Positions 1 through 35,945 of a DNA stretch of 35,945 nucleotides are shown piece after piece (within the stretch, counting starts at the first letter, position 1; each line of letters opens with the position of its first letter). The notes below the pieces were generated by a model, which was not told the origin of the DNA, searched no databases, and saw nothing but the letters and a program-made list of their open reading frames with translations. The position numbers were made by a program, and so were the translations under genes. Origin of the DNA: Sulfurimonas sp. C5 (GTDB lineage: Bacteria; Campylobacterota; Campylobacteria; Campylobacterales; Sulfurimonadaceae); NCBI RefSeq assembly GCF_029872055.1, contig NZ_JARXNQ010000008.1, forward strand, positions 1 through 35,945, in the 5' to 3' direction.

Positions 1-825
1 ATCTAACTCTTCATCTTCACCTTCAAGCTCGTCTAAACCTTCGATCTCCTCTTCTGCTTCTTCGCCGAATTCTTCATCCAGTTCTTCGTCGAATGTCGCA
101 TCAAGATCTTCGATCTCATCCTCTGTGTCTTCTAAAGAGAACTCATCTAGATCTTCAAAATTGTCATCCAGTTCTAAATCGTCTTCCGCTTCATCGAGTA
201 GATCTTTAACTTTTTGTGCTTCCTCTGAATCTAATACACTTTCACCTGTACTCTCTTCATCATCAAGTAAAAATTCATCGTCTAAATCAGCAATTTCATC
301 ATCTAATTCTAAATCGTCTTCAAAAGGTTCTTCTAGCTCGTCATCTAAATTCAAGTCATCACCAAAAGGCTCATCTAAATCGTCATCTAAGTCAAGTATT
401 TCATCTGTTACAGGATTGTGATCTAGTACAAATTCCTCATCGTTATCGCTATCATCTATAGCAGCAACATCTTCTACCCCGTTTGCTATCTCTTTACCAA
501 AAACAGCAAATAACTCTACAAGATCCGTAGGTAAAAAAGGTTTTTTCAAAGTTGCCGAAAAATTTGCAACTTTTTCAGCATCTCTAGAAGCAATAAACAG
601 TGTTTTAATGTAAGTTACTTTTGCAGCAATTTCGTCTAATATACCGTCTGTATATTTTGTATCATCGATAACAAGTAAATCATAACTTTCAGATGTTTCA
701 ATCTCATCTACATTTGCAATAACATCTAAGGAGTCTGATGTTTTTTGGGCACTTAATGTAACTAATTTAGTAACAACTGGATTATCATTTAAGAGTAAAA
801 TCTTCACTTGTTTTTCCTTCGACAT
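1..825 (-). CDS. Highly acidic pseudo-receiver protein, C-terminus cut by window edge
   Basis: The frame is open from an ATG at 825 to the left edge (275 codons, no stop). Residues 1 to about 110 resemble a response-regulator receiver fold: a VKILLLND strand, a central DLLVIDD strand where the phospho-acceptor would lie, and a late LKKPF motif matching the conserved Lys-Pro. The usual acidic pocket is poorly kept, so phosphorylation is doubtful. From about residue 125 the protein becomes a long Asp/Glu/Leu-rich tail with near-repeats such as LDEPFGDDL and LEEPFEDDL. It follows fliR after 51 bases. From memory, C. jejuni has a 'highly acidic protein' at the same place beside fliR, so the pairing is probably conserved in the phylum. 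The role is unknown; I infer a scaffold or binding tail. No Shine-Dalgarno precedes the ATG, and a TATAAT box lies just upstream (835-840). Confidence 0.8.
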   Translation of the reverse strand, partial: MSKEKQVKILLLNDNPVVTKLVTLSAQKTSDSLDVIANVDEIETSESYDLLVIDDTKYTDGILDEIAAKVTYIKTLFIASRDAEKVANFSATLKKPFLPTDLVELFAVFGKEIANGVEDVAAIDDSDNDEEFVLDHNPVTDEILDLDDDLDEPFGDDLNLDDELEEPFEDDLELDDEIADLDDEFLLDDEESTGESVLDSEEAQKVKDLLDEAEDDLELDDNFEDLDEFSLEDTEDEIEDLDATFDEELDEEFGEEAEEEIEGLDELEGEDEELD

Positions 826-834
826 TTATCTACG

Positions 835-840
835 ATTATA
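835..840 (-). promoter_or_regulatory. Candidate -10 box of the acidic protein gene
   Basis: TATAAT on the minus strand, ending 10 bases before the ATG at 825. A start site 5 to 7 bases downstream would leave a leader of only about 2 to 5 bases and no ribosome binding site. The gene could also be read from fliR. Confidence 0.4.
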
Positions 841-876
841 TTAATTTCAATAATCACTGTATTGTATCAAAAAAAA

Positions 877-1641
877 CTAAAAAAACATCTCTAAGGTGTT
901 AAAAGCCTCTTGCATCTGCCCTTTTACAATGAGCATAGTTGCCGTAATCGTAGCAATAATAACTACAAACGCAACCATAATTTTGATTGGGAAACCGATG
1001 ACCAGAAGATTAAATTGAGGCATCGTTTTCATTAGCATTCCAAAGATAACATCGGCAAGCCATGAGAGTGCAATAATCGGAAATGCTATCATAAAACCTA
1101 CTAAGAACATATTTGATGTCGCATGAATCGTATAATTAAAAAAATCTTCACTCATTAAAAAGCCCCCTAAAGGGACTGTTTTTAAAGAGGCATCGACAAA
1201 TAAAAGAACCCAGTGATGCAGATTAAGTGCAAATAGTACCATTAACGCTATTAAAGACAAAAATTGAGAAATTATAGGCATAGATACACCCGTTTGAGGG
1301 TCAATTGCACTTGCCAGTGAAAACCCCATCGTAAACGATATCTGTCCCCCTGCGAATGTGATGACATGATACGCCAGTTGTAAGGCGACACCTATTGCCA
1401 AACCAAAAATAAATTCACTTAATATTGCCAAAATAATTGTGGGAATATCGAGTGAGATTGTAAGTGGCGGCATAGATGAATAAAACACTATTGTAAAGAA
1501 AAAAGCCATGGCAGCTTTGATTGTCATTGGAATATTTTGATGGGAAAAAATTGGTACTGCTAAAAATAAAGCGGCAAATCGAAAAAAAAGCAGTAAAAAC
1601 CCAACTACATTTGCATCGTTAAATATTACTGCCCACTGCAT
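877..1641 (-). CDS. fliR: Flagellar type III export protein FliR
   Basis: A 254-residue polytopic inner-membrane protein with the usual FliR length and about six hydrophobic segments. Typical landmarks are the early FLLLFFRFAALFLAVPIF segment, the ALQLAYHVITFAGGQISFTMG region and the C-terminal IMVAFVVIIATITATMLI helix. FliR joins FliP and FliQ in the export gate at the base of the flagellum, through which rod, hook and filament subunits pass. The ABC ATPase gene ends one base upstream, so the two genes are surely co-transcribed, and the ribosome binding site lies inside the end of that gene. No other flagellar genes are in the window; scattered flagellar loci are normal in Campylobacterota. 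Confidence 0.95.
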   Translation of the reverse strand: MQWAVIFNDANVVGFLLLFFRFAALFLAVPIFSHQNIPMTIKAAMAFFFTIVFYSSMPPLTISLDIPTIILAILSEFIFGLAIGVALQLAYHVITFAGGQISFTMGFSLASAIDPQTGVSMPIISQFLSLIALMVLFALNLHHWVLLFVDASLKTVPLGGFLMSEDFFNYTIHATSNMFLVGFMIAFPIIALSWLADVIFGMLMKTMPQFNLLVIGFPIKIMVAFVVIIATITATMLIVKGQMQEAFNTLEMFF

Positions 1642-1642
1642 A

Positions 1643-2287
1643 CTATTTTTCTCTTTTTAACTCTTTGTCTTCAAGTCTGTATACTTTGTCACACAAATGA
1701 GCCAATTGGTTATCGTGAGTTACCAGTACCATACCTGCTTCATTCTGCTCACAATACTCAAAGAACATCTCCATCACTTCATGAGCGGTTTTAGTATCCA
1801 AATTTCCTGTCGGTTCGTCAGCAAAAATAAGTTGCGGTTTTTTTGTTAAAACTCTGGCAATTGAAACGCGTTGCTGCTGGCCGCCTGAAAGCTCGGTTAC
1901 TTTTTGCTTCATACAGTGTGCGATATCAAGTCGTTTTAAAAGGTCATTATCGATAGGCTGTCCTGACAAGATCTCTGCAACTTCTAAGTTTTCATAAGCA
2001 GAAAGACCACGGAACAAATAATGTGACTGAAATACAAGTCCTATCTTATCTCTTTTAATTTGTGCCAACCTGTTTTGCTTTAACATATATATATCTTCAC
2101 CAAAAAGCTTTACACTTCCGCTTTGCGGTTTTAATAGTGAAGAGATTATATGTAATAAAGTAGATTTTCCGCTTCCGCTAATACCAATGATTGCTATAGA
2201 TTCTTTTTTATTTAAAGAAAAATTTACATCTTTGAAGAGTTCATAATCAAATGAATGGGAAAGGTTGTTTGCTTCTAAAATTTCCAT
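1643..2287 (-). CDS. LolD-like ABC transporter ATP-binding protein
   Basis: A 214-residue stand-alone ATPase with every ABC motif in order: Walker [10 protein letters not shown] (35-43), Q-loop VFQ (85-87), signature LSGGQ (133-137), Walker B LIFADE (153-158), D-loop and switch histidine in VTHD (His190). Length and motif spacing fit the LolD/FtsE/MacB class that energises FtsX-fold permeases at the inner membrane. No permease gene is adjacent, so the cargo cannot be told from context; lipoprotein release is only the nearest family guess. It sits between the NDH-2-like gene and fliR, an order I remember from C. jejuni. There is no Shine-Dalgarno; a perfect TATAAT ends 7 bases before the ATG, suggesting a separate leaderless start in the 28-base gap. 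Confidence 0.88.
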
Positions 2288-2293
2288 AAAAAG

Positions 2294-2299
2294 ATTATA
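2294..2299 (-). promoter_or_regulatory. -10 box placing transcription start at the ABC ATPase ATG
   Basis: TATAAT on the minus strand with exactly six bases (CTTTTT) between it and the ATG at 2287. The expected start of transcription is therefore the A of the start codon. No purine-rich ribosome binding site is present in the gap after the upstream gene. Confidence 0.5.
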
Positions 2300-2315
2300 G
2301 TAAAAACTTACTAAA

Positions 2316-3533
2316 TTAATCTTGTGGAGTACAAAATATTTTTTTGCACCCTTTTTTTGATTGTCTATCCAAGAAATACAGATGTATTTTCTCTATGCTC
2401 TTTTTCATAAGATGAGCAATGCACCCTTTTAAGTAGATACCATAAACTTTTCCACAAGCATAGTTTCTACCAAGTGCAATCAAGATTCCTCTTTGTTTGA
2501 TTCTGCTTTTTAGAAGTTGCTTTTTTTTCTCCATTTTCCTAATGTTTTTTGCTGCCAAAGTACCCATTTGCTCCGCTATGTCTGCCGTCGGGGGTAATTT
2601 GTTATTATCTTGATCATACAATGTTGAGCAATCTCCTACGATGAATACATCCTCGTAATCCACACTTTGAAGATACTCATTAATCTCCAAAAAGCCGAAT
2701 TTGTTTTTTGAAAGTTTTAGATTTGCCACGACACCATTTGGTTCAATACCTCCGGTAAAAATCATAAAATCCATCTCTAAAATCTCACCATTATTCAAAG
2801 TTACATGTGATTCTGTAAGACTTTCAACTCTCACATTATTTTTGATTATCACGGCAAGTTCTTCCAAATGTTTTTCGGAACACTCAACTAAATATTTATC
2901 CAAGCCTTTTAAAATATGCTCTGAAGAGTTAATCAAAACAATACTCAGTTTTCTACATAAAAAATGATTTTGTTCATAAAAGTCTTTTGCAAATGAGGCC
3001 ATTTGTGCTGCTATTTCAACACCGCTGAGTCCTGCTCCTGCTATTACAATGCTTAGAGGTTTACAGTAACTCCCCTCTTTATCTATTTTTTGAAACAGGC
3101 TCATCTCAAACTTTTGTTTAAAGTACATTGCACGATTGAGTGCTTTAATACCGTGTCCGAACTCTTTTAAACCGCTGATACTTGAGACAAACTTAGTTTG
3201 AGCACCTACAGCTATAACAAGATAATCGTAAGTTATTCTTTGAGAATCTGTAATTACTTTTTTATTATTGAAGTCTACATTTTTCACTTCTTGCTTTAGA
3301 AAAGTGACTTCGTTTTTAAACCCAGTGCAGTACGTAAAAAGATCAACACAGACTTGTGCAAAATCATATTCATTTGCGATCAGATCATAAACGTCTGTCT
3401 GCATAAAATGGTATGCATTCTTATCGATCAGAGTAATTTCGTATTTAGGATCTTTACAAAGATTTTGTAAAGCTTTTAAACCGGCATATCCACCGCCAAT
3501 GATCACTATTTTTGTTTTATCGGACTTTTGCAT
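2316..3533 (-). CDS. NDH-2-like NAD(P)/FAD-dependent oxidoreductase
   Basis: A 405-residue two-dinucleotide-binding-domain flavoprotein. The N-terminal FAD motif IIGGGYAGLKAL has GxGxxG at 13-18; a second GAGLSGVEIAAQM motif near residue 165 would bind NADH; FIVGDCS (FAD) and PPTADIAEQMG follow, the latter resembling the quinone-side motif of type II NADH dehydrogenases. The C-terminal part (LGRNYACGKVYGIYLKG) also fits NDH-2. Such enzymes pass electrons from NADH to the quinone pool, here menaquinone, at the inner face of the membrane without pumping protons. A sulfide:quinone reductase is the main alternative, but I see no clear SQR cysteine pattern. No ribosome binding site precedes the ATG; an extended -10 box sits right before it. 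Confidence 0.75.
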   Translation of the reverse strand: MQKSDKTKIVIIGGGYAGLKALQNLCKDPKYEITLIDKNAYHFMQTDVYDLIANEYDFAQVCVDLFTYCTGFKNEVTFLKQEVKNVDFNNKKVITDSQRITYDYLVIAVGAQTKFVSSISGLKEFGHGIKALNRAMYFKQKFEMSLFQKIDKEGSYCKPLSIVIAGAGLSGVEIAAQMASFAKDFYEQNHFLCRKLSIVLINSSEHILKGLDKYLVECSEKHLEELAVIIKNNVRVESLTESHVTLNNGEILEMDFMIFTGGIEPNGVVANLKLSKNKFGFLEINEYLQSVDYEDVFIVGDCSTLYDQDNNKLPPTADIAEQMGTLAAKNIRKMEKKKQLLKSRIKQRGILIALGRNYACGKVYGIYLKGCIAHLMKKSIEKIHLYFLDRQSKKGCKKIFCTPQD

Positions 3534-3539
3534 ATAACG

Positions 3540-3548
3540 ATTATAGCA
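3540..3548 (-). promoter_or_regulatory. Extended -10 box placing transcription start at the NDH-2-like ATG
   Basis: TGCTATAAT on the minus strand, a perfect extended -10, with six bases (CGTTAT) before the ATG at 3533. The predicted transcription start is the A of the ATG. The next in-frame Met is near residue 43, past the FAD motif, so the start codon cannot lie further in. Confidence 0.6.
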
Positions 3549-3601
3549 TGTAAAAAAAGAAAAAAAGTATTTTATAAAAAGGGAGTAATATAAGGAGGGT
3601 T

Positions 3602-3624
3602 GGCTAAGCTAAAAAGCTTAAGCC
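3602..3624 (-). terminator. Stem-loop over the tsf stop codon
   Basis: On the minus strand GGCTTAAGCT and AGCTTAGCC pair with one bulged base around a T-rich loop. The stem includes the TAA of tsf (3618-3620). T-rich tracts follow only about 25 bases later (3551-3580), so this is a weak or non-canonical terminator for rpsB-tsf. Confidence 0.4.
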
Positions 3625-4673
3625 ATTTGTGCAGCAACTTCAGCTGCGAAGTCATCTGCTTGTTTTTCGATACCTTCACCAACTTCAAGACGGATAAAGT
3701 CAACGATCTCAGCAGTACCGCCAAGAGCTTTAGCAGCAGTTTCAACAGCCTCTGCTACTGTTTTTTTATCGTCAAGTACGTAAGTTTGGTCAAGTAATGC
3801 TTGCTCTTTATCTAGAGTAGTGTTATCATCTACGAAACGAGCAAGTGAACCAGGGATGATTTTGTCCCAGATTTTTTCAGGTTTACCTTGAGCTGCAAGA
3901 TCAGCTTTGATATCTTCTTCAGCTTTTTTCATGATCTCGTCAGTTAATTGCACCATAGAAACGAAAGATGGAACGTTTTTAAGTGTTTTACCTAAACGTG
4001 CTAACTCTTCATTTTCTTTTTTGATTGCTTCGATACGACCTTTAGTTTCAGACTCTACGAATTCAGTTGTGAAATCTTTGTAGCTTAAAACTTGTGGTTT
4101 CATAGCAGATGCGTGCATTGCAACTTGCTTAAGTACATCTTTCATACCTTCAGCAGTTTTTGCAGAGTCACATTTAGCTTTTACGATAACAGCGATTCTG
4201 TTGTTAGAGTGAACATAAGCGTTCATTGCAACAGTATCGTCTTCAGCTTCTAAAGTACCGAAACGACGAAGTTCAATCTTCTCACCGATTTTTGCAACTT
4301 TTTCAGTGAAGTATGAACCGAATTCAGTATTCATTACACCTTCAACATCGCTAGGATTAGTGTTGAAAACTTCTTCAGTTGTTTTAAGAACTAAATCTTT
4401 GAAACCTTCATTTTGAGCAACGAAGTCAGTTTCAGAGTTAATCTCAACAACTGTAGCTTTAGAGAAATCATCAGAAATTTTAAGACCTACAAGACCTTCA
4501 GCTGCTACTCTATCAGCTTTTTTAGCTGCTTTAGCGATACCTCTTTCTTTTAGAAGCTCTTTCGCTTTTTCCATATCTCCATCAGCTTCAACTAAAACTT
4601 TTTTACAATCCATCATTGGAGCATCAGTTGCTTCTCTTAGCTCCTTAACCATTGCTGCTGTTACTGCTGCCAT
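3618..4673 (-). CDS. tsf: Elongation factor Ts
   Basis: A 351-residue EF-Ts, the guanine-nucleotide exchange factor that recharges EF-Tu. The N-terminal UBA-like module contains [16 protein letters not shown] at about 11-26, and the TDFVAQNE motif near residue 81 is the part that contacts EF-Tu. It is longer than the E. coli protein (about 283 residues), which is usual for Campylobacterota. rpsB ends two bases upstream, and the ribosome binding site GAGGAAG lies inside the last codons of rpsB, so translation is coupled. Confidence 0.98.
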
Positions 4674-4675
4674 AA

Positions 4676-5452
4676 TTACGCTTCCTCTGTAGTTTCTACT
4701 GTTTCTTCAGCTGCCACTTCTTCAGTTGCTGCTTCTTCAGATGCCTCTTCAACAGAATTGTCAGCACCACCTTCTCTTAAAGCTTTACCTTCGTTAATAG
4801 CAGCAGCCATTTCACGACAGAAAAGTTGAATTGAACGGATAGCATCATCATTACCTGGAATTGGGTAAGTGATAAGGTCTGGGTCACAGTTAGTATCTAG
4901 TGGAGCTACAACTGGGATTCCAAGTCTTTTTGCTTCTAATACTGCTGTGTGTTCTTTAGCAGCATCGATAATGAAAAGCATATCTGGAAGTTTTTTCATA
5001 TCACGGATACCACCGAAATACATTTCTAACTTCTCTTTAGTTCTAGAAAGCATTAAAGCTTCTTTTTTAGTTAAAAGGTTGATTTGTCCATTTTCTTGCA
5101 TTTCTGAAATTACATCAAGTTTACGGATAGATTTTTGGATAGTTGGGAAGTTAGTAAGCATACCACCTAACCATCTGTTATCTACGTAAGGCATACCACA
5201 AGCGATAGCAGCTTCACGAACAGAGTTACGAGCTTGTTTTTTTGTACCAACGAAAAGTACAGTTTTACCTTCAGCAGCAGCGTCTACTACGATTTGGTAA
5301 GTGTTACGGAAGTAACGTAAAGTTTTTTGTAAATCTAAAATATAGATATTTTTACGAACACCGAAAATGAATTTTTTCATTTTTGGATTCCAACGACGAG
5401 TTTGGTGACCGAAGTGTACACCACATTCTAATAGGTCTTTCATAGTTACCAT
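4676..5452 (-). CDS. rpsB: 30S ribosomal protein S2
   Basis: A 258-residue S2 protein. The opening [20 protein letters not shown] is the family hallmark, followed by [16 protein letters not shown] and the VGTKKQA and [13 protein letters not shown] blocks. The C-terminal 25 or so residues form a Glu/Ala-rich tail ([16 protein letters not shown]) typical of this phylum. The ATG at 5452 is preceded by AAAGGA at a normal distance. It is the first gene of rpsB-tsf and has a leader of about 150 bases that could carry S2 feedback control, as is known for rpsB in enterobacteria; that control is not shown here. Confidence 0.98.
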
Positions 5453-5764
5453 ATAAGGTCCTTTAAAGGCTACATTTTGAGCCAGAAATTATGTTAGTTA
5501 GCTTTGGAAAATGTCTAACGATGACTCTTATATTTGAAGAGGTCGCACTAACTTTTTTGACATTACCTGTTAATATTTTCATCCACTAATGGAAGAAAAA
5601 TCCGCGAATTATACTAAAACTATGTTTAATTTAAGCTTTTTTAAAACCATATACTACATATTATATTTTTATCACACTATTTAAAAAAAGATTTATATTT
5701 ATTTATGTATAGTAACACAATTAATGCACAATGTATTAATAAATGTAATACAAAAAGGGAAGAG
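5453..5764. promoter_or_regulatory. Divergent control region between rpsB and the porin gene
   Basis: A 312-base intergenic stretch. On the minus strand TATAAT at 5608-5613 would start rpsB-tsf transcription near 5601, giving a leader of about 150 bases with a small GTTAG/CTAAC inverted repeat (5493-5519). On the plus strand TGTATAGT near 5706-5713 is a possible -10 for the porin, giving a leader of about 45 bases that ends in AAAGGGAAGAG. I see no further gene here. Confidence 0.45.
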
Positions 5765-7369
5765 ATGAATAAGCCTTTATTATTATCATTGGTTGCATCA
5801 GCTACTATTCTTGGGAGTAATTTATCAGCTGAATCAATGTATGATCGCTTCGAAGCGATGGAAGCAAAAATGCAAAGTATGCAAAAAGAACTAGACGCGT
5901 TGAAAGCAGAAAAAAAATCTGTTAAGATGAGCGTAAAAGATGATTCGGAAGCGGATGATGAGGATGCTAAAGATGATTCCTCAGATGACAATGCGGATGA
6001 TGAATCAGGTGATGATGAATTTGATGTTATCGAAGCATTTGATGAGATGGAAGAAAGTATTTCTGAAATCAACAGAGCTACGAGTGGAAATCATTTAAAG
6101 TTTAATGTTGATTATAGATATGCTATTGAAAATCTTAACTACAAAATGGCTGACGGTTCTAAAGTAAAAAATGATGCCTTAATGACAAATAGACTATGGT
6201 TAAATATGGATTGGGCAGCTTCACACCAAATTAGTTTCCATGGACAGCTTGCCTACAACAAAGCATTTGGACAAAGAAGTGGTTCTGGAAGTAATCTGAC
6301 ACCATTTGAAACTTTTGACTGGATTACGAATGAGAATGCATACGATGATACACTCCGTGTAAAAAATGCTTACTTCTTATATAAGAACTCAACATTTTTA
6401 GGGACTGACATTCCATGGACATTCAGTATCGGTCGCCGTCCTTCAACTAATGGTCACCTTATTAATCTAAGAGATGATGATCATGCTGCATCACCACAAG
6501 GACATTCTATCAATGTTGAGTTTGACGGTTTAAGCTCTTTATTTAAACTTGATAAACTTACTGGTGTTAAAGGGATGTATGTAAAATTCTGTGCAGGTCG
6601 CGGTGGTACAAATGCTGCACCTAAATTTTTCTCTGCAAATCCTACTACGGGTGTAGTAAATCCAAATGCACCATATGCAACAAATAAAGGTGATTTAGGG
6701 AATATTGATCTAGGTGGACTTATTTTCAGAGTTTACAATGACGGACAATATACATTTGATACACAATTCTACTATGCTAACAATTTAATTGATGCAAATA
6801 TTGATCCACTTACTGGTGTAATGACTGGTATGGAAACTGTAGGTGGTCTCTATAGTGGTACTGCTAGTTTTATGATAAACGGTATCGGTAACGGCTTAAG
6901 CGACTACCTAGATGAAACTACTTTCTTTGTAAGCGGTGCTATGAGTAAAACTGATCCTCATCAGGGTCATAGTATGTTAGGCTCAGACACATCTAAAAAA
7001 GGTTATTCTTATTGGGTTGGTTTACAAATGCCTTCATTAGTTACTGATGACGGTAAATGGGGATTTGAGTTTAATCACGGTACAAAATACTGGAGAAGCA
7101 TCACATATGCTGAAGATACAAATATAGGTTCAAAAGTTGCCGCTCGCGGTAATGCTTATGAGGCATATTTTACAGAATACCTTGTAGATGAGATATTATC
7201 TATGCAAATACGTTATACATATATCGATTATGATTACACTGGAAGTAATGGATTCTTTGGAGATTCGACAGGAACTCCATATAAAATTTCAGATCTTACG
7301 GGTACTCAAGCAGCTACAACTGTAGATAAAGCGCAAGATATCCGCTTCTACTTAAGATATAAATTCTAG
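5765..7369 (+). CDS. Outer-membrane porin, DUF3373-like
   Basis: I start this gene at the ATG at 5765, directly after AAGGGAAGAG, because this gives a clean signal peptide (MNKPLLLSLVASATILGSNLSA). The 60 bases of open frame upstream lack such a signal. The mature protein begins with a short coiled coil (MYDRFEAMEAKMQSMQKELDALKAE, split by few breaks), then a segment of about 40 residues rich in Asp and Ser, then roughly 440 residues of alternating beta-strand pattern ending in the aromatic YLRYKF of outer-membrane barrels. The coiled-coil plus barrel plan and sequence style match the DUF3373 family of Campylobacterota; the transported substrate is unknown. Length is 534 residues. Confidence 0.8.
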   Translation: MNKPLLLSLVASATILGSNLSAESMYDRFEAMEAKMQSMQKELDALKAEKKSVKMSVKDDSEADDEDAKDDSSDDNADDESGDDEFDVIEAFDEMEESISEINRATSGNHLKFNVDYRYAIENLNYKMADGSKVKNDALMTNRLWLNMDWAASHQISFHGQLAYNKAFGQRSGSGSNLTPFETFDWITNENAYDDTLRVKNAYFLYKNSTFLGTDIPWTFSIGRRPSTNGHLINLRDDDHAASPQGHSINVEFDGLSSLFKLDKLTGVKGMYVKFCAGRGGTNAAPKFFSANPTTGVVNPNAPYATNKGDLGNIDLGGLIFRVYNDGQYTFDTQFYYANNLIDANIDPLTGVMTGMETVGGLYSGTASFMINGIGNGLSDYLDETTFFVSGAMSKTDPHQGHSMLGSDTSKKGYSYWVGLQMPSLVTDDGKWGFEFNHGTKYWRSITYAEDTNIGSKVAARGNAYEAYFTEYLVDEILSMQIRYTYIDYDYTGSNGFFGDSTGTPYKISDLTGTQAATTVDKAQDIRFYLRYKF

Positions 7370-7394
7370 AGCCTACTTCTGGCTCAATTCTTCA

Positions 7395-7423
7395 ACTTCT
7401 ATGAGTTTTAATCTCATAGAAGT
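7395..7423. terminator. Perfect 11-bp hairpin between convergent porin and SDR genes
   Basis: ACTTCTATGAG and CTCATAGAAGT pair perfectly around a 7-base loop. A second small hairpin, GAGCC/GGCTC (7369-7385), lies at the porin stop codon. Neither has a strong T-run, but position and stem suggest shared bidirectional termination. Confidence 0.6.
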
Positions 7424-7439
7424 ATCTACATAATCTATA

Positions 7440-8204
7440 TTAATTTTTGTAAGTTAGGTAAGTTGTTCTCTGAGCAGTCGGTGTTAAAAAGATCTCTTGT
7501 ATATTCACATGACGTGGCTGTCTCAAAGCAAATATAACAGAGTTAACTACATCTTTGGCTTTTAAAGGTTTAAACCCTTCATAGACACTATCTGCTTTTT
7601 CTTTATTTCCATGAAATCTAACAACAGAAAATTCTGTTTCTACTGCACCTGGTGCAATATTTGTCACCTTCACATCTGTTCCGAAAAGATCTATATTCAT
7701 AGCTTTATTCAGTGCGTGTACTGCAAATTTTGTTGCATTATATACATTTCCGCCTGCATACACTTCACGTCCAGCTATACTTCCCAAATTAATTATATGT
7801 GCATCTTTGAAGTTTTTCATCATAGGGATAATAAGTCTGCTGATATACAGTAATCCTTTGATGTTTGTATCGATCATCCTATTCCAGTCTTCAACATCGG
7901 CTTGGTCAATCGGATCCAAGCCTTGTGAAAGTCCTGCATTGTTAATTAGAATATTTGGAAATAAAGATTTTTCTTCAAGCTCTGCAGCTATTTTTTGGAG
8001 CTTTTTAAAATTTGCAACATCAGCTTTATAGATAGTTACCTGCACATCATATTTTTCAAGACGAACTTTTAATTTCTCAAGGTTTTTGTATCTTCTTGAA
8101 AGTAAAATAAGGTTTGTCCCTTTCTTTGCAAGTTCTATGGCACATTTTTTCCCTATGCCGGCACTTGCACCAGTTATGAAAGCAGTTTTGTTTTTTAATT
8201 TCAT
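7440..8204 (-). CDS. Short-chain dehydrogenase/reductase
   Basis: A 254-residue classical SDR. The cofactor motif TGASAGIG is at 11-18, NNAG at 88-91, the catalytic serine in NLGSIAG at about 142, and the YxxxK pair is Tyr155/Lys159 (YNATK), followed by PGAVET. The SRR after the second strand suggests NADP(H) preference. It resembles YdfG-type enzymes that reduce 3-hydroxy acids or related carbonyls, but the substrate cannot be read from sequence. It is the last gene of the run that starts at mqnP, 18 bases after bcp. Confidence 0.9.
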   Translation of the reverse strand: MKLKNKTAFITGASAGIGKKCAIELAKKGTNLILLSRRYKNLEKLKVRLEKYDVQVTIYKADVANFKKLQKIAAELEEKSLFPNILINNAGLSQGLDPIDQADVEDWNRMIDTNIKGLLYISRLIIPMMKNFKDAHIINLGSIAGREVYAGGNVYNATKFAVHALNKAMNIDLFGTDVKVTNIAPGAVETEFSVVRFHGNKEKADSVYEGFKPLKAKDVVNSVIFALRQPRHVNIQEIFLTPTAQRTTYLTYKN

Positions 8205-8222
8205 CTAATGACTTTAAAAAGA

Positions 8223-8690
8223 CTAAGCTTGTAATTCTGAAAGCTTTTCTTTTACAGCTTCAACATGCCCTTTAACACGAACTTTATCCCAAGCAGCTTG
8301 AACAACACCTTGTGGATCAATAATAAATGTAGAACGTACAATCCCCATATATTCTTTTCCGTAATTTTTCTTTAGTTGCCATACACCGTATTCTTGCATC
8401 ATATCTGTAGATTCATCACTTAATAGTGTAATAGAAAGGTTTTGTTTTTCAATAAAGTTACGGTGTCTTTTTGTACTATCTGCACTTACCCCTAAAATGA
8501 TTGCATCCATATTTCCAAATTCTGGCATCGCTTCCGTAAATTCACACGCTTCTGTTGTACAACCCGGTGTTGAATCTTTTGGATAAAAATATAATACTAT
8601 CCATTTTCCTTTCAAATCACGTGAACAAATCTCCACGTCATCTTGGTTTGGTAAACAAAATTCAGGGGCTTTAGCACCAACTTCTATCAT
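8223..8690 (-). CDS. bcp: Thioredoxin-dependent peroxiredoxin, Bcp/PrxQ type
   Basis: A 155-residue PrxQ-class peroxiredoxin that reduces hydrogen peroxide and organic hydroperoxides in the cytoplasm. The motif STPGCTTEACEF carries the peroxidatic Cys44 and, five residues on, Cys49, the usual resolving partner in atypical two-cysteine Bcp enzymes. FYPKDSTPGC and the later GIVRSTFIIDP block are family landmarks. The ATG follows AAGGAGA at good spacing. Confidence 0.95.
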   Translation of the reverse strand: MIEVGAKAPEFCLPNQDDVEICSRDLKGKWIVLYFYPKDSTPGCTTEACEFTEAMPEFGNMDAIILGVSADSTKRHRNFIEKQNLSITLLSDESTDMMQEYGVWQLKKNYGKEYMGIVRSTFIIDPQGVVQAAWDKVRVKGHVEAVKEKLSELQA

Positions 8691-8702
8691 TCTTTCTCCT
8701 TC

Positions 8703-9179
8703 TTATATAAATAGTGATATGTATACCCAAATACCAGTCATAGATGTAAATATGATTCCTACAAAACTTTTAATTGCCATAAGTTTATGTTTGTTTGTCA
8801 TTTCACCCGGGATTTCGTTGTTTTTGAACCATCCGTTTGCTTTAATGATTGTTAATGTCCAATATACGAAAGTTGCCACTGCTATTGCTATATGAAAAAT
8901 CAAAACAAACAGCGCGTACGTATAACTTACCTCTGCGTCTGAAGCAAAAGTATCAAAACCACCGCCTACTCTTACACCGTATTCAAAATATACTACCACT
9001 AACACTGAAACAACATAAATAATGTTTTGTGCAGCAGCATGCAGTTTATACAAACCTTTTTTTGCAAGCATGATTGCCGAATAGATCAATAACGGTAAAA
9101 CAGCGACAATGATTGTCACAACATCCATAAAAAGAGGTGCTCTAGTTCCTAAAAAACCTTGTGAAAACATATATTCCAT
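8703..9179 (-). CDS. Multi-pass membrane protein, DUF420-like
   Basis: 158 residues with four strong hydrophobic segments (about 17-38, 50-68, 87-110 and 137-156). Histidines sit at helix edges (LHAAAQ, IFHIAIA, NKHKLMA), a pattern I associate with the DUF420/YozB family. Function is unknown. The coding sequence begins on the base after the DedA stop codon, and bcp follows 12 bases later, so it belongs to the same transcript. Confidence 0.6.
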   Translation of the reverse strand: MEYMFSQGFLGTRAPLFMDVVTIIVAVLPLLIYSAIMLAKKGLYKLHAAAQNIIYVVSVLVVVYFEYGVRVGGGFDTFASDAEVSYTYALFVLIFHIAIAVATFVYWTLTIIKANGWFKNNEIPGEMTNKHKLMAIKSFVGIIFTSMTGIWVYISLFI

Positions 9180-9782
9180 CTAAGAAGCCTTTTTGATTTT
9201 AATTTTGTAGTAAATTATAGAAAACATTATAACTAAAATAATAATTGTAAATGTTATTTGCTTTAGGTATTGATTGATAAGTTCTTGATTTTCCCCTATA
9301 AAATATCCCAGTAAGATTAAAACCATAGCCCATAAGCCTGCACCTAATGCGGTAAATATAGAGAACTTCACAATATTCATATGTGCCAGTCCCGCAGGAA
9401 TTGATATAAGCTGTCTTACAGCAGGGATAAGTCTTCCCGTAAAAGTGGAAACAGAACCGTGTTTTTCAAAAAAAACATCCATTTTATGAAGAGTCTTTTC
9501 AGCAATGAAAAAGTACTTTCCAAATTTTTGTAAAAATTTTCTTCCAACAAAATAAGCCAAATAGTAGTTAATCAAAGCACCTACCATCGAACCGCCTATT
9601 GCATTTATCGCAATCAACCAAATACTCATCTTCTCTTGCGAAGCAAGATAACCTGCCGGTACCAGTACTATTTCACTCGGAAAAGGGATAAAACTGGATT
9701 CTATAGCCATTAGGATAAATATACCCGGATAACCAAATTCAAAAATCTGATCAACCAAAAACTGTGCGAGTTCTTTAAGCAT
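9180..9782 (-). CDS. DedA-family membrane protein
   Basis: 200 residues. The conserved block ESSFIPFPSEIVLVPAGYLA near residues 28-47 and the motif GRLIPAVRQLISIPAGLAHM are diagnostic for DedA/SNARE-associated membrane proteins. Several members act as undecaprenyl-phosphate or phospholipid flippases in the inner membrane. Its start overlaps the end of murG by 8 bases, so it is translationally coupled to the lipid II transferase. A role in recycling undecaprenyl phosphate would suit that setting, but this is inference. Confidence 0.88.
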   Translation of the reverse strand: MLKELAQFLVDQIFEFGYPGIFILMAIESSFIPFPSEIVLVPAGYLASQEKMSIWLIAINAIGGSMVGALINYYLAYFVGRKFLQKFGKYFFIAEKTLHKMDVFFEKHGSVSTFTGRLIPAVRQLISIPAGLAHMNIVKFSIFTALGAGLWAMVLILLGYFIGENQELINQYLKQITFTIIILVIMFSIIYYKIKIKKAS

Positions 9783-10803
9783 GCGCAGTTTCCTCCAGCT
9801 CTTTAATCATTTTCATCGCTACATCTTCTTCATTGTACGTTAAAAGTTTACGGCTTTTTATTTCAAGATCAGGATTTTTAATAACATGGAGTAATTTTGA
9901 TTTGAGTTCTTCTGATTCTCGCTCACACCATCCCAGATCATTATCAACAATAAACTTGGCATTGAAATATTGATGATCCCCTGCTGCATGTGGATATGGA
10001 ATATAAAAAGCGGGACACCCGTTTGTACTCAGTTCCCAAAGTGTTGAAGCCCCTGCTCTGCTTACCGCAAGATCGGCTTTTGCAATCAGGTCAGGTAACT
10101 CTTTTGTAAAACCGTACAATTCTACATCATCGATTCCAAGTTTTGCATATTCATCTTGAACTCTTTGCAGATCGGCTTCTCCTGCCTGATGTATAATTCT
10201 GATATCTTGCTTTTTTAGTTTCCAGGCAACACTCAGAGCCAAATCATTAATAGCTTTTGCTCCATGACTACCACCCAAAAATATGATAGTTTTGAGGTCT
10301 GTTCTCACCCTTGCCGTTTTTGTAAAAACCTCTTTTACGGGATAGCCTTGAATCGAAGAGTTGTTGTCATATGCCGAGATAAAACGTTTTGCAAAAGGTT
10401 TTAACAGTTCGTTCAAACGTCCTGTTTTTGCATTTTGTTCATGAATAAAAAGCGGACGAAATAGTGAAAGTGTTGCAAAAGATGCAGCAGCTGCCGAAAA
10501 ACCACCTACACTGTAAGTTGCTTGGATATGATGCTTTTTAAGTATTTTTCTAGCTCTCAAGAAGGCTTTAAAAACTTTATAAAGTGCTTTTATTTTTCCA
10601 AAACCTTTTTGATTGACAACACCTGTCGTTTCTAAAAAATAAACATGTGAGAACTCGCTGTGCTCTGCAAAATATTTTTGATCCTGTCCTTTATTAGAAC
10701 CGATAAATATAGCTTCATGTCCGTCGTTTACGGCCGCTTCGACTAAAGCTTCTGCGACCATTAAATGACCGCCCGTTCCACCGCCAGTTATACAAAGTTT
10801 CAT
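9775..10803 (-). CDS. murG: Lipid II synthase MurG
   Basis: A 342-residue GT28 glycosyltransferase that adds GlcNAc from UDP-GlcNAc to lipid I on the inner face of the membrane, giving lipid II. GGGTGGH at 7-13 is the N-terminal loop, FIHEQNAKTGRLN the acceptor-side motif, and FLGGSHGAKAIN plus the late SRAGASTLWEL and PYPHAAGDHQ blocks belong to the UDP-GlcNAc site. It lies 9 bases after ftsW, a classic division and cell-wall pairing. Confidence 0.97.
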   Translation of the reverse strand: MKLCITGGGTGGHLMVAEALVEAAVNDGHEAIFIGSNKGQDQKYFAEHSEFSHVYFLETTGVVNQKGFGKIKALYKVFKAFLRARKILKKHHIQATYSVGGFSAAAASFATLSLFRPLFIHEQNAKTGRLNELLKPFAKRFISAYDNNSSIQGYPVKEVFTKTARVRTDLKTIIFLGGSHGAKAINDLALSVAWKLKKQDIRIIHQAGEADLQRVQDEYAKLGIDDVELYGFTKELPDLIAKADLAVSRAGASTLWELSTNGCPAFYIPYPHAAGDHQYFNAKFIVDNDLGWCERESEELKSKLLHVIKNPDLEIKSRKLLTYNEEDVAMKMIKELEETAHA

Positions 10804-10812
10804 CTCTTTTCC

Positions 10813-11976
10813 CTAACTCATATCTGCTTTTTTTGAACCCATCAGTACCATACCTATAGCCAAACAGGCTCCCAGCATTGCCGAACCACCGTAAGATAAA
10901 AATGGTACTGAGATCCCTTTAATAGGAGTAATTCCACTAATCCCGTAAGCATTAACCAAAAATTCGAACGATAGTACCAATCCGATTCCAATACTAAAAA
11001 GATATACAGATCCGTCTTTCGTACGGTTTGCCACTTTAAAAATTCTCTGTAACATCCACATAAAAATAAATACTACAAATAATATACCAATAAAACCGAA
11101 TTCTTCGGCAATACCCGCCAAAACAAAGTCGGTATGTACCTCTGATAAGAAACCGAGTTTAAAAGTACCGTTTCCAAGACCAACACCGAAAAGTCCGCCG
11201 TTATGAATAGCATTTAAAGAGTGTCCAATCTGATACGGCTCTACTTCAACGGGGACACGCAGTTTATCGGCAACAAAATCGGGCATCAGTTCCAAAACGG
11301 AATTTTGGGCTAAAGCCCACCACGATTTAATACGTGCAATACGGTGCTCGGCAGTTAAGATAAAGAGTACGACTGCTAAAAAAATACCGCCCAAAATTGT
11401 CAAGAAAAACCTAAAACTGCTTCCTGCAAAAATAAGCATAAAAAGAAGAGTACCGCCAAGAACGACAACCTGCCCAAGATCTTTTTGTAAAAATGCGATG
11501 ATAAACATAGCTGCAACAAACACTACCGCATAAGGTAGGAAACGGCGAAATTCACTTCTGATCCCCATCCCGTTGTGATGTCCCAGTTTTCTCGAAAAAC
11601 TCCACGCCAAGAAATATACAAATCCGACTTTAAAAAACTCAACCGGTGCAAGAGAAAAGCCCGCAATTTTCATCCATCTTTTTGCTCCACCCACTTCTGA
11701 AACTATACTTTCAGGTAAAAACGGCATTGCGATCATTAAAATCAGTGAACCGAAAAACAAAGTAAACCCAAGTGGCTTTAGGTGTTTGTCCGGATCTCCA
11801 AGTGAGAGAATATAGATCAGCGTGATACCGACAATTCCAAAAAAAGTTTGCCTGATCGCAAAATGGAACTCCCCAGTATCAAAAAGTAAAACGGTATATT
11901 CTGTTAAAGAATACGAAACCACTATACTTATTGCTATAAGTATAGCAACCAAAGTAAAAAGTTTTCTATCGGCCAT
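10813..11976 (-). CDS. ftsW: SEDS-family septal peptidoglycan polymerase FtsW
   Basis: 387 residues, polytopic, SEDS fold. The motif GGAKRWMKIAGFSLAPVEFFKVGF and the C-terminal PFLSYGGSAMLGACLAIG are family hallmarks, as is the extracytoplasmic loop with GLFGVGLGNGTFKLGFL. SEDS proteins polymerise glycan strands from lipid II with a partner penicillin-binding protein. RodA is the close relative, but direct linkage to murG favours FtsW. The ATG lies 5 bases after the preceding gene. Confidence 0.92.
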   Translation of the reverse strand: MADRKLFTLVAILIAISIVVSYSLTEYTVLLFDTGEFHFAIRQTFFGIVGITLIYILSLGDPDKHLKPLGFTLFFGSLILMIAMPFLPESIVSEVGGAKRWMKIAGFSLAPVEFFKVGFVYFLAWSFSRKLGHHNGMGIRSEFRRFLPYAVVFVAAMFIIAFLQKDLGQVVVLGGTLLFMLIFAGSSFRFFLTILGGIFLAVVLFILTAEHRIARIKSWWALAQNSVLELMPDFVADKLRVPVEVEPYQIGHSLNAIHNGGLFGVGLGNGTFKLGFLSEVHTDFVLAGIAEEFGFIGILFVVFIFMWMLQRIFKVANRTKDGSVYLFSIGIGLVLSFEFLVNAYGISGITPIKGISVPFLSYGGSAMLGACLAIGMVLMGSKKADMS

Positions 11977-11981
11977 TTTCT

Positions 11982-12506
11982 CTACTTGATTTTATTGATT
12001 TTGAGGACAAATTCAACTTCAGGCTTAGAGAGGTGCAGCTCTTTTGCGATAGTTTCAATAGAAACACCTTGTTTGAAAAGAGAGATAATTTTTTCATCAT
12101 CGTTTGCATGGATAGATGTAGGAATGGAGATCTGCTTCACACCGCTTTCAAGCTGAGCAATTCTATGTTCAATCTGCCCTTCAATAAGTTCAATGTTAGA
12201 CTGTAGTTGTTTCAGTGCGACAGAAAGCGGTTGTACCATATCATACACATTACGCTCTATCTCTTGATAGATCTCATCATCATTCATTCTGTTTGCATTG
12301 CTTTTAAAAGCATTTTCTGTTTCAGAGAGTTGTTTTTTCAGATAAAACAGTTCTCGGTTCAAATCTTCTACAACAGAAGCAACCGAGCGAATATTTTTTG
12401 AGTATGTAGTATCTTTCGTATATACGTAATACAGAAGATATAAAATAATAAGTGCCATAACAATGACAACATACTCTAATTGGAAGTTTATCTGATCTAA
12501 ATTCAA
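11982..12506 (-). CDS. Membrane-anchored coiled-coil protein with C-terminal HTH (DUF6115-like)
   Basis: 174 residues. One transmembrane helix at about 12-29, a long charged helical/coiled-coil region at about 40-122, then a C-terminal segment (138-171, SIETIAKELHLSKPEVEFVL) that reads like a helix-turn-helix of the sigma-region-4 kind. It resembles a Campylobacterota family I know as DUF6115, from memory. The start is TTG, and the four bases TTGA are shared between its start and the stop of the preceding gene. Immediate proximity to ftsW and murG hints at a link to cell growth or division; the function is not known. Confidence 0.7.
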   Translation of the reverse strand: MNLDQINFQLEYVVIVMALIILYLLYYVYTKDTTYSKNIRSVASVVEDLNRELFYLKKQLSETENAFKSNANRMNDDEIYQEIERNVYDMVQPLSVALKQLQSNIELIEGQIEHRIAQLESGVKQISIPTSIHANDDEKIISLFKQGVSIETIAKELHLSKPEVEFVLKINKIK

Positions 12507-13027
12507 TTGTTTCTCTCTTTTAACTCTCTAATTTGTACACGTTCGCGAGCAGTCATATAAGATGCCCACTCTTTTTCGTCTCTTTCGTGAATACGGATAA
12601 ATTTCGCCAGTGTATCGCTCTGTGCTTCAAAAAAGACTCCGACATCTCTTTTTGGATGTACAGGCATCTCAAGTCTTCCGTAATAAACTTTACCCGTTTC
12701 AAGTAAAGCCTCTTTTAATTTAAAATGCTCAAAACCTATAGAGTCAACTTCTGCCTGTGTTGTCAATGAGACTCTTTTTGGCGTTTCATTTTTCAAAAAG
12801 GCTTCAAGTGCATCTATTTTTCTGTGTAACTCCACCATCAAGTTTAATAACACAGGATCACTCTCGCTTGTTTCACCTCTTGCTTTTGCAAGTTTGAGCC
12901 ACTGGCTGATAGGATCATCATCACTTTCACTTAAACTTTGATACTCACGCTCATATGCTTCTTTATCAAGGTCTGCTTCACTAAAAGCTATACTAATCGG
13001 TGCCGGTACTAAACGAGGTTCATTCAT
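12503..13027 (-). CDS. Probable PilZ-like domain protein
   Basis: 174 residues, soluble, acidic N-terminal half (SLSESDDDPISQWL), then a C-terminal half (about 85-174) with the strand pattern and the phrases IGFEHFKLKEALLETGKV, LEMPVHP and FIRIHERDEKEWASYM, reminiscent of PilZ domains. The canonical c-di-GMP signature RxxxR plus DxSxxG is not intact (KRVSLTTQAEVDSIGFE), so ligand binding is uncertain. It overlaps both neighbours by four bases (ATGA with mqnP, TTGA with the next gene), so the three are translationally linked. It could equally be an unrelated beta-barrel domain. Confidence 0.6.
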   Translation of the reverse strand: MNEPRLVPAPISIAFSEADLDKEAYEREYQSLSESDDDPISQWLKLAKARGETSESDPVLLNLMVELHRKIDALEAFLKNETPKRVSLTTQAEVDSIGFEHFKLKEALLETGKVYYGRLEMPVHPKRDVGVFFEAQSDTLAKFIRIHERDEKEWASYMTARERVQIRELKERNN

Positions 13028-13884
13028 GCAAACATCCTATCAAGTACTATGAAAATAAAAAATGCAATTCCTAAATAACCGTTTACTGTAAAGAATGCAC
13101 GATCTATCTGTGTAAAATCACGACGAACAAGCTTTTGCTCATATGCAAGTACAAAACCGCTGCCCAAAGCTGCTACTAAAGCAAAAAATCCAAGCCCAGC
13201 AGCCCAAACAAACAGCAGCCAAAAAAGTACTGCCAAACCGTGAAAAATAGCGGAGATAAACAGCGTTGATTCAGCCCCGTATTTTGAAGGGATTGAGTGC
13301 AGTCCTTTTTCAATATCGTATTCCATATCTTGGAGCGAGTAAAGCAGATCAAATCCTGCTACCCAGAAAATCACACCCAATGATAAAAGAACAGACCACA
13401 TAGGAATCTCCGCAGTAACAGCTATAACACCTGCAATCGGTGCAAGACCTAAAGAGATCCCTAAAATAATATGTGCTAAAGATGAAAAACGTTTAAAGTA
13501 AGAATAAGAGCCAAGTACAAGTAAAATAGGTATAGAGAGTTGAAAAGCTAAAGGGTTAATAAGATACGCAACGACAATAAATGCAAGAGCATTAACCCCA
13601 ATGAAAATTAAAATAGAAGTAGCATCAAGTCTTCCGTCAACATTTGGACGCTTGGCTGTTCTTGGGTTTTGTGCATCGATATCACGATCAGCATAACGAT
13701 TTACTCCCATCGCAAAATTTCTGGCAGTTACAGCCGCGAGTGCTCCCAGAAAAAGTAATCCAAATCCAAACCATCCGTTTGCTGCTACAACCATAGCAAT
13801 AAATATAAACGGCAGTGAAAAAATAGAGTGTTCAAACATTACAAGTTCGTTAAAGTCTTTTAGTTTTTGTTTTAAATCTTGCAA
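13024..13884 (-). CDS. mqnP: Menaquinone-pathway prenyltransferase MqnP (UbiA family)
   Basis: 286 residues with about eight transmembrane helices and the two Asp-rich motifs of UbiA enzymes: NRYADRDID (62-70) and DMEYD (186-190). Together with mqnC elsewhere in the window this points to MqnP, which prenylates 1,4-dihydroxy-6-naphthoate in the futalosine pathway; a 4-hydroxybenzoate transferase is unlikely in a menaquinone-only phylum. The start codon is TTG at 13884, chosen because AAAAGGGG lies 6 bases upstream and the next ATG is at residue 16. It opens the long minus-strand run down to 7440. Confidence 0.88.
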   Translation of the reverse strand: MQDLKQKLKDFNELVMFEHSIFSLPFIFIAMVVAANGWFGFGLLFLGALAAVTARNFAMGVNRYADRDIDAQNPRTAKRPNVDGRLDATSILIFIGVNALAFIVVAYLINPLAFQLSIPILLVLGSYSYFKRFSSLAHIILGISLGLAPIAGVIAVTAEIPMWSVLLSLGVIFWVAGFDLLYSLQDMEYDIEKGLHSIPSKYGAESTLFISAIFHGLAVLFWLLFVWAAGLGFFALVAALGSGFVLAYEQKLVRRDFTQIDRAFFTVNGYLGIAFFIFIVLDRMFA

Positions 13885-13953
13885 ACGCCCACCCCTTTTG
13901 TTATAGTCTTAGATATTTTAACCAATCTAGTATTAAAATGATATAATTTCACA
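13885..13953. promoter_or_regulatory. Divergent promoter region mqnP / miaA
   Basis: A 69-base region. On the plus strand the extended -10 TGATATAAT (13939-13947) ends 7 bases before the miaA ATG, with no ribosome binding site. On the minus strand TAAAAT (13914-13919) or TATAAC (13900-13905) could serve mqnP, whose AAAAGGGG binding site is clear. Confidence 0.55.
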
Positions 13954-14862
13954 ATGATTGAACTAGCTATAATTGGACCAACGGCATCAGGTAAGAGTGA
14001 TTTAGCCATAAAAATTGCACAAAAAATTGATGCTTATATCCTCTCAATTGACTCTCTTAGTATCTATAAAGAGATTGATATTGTCTCAGCAAAACCTTCA
14101 AAAGAGGAACTCTCACAAGTTAAGCACTTTGGAATTGATGAACTCTATCCAAATGAATATTTCAGTGTAGAGATTTTAATTCAAATATATAAAAATGTTA
14201 TTCGAGAATGTCAAAACTATTCTAAAAACTTGGTAATAGTAGGCGGTACATCATTTTATTTAAAATCTTTACTAGATGGTCTTTCAACACTTCCAGAAAT
14301 TACTGAAACAGTAAAAAAAGAGGTTGAAACAAAACTACAAGATCTGCAGGCTTGTTACAGCTTTTTATCCGATCTCGATCCTGATTATATGCAAAATATC
14401 GATAAAAATGATCGTTATCGTATAGAAAAAGCCTTACTAATCTATGAAGCTTCAAAACTTTCACCGTCAGAATGGTTCAAACAAAATCCGCCAAAACCGA
14501 TTATCAAAAACTTGGAGATTTTCAATATTGATGTAGATCGAGAAACTTTGAGAGAACGTATTAATCTTCGTACAAAAAAGATGGCTGATTCAGGGCTAAT
14601 TGATGAAATAGCTTATCTGGAGCAAAAATATACTCGCTTGCCTAACTCAATGGGAGCTATCGGAATAGTTGAAGTGTTAGAGTATCTTGACGGGAAAATA
14701 ACAAAAGAGGAGATGGTACAGCTTATTGCTATACATACTGCCCAGCTTGCCAAAAGACAGCAAACATTTAACCGCACTCAATTTGAAAATATCACGAGTG
14801 CGAAACTGGAAGATCTAGAAGAGATTATTTTAAATAATAACTTTTCATTCCAAAACTCCTAA
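13954..14862 (+). CDS. miaA: tRNA dimethylallyltransferase MiaA
   Basis: A 302-residue enzyme that transfers a dimethylallyl group to N6 of A37 in tRNAs reading UNN codons. The P-loop GPTASGKSD is at 8-16, followed by the IDSLSIYKEIDIVSAKPS block (family consensus DSxQxY...TAKP) and GGTSFYLKSLLDGL. C-terminal INLRTKKM and SMGAIGIVEVLEYL also fit. Transcription is probably leaderless: a perfect extended -10 sits immediately before the ATG and there is no Shine-Dalgarno. Confidence 0.96.
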   Translation: MIELAIIGPTASGKSDLAIKIAQKIDAYILSIDSLSIYKEIDIVSAKPSKEELSQVKHFGIDELYPNEYFSVEILIQIYKNVIRECQNYSKNLVIVGGTSFYLKSLLDGLSTLPEITETVKKEVETKLQDLQACYSFLSDLDPDYMQNIDKNDRYRIEKALLIYEASKLSPSEWFKQNPPKPIIKNLEIFNIDVDRETLRERINLRTKKMADSGLIDEIAYLEQKYTRLPNSMGAIGIVEVLEYLDGKITKEEMVQLIAIHTAQLAKRQQTFNRTQFENITSAKLEDLEEIILNNNFSFQNS

Positions 14863-15140
14863 AGACTTTAAAGAATTTAGACTTTTATAATTATGAATAC
14901 TTTTTGGAACATGTGAAGTTCATAGTTTTTTTTATGCTCCGCAAGTAAGAGCATTTTGGAATTAAAAATGTAATCGTCAAAACGACTATAATAAGGTAAT
15001 GCACTGTTCAATATTCTAAATCATAAAGTTGATTAATTATGTATGTTGTAACTATCCACTTTTGTTGAATTATCCAAGACTGTTGAAAACTTTATTAACA
15101 GTCCTGGAATAAAATAAATACTACTTTTATAGTAGATGTT
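14863..15140. other. Intergenic region with several hairpins, no gene seen
   Basis: 278 bases with no convincing reading frame. It contains ATGCTC/GAGCAT (14934-14954, 6-bp stem, preceded by eight T and followed by TTTT), a candidate miaA terminator; a CCAAGACTGTT/AACAGTCCTGG stem of ten pairs with one mismatch (15074-15107); and CTACT/AGTAG (15121-15135), which on the minus strand is followed by a T-rich stretch and may end the next gene. Confidence 0.5.
15074..15107. repeat. Inverted repeat, ten pairs with one mismatch
   Basis: CCAAGACTGTT and AACAGTCCTGG pair around a 12-base AT-rich loop. No T-run follows on either strand, so it does not look like a plain terminator. It could be the end of a small RNA or an operator. 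Confidence 0.45.
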
Positions 15141-15596
15141 TTATAACTTACTTGCCGCTACATTAGCATAAAAAGAGTTCTGTAGTTCTTGTACACAACT
15201 TTGTGCTTTCTCAGCTATTCGTGAATTTTTATCTTTAACGCCAAGATTCATAGTAAAACTGTTTTGAGAAACTTTTACATCTAATGTAACTGTTTCAGAT
15301 ATCGTTTTTCTAGGGAATATATGAGTATGTTGTTGAGGACGATGTGCTGCATGATTAGAATATTTTTTGCGTTCAGAAAAACTTTTTGTAAAAGTCAGTT
15401 TATTTGCATCTTCATTTGTAAGTACCCATGATTTATCTGCTGCTGCATCTTTAAAAGCATTTTTAAGCTCGATCAGATCATAACTATTTTTAAAAGTATT
15501 TTGTACTTCTATTGAATCTATGTGAGTACTTTGTGCCTGAACATTAGTGAGTAAAACACTAGCCGAAACTATTGCTGATAGAAGAATTTTTTTCAT
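15141..15596 (-). CDS. Small exported protein of unknown function
   Basis: 151 residues with a clear signal peptide (MKKILLSAIVSASVLLTNVQA, cleavage before QST), so the mature protein of about 130 residues is periplasmic. It is basic and contains an AAHRPQQHTHIFPRK segment with four histidines within about 16 residues, and a single Cys near the C-terminus. AAAGGA precedes the ATG at good spacing. I do not recognise the family. It lies in a loose region next to another small exported protein, without operon spacing. Confidence 0.7.
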   Translation of the reverse strand: MKKILLSAIVSASVLLTNVQAQSTHIDSIEVQNTFKNSYDLIELKNAFKDAAADKSWVLTNEDANKLTFTKSFSERKKYSNHAAHRPQQHTHIFPRKTISETVTLDVKVSQNSFTMNLGVKDKNSRIAEKAQSCVQELQNSFYANVAASKL

Positions 15597-15696
15597 ATTT
15601 TTTCCTTTGTTTTATATTTTAAATTTGTAATTATTTAGACAGAGTTTTCTCTCATGTCTATAATGTATTTTGAAACTTGTTATTGGGAGTAGATAG

Positions 15697-15981
15697 TTAT
15701 AAAACTTTAGGAGGTTTATGAATTTTTAAGAGAAATTCTTGCTTTGAAAGTTTATTATGAAAATCTATTTTTTTTACTAGAACATGAGAATCGATTACAC
15801 TTTTGTAAAAGTTAAAAAATAGTCTATCGTTATCATCAGTTTCTTCTGAGACATCAGATATCTCTGAAACTTTTTGTTCCACTAACACCATCTCTGAAGA
15901 ATTATCTACAAATAATTGTGCTTCTAAAGATATCGTAAACAATGCTACCAGCAGAATGACTACTAACGATTTCATTTTCAT
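15697..15981 (-). CDS. Small exported protein of unknown function
   Basis: 94 residues with a signal peptide (MKMKSLVVILLVALFTISLEA). The mature part of about 73 residues has an acidic stretch (SDVSEETDDNDR) followed by a basic one (HNKLSKQEFLLKIHK). No family recognised. There is no Shine-Dalgarno; TACAAT ends exactly 7 bases before the ATG, which suggests a leaderless message and supports this start. It could be a real small gene or a chance frame; the signal peptide favours a gene. Confidence 0.6.
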   Translation of the reverse strand: MKMKSLVVILLVALFTISLEAQLFVDNSSEMVLVEQKVSEISDVSEETDDNDRLFFNFYKSVIDSHVLVKKIDFHNKLSKQEFLLKIHKPPKVL

Positions 15982-16035
15982 GACAAAATTGTAATCTTTT
16001 GTGAGTTAATAATTAGTAAACGACAAAATTGTAAT
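15982..16035. repeat. Two direct copies of a 14-base sequence, 40 bases apart
   Basis: GACAAAATTGTAAT at 15982-15995 and 16022-16035. The first copy contains the -10 box of the gene starting at 15981. The 40-base period is close to four helical turns, as expected if a protein bound both on one face, or if the promoter had been duplicated. Confidence 0.6.
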
Positions 16036-16202
16036 TGTCTAAACTGGAATGTCCCCACTAAAATAGACTGTTACTAAACCAGTAAGTTTTGGAATATGCT
16101 CAATACTTCAAGAAAATATTTAATAACTAGTCCTGCTCTAAACATAAGAAAAATTATGACAATCTGCAAAATATATAAAGATGCTTTATTTTTTATGGGA
16201 AA

Positions 16203-16307
16203 ATGCTAACAAAGGAGAGCAGTTTGAAGTTTCAAGAAACAAGCTATATTAAAATTAGAATTAAAATGCTCCTACATCGTATTAGAAAAATGATGCTACG
16301 AGTTTGA
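16203..16307 (+). CDS. Possible basic micro-ORF ahead of the zinc-ribbon gene
   Basis: An in-frame stretch from ATG 16203 to TGA 16307 (34 residues), or from TTG 16224 (27 residues). The TTG has a very good ribosome binding site (AAAGGAG, 16211-16217, 6 bases away), better than that of the following gene. The peptide is strongly basic (IKIRIKMLLHRIRKMMLRV) and would form a cationic amphipathic helix. It ends 9 bases before the zinc-ribbon start, so it could be a leader peptide coupling translation, a membrane-active peptide, or a decayed gene end. Real coding status is uncertain. Confidence 0.35.
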   Translation: MLTKESSLKFQETSYIKIRIKMLLHRIRKMMLRV

Positions 16308-16316
16308 TAAAAAATC

Positions 16317-16616
16317 ATGACTGATAAATACACCATTGATACTGAAGAATTTGAAGAGGATGAACTTCCATCTTGGAAGCTCAAAGAGATCCAAAACGCC
16401 AACGAGCTTGAATCAAATATCAATAATCCCGAAAGATGCACATATTCTGTAGGAGATGTCATTAACGGATTTGAGCTCATCAATCGTAAAAGATCCAAAG
16501 ATGGCAGGCGATGGCTAAAACAAGTTCGCTTTAGATGTGCAAAATGCTCTAAAGAGTTTTCAAGAAACATCTCTACAGTGAAAAATCTTAAAAAATGTAA
16601 GTTCTGTAAAGAGTAG
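16317..16616 (+). CDS. Small zinc-ribbon protein of unknown function
   Basis: 99 residues. The C-terminus has two CxxC pairs (FRCAKCSKEF and KKCKFCKE, about residues 74-77 and 93-96) separated by some 15 residues, a typical four-cysteine zinc ribbon. The N-terminal 35 residues are very acidic (DTEEFEEDELPSW) and the middle is basic (NRKRSKDGRRW). Such proteins often bind nucleic acid. There is no good ribosome binding site of its own, so it may depend on the micro-ORF upstream. The overlapping minus-strand frame looks like an antisense shadow. Confidence 0.65.
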   Translation: MTDKYTIDTEEFEEDELPSWKLKEIQNANELESNINNPERCTYSVGDVINGFELINRKRSKDGRRWLKQVRFRCAKCSKEFSRNISTVKNLKKCKFCKE

Positions 16617-16650
16617 TCTTTGAAACGTGATTTCTACTGAGTCCCATTCT

Positions 16651-17496
16651 TTATTTACAAATTTTTGAATACATAGCAGGACGGCGATCACGGATCAGTC
16701 CCCAGTACTCTCTTTGTTTTGCATTCTCTGCAAAATCAAATTCACCGTAGATGATCTCCTCTTGATCACGACTCGCTTCAGCTATCTTTTCTCCTGTATA
16801 GTCAGTGATAAACGATGAACCGTAAAAAGTAAGCTCAGAAGAGGCCCCTTTTTCAGTCCCGATTCTGTTTGCAGCTACTACAGGAACCGTATTTGTTGCC
16901 GCATGTCCCATCTGTACACGTTGCCAGTGTTCTTTTGAATCTAGATGAATTTCAGGCTCGCTTCCAATAGCTGTAGGATAGAAAATAATATCTGCACCCA
17001 TAAGTGTAAGTGCACGTGCCGTTTCACAGAACCACTGATCCCAGCAAATCCCCACACCCACATTTCCAAACTCTGTTTTATACACTTTAAAACCAGTATC
17101 GCCAGGAGTGAAATAAAATTTCTCTTCATATCCTGGACCATCGGGAATATGCGTTTTACGATAATTATCCATCACTGTCCCGTCTGTATTGATAGCAACA
17201 AGCGAGTTAAAATATTTATCCTCTGTTTTTTCAAAATAGCTTACTAAGATGACAACATGATGCTCTTTTGCCAAGGGGATAAACTCTGCAATTATCGGAT
17301 TGTTTTTTAATGGTTGTGCCCATGAAAAATATTTTTCATCCATATCTTGACAAAAGTAATACCCTTCAAACAATTCAGGTAAAAGGATAATATTAGCACC
17401 ATTTTTAGCAGCTTGTTCTACAAACTCTTTTGCTTTTTGAATATTTTTACTTTTATCTTCACTCATTTGCATCTGAATTGCAGCAACTTTTACCAT
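16651..17496 (-). CDS. aguB: N-carbamoylputrescine amidohydrolase
   Basis: 281 residues, nitrilase superfamily. The Glu-Lys-Cys triad is visible: Glu41 in LLPELFEG, Lys114 in YRKTHIPD and Cys151 in GICWDQWFCETAR, the last being a fingerprint of AguB-type enzymes. It releases ammonia and CO2 from N-carbamoylputrescine to give putrescine, in the agmatine route to polyamines. I place the start at ATG 17496 because GGAG lies 6 bases upstream; an ATG four codons earlier lacks a binding site. The partner agmatine deiminase gene is not in the window. It ends the long run that begins at kdsA. Confidence 0.9.
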   Translation of the reverse strand: MVKVAAIQMQMSEDKSKNIQKAKEFVEQAAKNGANIILLPELFEGYYFCQDMDEKYFSWAQPLKNNPIIAEFIPLAKEHHVVILVSYFEKTEDKYFNSLVAINTDGTVMDNYRKTHIPDGPGYEEKFYFTPGDTGFKVYKTEFGNVGVGICWDQWFCETARALTLMGADIIFYPTAIGSEPEIHLDSKEHWQRVQMGHAATNTVPVVAANRIGTEKGASSELTFYGSSFITDYTGEKIAEASRDQEEIIYGEFDFAENAKQREYWGLIRDRRPAMYSKICK

Positions 17497-17539
17497 CTCT
17501 ATCTCCATACAGATTTTTTGAAATTTTACTATTTTATTT

Positions 17540-18469
17540 TTAAATTAGAGGTGTCCCTTTTTCTTTGTACCAATTTAAAATATACTCCCATGCTTCATTT
17601 GCATTATCTACAAAAGCAAAGCTATTCATATCTTCGGCTGAGATCACACCCTCTTCTTTTAAAAACTCAAAATTTATCGCCCTATCCCAAAAACTTTTTC
17701 CAACTAAAACCACGGGGATAGGATCCGTTTTTTCTGTTTGAATCAATGTTAGCGTTTCAAATAGTTCATCAAATGTACCAAAGCCTCCAGGATATATAAC
17801 AAGGGCTCTTGCTCTTTGTAAAAAATGCATCTTTCTGACGGCAAAATAATGAAATTTAAAACAAAGCTCAGGCGTAATATAAGGGTTTGGAAACTGTTCA
17901 TGCGGCAGTAAGATATTTAAACCTATTGATTTTGCACCGACATCGAAAGAGCCTCTATTAGCTGCTTCCATAATCCCAGGACCGCCACCCGTCATAATAG
18001 TTATACGGCAGTCTCCGGGAGTTTTTCCACTGCTACCTACCAGTCGTCCAAAACGTCTCGCATCCTCATAATAAATACTTTTACCCACCATACGCTCTGC
18101 AACATAAAGCTCACGTAATAAATCCCTGTCTTCAGGAGATTCTTCTAACCTTTTTTCTGTCTCTTTAAACTTTTCAAAAGCAGTTTTTTGTTCTACAATT
18201 CTTGCACTTCCAAACACAACGATAGTATGTTCTATGCCCATCTCTGCTATTGCAAGTTCAGCTTTTATGTAGTCTAGTTCAAGTCTGATACCTCTTGTAT
18301 CGTTTGAATTTAAAAAATTTTTATCTTCAAAAGCAATTTGATAAGTCGGACTTTTTTGCAAAGCCTCAATCAATTTTTTTGCTTTAGGTTCTTCTTCACT
18401 TGACTTTGGATCTTCCCACGGAAGTTTTTCTCTTTTGACACTTTTCATCTCTGGATACCTCTGTATCAT
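17540..18469 (-). CDS. LOG-family (lysine-decarboxylase-like) nucleotide hydrolase
   Basis: 309 residues. The core from about residue 80 is a Rossmann fold with VVFGSARI, GGGPGIMEAAN (161-171), the conserved Arg-Lys in FAVRKMHF (212-213) and PGGFGTFDE (227-235), the signature of LOG proteins, which remove ribose 5-phosphate from nucleotide monophosphates such as cytokinin precursors. The bacterial substrate is usually unknown. The N-terminal 75 residues are a basic/acidic extension found in the longer LOG subgroup. ATG at 18448 (residue 8) is an alternative start with AGAGG 9 bases upstream. Confidence 0.85.
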   Translation of the reverse strand: MIQRYPEMKSVKREKLPWEDPKSSEEEPKAKKLIEALQKSPTYQIAFEDKNFLNSNDTRGIRLELDYIKAELAIAEMGIEHTIVVFGSARIVEQKTAFEKFKETEKRLEESPEDRDLLRELYVAERMVGKSIYYEDARRFGRLVGSSGKTPGDCRITIMTGGGPGIMEAANRGSFDVGAKSIGLNILLPHEQFPNPYITPELCFKFHYFAVRKMHFLQRARALVIYPGGFGTFDELFETLTLIQTEKTDPIPVVLVGKSFWDRAINFEFLKEEGVISAEDMNSFAFVDNANEAWEYILNWYKEKGTPLI

Positions 18470-18489
18470 TATACTATTTCTATCCTTTT

Positions 18490-20730
18490 TTATATAAGTT
18501 CAAGCAGTACCGTATCTCTTTTGGTACTTTCTACACGTCTACAGGCATTTTCAAATGCACCGTTTTCCCCAATAACTATACACCTGTGTTTTGCTCTTGT
18601 TATCGCTGTATAAACTAGCTTTGTGTTGTGCATAATATAATGGCTGAAGCTCATCGGAATCACTACTATATCATACTCCATCCCCTGTACTTTATGAATT
18701 GTCAGAGCATAGGAAAGCATCAGATAGTTTTTTGCTTCATCATATTCGTACTGTACTACAATATCCTCATTCGGATAGTATACGAACAGTTGTTCATCTT
18801 CTTCTTCGATCTTAAAAAGCAGTCCGCTCATCCCGTTAAAAATACGTCTTTGAGCAGAGTCTTCTCCCATTTTAAAACCTTCAGAACTCCATGAGGTCAT
18901 GTTCTCATTTTTTGTGTGAACCACTTTGTCCATCAGACGAAATTCTACACTTCCCTTTTTAAAACACTTCTTCGGATTCGGGTTAAAATACTCTTGCAGA
19001 ATTTTATTGAGATTTGTTGTCCCTAAACTCCCACCCTTCATCGGTGTAATTACCTGAAAGTAATTGAGATACTCTTTGATCTGTTTGTTGTTCAGTCTGT
19101 ATCTAGCTTTTTCGATCGACTCGATCACTTTATGCAAAATCTCTGAGATAATATGTTGCGCATTTTGTTCTCGAAGATCTTTGAGTTCATCTTGTGAAAG
19201 TTGGTTTTTTAAAGCATAATAGTTGGTAATATTAACATCTATAAACTCAAAGTCTTCATATTTTGCTCTATATTCAGGTACTTGTGCTTGACGGATATCG
19301 TTTGCTATTAACGTAATTGCCTGATCTTCACTTTGACGATAAATTTGTGTGAGTTTTACAATGGGTGCCAATTGTAATTCAAGTACATCACTAAGTACGT
19401 TTCCTGCCCCGATAGGAGGGAGCTGTGCGTCATCCCCTACAATAATTACAATCGCTCCGTTAGAGATTTTTCCCATCAATCTTGCAAACAGTGAGGAGTT
19501 GATCATACTCGCTTCATCAATCAGTACAACAGAATACGGAAATTTGTCACTCTCTTCATGCTTGACTAAAAGAGACTGAATCGTAGCACTCTCATACCCT
19601 GTCGTATCACTAATACGTTGTGAAGCGATCCCGCTAAGTGCACAAGTAATAATCTCTTTTTTATCGTAACGGGTATTTAAGAGATTGAGAATTGTTTTGG
19701 AAGTTGTTGATTTTCCGGTTCCCGCATATCCTACAAGAAATAAAATACTTGCACCCTGATTTATCGCTTCTACCGCTTTTCTTTGCTGCTCACCAAGTTT
19801 CAGTTCTTGATCCGCTAAAAAAGCATCAAGATCTTTTACAAAACCGCCGTTATCAAGTTTCGCACGCTTTGTAAAAGTATCATATAAAAACTTTTCGGCA
19901 TCATAAAGTCTTGCGGGAGAAACCCTGTCGTGTTTCATAAGCACTATGCTTTGCTCTGCCACACGTTCAACCAAGATAGCTTCATATAGATTCTCTTTGT
20001 TATAAAAACAGAGCAGTTCATCGAGTGCTGAAAATAAAATCCCTTTGGCAATGCAGCTGTTTCCATTTGCTTCACAGTATTCTAAAAGTACATAGTCCAT
20101 TGCAGAACTCAGACGGTTTTCATCCTCAACTGCGACACCCATTTTCAATGCCAATTCATCTGCACGTTTAAAACCAATGCCAGAAATATTTGTAAGCACA
20201 TAGGGATTTTCTTTGATCTTTGCACAAGGTTCCTGTACATCTTTCATAGCGTTTGCAATGGTTGTAAGCAGTGCCGGTGAAACATCAAAAGGACTTAGAA
20301 ACTCTCCCAGTTCTCTCATTGAACGAAACTGTTTCCAAGAGCTTTGAATCTTTTTAAGACGTTTCTCTTTAATCCCTTTAAATTCAAGAAGTCTTTCTAT
20401 ATCATTATCTAATATATTTACTAACTCTTCACGTCCGAAATGCTCGATCAGATCAGCTGAGAGTTTTTTTGTAAAACCTTTGATGATTTTATTTAAAAAG
20501 AAAAAGAGTTCATTTTGGTTCACTTTGAGAGATTCAAATTTAAAAGTGCGTCCGTATTTTTTGTGCTCTTCCCAATACCCTTGTAGAGTAACGGCAGAGT
20601 CTTTGATGCTTTCAACAGTACTTTCGTAGTACGTACCACTGATTTTTTCACCACTTTTAAGTACTGCAATTATAAAACCGTCATCCTCAAAAAGGATGCG
20701 ATCGATTTGCCCTATAAGTGTTTGCGTCAT
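18490..20730 (-). CDS. recD2: RecD2-type ATP-dependent DNA helicase
   Basis: 746 residues, superfamily 1B. Order: N-terminal OB-like region (1-70), helix-hairpin-helix segments (NILDNDIERLLEFKGIK and NISGIGFKRADELA), Walker A GYAGTGKST (334-342), the DEAS Walker B (VVLIDEASM), GDDAQLPPIGAG, then a C-terminal helicase half with motif VI (YTAITRAKHRC). It is a 5'-3' helicase not tied to RecBC, acting in DNA repair or fork maintenance. It follows the M16 gene after 7 bases. Confidence 0.93.
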   Translation of the reverse strand: MTQTLIGQIDRILFEDDGFIIAVLKSGEKISGTYYESTVESIKDSAVTLQGYWEEHKKYGRTFKFESLKVNQNELFFFLNKIIKGFTKKLSADLIEHFGREELVNILDNDIERLLEFKGIKEKRLKKIQSSWKQFRSMRELGEFLSPFDVSPALLTTIANAMKDVQEPCAKIKENPYVLTNISGIGFKRADELALKMGVAVEDENRLSSAMDYVLLEYCEANGNSCIAKGILFSALDELLCFYNKENLYEAILVERVAEQSIVLMKHDRVSPARLYDAEKFLYDTFTKRAKLDNGGFVKDLDAFLADQELKLGEQQRKAVEAINQGASILFLVGYAGTGKSTTSKTILNLLNTRYDKKEIITCALSGIASQRISDTTGYESATIQSLLVKHEESDKFPYSVVLIDEASMINSSLFARLMGKISNGAIVIIVGDDAQLPPIGAGNVLSDVLELQLAPIVKLTQIYRQSEDQAITLIANDIRQAQVPEYRAKYEDFEFIDVNITNYYALKNQLSQDELKDLREQNAQHIISEILHKVIESIEKARYRLNNKQIKEYLNYFQVITPMKGGSLGTTNLNKILQEYFNPNPKKCFKKGSVEFRLMDKVVHTKNENMTSWSSEGFKMGEDSAQRRIFNGMSGLLFKIEEEDEQLFVYYPNEDIVVQYEYDEAKNYLMLSYALTIHKVQGMEYDIVVIPMSFSHYIMHNTKLVYTAITRAKHRCIVIGENGAFENACRRVESTKRDTVLLELI

Positions 20731-20737
20731 ACAGTAC

Positions 20738-22021
20738 TTATTTTTTCGTTACTATTGCAAAACTCAGTTGTAGTATCTCTGTATGTTTTTTAATAAATTC
20801 GTTGAGATCATCGAGTTTCAAAGCAGAAATTTTTTCTAATTCCTCTTGTGAATGATTCAGTGCAAAACCTTTGTAATATTCTTGGAACGTGCGGTTAAGT
20901 CTTTGACTCATAGTCTCTACTCTTAAAGGCTCACTTCCAAGGAGGAATTTTTTTGTTTGTTCAAGTTCATCTTCAGTTACACCCTTTGTGACAAAGTCTT
21001 TAAAGACCTCTTGAACAACTTTTTTAGCTTCATCACTTGATTCTAGTTTTGTTTGTAAATAGCCAGTCAAATACGAGCGTGATTTTGTAACTTCAACTCT
21101 TGCATATGCACTGTACGCAAGACCGCGTTTTACACGAATTTCCTCCATTAAACGGCTTCCAAATCCACCTGTTCCAAGGATAAAAGTAGCTACTCTAGCT
21201 TTATAGTAATCTTCATCACTTACAGCCATATTATACGGTGAACCGAAGTAAATATACGCCTGTTGTGTTTCTTTATCAAGTTCTAATTCTTTAGATTTTG
21301 CACTTGTATCAAAGTGCGGTAGTTTTTCAGCTTTTCCTTTTGGCAGAGCTTGTAACACTTTACCCATCTGTTTTTTCACATCTTCAAGTGTAACATCACC
21401 GCCAACAAGAACGATTGCTCGAGAGAGACAAATATGTTGCTCGATAAACTTCTTAACGTCTTTAAGAGTAATCTTTTTTATTGTATCAATCTCACCGCTG
21501 CTTGGTTGTGCAAGAACACTCCCTTCAAAAAGAAGTTTGTTTAACTCAACTGCGGCAATATAATCAAAATCATTTGCTTTACGAGAAAGCCCGCCAATCA
21601 TAGTCGTTTGTACTTTTTGTAAAGCATCTTCACTATAGTTTGGATCTTTTAAAAGCTCTTTTAAATATTTCAGAGATTTTACATACTCCTCTTTAAGTGA
21701 GCTGACCTCGATCACAAAAGTCTCTTTTCCGCAGTTTGCAGAGATATGGATTGCACGAGATTCAAGCTCTTCTGCAAAACCGTTTGCACCTAAAGTTTTT
21801 GTCCCTTCATTAAGCATTCTTGATGAAAACTTTGCAAGACCTGCTATTTTTGTATCACGAATACTTCCCGCATTTTGAAAAATCAACTGTGTAGTTACTA
21901 GAGGAAGTCTTTTATCTTCCTCAAAAATAACCGGTACATTTATTCCGTTTATCTCTATGCTGTCAATCTTTGCTGCCATTAAAATCTGTCCTAATAAAAA
22001 AAGTGCTAGAAAAAACTTCAT
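20738..22021 (-). CDS. M16-family protein lacking the zinc site, exported
   Basis: 427 residues with a short signal peptide (MKFFLALFLLGQILMAA), so probably periplasmic. The two M16 halves are present, including the C-terminal substrate-binding motif GGFGSRLMEEIRVKRGLAYS. The HxxEH zinc motif expected after GLA is replaced by KFSSR (64-68), and the distal Glu ligand region (VQTTMIGGLSRKAND) also lacks an obvious ligand. It is therefore likely non-catalytic, like the inactive partner subunits known in M16 heterodimers. Its start shares one base with the mqnC stop (TAATG), so expression is coupled. An active partner gene is not in the window. Confidence 0.88.
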   Translation of the reverse strand: MKFFLALFLLGQILMAAKIDSIEINGINVPVIFEEDKRLPLVTTQLIFQNAGSIRDTKIAGLAKFSSRMLNEGTKTLGANGFAEELESRAIHISANCGKETFVIEVSSLKEEYVKSLKYLKELLKDPNYSEDALQKVQTTMIGGLSRKANDFDYIAAVELNKLLFEGSVLAQPSSGEIDTIKKITLKDVKKFIEQHICLSRAIVLVGGDVTLEDVKKQMGKVLQALPKGKAEKLPHFDTSAKSKELELDKETQQAYIYFGSPYNMAVSDEDYYKARVATFILGTGGFGSRLMEEIRVKRGLAYSAYARVEVTKSRSYLTGYLQTKLESSDEAKKVVQEVFKDFVTKGVTEDELEQTKKFLLGSEPLRVETMSQRLNRTFQEYYKGFALNHSQEELEKISALKLDDLNEFIKKHTEILQLSFAIVTKK

Positions 22022-23070
22022 TAAAAAGTCTCTAAAATATCATACGCCGTATTTCTAATTGCAGGCGTTTCACCAACGTCACGGATAAGATGAAGCATCT
22101 CATCTTTAGCCATTCTAAAACTTGCTCCTGCGGAACTTACTACATTTTCTTCCATCATCGTAGAGCCTAAATCATTTGCTCCAAAGTGAAGAGCCATTTG
22201 ACCAATATACGGGCCTTGCGTTACCCATGAGCTTTGAATATTCGGTACATTGTCAAGATAAAGACGCGCCACCGCTAAAAGTCTCAAGTAACGATTTGAT
22301 GATGGTTTTGGCATATCCGGAAGGAGACGTAACAGTTCCGTATTTTTTCCTTGGAAACTCCACATAATGAACGCACGGAATCCTCCTGTTTCATCTTGCA
22401 AGTTTCTTACCATTTCAAGATGGTCAATTATATCTTCATCGCTCTCAACAGTTCCGTACATCATTGTTGCCGTTGACTTAATTCCTAATTTATGCGCTTT
22501 TCTATGAATATCGACCCATACTTCTGCATCAATTTTCTTCGGTGCGATAATATCTCTTACTTTGTCTGAAAGAATCTCAGCTCCCGCTCCCGGAATAGAA
22601 GCCAGACCTTTTGCTTTCAGGCGAGTTAGAACCTCTTCAACAGAGATGCGTGAAACTTTGGCAATAAAGTCAATTTCAATAGAAGAGAAACCATGAATGG
22701 TAATCTGTGGATATTTTGTGTGGATATGCTCTACAAGATCTTCATACCACTCTATTTTTAGTTTTGGATGCACTCCCCCTTGAAAAAGGATCTGAGTTCC
22801 ACCGATCTCTAAAAGTTCATCAATTTTTGCATCGATCTCATCAAATGTTAGTACATATGCATCAGCATCTTTTTCGTGGCGGTAAAAGGCACAAAACTTA
22901 CAATCAACCCAACAGATGTTCGTATAGTTGATATTTCTGTCAACTACAAATGAAGTAATACCTTCAGGGTGAAGCTCCTTTTTTCTTTGTGTTGCTAGAC
23001 GACCTAACTCTTTTAAATCGGCATTTCTAATTAGGTCAAGTGCCTCTTCTTTTGTTAATCTCTTTTGCAT
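22021..23070 (-). CDS. mqnC: Cyclic dehypoxanthinyl futalosine synthase MqnC
   Basis: 349 residues, radical SAM. The cluster motif is C53-x3-C57-x2-C60 inside RNINYTNICWVDCKFCAFYR, close to the MqnC consensus. It cyclises dehypoxanthine futalosine in the futalosine route to menaquinone, upstream of the mqnP step also encoded in this window. MqnE is the nearest relative, but the overall sequence and length fit MqnC better. It lies 13 bases after the cytochrome gene and overlaps the M16 gene by one base. Confidence 0.9.
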   Translation of the reverse strand: MQKRLTKEEALDLIRNADLKELGRLATQRKKELHPEGITSFVVDRNINYTNICWVDCKFCAFYRHEKDADAYVLTFDEIDAKIDELLEIGGTQILFQGGVHPKLKIEWYEDLVEHIHTKYPQITIHGFSSIEIDFIAKVSRISVEEVLTRLKAKGLASIPGAGAEILSDKVRDIIAPKKIDAEVWVDIHRKAHKLGIKSTATMMYGTVESDEDIIDHLEMVRNLQDETGGFRAFIMWSFQGKNTELLRLLPDMPKPSSNRYLRLLAVARLYLDNVPNIQSSWVTQGPYIGQMALHFGANDLGSTMMEENVVSSAGASFRMAKDEMLHLIRDVGETPAIRNTAYDILETF

Positions 23071-23083
23071 TGTCCCGCTCTTG

Positions 23084-24427
23084 TTATTTCCAACCCTTAT
23101 TTCTAGGATTAATAGATTTTTTTCTTATGAATATAGTATAAAGTATATAGGCTAATATTAAAATAACGAATAATACTAAAATAATCTGAAACCAAGCACT
23201 CATATTTAGAATTCTACTTAGTATTATTTGATGCTCTTTTTCATCAATATCCAGCAGCATCATTTGTGAAATATGCGATACTGTCGACACTGCTAGTGCC
23301 CCGCTTGGAATTGTTTCATGACATGATAAACAAACCCCTCTACGATCAAGCTTATCTTGTTGTGCAGCAGTAAAAACTTTAGATAAATTAAAGTGTGTAA
23401 TGTTATTTTCTTGAAAACTTCCTAGGTCAAGACTACCGTTTAAGACCTTAGATGAAGTATGGCATGATTCACAACTTCGTGAAGCTTTTTGGATAGTATG
23501 CGGAGCAGTCGGTATAAGTTTATTTTTTTCCCAATATTCAACAATTCTTCCTTTTTTATCTATTTCTATAGTTTTTAAAGGTGTATTGGGAGCTGCCGGC
23601 AGAAGTTTATCGTTTTGATCTTTTGCTAAAAATGGCTCTTCCCATCTCATAAGCATAGAAGTTTTTGTTACTTGATTTGCTACTTTTTTTACGCGTAAAT
23701 CTGTTGTCGTTACAGAACCGAAAAATTGAGGTATCCATACCGCATGACAGCTTGAACATGATACGTTTTTCAAGTGCCCTTTGATATATTCCATTGATGC
23801 CAGTGCATGTTTAGACAGCTGCTTTTTCTTTTTGAGTAGTTTTAATGGTTGTAGTTGCAGCTCTTTACCAGAAGCTAGAATGACCGTAACTGTCTGCTCT
23901 TTTTTTAAGACATTAACAAGTGACGTACCTGTACTGCTTATAAGATATGTTACGTTATTTTCTTGAAAAACACCTCTTGCAATCTTGCTACCTTCTATAC
24001 CAAGTTCCCATGGATACTTCTTTGTCGTTCCATGACAATCTTGACACTTTATTTCACTTTCTCTTTTTGAAGACCAAAAATCATCATTATGCATTTCATT
24101 TGAAGTATGGCAATCCTGACAACTCATACCCTTTTGAAAGTGAATATCACTTTGCATATGAAAATGCTCTTTTGAGCCGTAATGTTTTTGTAGTAATCCT
24201 TGATAACTCAACCATACGGGGTTGTCATCATTGGAAAATTTTTTAAAGTTTTGTAATGTAACCGGAGATGTTTTTTGAAGTTTGTTTTTTTGGTGTTCAA
24301 GCGTTTGTGTATGACAACTTGTACATTTACTTGTCATAAACTTTGCTTGTTCTTGATGACATGAGACACATTCACCTAAACCAAAAAGGTTTAGAGTAAG
24401 AATTACTACTAGTGTCAAATATCTCAT
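23084..24427 (-). CDS. Membrane-anchored seven-haem c-type cytochrome
   Basis: 447 residues. N-terminal signal peptide (MRYLTLVVILTLNLFG), then seven CxxCH haem sites at about 20-24, 35-39, 103-107, 128-132, 224-228, 319-323 and 366-370, and a C-terminal transmembrane helix (about 411-434) with a basic cytoplasmic tail. The haem domain is thus periplasmic and membrane-tethered. Two inserts without haems, at about 133-223 and 229-318, separate the haem pairs. The phrases FQENNVT (154-160) and FQENNIT (338-344) are near copies, a trace of internal duplication. No reductase partner is adjacent; it sits between nusB and mqnC. Likely an electron carrier between menaquinol and a periplasmic acceptor; the substrate is unknown. 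Confidence 0.9.
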   Translation of the reverse strand: MRYLTLVVILTLNLFGLGECVSCHQEQAKFMTSKCTSCHTQTLEHQKNKLQKTSPVTLQNFKKFSNDDNPVWLSYQGLLQKHYGSKEHFHMQSDIHFQKGMSCQDCHTSNEMHNDDFWSSKRESEIKCQDCHGTTKKYPWELGIEGSKIARGVFQENNVTYLISSTGTSLVNVLKKEQTVTVILASGKELQLQPLKLLKKKKQLSKHALASMEYIKGHLKNVSCSSCHAVWIPQFFGSVTTTDLRVKKVANQVTKTSMLMRWEEPFLAKDQNDKLLPAAPNTPLKTIEIDKKGRIVEYWEKNKLIPTAPHTIQKASRSCESCHTSSKVLNGSLDLGSFQENNITHFNLSKVFTAAQQDKLDRRGVCLSCHETIPSGALAVSTVSHISQMMLLDIDEKEHQIILSRILNMSAWFQIILVLFVILILAYILYTIFIRKKSINPRNKGWK

Positions 24428-24431
24428 GAGA

Positions 24432-24833
24432 CTACTTTTTGTCTTTAGAGATTGCGTCTAATACACCGTTTATAAATTTTGGAGACTGTTCAGTTCCAAA
24501 TGCTTTTGTAATTTCAACCGCTTCGTTAATAATAACAGCACTGTCAAGATCACCAAAAAGAATTTCATAAGCCGCTAATCTCAGTGTCGCTCTTTCAATT
24601 GCACCAAGACGTTCAAAATCCCACTCTTTTAAATGTGTTTCAATCGCTTTGTCACATTCAGGTAATTTTTCCATTACACCTTCATACAATGAAATTGCAA
24701 AATCCTTTTGTTTATTACGAATTTTTTTCTCTTCTAGAATTTCATCTGTATGTTCAGCGATATTTCCGTTTCCTAAATCGTAAGCGTATAATAAGCTTAC
24801 AACTGCCATTCTTGCGTGATGTCTAGTAGCCAT
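24432..24833 (-). CDS. nusB: Transcription antitermination factor NusB
   Basis: 133 residues, all-helical. ATRHHARMAVVSLLYAYD at the N-terminus, the central WDFERLGAIERATLRLAAYEI block and the final KFINGVLDAISKD are family hallmarks. With NusE (S10) it binds boxA RNA and supports rRNA antitermination. The start shares one base with the ribH stop (TAATG). The ribH-nusB pair is common across bacteria. Confidence 0.96.
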   Translation of the reverse strand: MATRHHARMAVVSLLYAYDLGNGNIAEHTDEILEEKKIRNKQKDFAISLYEGVMEKLPECDKAIETHLKEWDFERLGAIERATLRLAAYEILFGDLDSAVIINEAVEITKAFGTEQSPKFINGVLDAISKDKK

Positions 24834-25297
24834 TAAAGCACCTCGTAAAGGTCAAGCATTTCAAGCACTACCGTCATAGCTTCAAAACCTTTGTTCCCTG
24901 CTTTTGTTCCTGCTCTTTCAATTGCTTGCTCGATAGTATCTGTTGTTAAAAGACCGAATGAAACAGGTTTTTGATATTTTAGGCTCATACTTGCAATCCC
25001 TTTTGTCGCTTCTGCAGAAACATAATCGAAGTGAGGAGTTGAACCGCGGATAACTGCACCTAATGCACATACACCGTCATATTTTCCGCTCTCTAACAGT
25101 TTTTGAACAACCATTGGAAGCTCAAATGCACCCGGTGCTAAAATATGTGTCAGGTTTGCTTCATCACCGCCGTGTCTTAAAAATGCATCTTTAGCACCTT
25201 CAACTAGTCTATCAACTACAAAGTGGTTCCATCTAGTACTTACAATTGCTACTTTTTTACCTTCAACAGCTCTTAATTTACCTTCAATAACTTGCAT
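24833..25297 (-). CDS. ribH: 6,7-dimethyl-8-ribityllumazine synthase
   Basis: 154 residues, the usual size. [16 protein letters not shown], the APGAFELP loop and [17 protein letters not shown] (with the catalytic His) are diagnostic. It makes the direct precursor of riboflavin from a ribityl-uracil and dihydroxybutanone phosphate. AGGAAA precedes the ATG. It is 14 bases after kdsA. No FMN riboswitch is visible upstream. Confidence 0.97.
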
Positions 25298-25311
25298 CGT
25301 TTTCCTTTAAT

Positions 25312-26103
25312 TTATATCGCTTGAATTTTTTTAATCTTCTCAATTAAAGTGTTTAATTGATCTAATTTTATCATATTTGGCCCGTCACTCAAAGCTACAC
25401 TCGGATCAAAGTGTGTTTCAAAGAAGAATCCGTCAACTCCTACAGCTGCTGCCGCACTTGCTAAATACGGCACCATTGAACTATCTCCGCCTGTTTTACC
25501 ATCTTGGGCTGTAGGCATTTGAACAGAATGTGTCGCATCGAAAATAACCGGTGCATATTCTCTCATAATTACCAAGTTTCTCATATCTACTACAAGATTG
25601 CCGTAACCAAAAGAGTTTCCTCTCTCACAAAGGTAAACACCGTGTTTTTGTGAATTTTCATACGTTGCTTCATGACATCCGCGAGTCTCAAGTACTTTTA
25701 AAAGCGGATATCTCATTGCATCAGCTGAAAGAAACTGCCCTTTTTTAATATTTACTTCTTTATCTGTCTGGGCACACGCCACAAGTAAGTCTGTCTGGCG
25801 GCATAAAAATGCAGGAATTTGTAGCATATCTACAACCTCAGCAACTTGAGCAACTTGAGTAGACTCATGAACGTCAGTTACAACTTTATAGCCGAATTCG
25901 TCTTTTACTTTTTGTAAAATACGAAGCCCTTCATCAATGCCAAGCCCTCTAAAAGAGTTCAGTGATGTACGATTTGCTTTGTCAAAACTTGATTTAAAGT
26001 AAAAGTCTATACTCTCATCTTCATCATATTTTTTCAGCCCTTCGGCTATTCTTAAAATATTTTCTTCACTCTCAATGACACACGGTCCTGCAAGTAGTTT
26101 CAT
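25312..26103 (-). CDS. kdsA: 3-deoxy-D-manno-octulosonate 8-phosphate synthase
   Basis: 263 residues. AGPCVIES at the N-terminus, [18 protein letters not shown] and the later [10 protein letters not shown] motif identify KdsA, which condenses phosphoenolpyruvate and arabinose 5-phosphate for the lipopolysaccharide inner core. It heads the run kdsA-ribH-nusB, which I remember in the same order from C. jejuni. A TATAAT box (26131-26136) gives a leader of about 20 bases with AAAGAAG before the ATG. Confidence 0.97.
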
Positions 26104-26130
26104 AATATCTTCTTTAATAAAATTTTTATA

Positions 26131-26136
26131 ATTATA
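26131..26136 (-). promoter_or_regulatory. -10 box of the kdsA run
   Basis: TATAAT on the minus strand (context GGGTATAATTATAAA), 27 bases before the kdsA ATG, in the 83-base gap after the preceding gene. It is the most likely start of the nine-gene run ending at aguB. Confidence 0.55.
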
Positions 26137-26186
26137 CCCTTTTCTTTCTAATAAGGACTTAATTTGATTTTTTGCTCTTTTATAAA

Positions 26187-26702
26187 CTAATCAAAGTCAG
26201 CATGTAGACGTGAATCTTTATGCTCAAGAAGATCTTTTAACATCTCCAAAATCAACAGGTTTTTATTTGCTATATAATTGCTTGAATCCCTTTGCAAATA
26301 CTTTTGAACTTCTTCATATGATTTATAAACATCCTCTTTATATCTTTGAAGATCCCTGTCTTTAAGTTCAGCTATCACTTCAGTTTCATCGTAGCCGTTC
26401 TCAAAAAGTAATGAGTCTCCCGTATTACTTAGGACATAGCTTTCATTGTTAAATCCGCTCCAACCTTCATAACAGGTAAGCAAACTCAAAATGCTTGAAG
26501 AATTCAATTGCATGCACATAAGTCTGCTTTCCTCTTCTATGGCCGAAATTATTAAGCGATAATCCATACTTACACTGTAATCATCTAAATAGTACTCTTC
26601 ATCACCCTCTTCATAGAACTCTCCATAGAGAAAGTCACTATCATACTTGTTTTTATCTATCTCTGACTCTGAATAATACCTTACACTTAAATCAAGACTC
26701 AT
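26187..26702 (-). CDS. Acidic protein of unknown function
   Basis: 171 residues, soluble, no signal peptide or transmembrane helix. The first 50 residues are rich in Tyr, Asp and Glu ([22 protein letters not shown]); the C-terminal third is helical and charged ([25 protein letters not shown]). I do not recognise a family. The start overlaps the stop of the EamA transporter gene (ATGA), so it is translated from the same message. The coupling says it is a real gene but gives no function. Confidence 0.7.
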
Positions 26703-27586
26703 TTTGATCTTGCCACCATTATTCCAGCGATAATAATCAAAGCGATTCCTATCATAGTGCTCATGCTTGGAAAAGCATCTCCCAACAACATACCTACCAT
26801 GATAGAAAAGACAATGTTGCTGTAACTAACAGTTCCTACTATTCCCGCTTTTGTATAGCCATATGCCTTTGTCATTAAAAGTTGTGAAATAGTTGCCAAT
26901 ACTCCCATTGCCAATACATAAAACCAAACAATACCGTGAGGCATAACAAATTCACCCAACATAAAATCTAGTTCAGGCATGTTTAAAAAGGGTGAAATTA
27001 AAAATAAAACTATAGGTCCCAATGTCCCTACTCCCATAAATGAAAGTACAATACTACGTGTATCGTAATAGTTTTTCAACTCTCTGATCGAAGTATATGC
27101 AAGTGCCGCACCTACTCCTGAAAAGATTCCTAGCAGATCATATTTGCTAAAACCTACACCTGTAGGCTGAGTGATAAACACTATTCCTATAAAGCCAAGC
27201 CCAATAGCACCCCAGGCTTTAACACTTAACTTCTCTTGTAAGAACATCCAGGCAAAAATAGCCGTAAATATTGGTGAGGTTTTTGAATAGGTCATTGCAT
27301 CGCCTAGAGGGATATGTGCAATATTGTAAAAAAATGCAAGTAAAGCTACAAAGCCCATAAAACCGCGAAAAAAAAGGAGAAAAGGTTTACCACCTTTATT
27401 TTGTAAAGGTTTTTTATAGATCGCAATACCGACTAATATCACACCGGCAATATTTCTAAAAAAAACTACTTCGAGTGAACTCATTGAGTCTGAAGCGAGT
27501 TTGGCAAATGCTCCCATAATCGCAAAAGTAAAGGATGCGATGAGCATATAAAGCACACCCTTATTAATTTCTAAAATTTTTTTCAT
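26699..27586 (-). CDS. EamA/DMT-superfamily transporter
   Basis: 295 residues with about ten transmembrane helices and two EamA repeats. GVLYMLIASFTFAIMGAFAKL at the start, and PLGDAMTYSKTSPIFTAIFA at the end of the first repeat, are typical of drug/metabolite permeases of the inner membrane. The substrate cannot be told. There is no Shine-Dalgarno before the ATG; TACAAT (27594-27599) ends 8 bases upstream, so its message may be leaderless or nearly so. Confidence 0.9.
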   Translation of the reverse strand: MKKILEINKGVLYMLIASFTFAIMGAFAKLASDSMSSLEVVFFRNIAGVILVGIAIYKKPLQNKGGKPFLLFFRGFMGFVALLAFFYNIAHIPLGDAMTYSKTSPIFTAIFAWMFLQEKLSVKAWGAIGLGFIGIVFITQPTGVGFSKYDLLGIFSGVGAALAYTSIRELKNYYDTRSIVLSFMGVGTLGPIVLFLISPFLNMPELDFMLGEFVMPHGIVWFYVLAMGVLATISQLLMTKAYGYTKAGIVGTVSYSNIVFSIMVGMLLGDAFPSMSTMIGIALIIIAGIMVARSK

Positions 27587-27593
27587 AATTGAA

Positions 27594-27629
27594 ATTGTAC
27601 ATCTATTATCCTCTTTTTTGTATTATAAT
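27594..27629. promoter_or_regulatory. Divergent -10 boxes, EamA gene / djlA
   Basis: On the minus strand TACAAT (27594-27599) ends 8 bases before the EamA ATG. On the plus strand TATAAT (27624-27629) would start a message near 27636, leaving a leader with AAGGAG (27648-27653) for djlA. Confidence 0.5.
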
Positions 27630-27663
27630 TTTTTTATAACCTATGCTAAGGAGCAAAAACAGC

Positions 27664-28419
27664 ATGGCATATTTAGTAATGTTCTTACTTACCGGTGTTA
27701 TTTTTTACTATGTGTTTAAAAGTTATTCAACCTATGAAGCCTATACAAAAGAGAGTATGAAAGATTATATGGCTTCACCCGATGCAATAAAAAACAGTGA
27801 CCTTGGTCTTTTCGTTGCCCTTGTAGCAAAAGTAGCTAAAGCAGACGGGAAAGTAGATACTTTAGAAGCAGAATTAGTGGGACTTATGTTTGATGATGTA
27901 TCTGCAGTTTTCCCAGAACCTGAAAAAACTCGTGAGATCTTAAAAGAGATTTTCAATACTGAAAAAGATCGTAAAGACAATATTAAAGAGATAGCTGCAC
28001 GATTAGGTGAAGCTACGCGAAAAAACACAACTCAACAAGAAAAATTTGTAGCTTTTTTAATACAACTGGCATTTGCCGATGGAAATGTTTCAAGTGAAGA
28101 AGAAGAGCTATTAAAAACTATTGCTGAAGCATTGAGATTTAACCCTGGAATTTATCACCAAATCTTTGATCACTTTGAAGAGATGATCAAAAACATTAAA
28201 CCGCAACACTCTACAAAAAATGCCTATGATATTTTAGGTGTAAATGAAAGCGATGATATGGATACGATTAAAAAAGCATATAGAAAACTGATCAAACAAT
28301 ACCATCCGGATATTATTGCATCACAAACGCATTCTGAAGAGCATATGGAAAAAGCAACAGCCAAAACTCAGGAGATCAATCAAGCCTACGAGTTGATCAA
28401 AAAAACAAGGGGAGTATAA
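27664..28419 (+). CDS. djlA: DjlA-like membrane J-domain co-chaperone
   Basis: 251 residues. One N-terminal transmembrane helix (1-18), a TerB-like acidic helical domain (about 45-170, with paired AKADGKVD and AFADGNVSSEE motifs) and a C-terminal J domain (about 187-251) with HPD at 214-216. This is the DjlA plan: a membrane-bound partner that stimulates DnaK ATPase. I start at ATG 27664 because AAGGAG lies 10 bases upstream; an ATG seven codons earlier lies ahead of that site and is unlikely. It converges on the next gene with a 2-base gap. Confidence 0.88.
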   Translation: MAYLVMFLLTGVIFYYVFKSYSTYEAYTKESMKDYMASPDAIKNSDLGLFVALVAKVAKADGKVDTLEAELVGLMFDDVSAVFPEPEKTREILKEIFNTEKDRKDNIKEIAARLGEATRKNTTQQEKFVAFLIQLAFADGNVSSEEEELLKTIAEALRFNPGIYHQIFDHFEEMIKNIKPQHSTKNAYDILGVNESDDMDTIKKAYRKLIKQYHPDIIASQTHSEEHMEKATAKTQEINQAYELIKKTRGV

Positions 28420-28421
28420 TT

Positions 28422-28871
28422 TTACTCCTCTTTATAGTCTCTCTCCCAGAAAAAGTCTATCCACATACTAGCTTCTTTGATCCAAAAATTCGGCTCATAC
28501 ACTGATGTTTTTTTATAAAAAAGCGTTGCACTTTCAAATGTAACACCTTCATAGTTTCGTGTTAAATGATTCATAACAAACTGTAAAGTTTCACCACTGT
28601 CTGCAATATCATCGACAACTAAAACTTTTTTATGATGCTCAAACTTACATTCACCGAAAAGTTTGATCACGTCACGCTTTGTCATATCATCATACAGTTC
28701 TGTTCTAATAGACTGAACGTCTCTTAAATCTAAACCTTCAGCAATACAATGCGAAAGTGTCAATCCTCCTCTTGAAATTGCCACTATCCCATCATATCGT
28801 TCAGTTTTTAACAATTTTAATAATCTCTTCGTATCTTCTCTAAACTCTTGGTATGTGTAATAATGTTTCAA
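28422..28871 (-). CDS. Purine-type phosphoribosyltransferase
   Basis: 149 residues. The PRPP-binding motif VLVVDDIADSGET is clear, and VAISRGGL near residue 30 is the phosphate loop seen in Gpt/xanthine-type enzymes. It probably salvages hypoxanthine, guanine or xanthine to the nucleotide; base specificity is not readable. The start codon is TTG at 28871 with TAGGA a few bases upstream. The protein is short for the family, as for the small bacterial Gpt enzymes. Confidence 0.85.
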   Translation of the reverse strand: MKHYYTYQEFREDTKRLLKLLKTERYDGIVAISRGGLTLSHCIAEGLDLRDVQSIRTELYDDMTKRDVIKLFGECKFEHHKKVLVVDDIADSGETLQFVMNHLTRNYEGVTFESATLFYKKTSVYEPNFWIKEASMWIDFFWERDYKEE

Positions 28872-28931
28872 AATATTCCTATCAATTAATTTTAATTAGT
28901 CAAAATAATTTTTGCTAAAGAATTATGCTAG

Positions 28932-28937
28932 TATACT
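28932..28937 (+). promoter_or_regulatory. -10 box of the LPP20-like lipoprotein gene
   Basis: TATACT in the context GCTAGTATACTATAAAG, about 30 bases before the ATG, leaving a leader that contains AAAGGG (28956-28961). Confidence 0.45.
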
Positions 28938-28966
28938 ATAAAGACATATAAACACAAAGGGAAAAA

Positions 28967-29554
28967 ATGATGACTAACATCTCTAAAGTGGCTTTATCTT
29001 TAACACTTGCTGCTTTTATAACAGCTTGTGGAGAAAAACCAAAACCGGAAGCTCAAGATCAAGTTTCTGCTGATTTTCAATGTAAACAAGAAAATATTCT
29101 TGCACCGACATGGACTTGTATTCCTGACGTTCCTGGATATTATGCAGGTGTTGGTGTTGCCGAAAAATCTGCTGCAGGTATTGCGCATATGAGAAGAGTG
29201 GCTCTTATGAATGGTAGAAGTGACCTTGCCCAACAAATTCAAACTCAAGTAAAAGACAAAGTTGAAGGCTTCACTCGTGCTACAGGAAACGGTTCTGCTG
29301 AAACAGTAGATAAAGTAACTACTGCAGTAACAAAACAAGTTGCAAAAGTTGATCTTAAATCTTCAAAAATGGTAAATATGTGGCAAGCTCCATCAGGTGC
29401 TATCTATATGCTGGTAACTGTTCCTCAAAGTGAAGTGAATAAAGAAGTAAAAGATGCTGTAAAAACAAGCTTTAAAAATGATGAAGCACTTTGGCAGCAA
29501 TTTCAAGCGAAACAAGCACTTGAGCAATTAGACAAAGAATTCCCTACAGAATAA
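28967..29554 (+). CDS. LPP20-family outer-membrane lipoprotein
   Basis: 195 residues. A lipoprotein signal ends in FITAC with the lipid-bearing Cys21, followed by a hydrophilic GEKPKPEAQD linker. The middle (GYYAGVGVAEKSAAGIAHMRRVALMNGRSDLAQQI) has the layout of LPP20 proteins, a lipoprotein group well known in Helicobacter pylori. It is probably anchored in the outer membrane; its molecular role is unclear. ATG 28970 is an equally good start. An intrinsic terminator follows at 29565. Confidence 0.85.
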   Translation: MMTNISKVALSLTLAAFITACGEKPKPEAQDQVSADFQCKQENILAPTWTCIPDVPGYYAGVGVAEKSAAGIAHMRRVALMNGRSDLAQQIQTQVKDKVEGFTRATGNGSAETVDKVTTAVTKQVAKVDLKSSKMVNMWQAPSGAIYMLVTVPQSEVNKEVKDAVKTSFKNDEALWQQFQAKQALEQLDKEFPTE

Positions 29555-29556
29555 AT

Positions 29557-30801
29557 TTAAAAAAGCGTTCCCTGTTTCGGGACGCCTTTTATAAAAAATC
29601 TATTAAAATATTTTATCCACGATCTTACAGTTTGTAATCTTCTCTCAATTGTAGTACCTTGTAAACCATAACTTTCAAAATCATTTTCATTTTGCTTTTT
29701 GCCTTTTAGTTGCGCAAAACAGATAGGTTCTGAAAAGATTATACGGACAAACTCTTCGAGCCTTTTTTCAATATTTAAAGAGAGTAAATACTCACCTCTC
29801 TCTGTTAAACAAAGTTCCCCCTGAAATTCTGTACACACTCCCATCCATTTTAATACATTTAAATAGTAATCGTACTGTCTTGCAACAATATCAAATTCAC
29901 CCATAACTTCCATTTTTGTAGGATGCTGTGTGTTGGCAATCTTTAAAAAAACAGCATGGACTTTTTCAAAATCATTCGCTTGAGGAAACGGAATGTCACG
30001 ATCAACCAAAATTTTTGAATTCTCTTCTAAATCATTCAGTGTAAAAGAGCTTTTTCTTTCAAAACGAAATGCTTTTTCTTCAGCATCCAACACTCTGCTG
30101 GTATTTCCGTCATAATAAAAAGGGATAAAACGAAAGATATCATCCTGGTAATAAAAGATAAAACTTTTTATCTCTTTTCTTTGCCCTTGAAGTTGTTTTT
30201 TCCAAAACAGTTCCGGATATAGAAGCTGTCTGATATTGATGTTGTTTCTATATCCTATCTTTGCTTCTACAAGATTGACTGTACTTTGTCCTTCATAACC
30301 GCCGTCAACTTCTATTTGGACACCTTCCACATCATAGGTAATACCGTTTAAAGTAAAACTGAGTTCCCCTCGAAGTCTTCCCCGAATAGTCAACTGTGTC
30401 TCTTCTTGAAAAACTTCATCCATCATCCCTGAAACCATAGCTATATCTAGTGCTGCCGATTCACTTTTTAAATTAAGAGGATCGATTGAAAGAAGATCTT
30501 TGGGTTGTTGGATAACTCTAATCTTACATTGCGGCTCTTGTTGGATATAGATAAAAGGATCTGTTTTTGCAATCCTGTACATACCATTTTGAATTGCTAA
30601 AATAGAAAGGGAATTTTCCTGCATTACTTTTGGAAGATGCTCTTTATGATCGACTTTAGTCATTAAACGGGCTTCTTTACCGTCTCTTTTTTTGATCTCC
30701 TCTGCAGAGATATCAAAAAAGCCGTTTTTCTCAATAGAACCTAAAATTTTTAGATCATCAAATATATGTTCCCAGGCTTCGTTATTAGAGACTTTATGCA
30801 T
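29557..30801 (-). CDS. Probable type II restriction endonuclease
   Basis: 414 residues from ATG 30801, chosen because AGGG lies 7 bases upstream, overlapping the stop of the methyltransferase gene; a TTG two codons earlier is too close to that site. The central region has IEVDGGYEGQ and LVEAKIG with Asp166, Glu179 and Lys181, a good PD-(D/E)xK nuclease core. An N-terminal part (about 1-110) may read DNA, and the C-terminus (LTERGEYLLSL) looks like a winged helix. I do not recognise the isoschizomer group; it does not look like DpnII. Pairing with a Dam-type methyltransferase supports a type II system. Its last codons overlap the terminator of the converging lipoprotein gene. Confidence 0.75.
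   Translation of the reverse strand: MHKVSNNEAWEHIFDDLKILGSIEKNGFFDISAEEIKKRDGKEARLMTKVDHKEHLPKVMQENSLSILAIQNGMYRIAKTDPFIYIQQEPQCKIRVIQQPKDLLSIDPLNLKSESAALDIAMVSGMMDEVFQEETQLTIRGRLRGELSFTLNGITYDVEGVQIEVDGGYEGQSTVNLVEAKIGYRNNINIRQLLYPELFWKKQLQGQRKEIKSFIFYYQDDIFRFIPFYYDGNTSRVLDAEEKAFRFERKSSFTLNDLEENSKILVDRDIPFPQANDFEKVHAVFLKIANTQHPTKMEVMGEFDIVARQYDYYLNVLKWMGVCTEFQGELCLTERGEYLLSLNIEKRLEEFVRIIFSEPICFAQLKGKKQNENDFESYGLQGTTIERRLQTVRSWIKYFNRFFIKGVPKQGTLF
29565..29590 (+). terminator. Intrinsic terminator of the LPP20-like gene, inside the nuclease gene
   Basis: GCGTTCCC and GGGACGC pair (seven G/C-rich pairs, one bulged T) around TGTTTC, followed by CTTTT. It lies 10 bases after the lipoprotein stop and falls entirely within the last codons of the restriction gene on the other strand (KGVPKQGT). 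Confidence 0.8.
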
Positions 30802-30810
30802 CTTCAAACC

Positions 30811-31623
30811 CTAGTAGTTTGTAACAACCACTTCCGTAATTTTACCTCTTTTTGAAGCGTTCGAGTTGATGCTTCTCGTCGCTTTTACTTCATGAATATT
30901 GTAGTCTTTATACAATTCATATACATACTTAGCAGAGGAGTTTGAAAGCATAAAATACGCACCGATTTTATCAATATATTCGCATAACTCTTCGAGTCGA
31001 AACTGCATATCTTCATCAAAGCCCTGATCTGTATAACCTGTAAAGCTTGATGTCGCATTTAAAGGGACATAAGGGGGATCGAAATAAACAAAATCACCCT
31101 CTTTTATATGCTCTTTTATCGACTCAAAATCTCCGTTATTGATCTCGGTATTTTTCAGAAGTTCACTGCACGCTTGTATATTTTCACTATCACAATACTT
31201 TGGATTTTTATATCTTCCAAATGGAACATTGCACTCCCCTTTGGAGTTCACTCTGTATAAACCGTTAAAACCTGTTTTGTTTAAATAGATAAAACGGCTG
31301 GCTCTTTGAATATTGTTTAATTTTGAAAAAACTTTTTTATCTCTGTCAAGAGCTCTCATCTCATAATAATATTCTGATTCATTTTTATGTTGTTGCAGAT
31401 CTTCGATGAGTTCCGTCGGATTATCGCGTATCGTCGTGTAAAGATTTGTGAGTTCCGGATTGTAGTCGTTGATATAAGCATTTTCTGGTTTAAGTTCAAA
31501 AAAGAGCGCGCCTCCACCTATAAACGGTTCAAAATATCTGTTGTATTTTTTCGGCATCAATCTTTTGAGATCTTTTATGAGTTGACGTTTACCCCCAACC
31601 CACTTTATAATCGGCTTACACAT
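30811..31623 (-). CDS. D12-class DNA adenine-N6 methyltransferase (Dam/DpnM-like)
   Basis: 270 residues, alpha-class amino-methyltransferase. KWVGGKRQL and the SAM-binding FEPFIGGGALFFEL (31-44) open the protein; the catalytic DPPY is at 182-185 in VYFDPPYVPLNATSSFTGY. It resembles DpnM/MboI-type enzymes closely, including the LYRVNSKG and VPFGRYKNPK blocks. That suggests GATC as target, but EcoRV-type enzymes share the fold, so specificity is open. It lies ahead of the nuclease gene in the same message, so protection is made first. Confidence 0.9.
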   Translation of the reverse strand: MCKPIIKWVGGKRQLIKDLKRLMPKKYNRYFEPFIGGGALFFELKPENAYINDYNPELTNLYTTIRDNPTELIEDLQQHKNESEYYYEMRALDRDKKVFSKLNNIQRASRFIYLNKTGFNGLYRVNSKGECNVPFGRYKNPKYCDSENIQACSELLKNTEINNGDFESIKEHIKEGDFVYFDPPYVPLNATSSFTGYTDQGFDEDMQFRLEELCEYIDKIGAYFMLSNSSAKYVYELYKDYNIHEVKATRSINSNASKRGKITEVVVTNY

Positions 31624-31731
31624 CTTTACCCTTCACTTAAAATACAAAATCTTACACTCTTAAAAACAAGTTTTCAAAAAATATGTCAAATTGTAATGCG
31701 ACATTATATTTAATTGGATCTCAAATTTAGA

Positions 31732-31737
31732 TATAAT
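31732..31737 (+). promoter_or_regulatory. -10 box of der
   Basis: TATAAT (context TTTAGATATAATTCC), 34 bases before the der ATG; the leader holds a TTTTAAGG binding site. Confidence 0.55.
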
Positions 31738-31771
31738 TCCAATAAAAATTACCTCTTTTAAGGCTCACCCT

Positions 31772-33259
31772 ATGAAAAAAATCGCTATTATCGGTCGTCC
31801 AAACGTCGGAAAAAGTTCACTGTTTAACCGTCTTGTTAAAAAGCGTGACGCTATTACATCCGACATGGCCGGAACTACAAGAGATATTAAAAGAAAAGTA
31901 GCGATCATCAAAGATAAGCAAGCTCAACTATTAGATACAGGTGGACTTGATAAAGGGTGTGAGCTGTTTGACAAAATTAAAGAGATGAGTTTAAAAGCTG
32001 CCTATGCTGCAGATATTATCCTTTACATGGTTGATGGAAAAGGCCTGCCGGAAGAGGAAGACAAAAAACTTTTTTATGAACTGCAAACACTTGGTAAAGA
32101 TGTAGCTCTTGTTGTCAATAAAATCGATAATGATAAAATGAAAGAAAAGCTCTGGGAATACTATGAGTTTGGAACAGATGCAATATTTGGTATTTCTGTC
32201 GCACATAACAGAAACACTGTAGAACTTTTAGAGTGGGTGTATGACAAACTTCCTGATGAAGACAAAATTGTAGAGGAAGATGAAAATGATACAGTTCATA
32301 ACGAAGATGATGAAGAACTAAGTGATGAAGAGTTCTTTGCACAGTATGAACATGATGATGAAGAGGACGGCTTCTATTATTGGGATGAAGAAGATGGTGA
32401 AGAGATCTTTGAAGATGACTCTATCTTTGCAGAAAACGATAATATAAAAGAATACAATCCTGAAGATGACAACCATATCAAAGTTGCTATTATCGGTCGT
32501 ACAAACGTTGGAAAAAGTTCACTTTTAAATGCTCTTTTACACGAAGAACGCTCAGTTGTAAGCAGTGTCTCCGGTACTACAATCGATCCGATTGATGAGA
32601 CTATCACTTACCAGGACAAACAAATCACATTTGTGGACACAGCAGGTCTACGCCGCCGCGGAAAAATCGTGGGGATTGAAAAATACGCACTTCTCCGTAC
32701 AAAAGAGATGCTGGAAAATGCAAATATGGCTTTAGTAGTTCTCGATGCGAGTCAACCGTTTTTAGATCTCGATGAAAAAATTGCAGGACTAGTTGATTCA
32801 AACCGTTTATCAGCTATTATCGTTTTAAACAAATGGGATATATCAGATAAACAAAAACATGACGAGATTATTAAAGAGGTGCGTGACAGATTTAAATTCT
32901 TAGCATATGCACCTATTATTACACTCTCGGCACAATCTGGTCAAAGAGTTGATAAGCTTTACGACATGATCCTCTCAATTAATGAAAACTATACACAAAG
33001 AATCTCTACTTCACAGCTTAATGAAGTACTTCAACGTGCACTTCGCCGCCATACACTGCCAAGTGTTAGCGGACAGGTTATTCGTATTTACTATGCTACA
33101 CAATACGAAACAAGACCACCGAAAATTGCATTGATTATGAACAGACCGAAAGGGCTCCATTTTACATATAGAAGATATTTGGCAAATAAATTTAGAGAAG
33201 CGTTTAATTTCGAAGGGACTCCACTTCTGTTTAAAGCGAAGAAAAAGGGTGAAAGATAA
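31772..33259 (+). CDS. der: Ribosome-assembly GTPase Der (EngA)
   Basis: 495 residues with two GTPase domains in tandem: G-loop GRPNVGKS (8-15), DTGG and NKID (116-119), then a second G-loop GRTNVGKS (242-249) and its own DTAG and NKWD. A C-terminal KH-like domain (about 415-490) binds rRNA during 50S assembly. The linker between the G domains (about 162-236) is unusually long and acidic, with well over half of many stretches Asp or Glu (EEDENDTVHNEDDEELSDEE). This explains the extra length over the usual 440-490 residues. Confidence 0.97.
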   Translation: MKKIAIIGRPNVGKSSLFNRLVKKRDAITSDMAGTTRDIKRKVAIIKDKQAQLLDTGGLDKGCELFDKIKEMSLKAAYAADIILYMVDGKGLPEEEDKKLFYELQTLGKDVALVVNKIDNDKMKEKLWEYYEFGTDAIFGISVAHNRNTVELLEWVYDKLPDEDKIVEEDENDTVHNEDDEELSDEEFFAQYEHDDEEDGFYYWDEEDGEEIFEDDSIFAENDNIKEYNPEDDNHIKVAIIGRTNVGKSSLLNALLHEERSVVSSVSGTTIDPIDETITYQDKQITFVDTAGLRRRGKIVGIEKYALLRTKEMLENANMALVVLDASQPFLDLDEKIAGLVDSNRLSAIIVLNKWDISDKQKHDEIIKEVRDRFKFLAYAPIITLSAQSGQRVDKLYDMILSINENYTQRISTSQLNEVLQRALRRHTLPSVSGQVIRIYYATQYETRPPKIALIMNRPKGLHFTYRRYLANKFREAFNFEGTPLLFKAKKKGER

Positions 33260-33354
33260 AGTTTTCCCTATGGGAATAACTTCGTCTCTATATTGAGCTC
33301 CCGTAAATATTTTTCTTTGAAAAAAATTCTATACGCTCAAGACGAAGCCAAAGG
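33260..33354. terminator. Structured convergent region between der and hemJ
   Basis: Nested inverted repeats: CTTCGTC/GACGAAG (33280-33286 with 33341-33347) enclose TGAGC/GCTCA (33294-33298 with 33335-33339), and an inner TTTTTC/GAAAAA hairpin (33309-33325) lies inside. A TTCCC/GGGAA hairpin (33264-33276) directly follows der. The 95-base region probably stops transcription from both sides. Confidence 0.55.
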
Positions 33355-33777
33355 CTAGAAAGGTTTAAAAACTACCATTGCTACAATTACCAACATTAAA
33401 AGTGTCGGTATCTCATTATACATTCTGAAAAACTTTCCACTTTTTGTACAAATGTCGGCTTCGAGTTCTTTTCTATACTTATTCATTGAGAAAAAATAGA
33501 TAACCAGTAAAACAACAAAAGTTATCTTTGCATGCAGCCATCCATGACCTGCAAAACCGATGCTGTAAGCTAAGTAACCACCGCTTATGAGTGTTGCCCA
33601 CATTGCAGGTACACCGATATACTTAAAAAGTTTGTATTCTTGTATTTTCGCTACTTCAACAAACCCTTTGTTATCAATATTTTCAACATGATAAACAAAT
33701 AAACGGGGAAGATAAAATAAAGCGGAAAACCAAGAGATAAAAGAGATTACATGAAACCATAAAATCCAATCATACAC
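33355..33777 (-). CDS. hemJ: Protoporphyrinogen IX oxidase HemJ
   Basis: 140 residues with four transmembrane helices. WFHVISFISWFSALFYLPRLFVYH (His9, Arg25, His30), the WLHAKI motif (Lys84) and the closing NEIPTLLMLVIVAMVV match HemJ, which oxidises protoporphyrinogen IX in the inner membrane in bacteria lacking HemG/HemY. The start codon is GTG at 33777 with AAGGA 7 bases upstream. It follows the PagL-like gene after 13 bases. Confidence 0.9.
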   Translation of the reverse strand: MYDWILWFHVISFISWFSALFYLPRLFVYHVENIDNKGFVEVAKIQEYKLFKYIGVPAMWATLISGGYLAYSIGFAGHGWLHAKITFVVLLVIYFFSMNKYRKELEADICTKSGKFFRMYNEIPTLLMLVIVAMVVFKPF

Positions 33778-33790
33778 TTGTTAATCCTTA

Positions 33791-34408
33791 TTAAAAGTTT
33801 TTCTCTAAATAAAAAGAGTTATAGTTTGAACCACCGTGAACACCGTTAAAAAGTCCAAATACACCTGAACGATGTTTTAGTAAGTAACCGAAATATAAGT
33901 TTTCCATTGGTTTATAGCGAAACAGTTTTCCTAAATCCACATCAAGAGTAATATCTAAATAGTTTAGGAATCTTCCATACCTTATTCCTCTTCTATCAGC
34001 TTCTATTAACTCAGTTTCAAGATTGTCTTTTACTAATGACACTCCTTCACCAAAACCAAATCTTACTCTGTTATCTAAAAAGTCCAGATTGTACAAAAGC
34101 TTTAAATACACAAGAGCTTCATAGGTATCATCGCGTTTATCTTCATTAAAATAAGAAAAACCACCTTTTAAATAAAGGTCAAATGGAAGATCGGAAATGT
34201 TCGGATAGAGAAGGTAACCGCCGTCAATAGCGATCATAGTTAAATTTTTTTGTTGTGAAGACAAGTCGGCATTGAGAAGAATATCACCCAAATCTTTTTC
34301 GCTTGCATAACCCCAAGCAACTCTCATAGAATATTTATCCACATCTTCTGCAAAAGAAGCTGTAAATAAACTTGAAAGTATCAATAGATGCGTAAAAAAC
34401 TTACGCAT
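33791..34408 (-). CDS. Outer-membrane beta-barrel, PagL (lipid A deacylase)-like
   Basis: 205 residues from ATG 34408; a TTG one codon earlier is unlikely. Signal peptide MRKFFTHLLILSSLFTASFA, then alternating beta strands ending in FYLEKNF with the terminal Phe of outer-membrane barrels. Near the C-terminus KHRSGVFGLFNGVHGGSNYN places His179 and Ser181 in the HxS spacing of the PagL active site. PagL removes the 3-O acyl chain of lipid A in the outer membrane. Overall similarity is not obvious by eye, so a plain barrel of unknown role is possible. It overlaps the hpf end by 8 bases. Confidence 0.7.
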   Translation of the reverse strand: MRKFFTHLLILSSLFTASFAEDVDKYSMRVAWGYASEKDLGDILLNADLSSQQKNLTMIAIDGGYLLYPNISDLPFDLYLKGGFSYFNEDKRDDTYEALVYLKLLYNLDFLDNRVRFGFGEGVSLVKDNLETELIEADRRGIRYGRFLNYLDITLDVDLGKLFRYKPMENLYFGYLLKHRSGVFGLFNGVHGGSNYNSFYLEKNF

Positions 34409-34730
34409 CAACTACTTCTAAGTCTTTTAAAGACTCAGCACCATGAGAAACAACTCTGTCATGTAAACGACGAAGAGCTTTTGTAGCACGTTCAATTGCA
34501 AGATCAATTGCAGTATCTAAATCATCATCATGTTGTGTAATAATTACCGGTTTAGCATGAGCTACTTTTACGTTAAACTCTACCATTACCCCTTTTTTCT
34601 CAGCTGCTACAACACAATCAATGCTCGTAATTTCTAATGTATATTTGCTAAATGCTTCAACAGCACCTTCAATGTGAGCTTTTGTAGCGTCAGTTAATGT
34701 AATATCTTTTGCACGAATTTGTAAACTCAT
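34401..34730 (-). CDS. hpf: Ribosome hibernation promoting factor (short form)
   Basis: 109 residues from ATG 34730, selected because AAAGGA lies 9 bases upstream and the family begins at MSLQIRAKDI; the open frame further upstream is not protein-like. One S30AE domain with a conserved beta-alpha-beta-beta-beta-alpha pattern (AKDITLTDATKAHIE, then DDDLDTAIDLAIERATKALRRLHD). It lacks the C-terminal dimerisation domain of long HPF, so it is the short YfiA/HPF type that blocks the decoding centre of idle ribosomes. Confidence 0.93.
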   Translation of the reverse strand: MSLQIRAKDITLTDATKAHIEGAVEAFSKYTLEITSIDCVVAAEKKGVMVEFNVKVAHAKPVIITQHDDDLDTAIDLAIERATKALRRLHDRVVSHGAESLKDLEVVDA

Positions 34731-34775
34731 GACACATCCTTTATATAGGGCTTTGTACCCCTTTAATTTATTAAA

Positions 34776-34807
34776 TAATAGCAAAATAAAGCTAAGATTA
34801 GTATAAT
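34776..34807. promoter_or_regulatory. Divergent promoters of hpf and trpS
   Basis: Minus strand: extended -10 TGCTATTAT (34776-34784), giving hpf a leader of about 40 bases. Plus strand: TATAAT (34802-34807), giving trpS a leader of about 22 bases with TAGGA. The boxes lie 17 bases apart. Confidence 0.55.
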
Positions 34808-34835
34808 ACGAAAAAAAAATTATAGGAATGTATAT

Positions 34836-35801
34836 ATGAGAGTTTTTACAGGGATTCAACCATCGGGAGATCTGCACTTAGGAAACTACTTTGGTTCGAT
34901 CAAGCAGATGGTTGATGCTCAAGAACAAAATGAAACCTTCGCGTTTATAGCAAACTATCATGCTATGACATCATTAAGCGACGGTGCTCGCCTGCGTGAA
35001 TTAACTATGCAAGCAGCAACTGACTTTTTAGCTTTAGGAATTGATCCCAATGTATCGACGTTTTGGGTACAATCAGATGTTAAAGAGGTTCTTGAACTTT
35101 ACTGGGTACTTTCATCATTTACACCTATGGGACTTTTGGAGCGTGCTCACAGCTACAAAGACAAAACTGCCAAAGGGATAGCAGCAAATCATTCACTTTT
35201 CTCTTATCCTGTACTTATGGCGGCTGATATATTACTTTTCTCACCAGATGTTATTCCTGTTGGAAAAGATCAAATTCAACACGTTGAAATAGCACGTGAT
35301 ATTGCAATCAAGTTCAATAATGAATACGGTGAAATATTTAAACTTCCTGAATATCAAGTTGCTGAAAATGTTGCTACTGTTCCTGGAATTGACGGACAAA
35401 AAATGTCAAAAAGCTACGGTAATACGGTAAATATTTTTGGTGAAGAGAAAAAACAGCTAAAAACTATTAAAAAGATCGTAACAGAGAACGTACCTCTTGA
35501 AGCTCCTAAAGAGTATGAAGAGTGTAATGTATACAATATGGCAAAACTCTTTTTAAATGAGAAAGAGTGTGTAGCACTTCAAGATCGTTATCTACAAGGT
35601 GGAGAAGGGCACGGACATTTTAAACTTTACCTACATGATGTAATCTGGGAATACTTCAGACCATACAGAGAAAGACGTGAATATTTTGAAAAAAATCAAG
35701 ATGAAGTAAGAGATATTTTAAACAGCGGTGCTGCCAAAGCAAGAGTTGTAGCTTCTGAACTTATTGAAAAAGTAAGAAGCGTAACAGGAATTAAATACTA
35801 A
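34836..35801 (+). CDS. trpS: Tryptophanyl-tRNA synthetase
   Basis: 321 residues, class I synthetase. The HIGH motif appears as DLHLGNYFG (HLGN at 14-17) and KMSKS is intact in GIDGQKMSKSYGN. IQPSGDLHLGN at the N-terminus and GKDQIQHVEIARDIA are typical of bacterial TrpRS. It charges tRNA-Trp in the cytoplasm. It stands alone, converging with the SoxZ-like gene. Confidence 0.97.
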   Translation: MRVFTGIQPSGDLHLGNYFGSIKQMVDAQEQNETFAFIANYHAMTSLSDGARLRELTMQAATDFLALGIDPNVSTFWVQSDVKEVLELYWVLSSFTPMGLLERAHSYKDKTAKGIAANHSLFSYPVLMAADILLFSPDVIPVGKDQIQHVEIARDIAIKFNNEYGEIFKLPEYQVAENVATVPGIDGQKMSKSYGNTVNIFGEEKKQLKTIKKIVTENVPLEAPKEYEECNVYNMAKLFLNEKECVALQDRYLQGGEGHGHFKLYLHDVIWEYFRPYRERREYFEKNQDEVRDILNSGAAKARVVASELIEKVRSVTGIKY

Positions 35802-35806
35802 ATAAT

Positions 35807-35826
35807 TTTCCCTCCGAAGAGGGAAA
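35807..35826 (-). terminator. UUCG-loop hairpin ending the SoxZ-like gene
   Basis: On the minus strand TTTCCCTC-TTCG-GAGGGAAA forms a perfect 8-bp stem with a stable C(UUCG)G loop, followed by ATTATTT. On the plus strand no T-run follows, so it fits the minus-strand gene better, though it also lies 5 bases past the trpS stop. Confidence 0.7.
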
Positions 35827-35831
35827 GAAGA

Positions 35832-35851
35832 GTAAAATTATTTAATTTTAC
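35832..35851. repeat. Perfect 9-bp palindrome over the SoxZ-like stop codon
   Basis: GTAAAATTA-TT-TAATTTTAC. The left arm contains the stop codon (35838-35840). It is AT-only apart from its ends and adjoins the UUCG hairpin. Confidence 0.5.
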
Positions 35852-35945
35852 CATTCCCTTTCAATGTGTTACCTTTTCTATCAACAGCAACGATTTGAAC
35901 TTCATCACCTTTAGCACCGATTCCTTTTAAAGAGAATGCGAAGAT
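35838..35945 (-). CDS. soxZ: C-terminus of a probable SoxZ thiosulfate-oxidation carrier protein
   Basis: Only the last 35 residues are in the window; the frame is open at the right edge. The pattern FSLKGIGAKGDEV, then IVAVDRKGN, then a short Lys/Gly tail ending KIK, matches the last two strands of SoxZ, which pairs with SoxY to carry sulfur intermediates in the periplasm. SoxZ has no signal peptide of its own. The fragment is short, so another Ig-like small protein cannot be excluded. If correct it marks the organism as a thiosulfate oxidiser. Confidence 0.5.
   Translation of the reverse strand: MFAFSLKGIGAKGDEVQIVAVDRKGNTLKGNGKIK

Follow-up and report, generated by a model that had tools for sequence, protein, structure and literature searches.

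A seven-haem cytochrome between nusB and mqnC of Sulfurimonas sp. C5 is very probably a reduced form of a twelve-haem family

What is a multihaem cytochrome gene doing within a run of housekeeping genes of Sulfurimonas sp. C5, and from what does its unusual arrangement of haem sites descend? The stretch of DNA analysed here (35,945 nucleotides, hereafter the window) carries on one strand the order kdsA-ribH-nusB-cytochrome-mqnC-M16 peptidase (kdsA and ribH named by sequence alone), with gaps of 4 bases between the cytochrome gene and nusB and 13 bases between it and mqnC. The product, a protein of 447 amino acids, begins with a hydrophobic stretch, contains seven CxxCH motifs and has a C-terminal membrane helix. 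By eye, all 14 of its cysteines lie inside CxxCH motifs, and residues 133-223 and 229-318 make up two haem-free stretches. Two c7/c3-type Pfam models score above their cut-offs (PF14522, 42.5 bits; PF14537, 41.8 bits), and the haem motifs are therefore not a product of chance. The seven motifs, two haem-free inserts, C-terminal anchor and flanking nusB and mqnC described in the initial annotation were all confirmed by the open reading frame, the predicted helix, and the PF01029 and TIGR03699 matches of the neighbours.

The protein has one match in its own genome at E ≤ 0.001. Structure prediction, which the initial annotation had proposed as a check, was confident for the anchor helix only: the AlphaFold model of the window protein has a mean pLDDT of 38.0, with helix blocks over residues 401-440 at 72, 91, 93 and 67. 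A twelve-haem protein gave a mean of 44.4, and both models are unusable apart from the anchor. Searches against solved structures with the window protein and with its twelve-haem parents returned no significant match. Neither promoter-like sites (21 versus 26.9 in shuffles) nor terminator-like sites (4 versus 4.8) were enriched around the locus. Elsewhere in the window, a DUF3373 protein of 554 amino acids (5705-7369, plus strand; PF11853, 404 bits) is encoded about 16 kb from the cytochrome, and a D12-class adenine methyltransferase lies beside a DUF6996/DUF6997/DUF7226 protein (29557-31623, minus strand) in what looks like a restriction-modification pair.

A search with the window protein matched 52 of 99 relatives and 81 of 135 Sulfurimonas genomes (44 of the 79 of good quality), the count of 81 including relics and single weak segments (G023; G046, E 7.6e-4; G131, E 3.6e-4). 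When the nusB–mqnC slot is occupied, it usually holds a cytochrome of about 800 amino acids with twelve CxxCH motifs, such as the 803-residue protein of a record titled S. indica NW8N (L117). In twenty regions and further ones that were read, wherever both sides are visible in Sulfurimonas, the gene lies between nusB and mqnC, be it for 12, 10 or 7 haems. Outside the genus but within the order, all five regions read (G062, G065, G076, G093 and G083) have the cytochrome gene elsewhere. Several Sulfurimonas genomes carry a DUF302 gene between cytochrome and mqnC (L031 10794-11246, L039 8506-8949), for which the window slot has no room.

Contigs were also scanned for relatives. A single-protein query confirmed none, and an alignment query confirmed relatives: in the named records it matched at least 592 stretches, at least 448 of which encode one. 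Twelve motifs are found in 77 of the best 80 of these stretches, the remaining three being truncated or frameshifted; by title, the 80 belong to Campylobacterota and Bacteroidota, two reading only 'bacterium'. Thirty-two of the 80 loci have nusB and mqnC on either side, 23 have neither within flanks that are long enough, and three have mqnC without nusB; at the other 22, one flank or both fall short. At 15 loci with long enough flanks, labelled Sulfurovum, Sulfurovaceae, Sulfurospirillum or Bacteroidota, the twelve-haem gene adjoins neither nusB nor mqnC. Ten recurrent neighbours of the twelve-haem gene in other genera were scanned with Pfam; nine matched (SurA/PPIase, dCTP deaminase-like, topoisomerase, ABM monooxygenase, class II aldolase, PS decarboxylase, DUF1015, cytidylyltransferase and RNase T/GIY-YIG families), and one, with a single CxxCH, matched none. 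Seven Bacteroidota-titled records (L136, L141, L147, L152, L153, L156 and L158) hold a twelve-haem cytochrome that is 62-66% identical to that of Sulfurimonas over the best segment, and the Campylobacterales protein of G083, with its C-terminus cut, reaches only 48%. That the Bacteroidota copies are the closer ones may reflect either phylum-to-phylum transfer or a binning error.

Alignment with the twelve-haem parents accounts for most of the window protein (Table 1). Homology runs to the end of the protein, including the anchor and an INPRNxGWK-like tail, with long deletions in the first half; haems 7, 8, 9, 11 and 12 have one-to-one counterparts, as does the anchor. Five parent haems are gone: numbers 6 and 10 have been substituted, and three out of haems 1-5 were lost mostly through deletion. 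Haem 4 is not called lost in the seven-haem proteins, because the full alignment and the segment scores place the first motifs differently; the N-terminus aligns weakly (6.2 bits) with the signal peptide and haem 1 of the twelve-haem profile. The protein is termed a reduced allele, and not a dodecahaem cytochrome, because it has seven CxxCH motifs instead of twelve, and we regard its descent from the twelve-haem cytochrome as very probable. The orphan status first given to it was therefore not upheld: by sequence, it is a cut-down form of a twelve-haem family found at the same locus.

Table 1. Features of the cytochrome gene and its slot in the window; parent haem numbers follow the twelve-haem Sulfurimonas proteins.
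Feature	Residues	Coordinates	Strand	Basis or remark
Seven-haem C-terminally tethered cytochrome; very probably a shortened orthologue of the Sulfurimonas twelve-haem cytochrome		23084..24427	(-)	ORF, 7 CxxCH, shared slot
Putative signal peptide	1-18	24374..24427	(-)	Hydrophobic stretch before first haem, by eye
CxxCH 1	20-24	24356..24370	(-)	Segment scores favour parent haem 1 or 3; full alignment gives haem 4
CxxCH 2	35-39	24311..24325	(-)	Full alignment gives parent haem 5; segment scores disagree
Lost haem 6 site		24233..24247	(-)	Parent CSTCH, window FKKFS (alignments)
CxxCH 3, parent haem 7 (CQDCH)	103-107	24107..24121	(-)	Alignment
CxxCH 4, parent haem 8 (CQDCH)	128-132	24032..24046	(-)	Alignment
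CxxCH 5, parent haem 9 (CSSCH)	224-228	23744..23758	(-)	Alignment
Lost haem 10 site		23711..23725	(-)	Parent CYGCH, window FFGSV (alignments)
CxxCH 6, parent haem 11 (CESCH)	319-323	23459..23473	(-)	Alignment
CxxCH 7, parent haem 12 (CLSCH)	366-370	23318..23332	(-)	Alignment
C-terminal helix including membrane anchor	396-434	23126..23242	(-)	AF2 model; hydrophobic stretch by eye
Basic tail, ending INPRNKGWK	435-447	23087..23125	(-)	Similar tails in aligned Sulfurimonas alleles; G042 relic keeps tail
nusB, upstream neighbour defining the slot		24432..24833	(-)	PF01029
mqnC, downstream neighbour defining the slot		22021..23070	(-)	TIGR03699, 508 bits

Two similar FQENN phrases (residues 154 and 338) had been taken as a sign of internal duplication, a reading that comparison did not support. 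Neither of the other two seven-haem proteins has the first phrase; the second lines up with the DENGT...H(F/W) segment of the parents. A self-match of 34 amino acids (35%, 25.8 bits), weak and obtained in a tiny search space, counts in favour of a duplication.

Reduced forms of the cytochrome take several shapes. Among the matches listed, the seven-haem form occurs besides the window only in G031 and G048 (423 amino acids, 62-68% identical over the matched parts). Ten-haem alleles measure 754 amino acids in G041, 610 in G002 and 608 in G105, and 676-681 in G138, G139, G172, G166 and G117; G015 yields contig-end fragments of the same kind and, in the host tree, was treated as ten-haem. The draft genome G117 (L177, L178) has, in addition to the ten-haem allele in the slot, a twelve-haem gene that sits apart on a different short contig, either a second copy or contamination.

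The haem content was surveyed in 113 distinct proteins, each of at least 400 amino acids with a QDCHG or SDCHG motif and at least seven CxxCH. Of these, 98 carry twelve CxxCH motifs, eight ten and three seven, and four are cut or frameshifted (L101, L131, L140 and L021). Haem 10 is absent from all 11 reduced alleles, and haem 4 is also absent from each of the eight ten-haem alleles. Both sites are present in 102 of the 113 proteins, and the eight proteins without either are precisely the ten-haem ones; from the three seven-haem proteins, haems 10 and 6 are missing. G041 retains the residues of both sites in altered form (HLRSH for haem 4, HYGSQ for haem 10), a substitution instead of a deletion, which looks like an early step in haem loss.

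Potential haem ligands outside the motifs were compared as well. The parent histidines H330 and H707 (L083 numbering) are gone in seven of the eight ten-haem proteins and kept in G041; five have lost H264 and five H147. H707 is kept in the seven-haem proteins. Nine non-motif histidines are common to the three seven-haem proteins and at least 98% of the 98 twelve-haem ones, against seven haems, and the twelve-haem parents conserve 13 for their 12 haems. With these numbers, no haem need be five-coordinate in either form.

Beyond reduction lies loss. In a survey of 24 Sulfurimonas genomes (21 unmatched ones plus G046, G023 and G057), mqnC was found at 86% identity or more in 19, most of them without the cytochrome. 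Four of the remaining five have only a paralogue at 37-40%, presumably MqnE, and one has nothing; four of these five genomes are less than 90% complete and one, G014, stands at 91%. Fourteen loci have nusB and mqnC both visible: 12 are without a detectable cytochrome (tblastn, E ≤ 1e-3) and two contain relics. The relic of G023 (L059, about 2547-3107) has lost most of the gene and is interrupted by an in-frame stop; what remains is haems 9/10 and 12 and the tail. That of G042 (L054, about 1369-1482) amounts to about 30 codons ending INPRNKGWK, in a frame that differs from that of nusB. Since empty or relic slots keep mqnC, the cytochrome is dispensable and mqnC is not lost with it. A core respiratory role tied to menaquinone, suggested by the initial annotation from the position of the gene, is not supported, given this dispensability, the matching of only 81 of the 135 genomes and the 15 loci described above that have neither neighbour, and the co-occurrence with mqnC that it proposed to examine fails in the same way, mqnC persisting without the cytochrome. 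In two draft genomes, mqnC is itself split over frames (G168, L192 9579-10621; G021, L068 1409-2469), perhaps through sequencing errors. Taken together, the relatives appear to display a twelve-haem protein trimmed, wrecked or lost stepwise.

The origin of the reduced alleles was addressed with host and gene trees. In a quick tree built on five neighbouring proteins of 51 loci, the window, G031 and G048 formed one clade (SH-aLRT 98), whose sister was the twelve-haem host G118 (support 92). The ten-haem hosts fell into at least two separate parts of this tree, and 13 changes of state were needed. The neighbouring genes rejected a single clade of all ten-haem hosts (p-AU 3.5e-88) and a host clade of the seven-haem genomes with G002, G105 and G015 (p 0.0035). 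In the cytochrome tree, the seven-haem proteins sit on a branch of more than one change per site and join G002 and G105 (support 76.7, not starred). Here a grouping of the seven-haem proteins with G118 alone was rejected (p 1.7e-5), and one with G118 and G106 was not (0.196). Nor did the cytochrome tree reject a single clade of all reduced forms (p 0.073), the three ten-haem groups as a clade (0.178) or the G041 and ~680-residue groups together (0.455). The differing lesions suggest that reduced alleles arose by parallel loss; they may instead have spread by transfer in place, or by a single origin followed by transfer. Because the host trees reject one clade and the gene tree does not, parallel loss and allele transfer both stand.

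What might such a protein do? We consider it reasonably probable that the gene, still under purifying selection, is a reduced in-slot allele whose product serves as an inner-membrane-tethered periplasmic electron relay. In this model the protein would be secreted and sit in the inner membrane facing the periplasm, and electrons would pass along bis-His c-type haems from a membrane quinol-oxidising complex to soluble periplasmic carriers or reductases, or the reverse way between them. The nine conserved non-motif histidines would suffice in number for bis-His ligation of all seven haems, counts being no proof of it. Trimming would have taken side or terminal haems, notably haem 10, together with haem 4 in the ten-haem alleles; the retained haems 7, 8, 9, 11 and 12 would form the part of the chain that leads to the membrane anchor. 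The suggested link to quinol oxidation draws on one scanned ExtM-like operon, that of G094, and not on the window locus. In transcription order, the G094 run (L193 6476-15113) encodes a PhsA-like molybdoenzyme, a 4Fe-4S protein, an unmatched small ORF, a Rieske protein, an ExtP-like cytochrome b, a homocysteine methyltransferase, the ExtM-like protein and an ExtN-like protein with eight CxxCH. The ext context of ExtN, Rieske protein and cytochrome b is absent at the window locus, where the examined neighbours are other genes. Of three candidate partner families followed across the 135 Sulfurimonas genomes, none was constant: NrfA exceeds its cut-off in eight, MtrB/PioB in six and the HAO-like octahaem family PF13447 in four, and the window's own genome has no match to NrfA, MtrB/PioB or PF13447.

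The protein could instead be a catalytic multihaem reductase, for example of nitrite, sulfite or selenium/tellurium oxyanions, which we judge unlikely. ExtM, the named family closest to it, carries the label of a selenite/tellurite reduction operon cytochrome, and the parents have weak, non-significant profile matches to MccA (E 0.13) and cytochrome nitrite reductase (E 0.55). However, there is no CxxCK-type site, since all cysteines lie in CxxCH motifs by eye, and histidines are numerous enough for all haems. Moreover, the ExtM label stems from an operon whose tested member is reported to be the porin ExtI (PMC5877670).

A still less likely reading is that of a failing gene, a transitional stage toward loss with little or no function. 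The relics in G023 and G042 and the absence of the gene from many relatives fit such a stage, as does the rate of protein change. By the Nei-Gojobori method, dN/dS was 0.13, 0.23 and 0.24 for the three seven-haem pairs, several times the values of 0.04 and 0.06 for the two measurable twelve-haem pairs (two further pairs were saturated) and of 0.015-0.025 for mqnC of the same three seven-haem genomes; four ten-haem pairs gave 0.13-0.19. Yet the seven-haem values are well below 1 at synonymous distances of 0.74-1.35, and three genomes keep the same seven haems and anchor, with the nine histidines intact. These results indicate that the reduced cytochromes are under purifying but relaxed selection. 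Finally, membership of an outer-membrane extracellular electron conduit of the MtrCAB or Geobacter type is very improbable: the parent L117 does match MtrC/MtrF domains II/IV (PF22113, best stretch 208-379, 42.5 bits, cut-off 30), but the window protein has no PF22113 or TIGR03507 match in Pfam and NCBIfam scans and bears a C-terminal membrane helix, and MtrB/PioB porins exceed the cut-off in only six of the 135 genomes (18 at E ≤ 0.001, with short partial matches), the window's genome not among them.

The slot may record how a wire is taken apart. Comparisons of multihaem cytochromes mostly span distant groups, in which gain and loss of haems are hard to distinguish. Here loss can be ordered and put to the test, because one slot in one genus holds, besides alleles with 12, 10 or 7 haems, a stop-bearing pseudogene, a remnant of the tail and sites with no gene at all. 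We tentatively propose that a twelve-haem wire has been dismantled repeatedly in a preferred order, leaving a working minimal membrane-proximal chain, and hold this with some reserve. The first to go would be haems 4 and 10, a functional pair forming a side branch or docking site; haem 6 and the N-terminal haems would follow. Such a series, if true, would be a natural deletion experiment that separates the haems needed for the relay from those serving a lost partner. Short forms that still pass electrons would represent a minimal natural wire, and ones that do not, a respiratory branch being retired. Annotators could also group the slot proteins as one family.

NapC/NrfH quinol dehydrogenases are membrane-tethered periplasmic multihaem relays with an N-terminal anchor. 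The window protein differs in having its anchor at the C-terminus, its N-terminal stretch being by eye a putative signal peptide, and the NrfH model gives it only 25 bits against a cut-off of 134. It also differs in its anchor from outer-membrane decahaem cytochromes of the MtrC/MtrF type, whose porin partner was not found. The closest counterpart is the Sulfurimonas twelve-haem cytochrome, which has the same slot, hydrophobic N-terminus, haems 7-9, 11 and 12, C-terminal anchor and tail; it is about 800 residues long, compared with seven haems in 447 residues in the window, where long stretches between haems are shortened or gone. No family name was found for this twelve-haem nusB–mqnC cytochrome, and a search of titles and abstract openings, most subscription journals lying outside its scope, found no paper on it.

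The initial annotation was right that the architecture has no ready name. The profile search it proposed placed the c7/c3 Pfam models above cut-off, with the best named model, ExtM (NCBIfam NF040943), far below it at 67 bits against 800; the ExtN/ExtO match reached 57 bits against 200. ExtM, which is GSU2935, is predicted to bind twelve haems and belongs to the extHIJKLMNOPQS cluster (PMC5877670), and a second report describes ExtM and ExtN homologues in cable bacteria (PMC11976967). On the ExtM model, three twelve-haem proteins scored 219-240 bits, two ten-haem ones 197 and 129, and the seven-haem protein of G031 66; the ExtM-like L193 and L195 scored 264 and 281 bits, with matches spanning almost the full model. 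Four ExtM-like twelve-haem proteins of 585-607 amino acids from other genomes of the order align with the Sulfurimonas parents at all 12 haems. These comparisons support a relationship between the twelve-haem Sulfurimonas cytochrome and the ExtM dodecahaem family, the two being alike in haem order and conserved segments; unlike the Sulfurimonas cytochrome, the ExtM-like copies end soon after haem 12, by eye without a C-terminal anchor.
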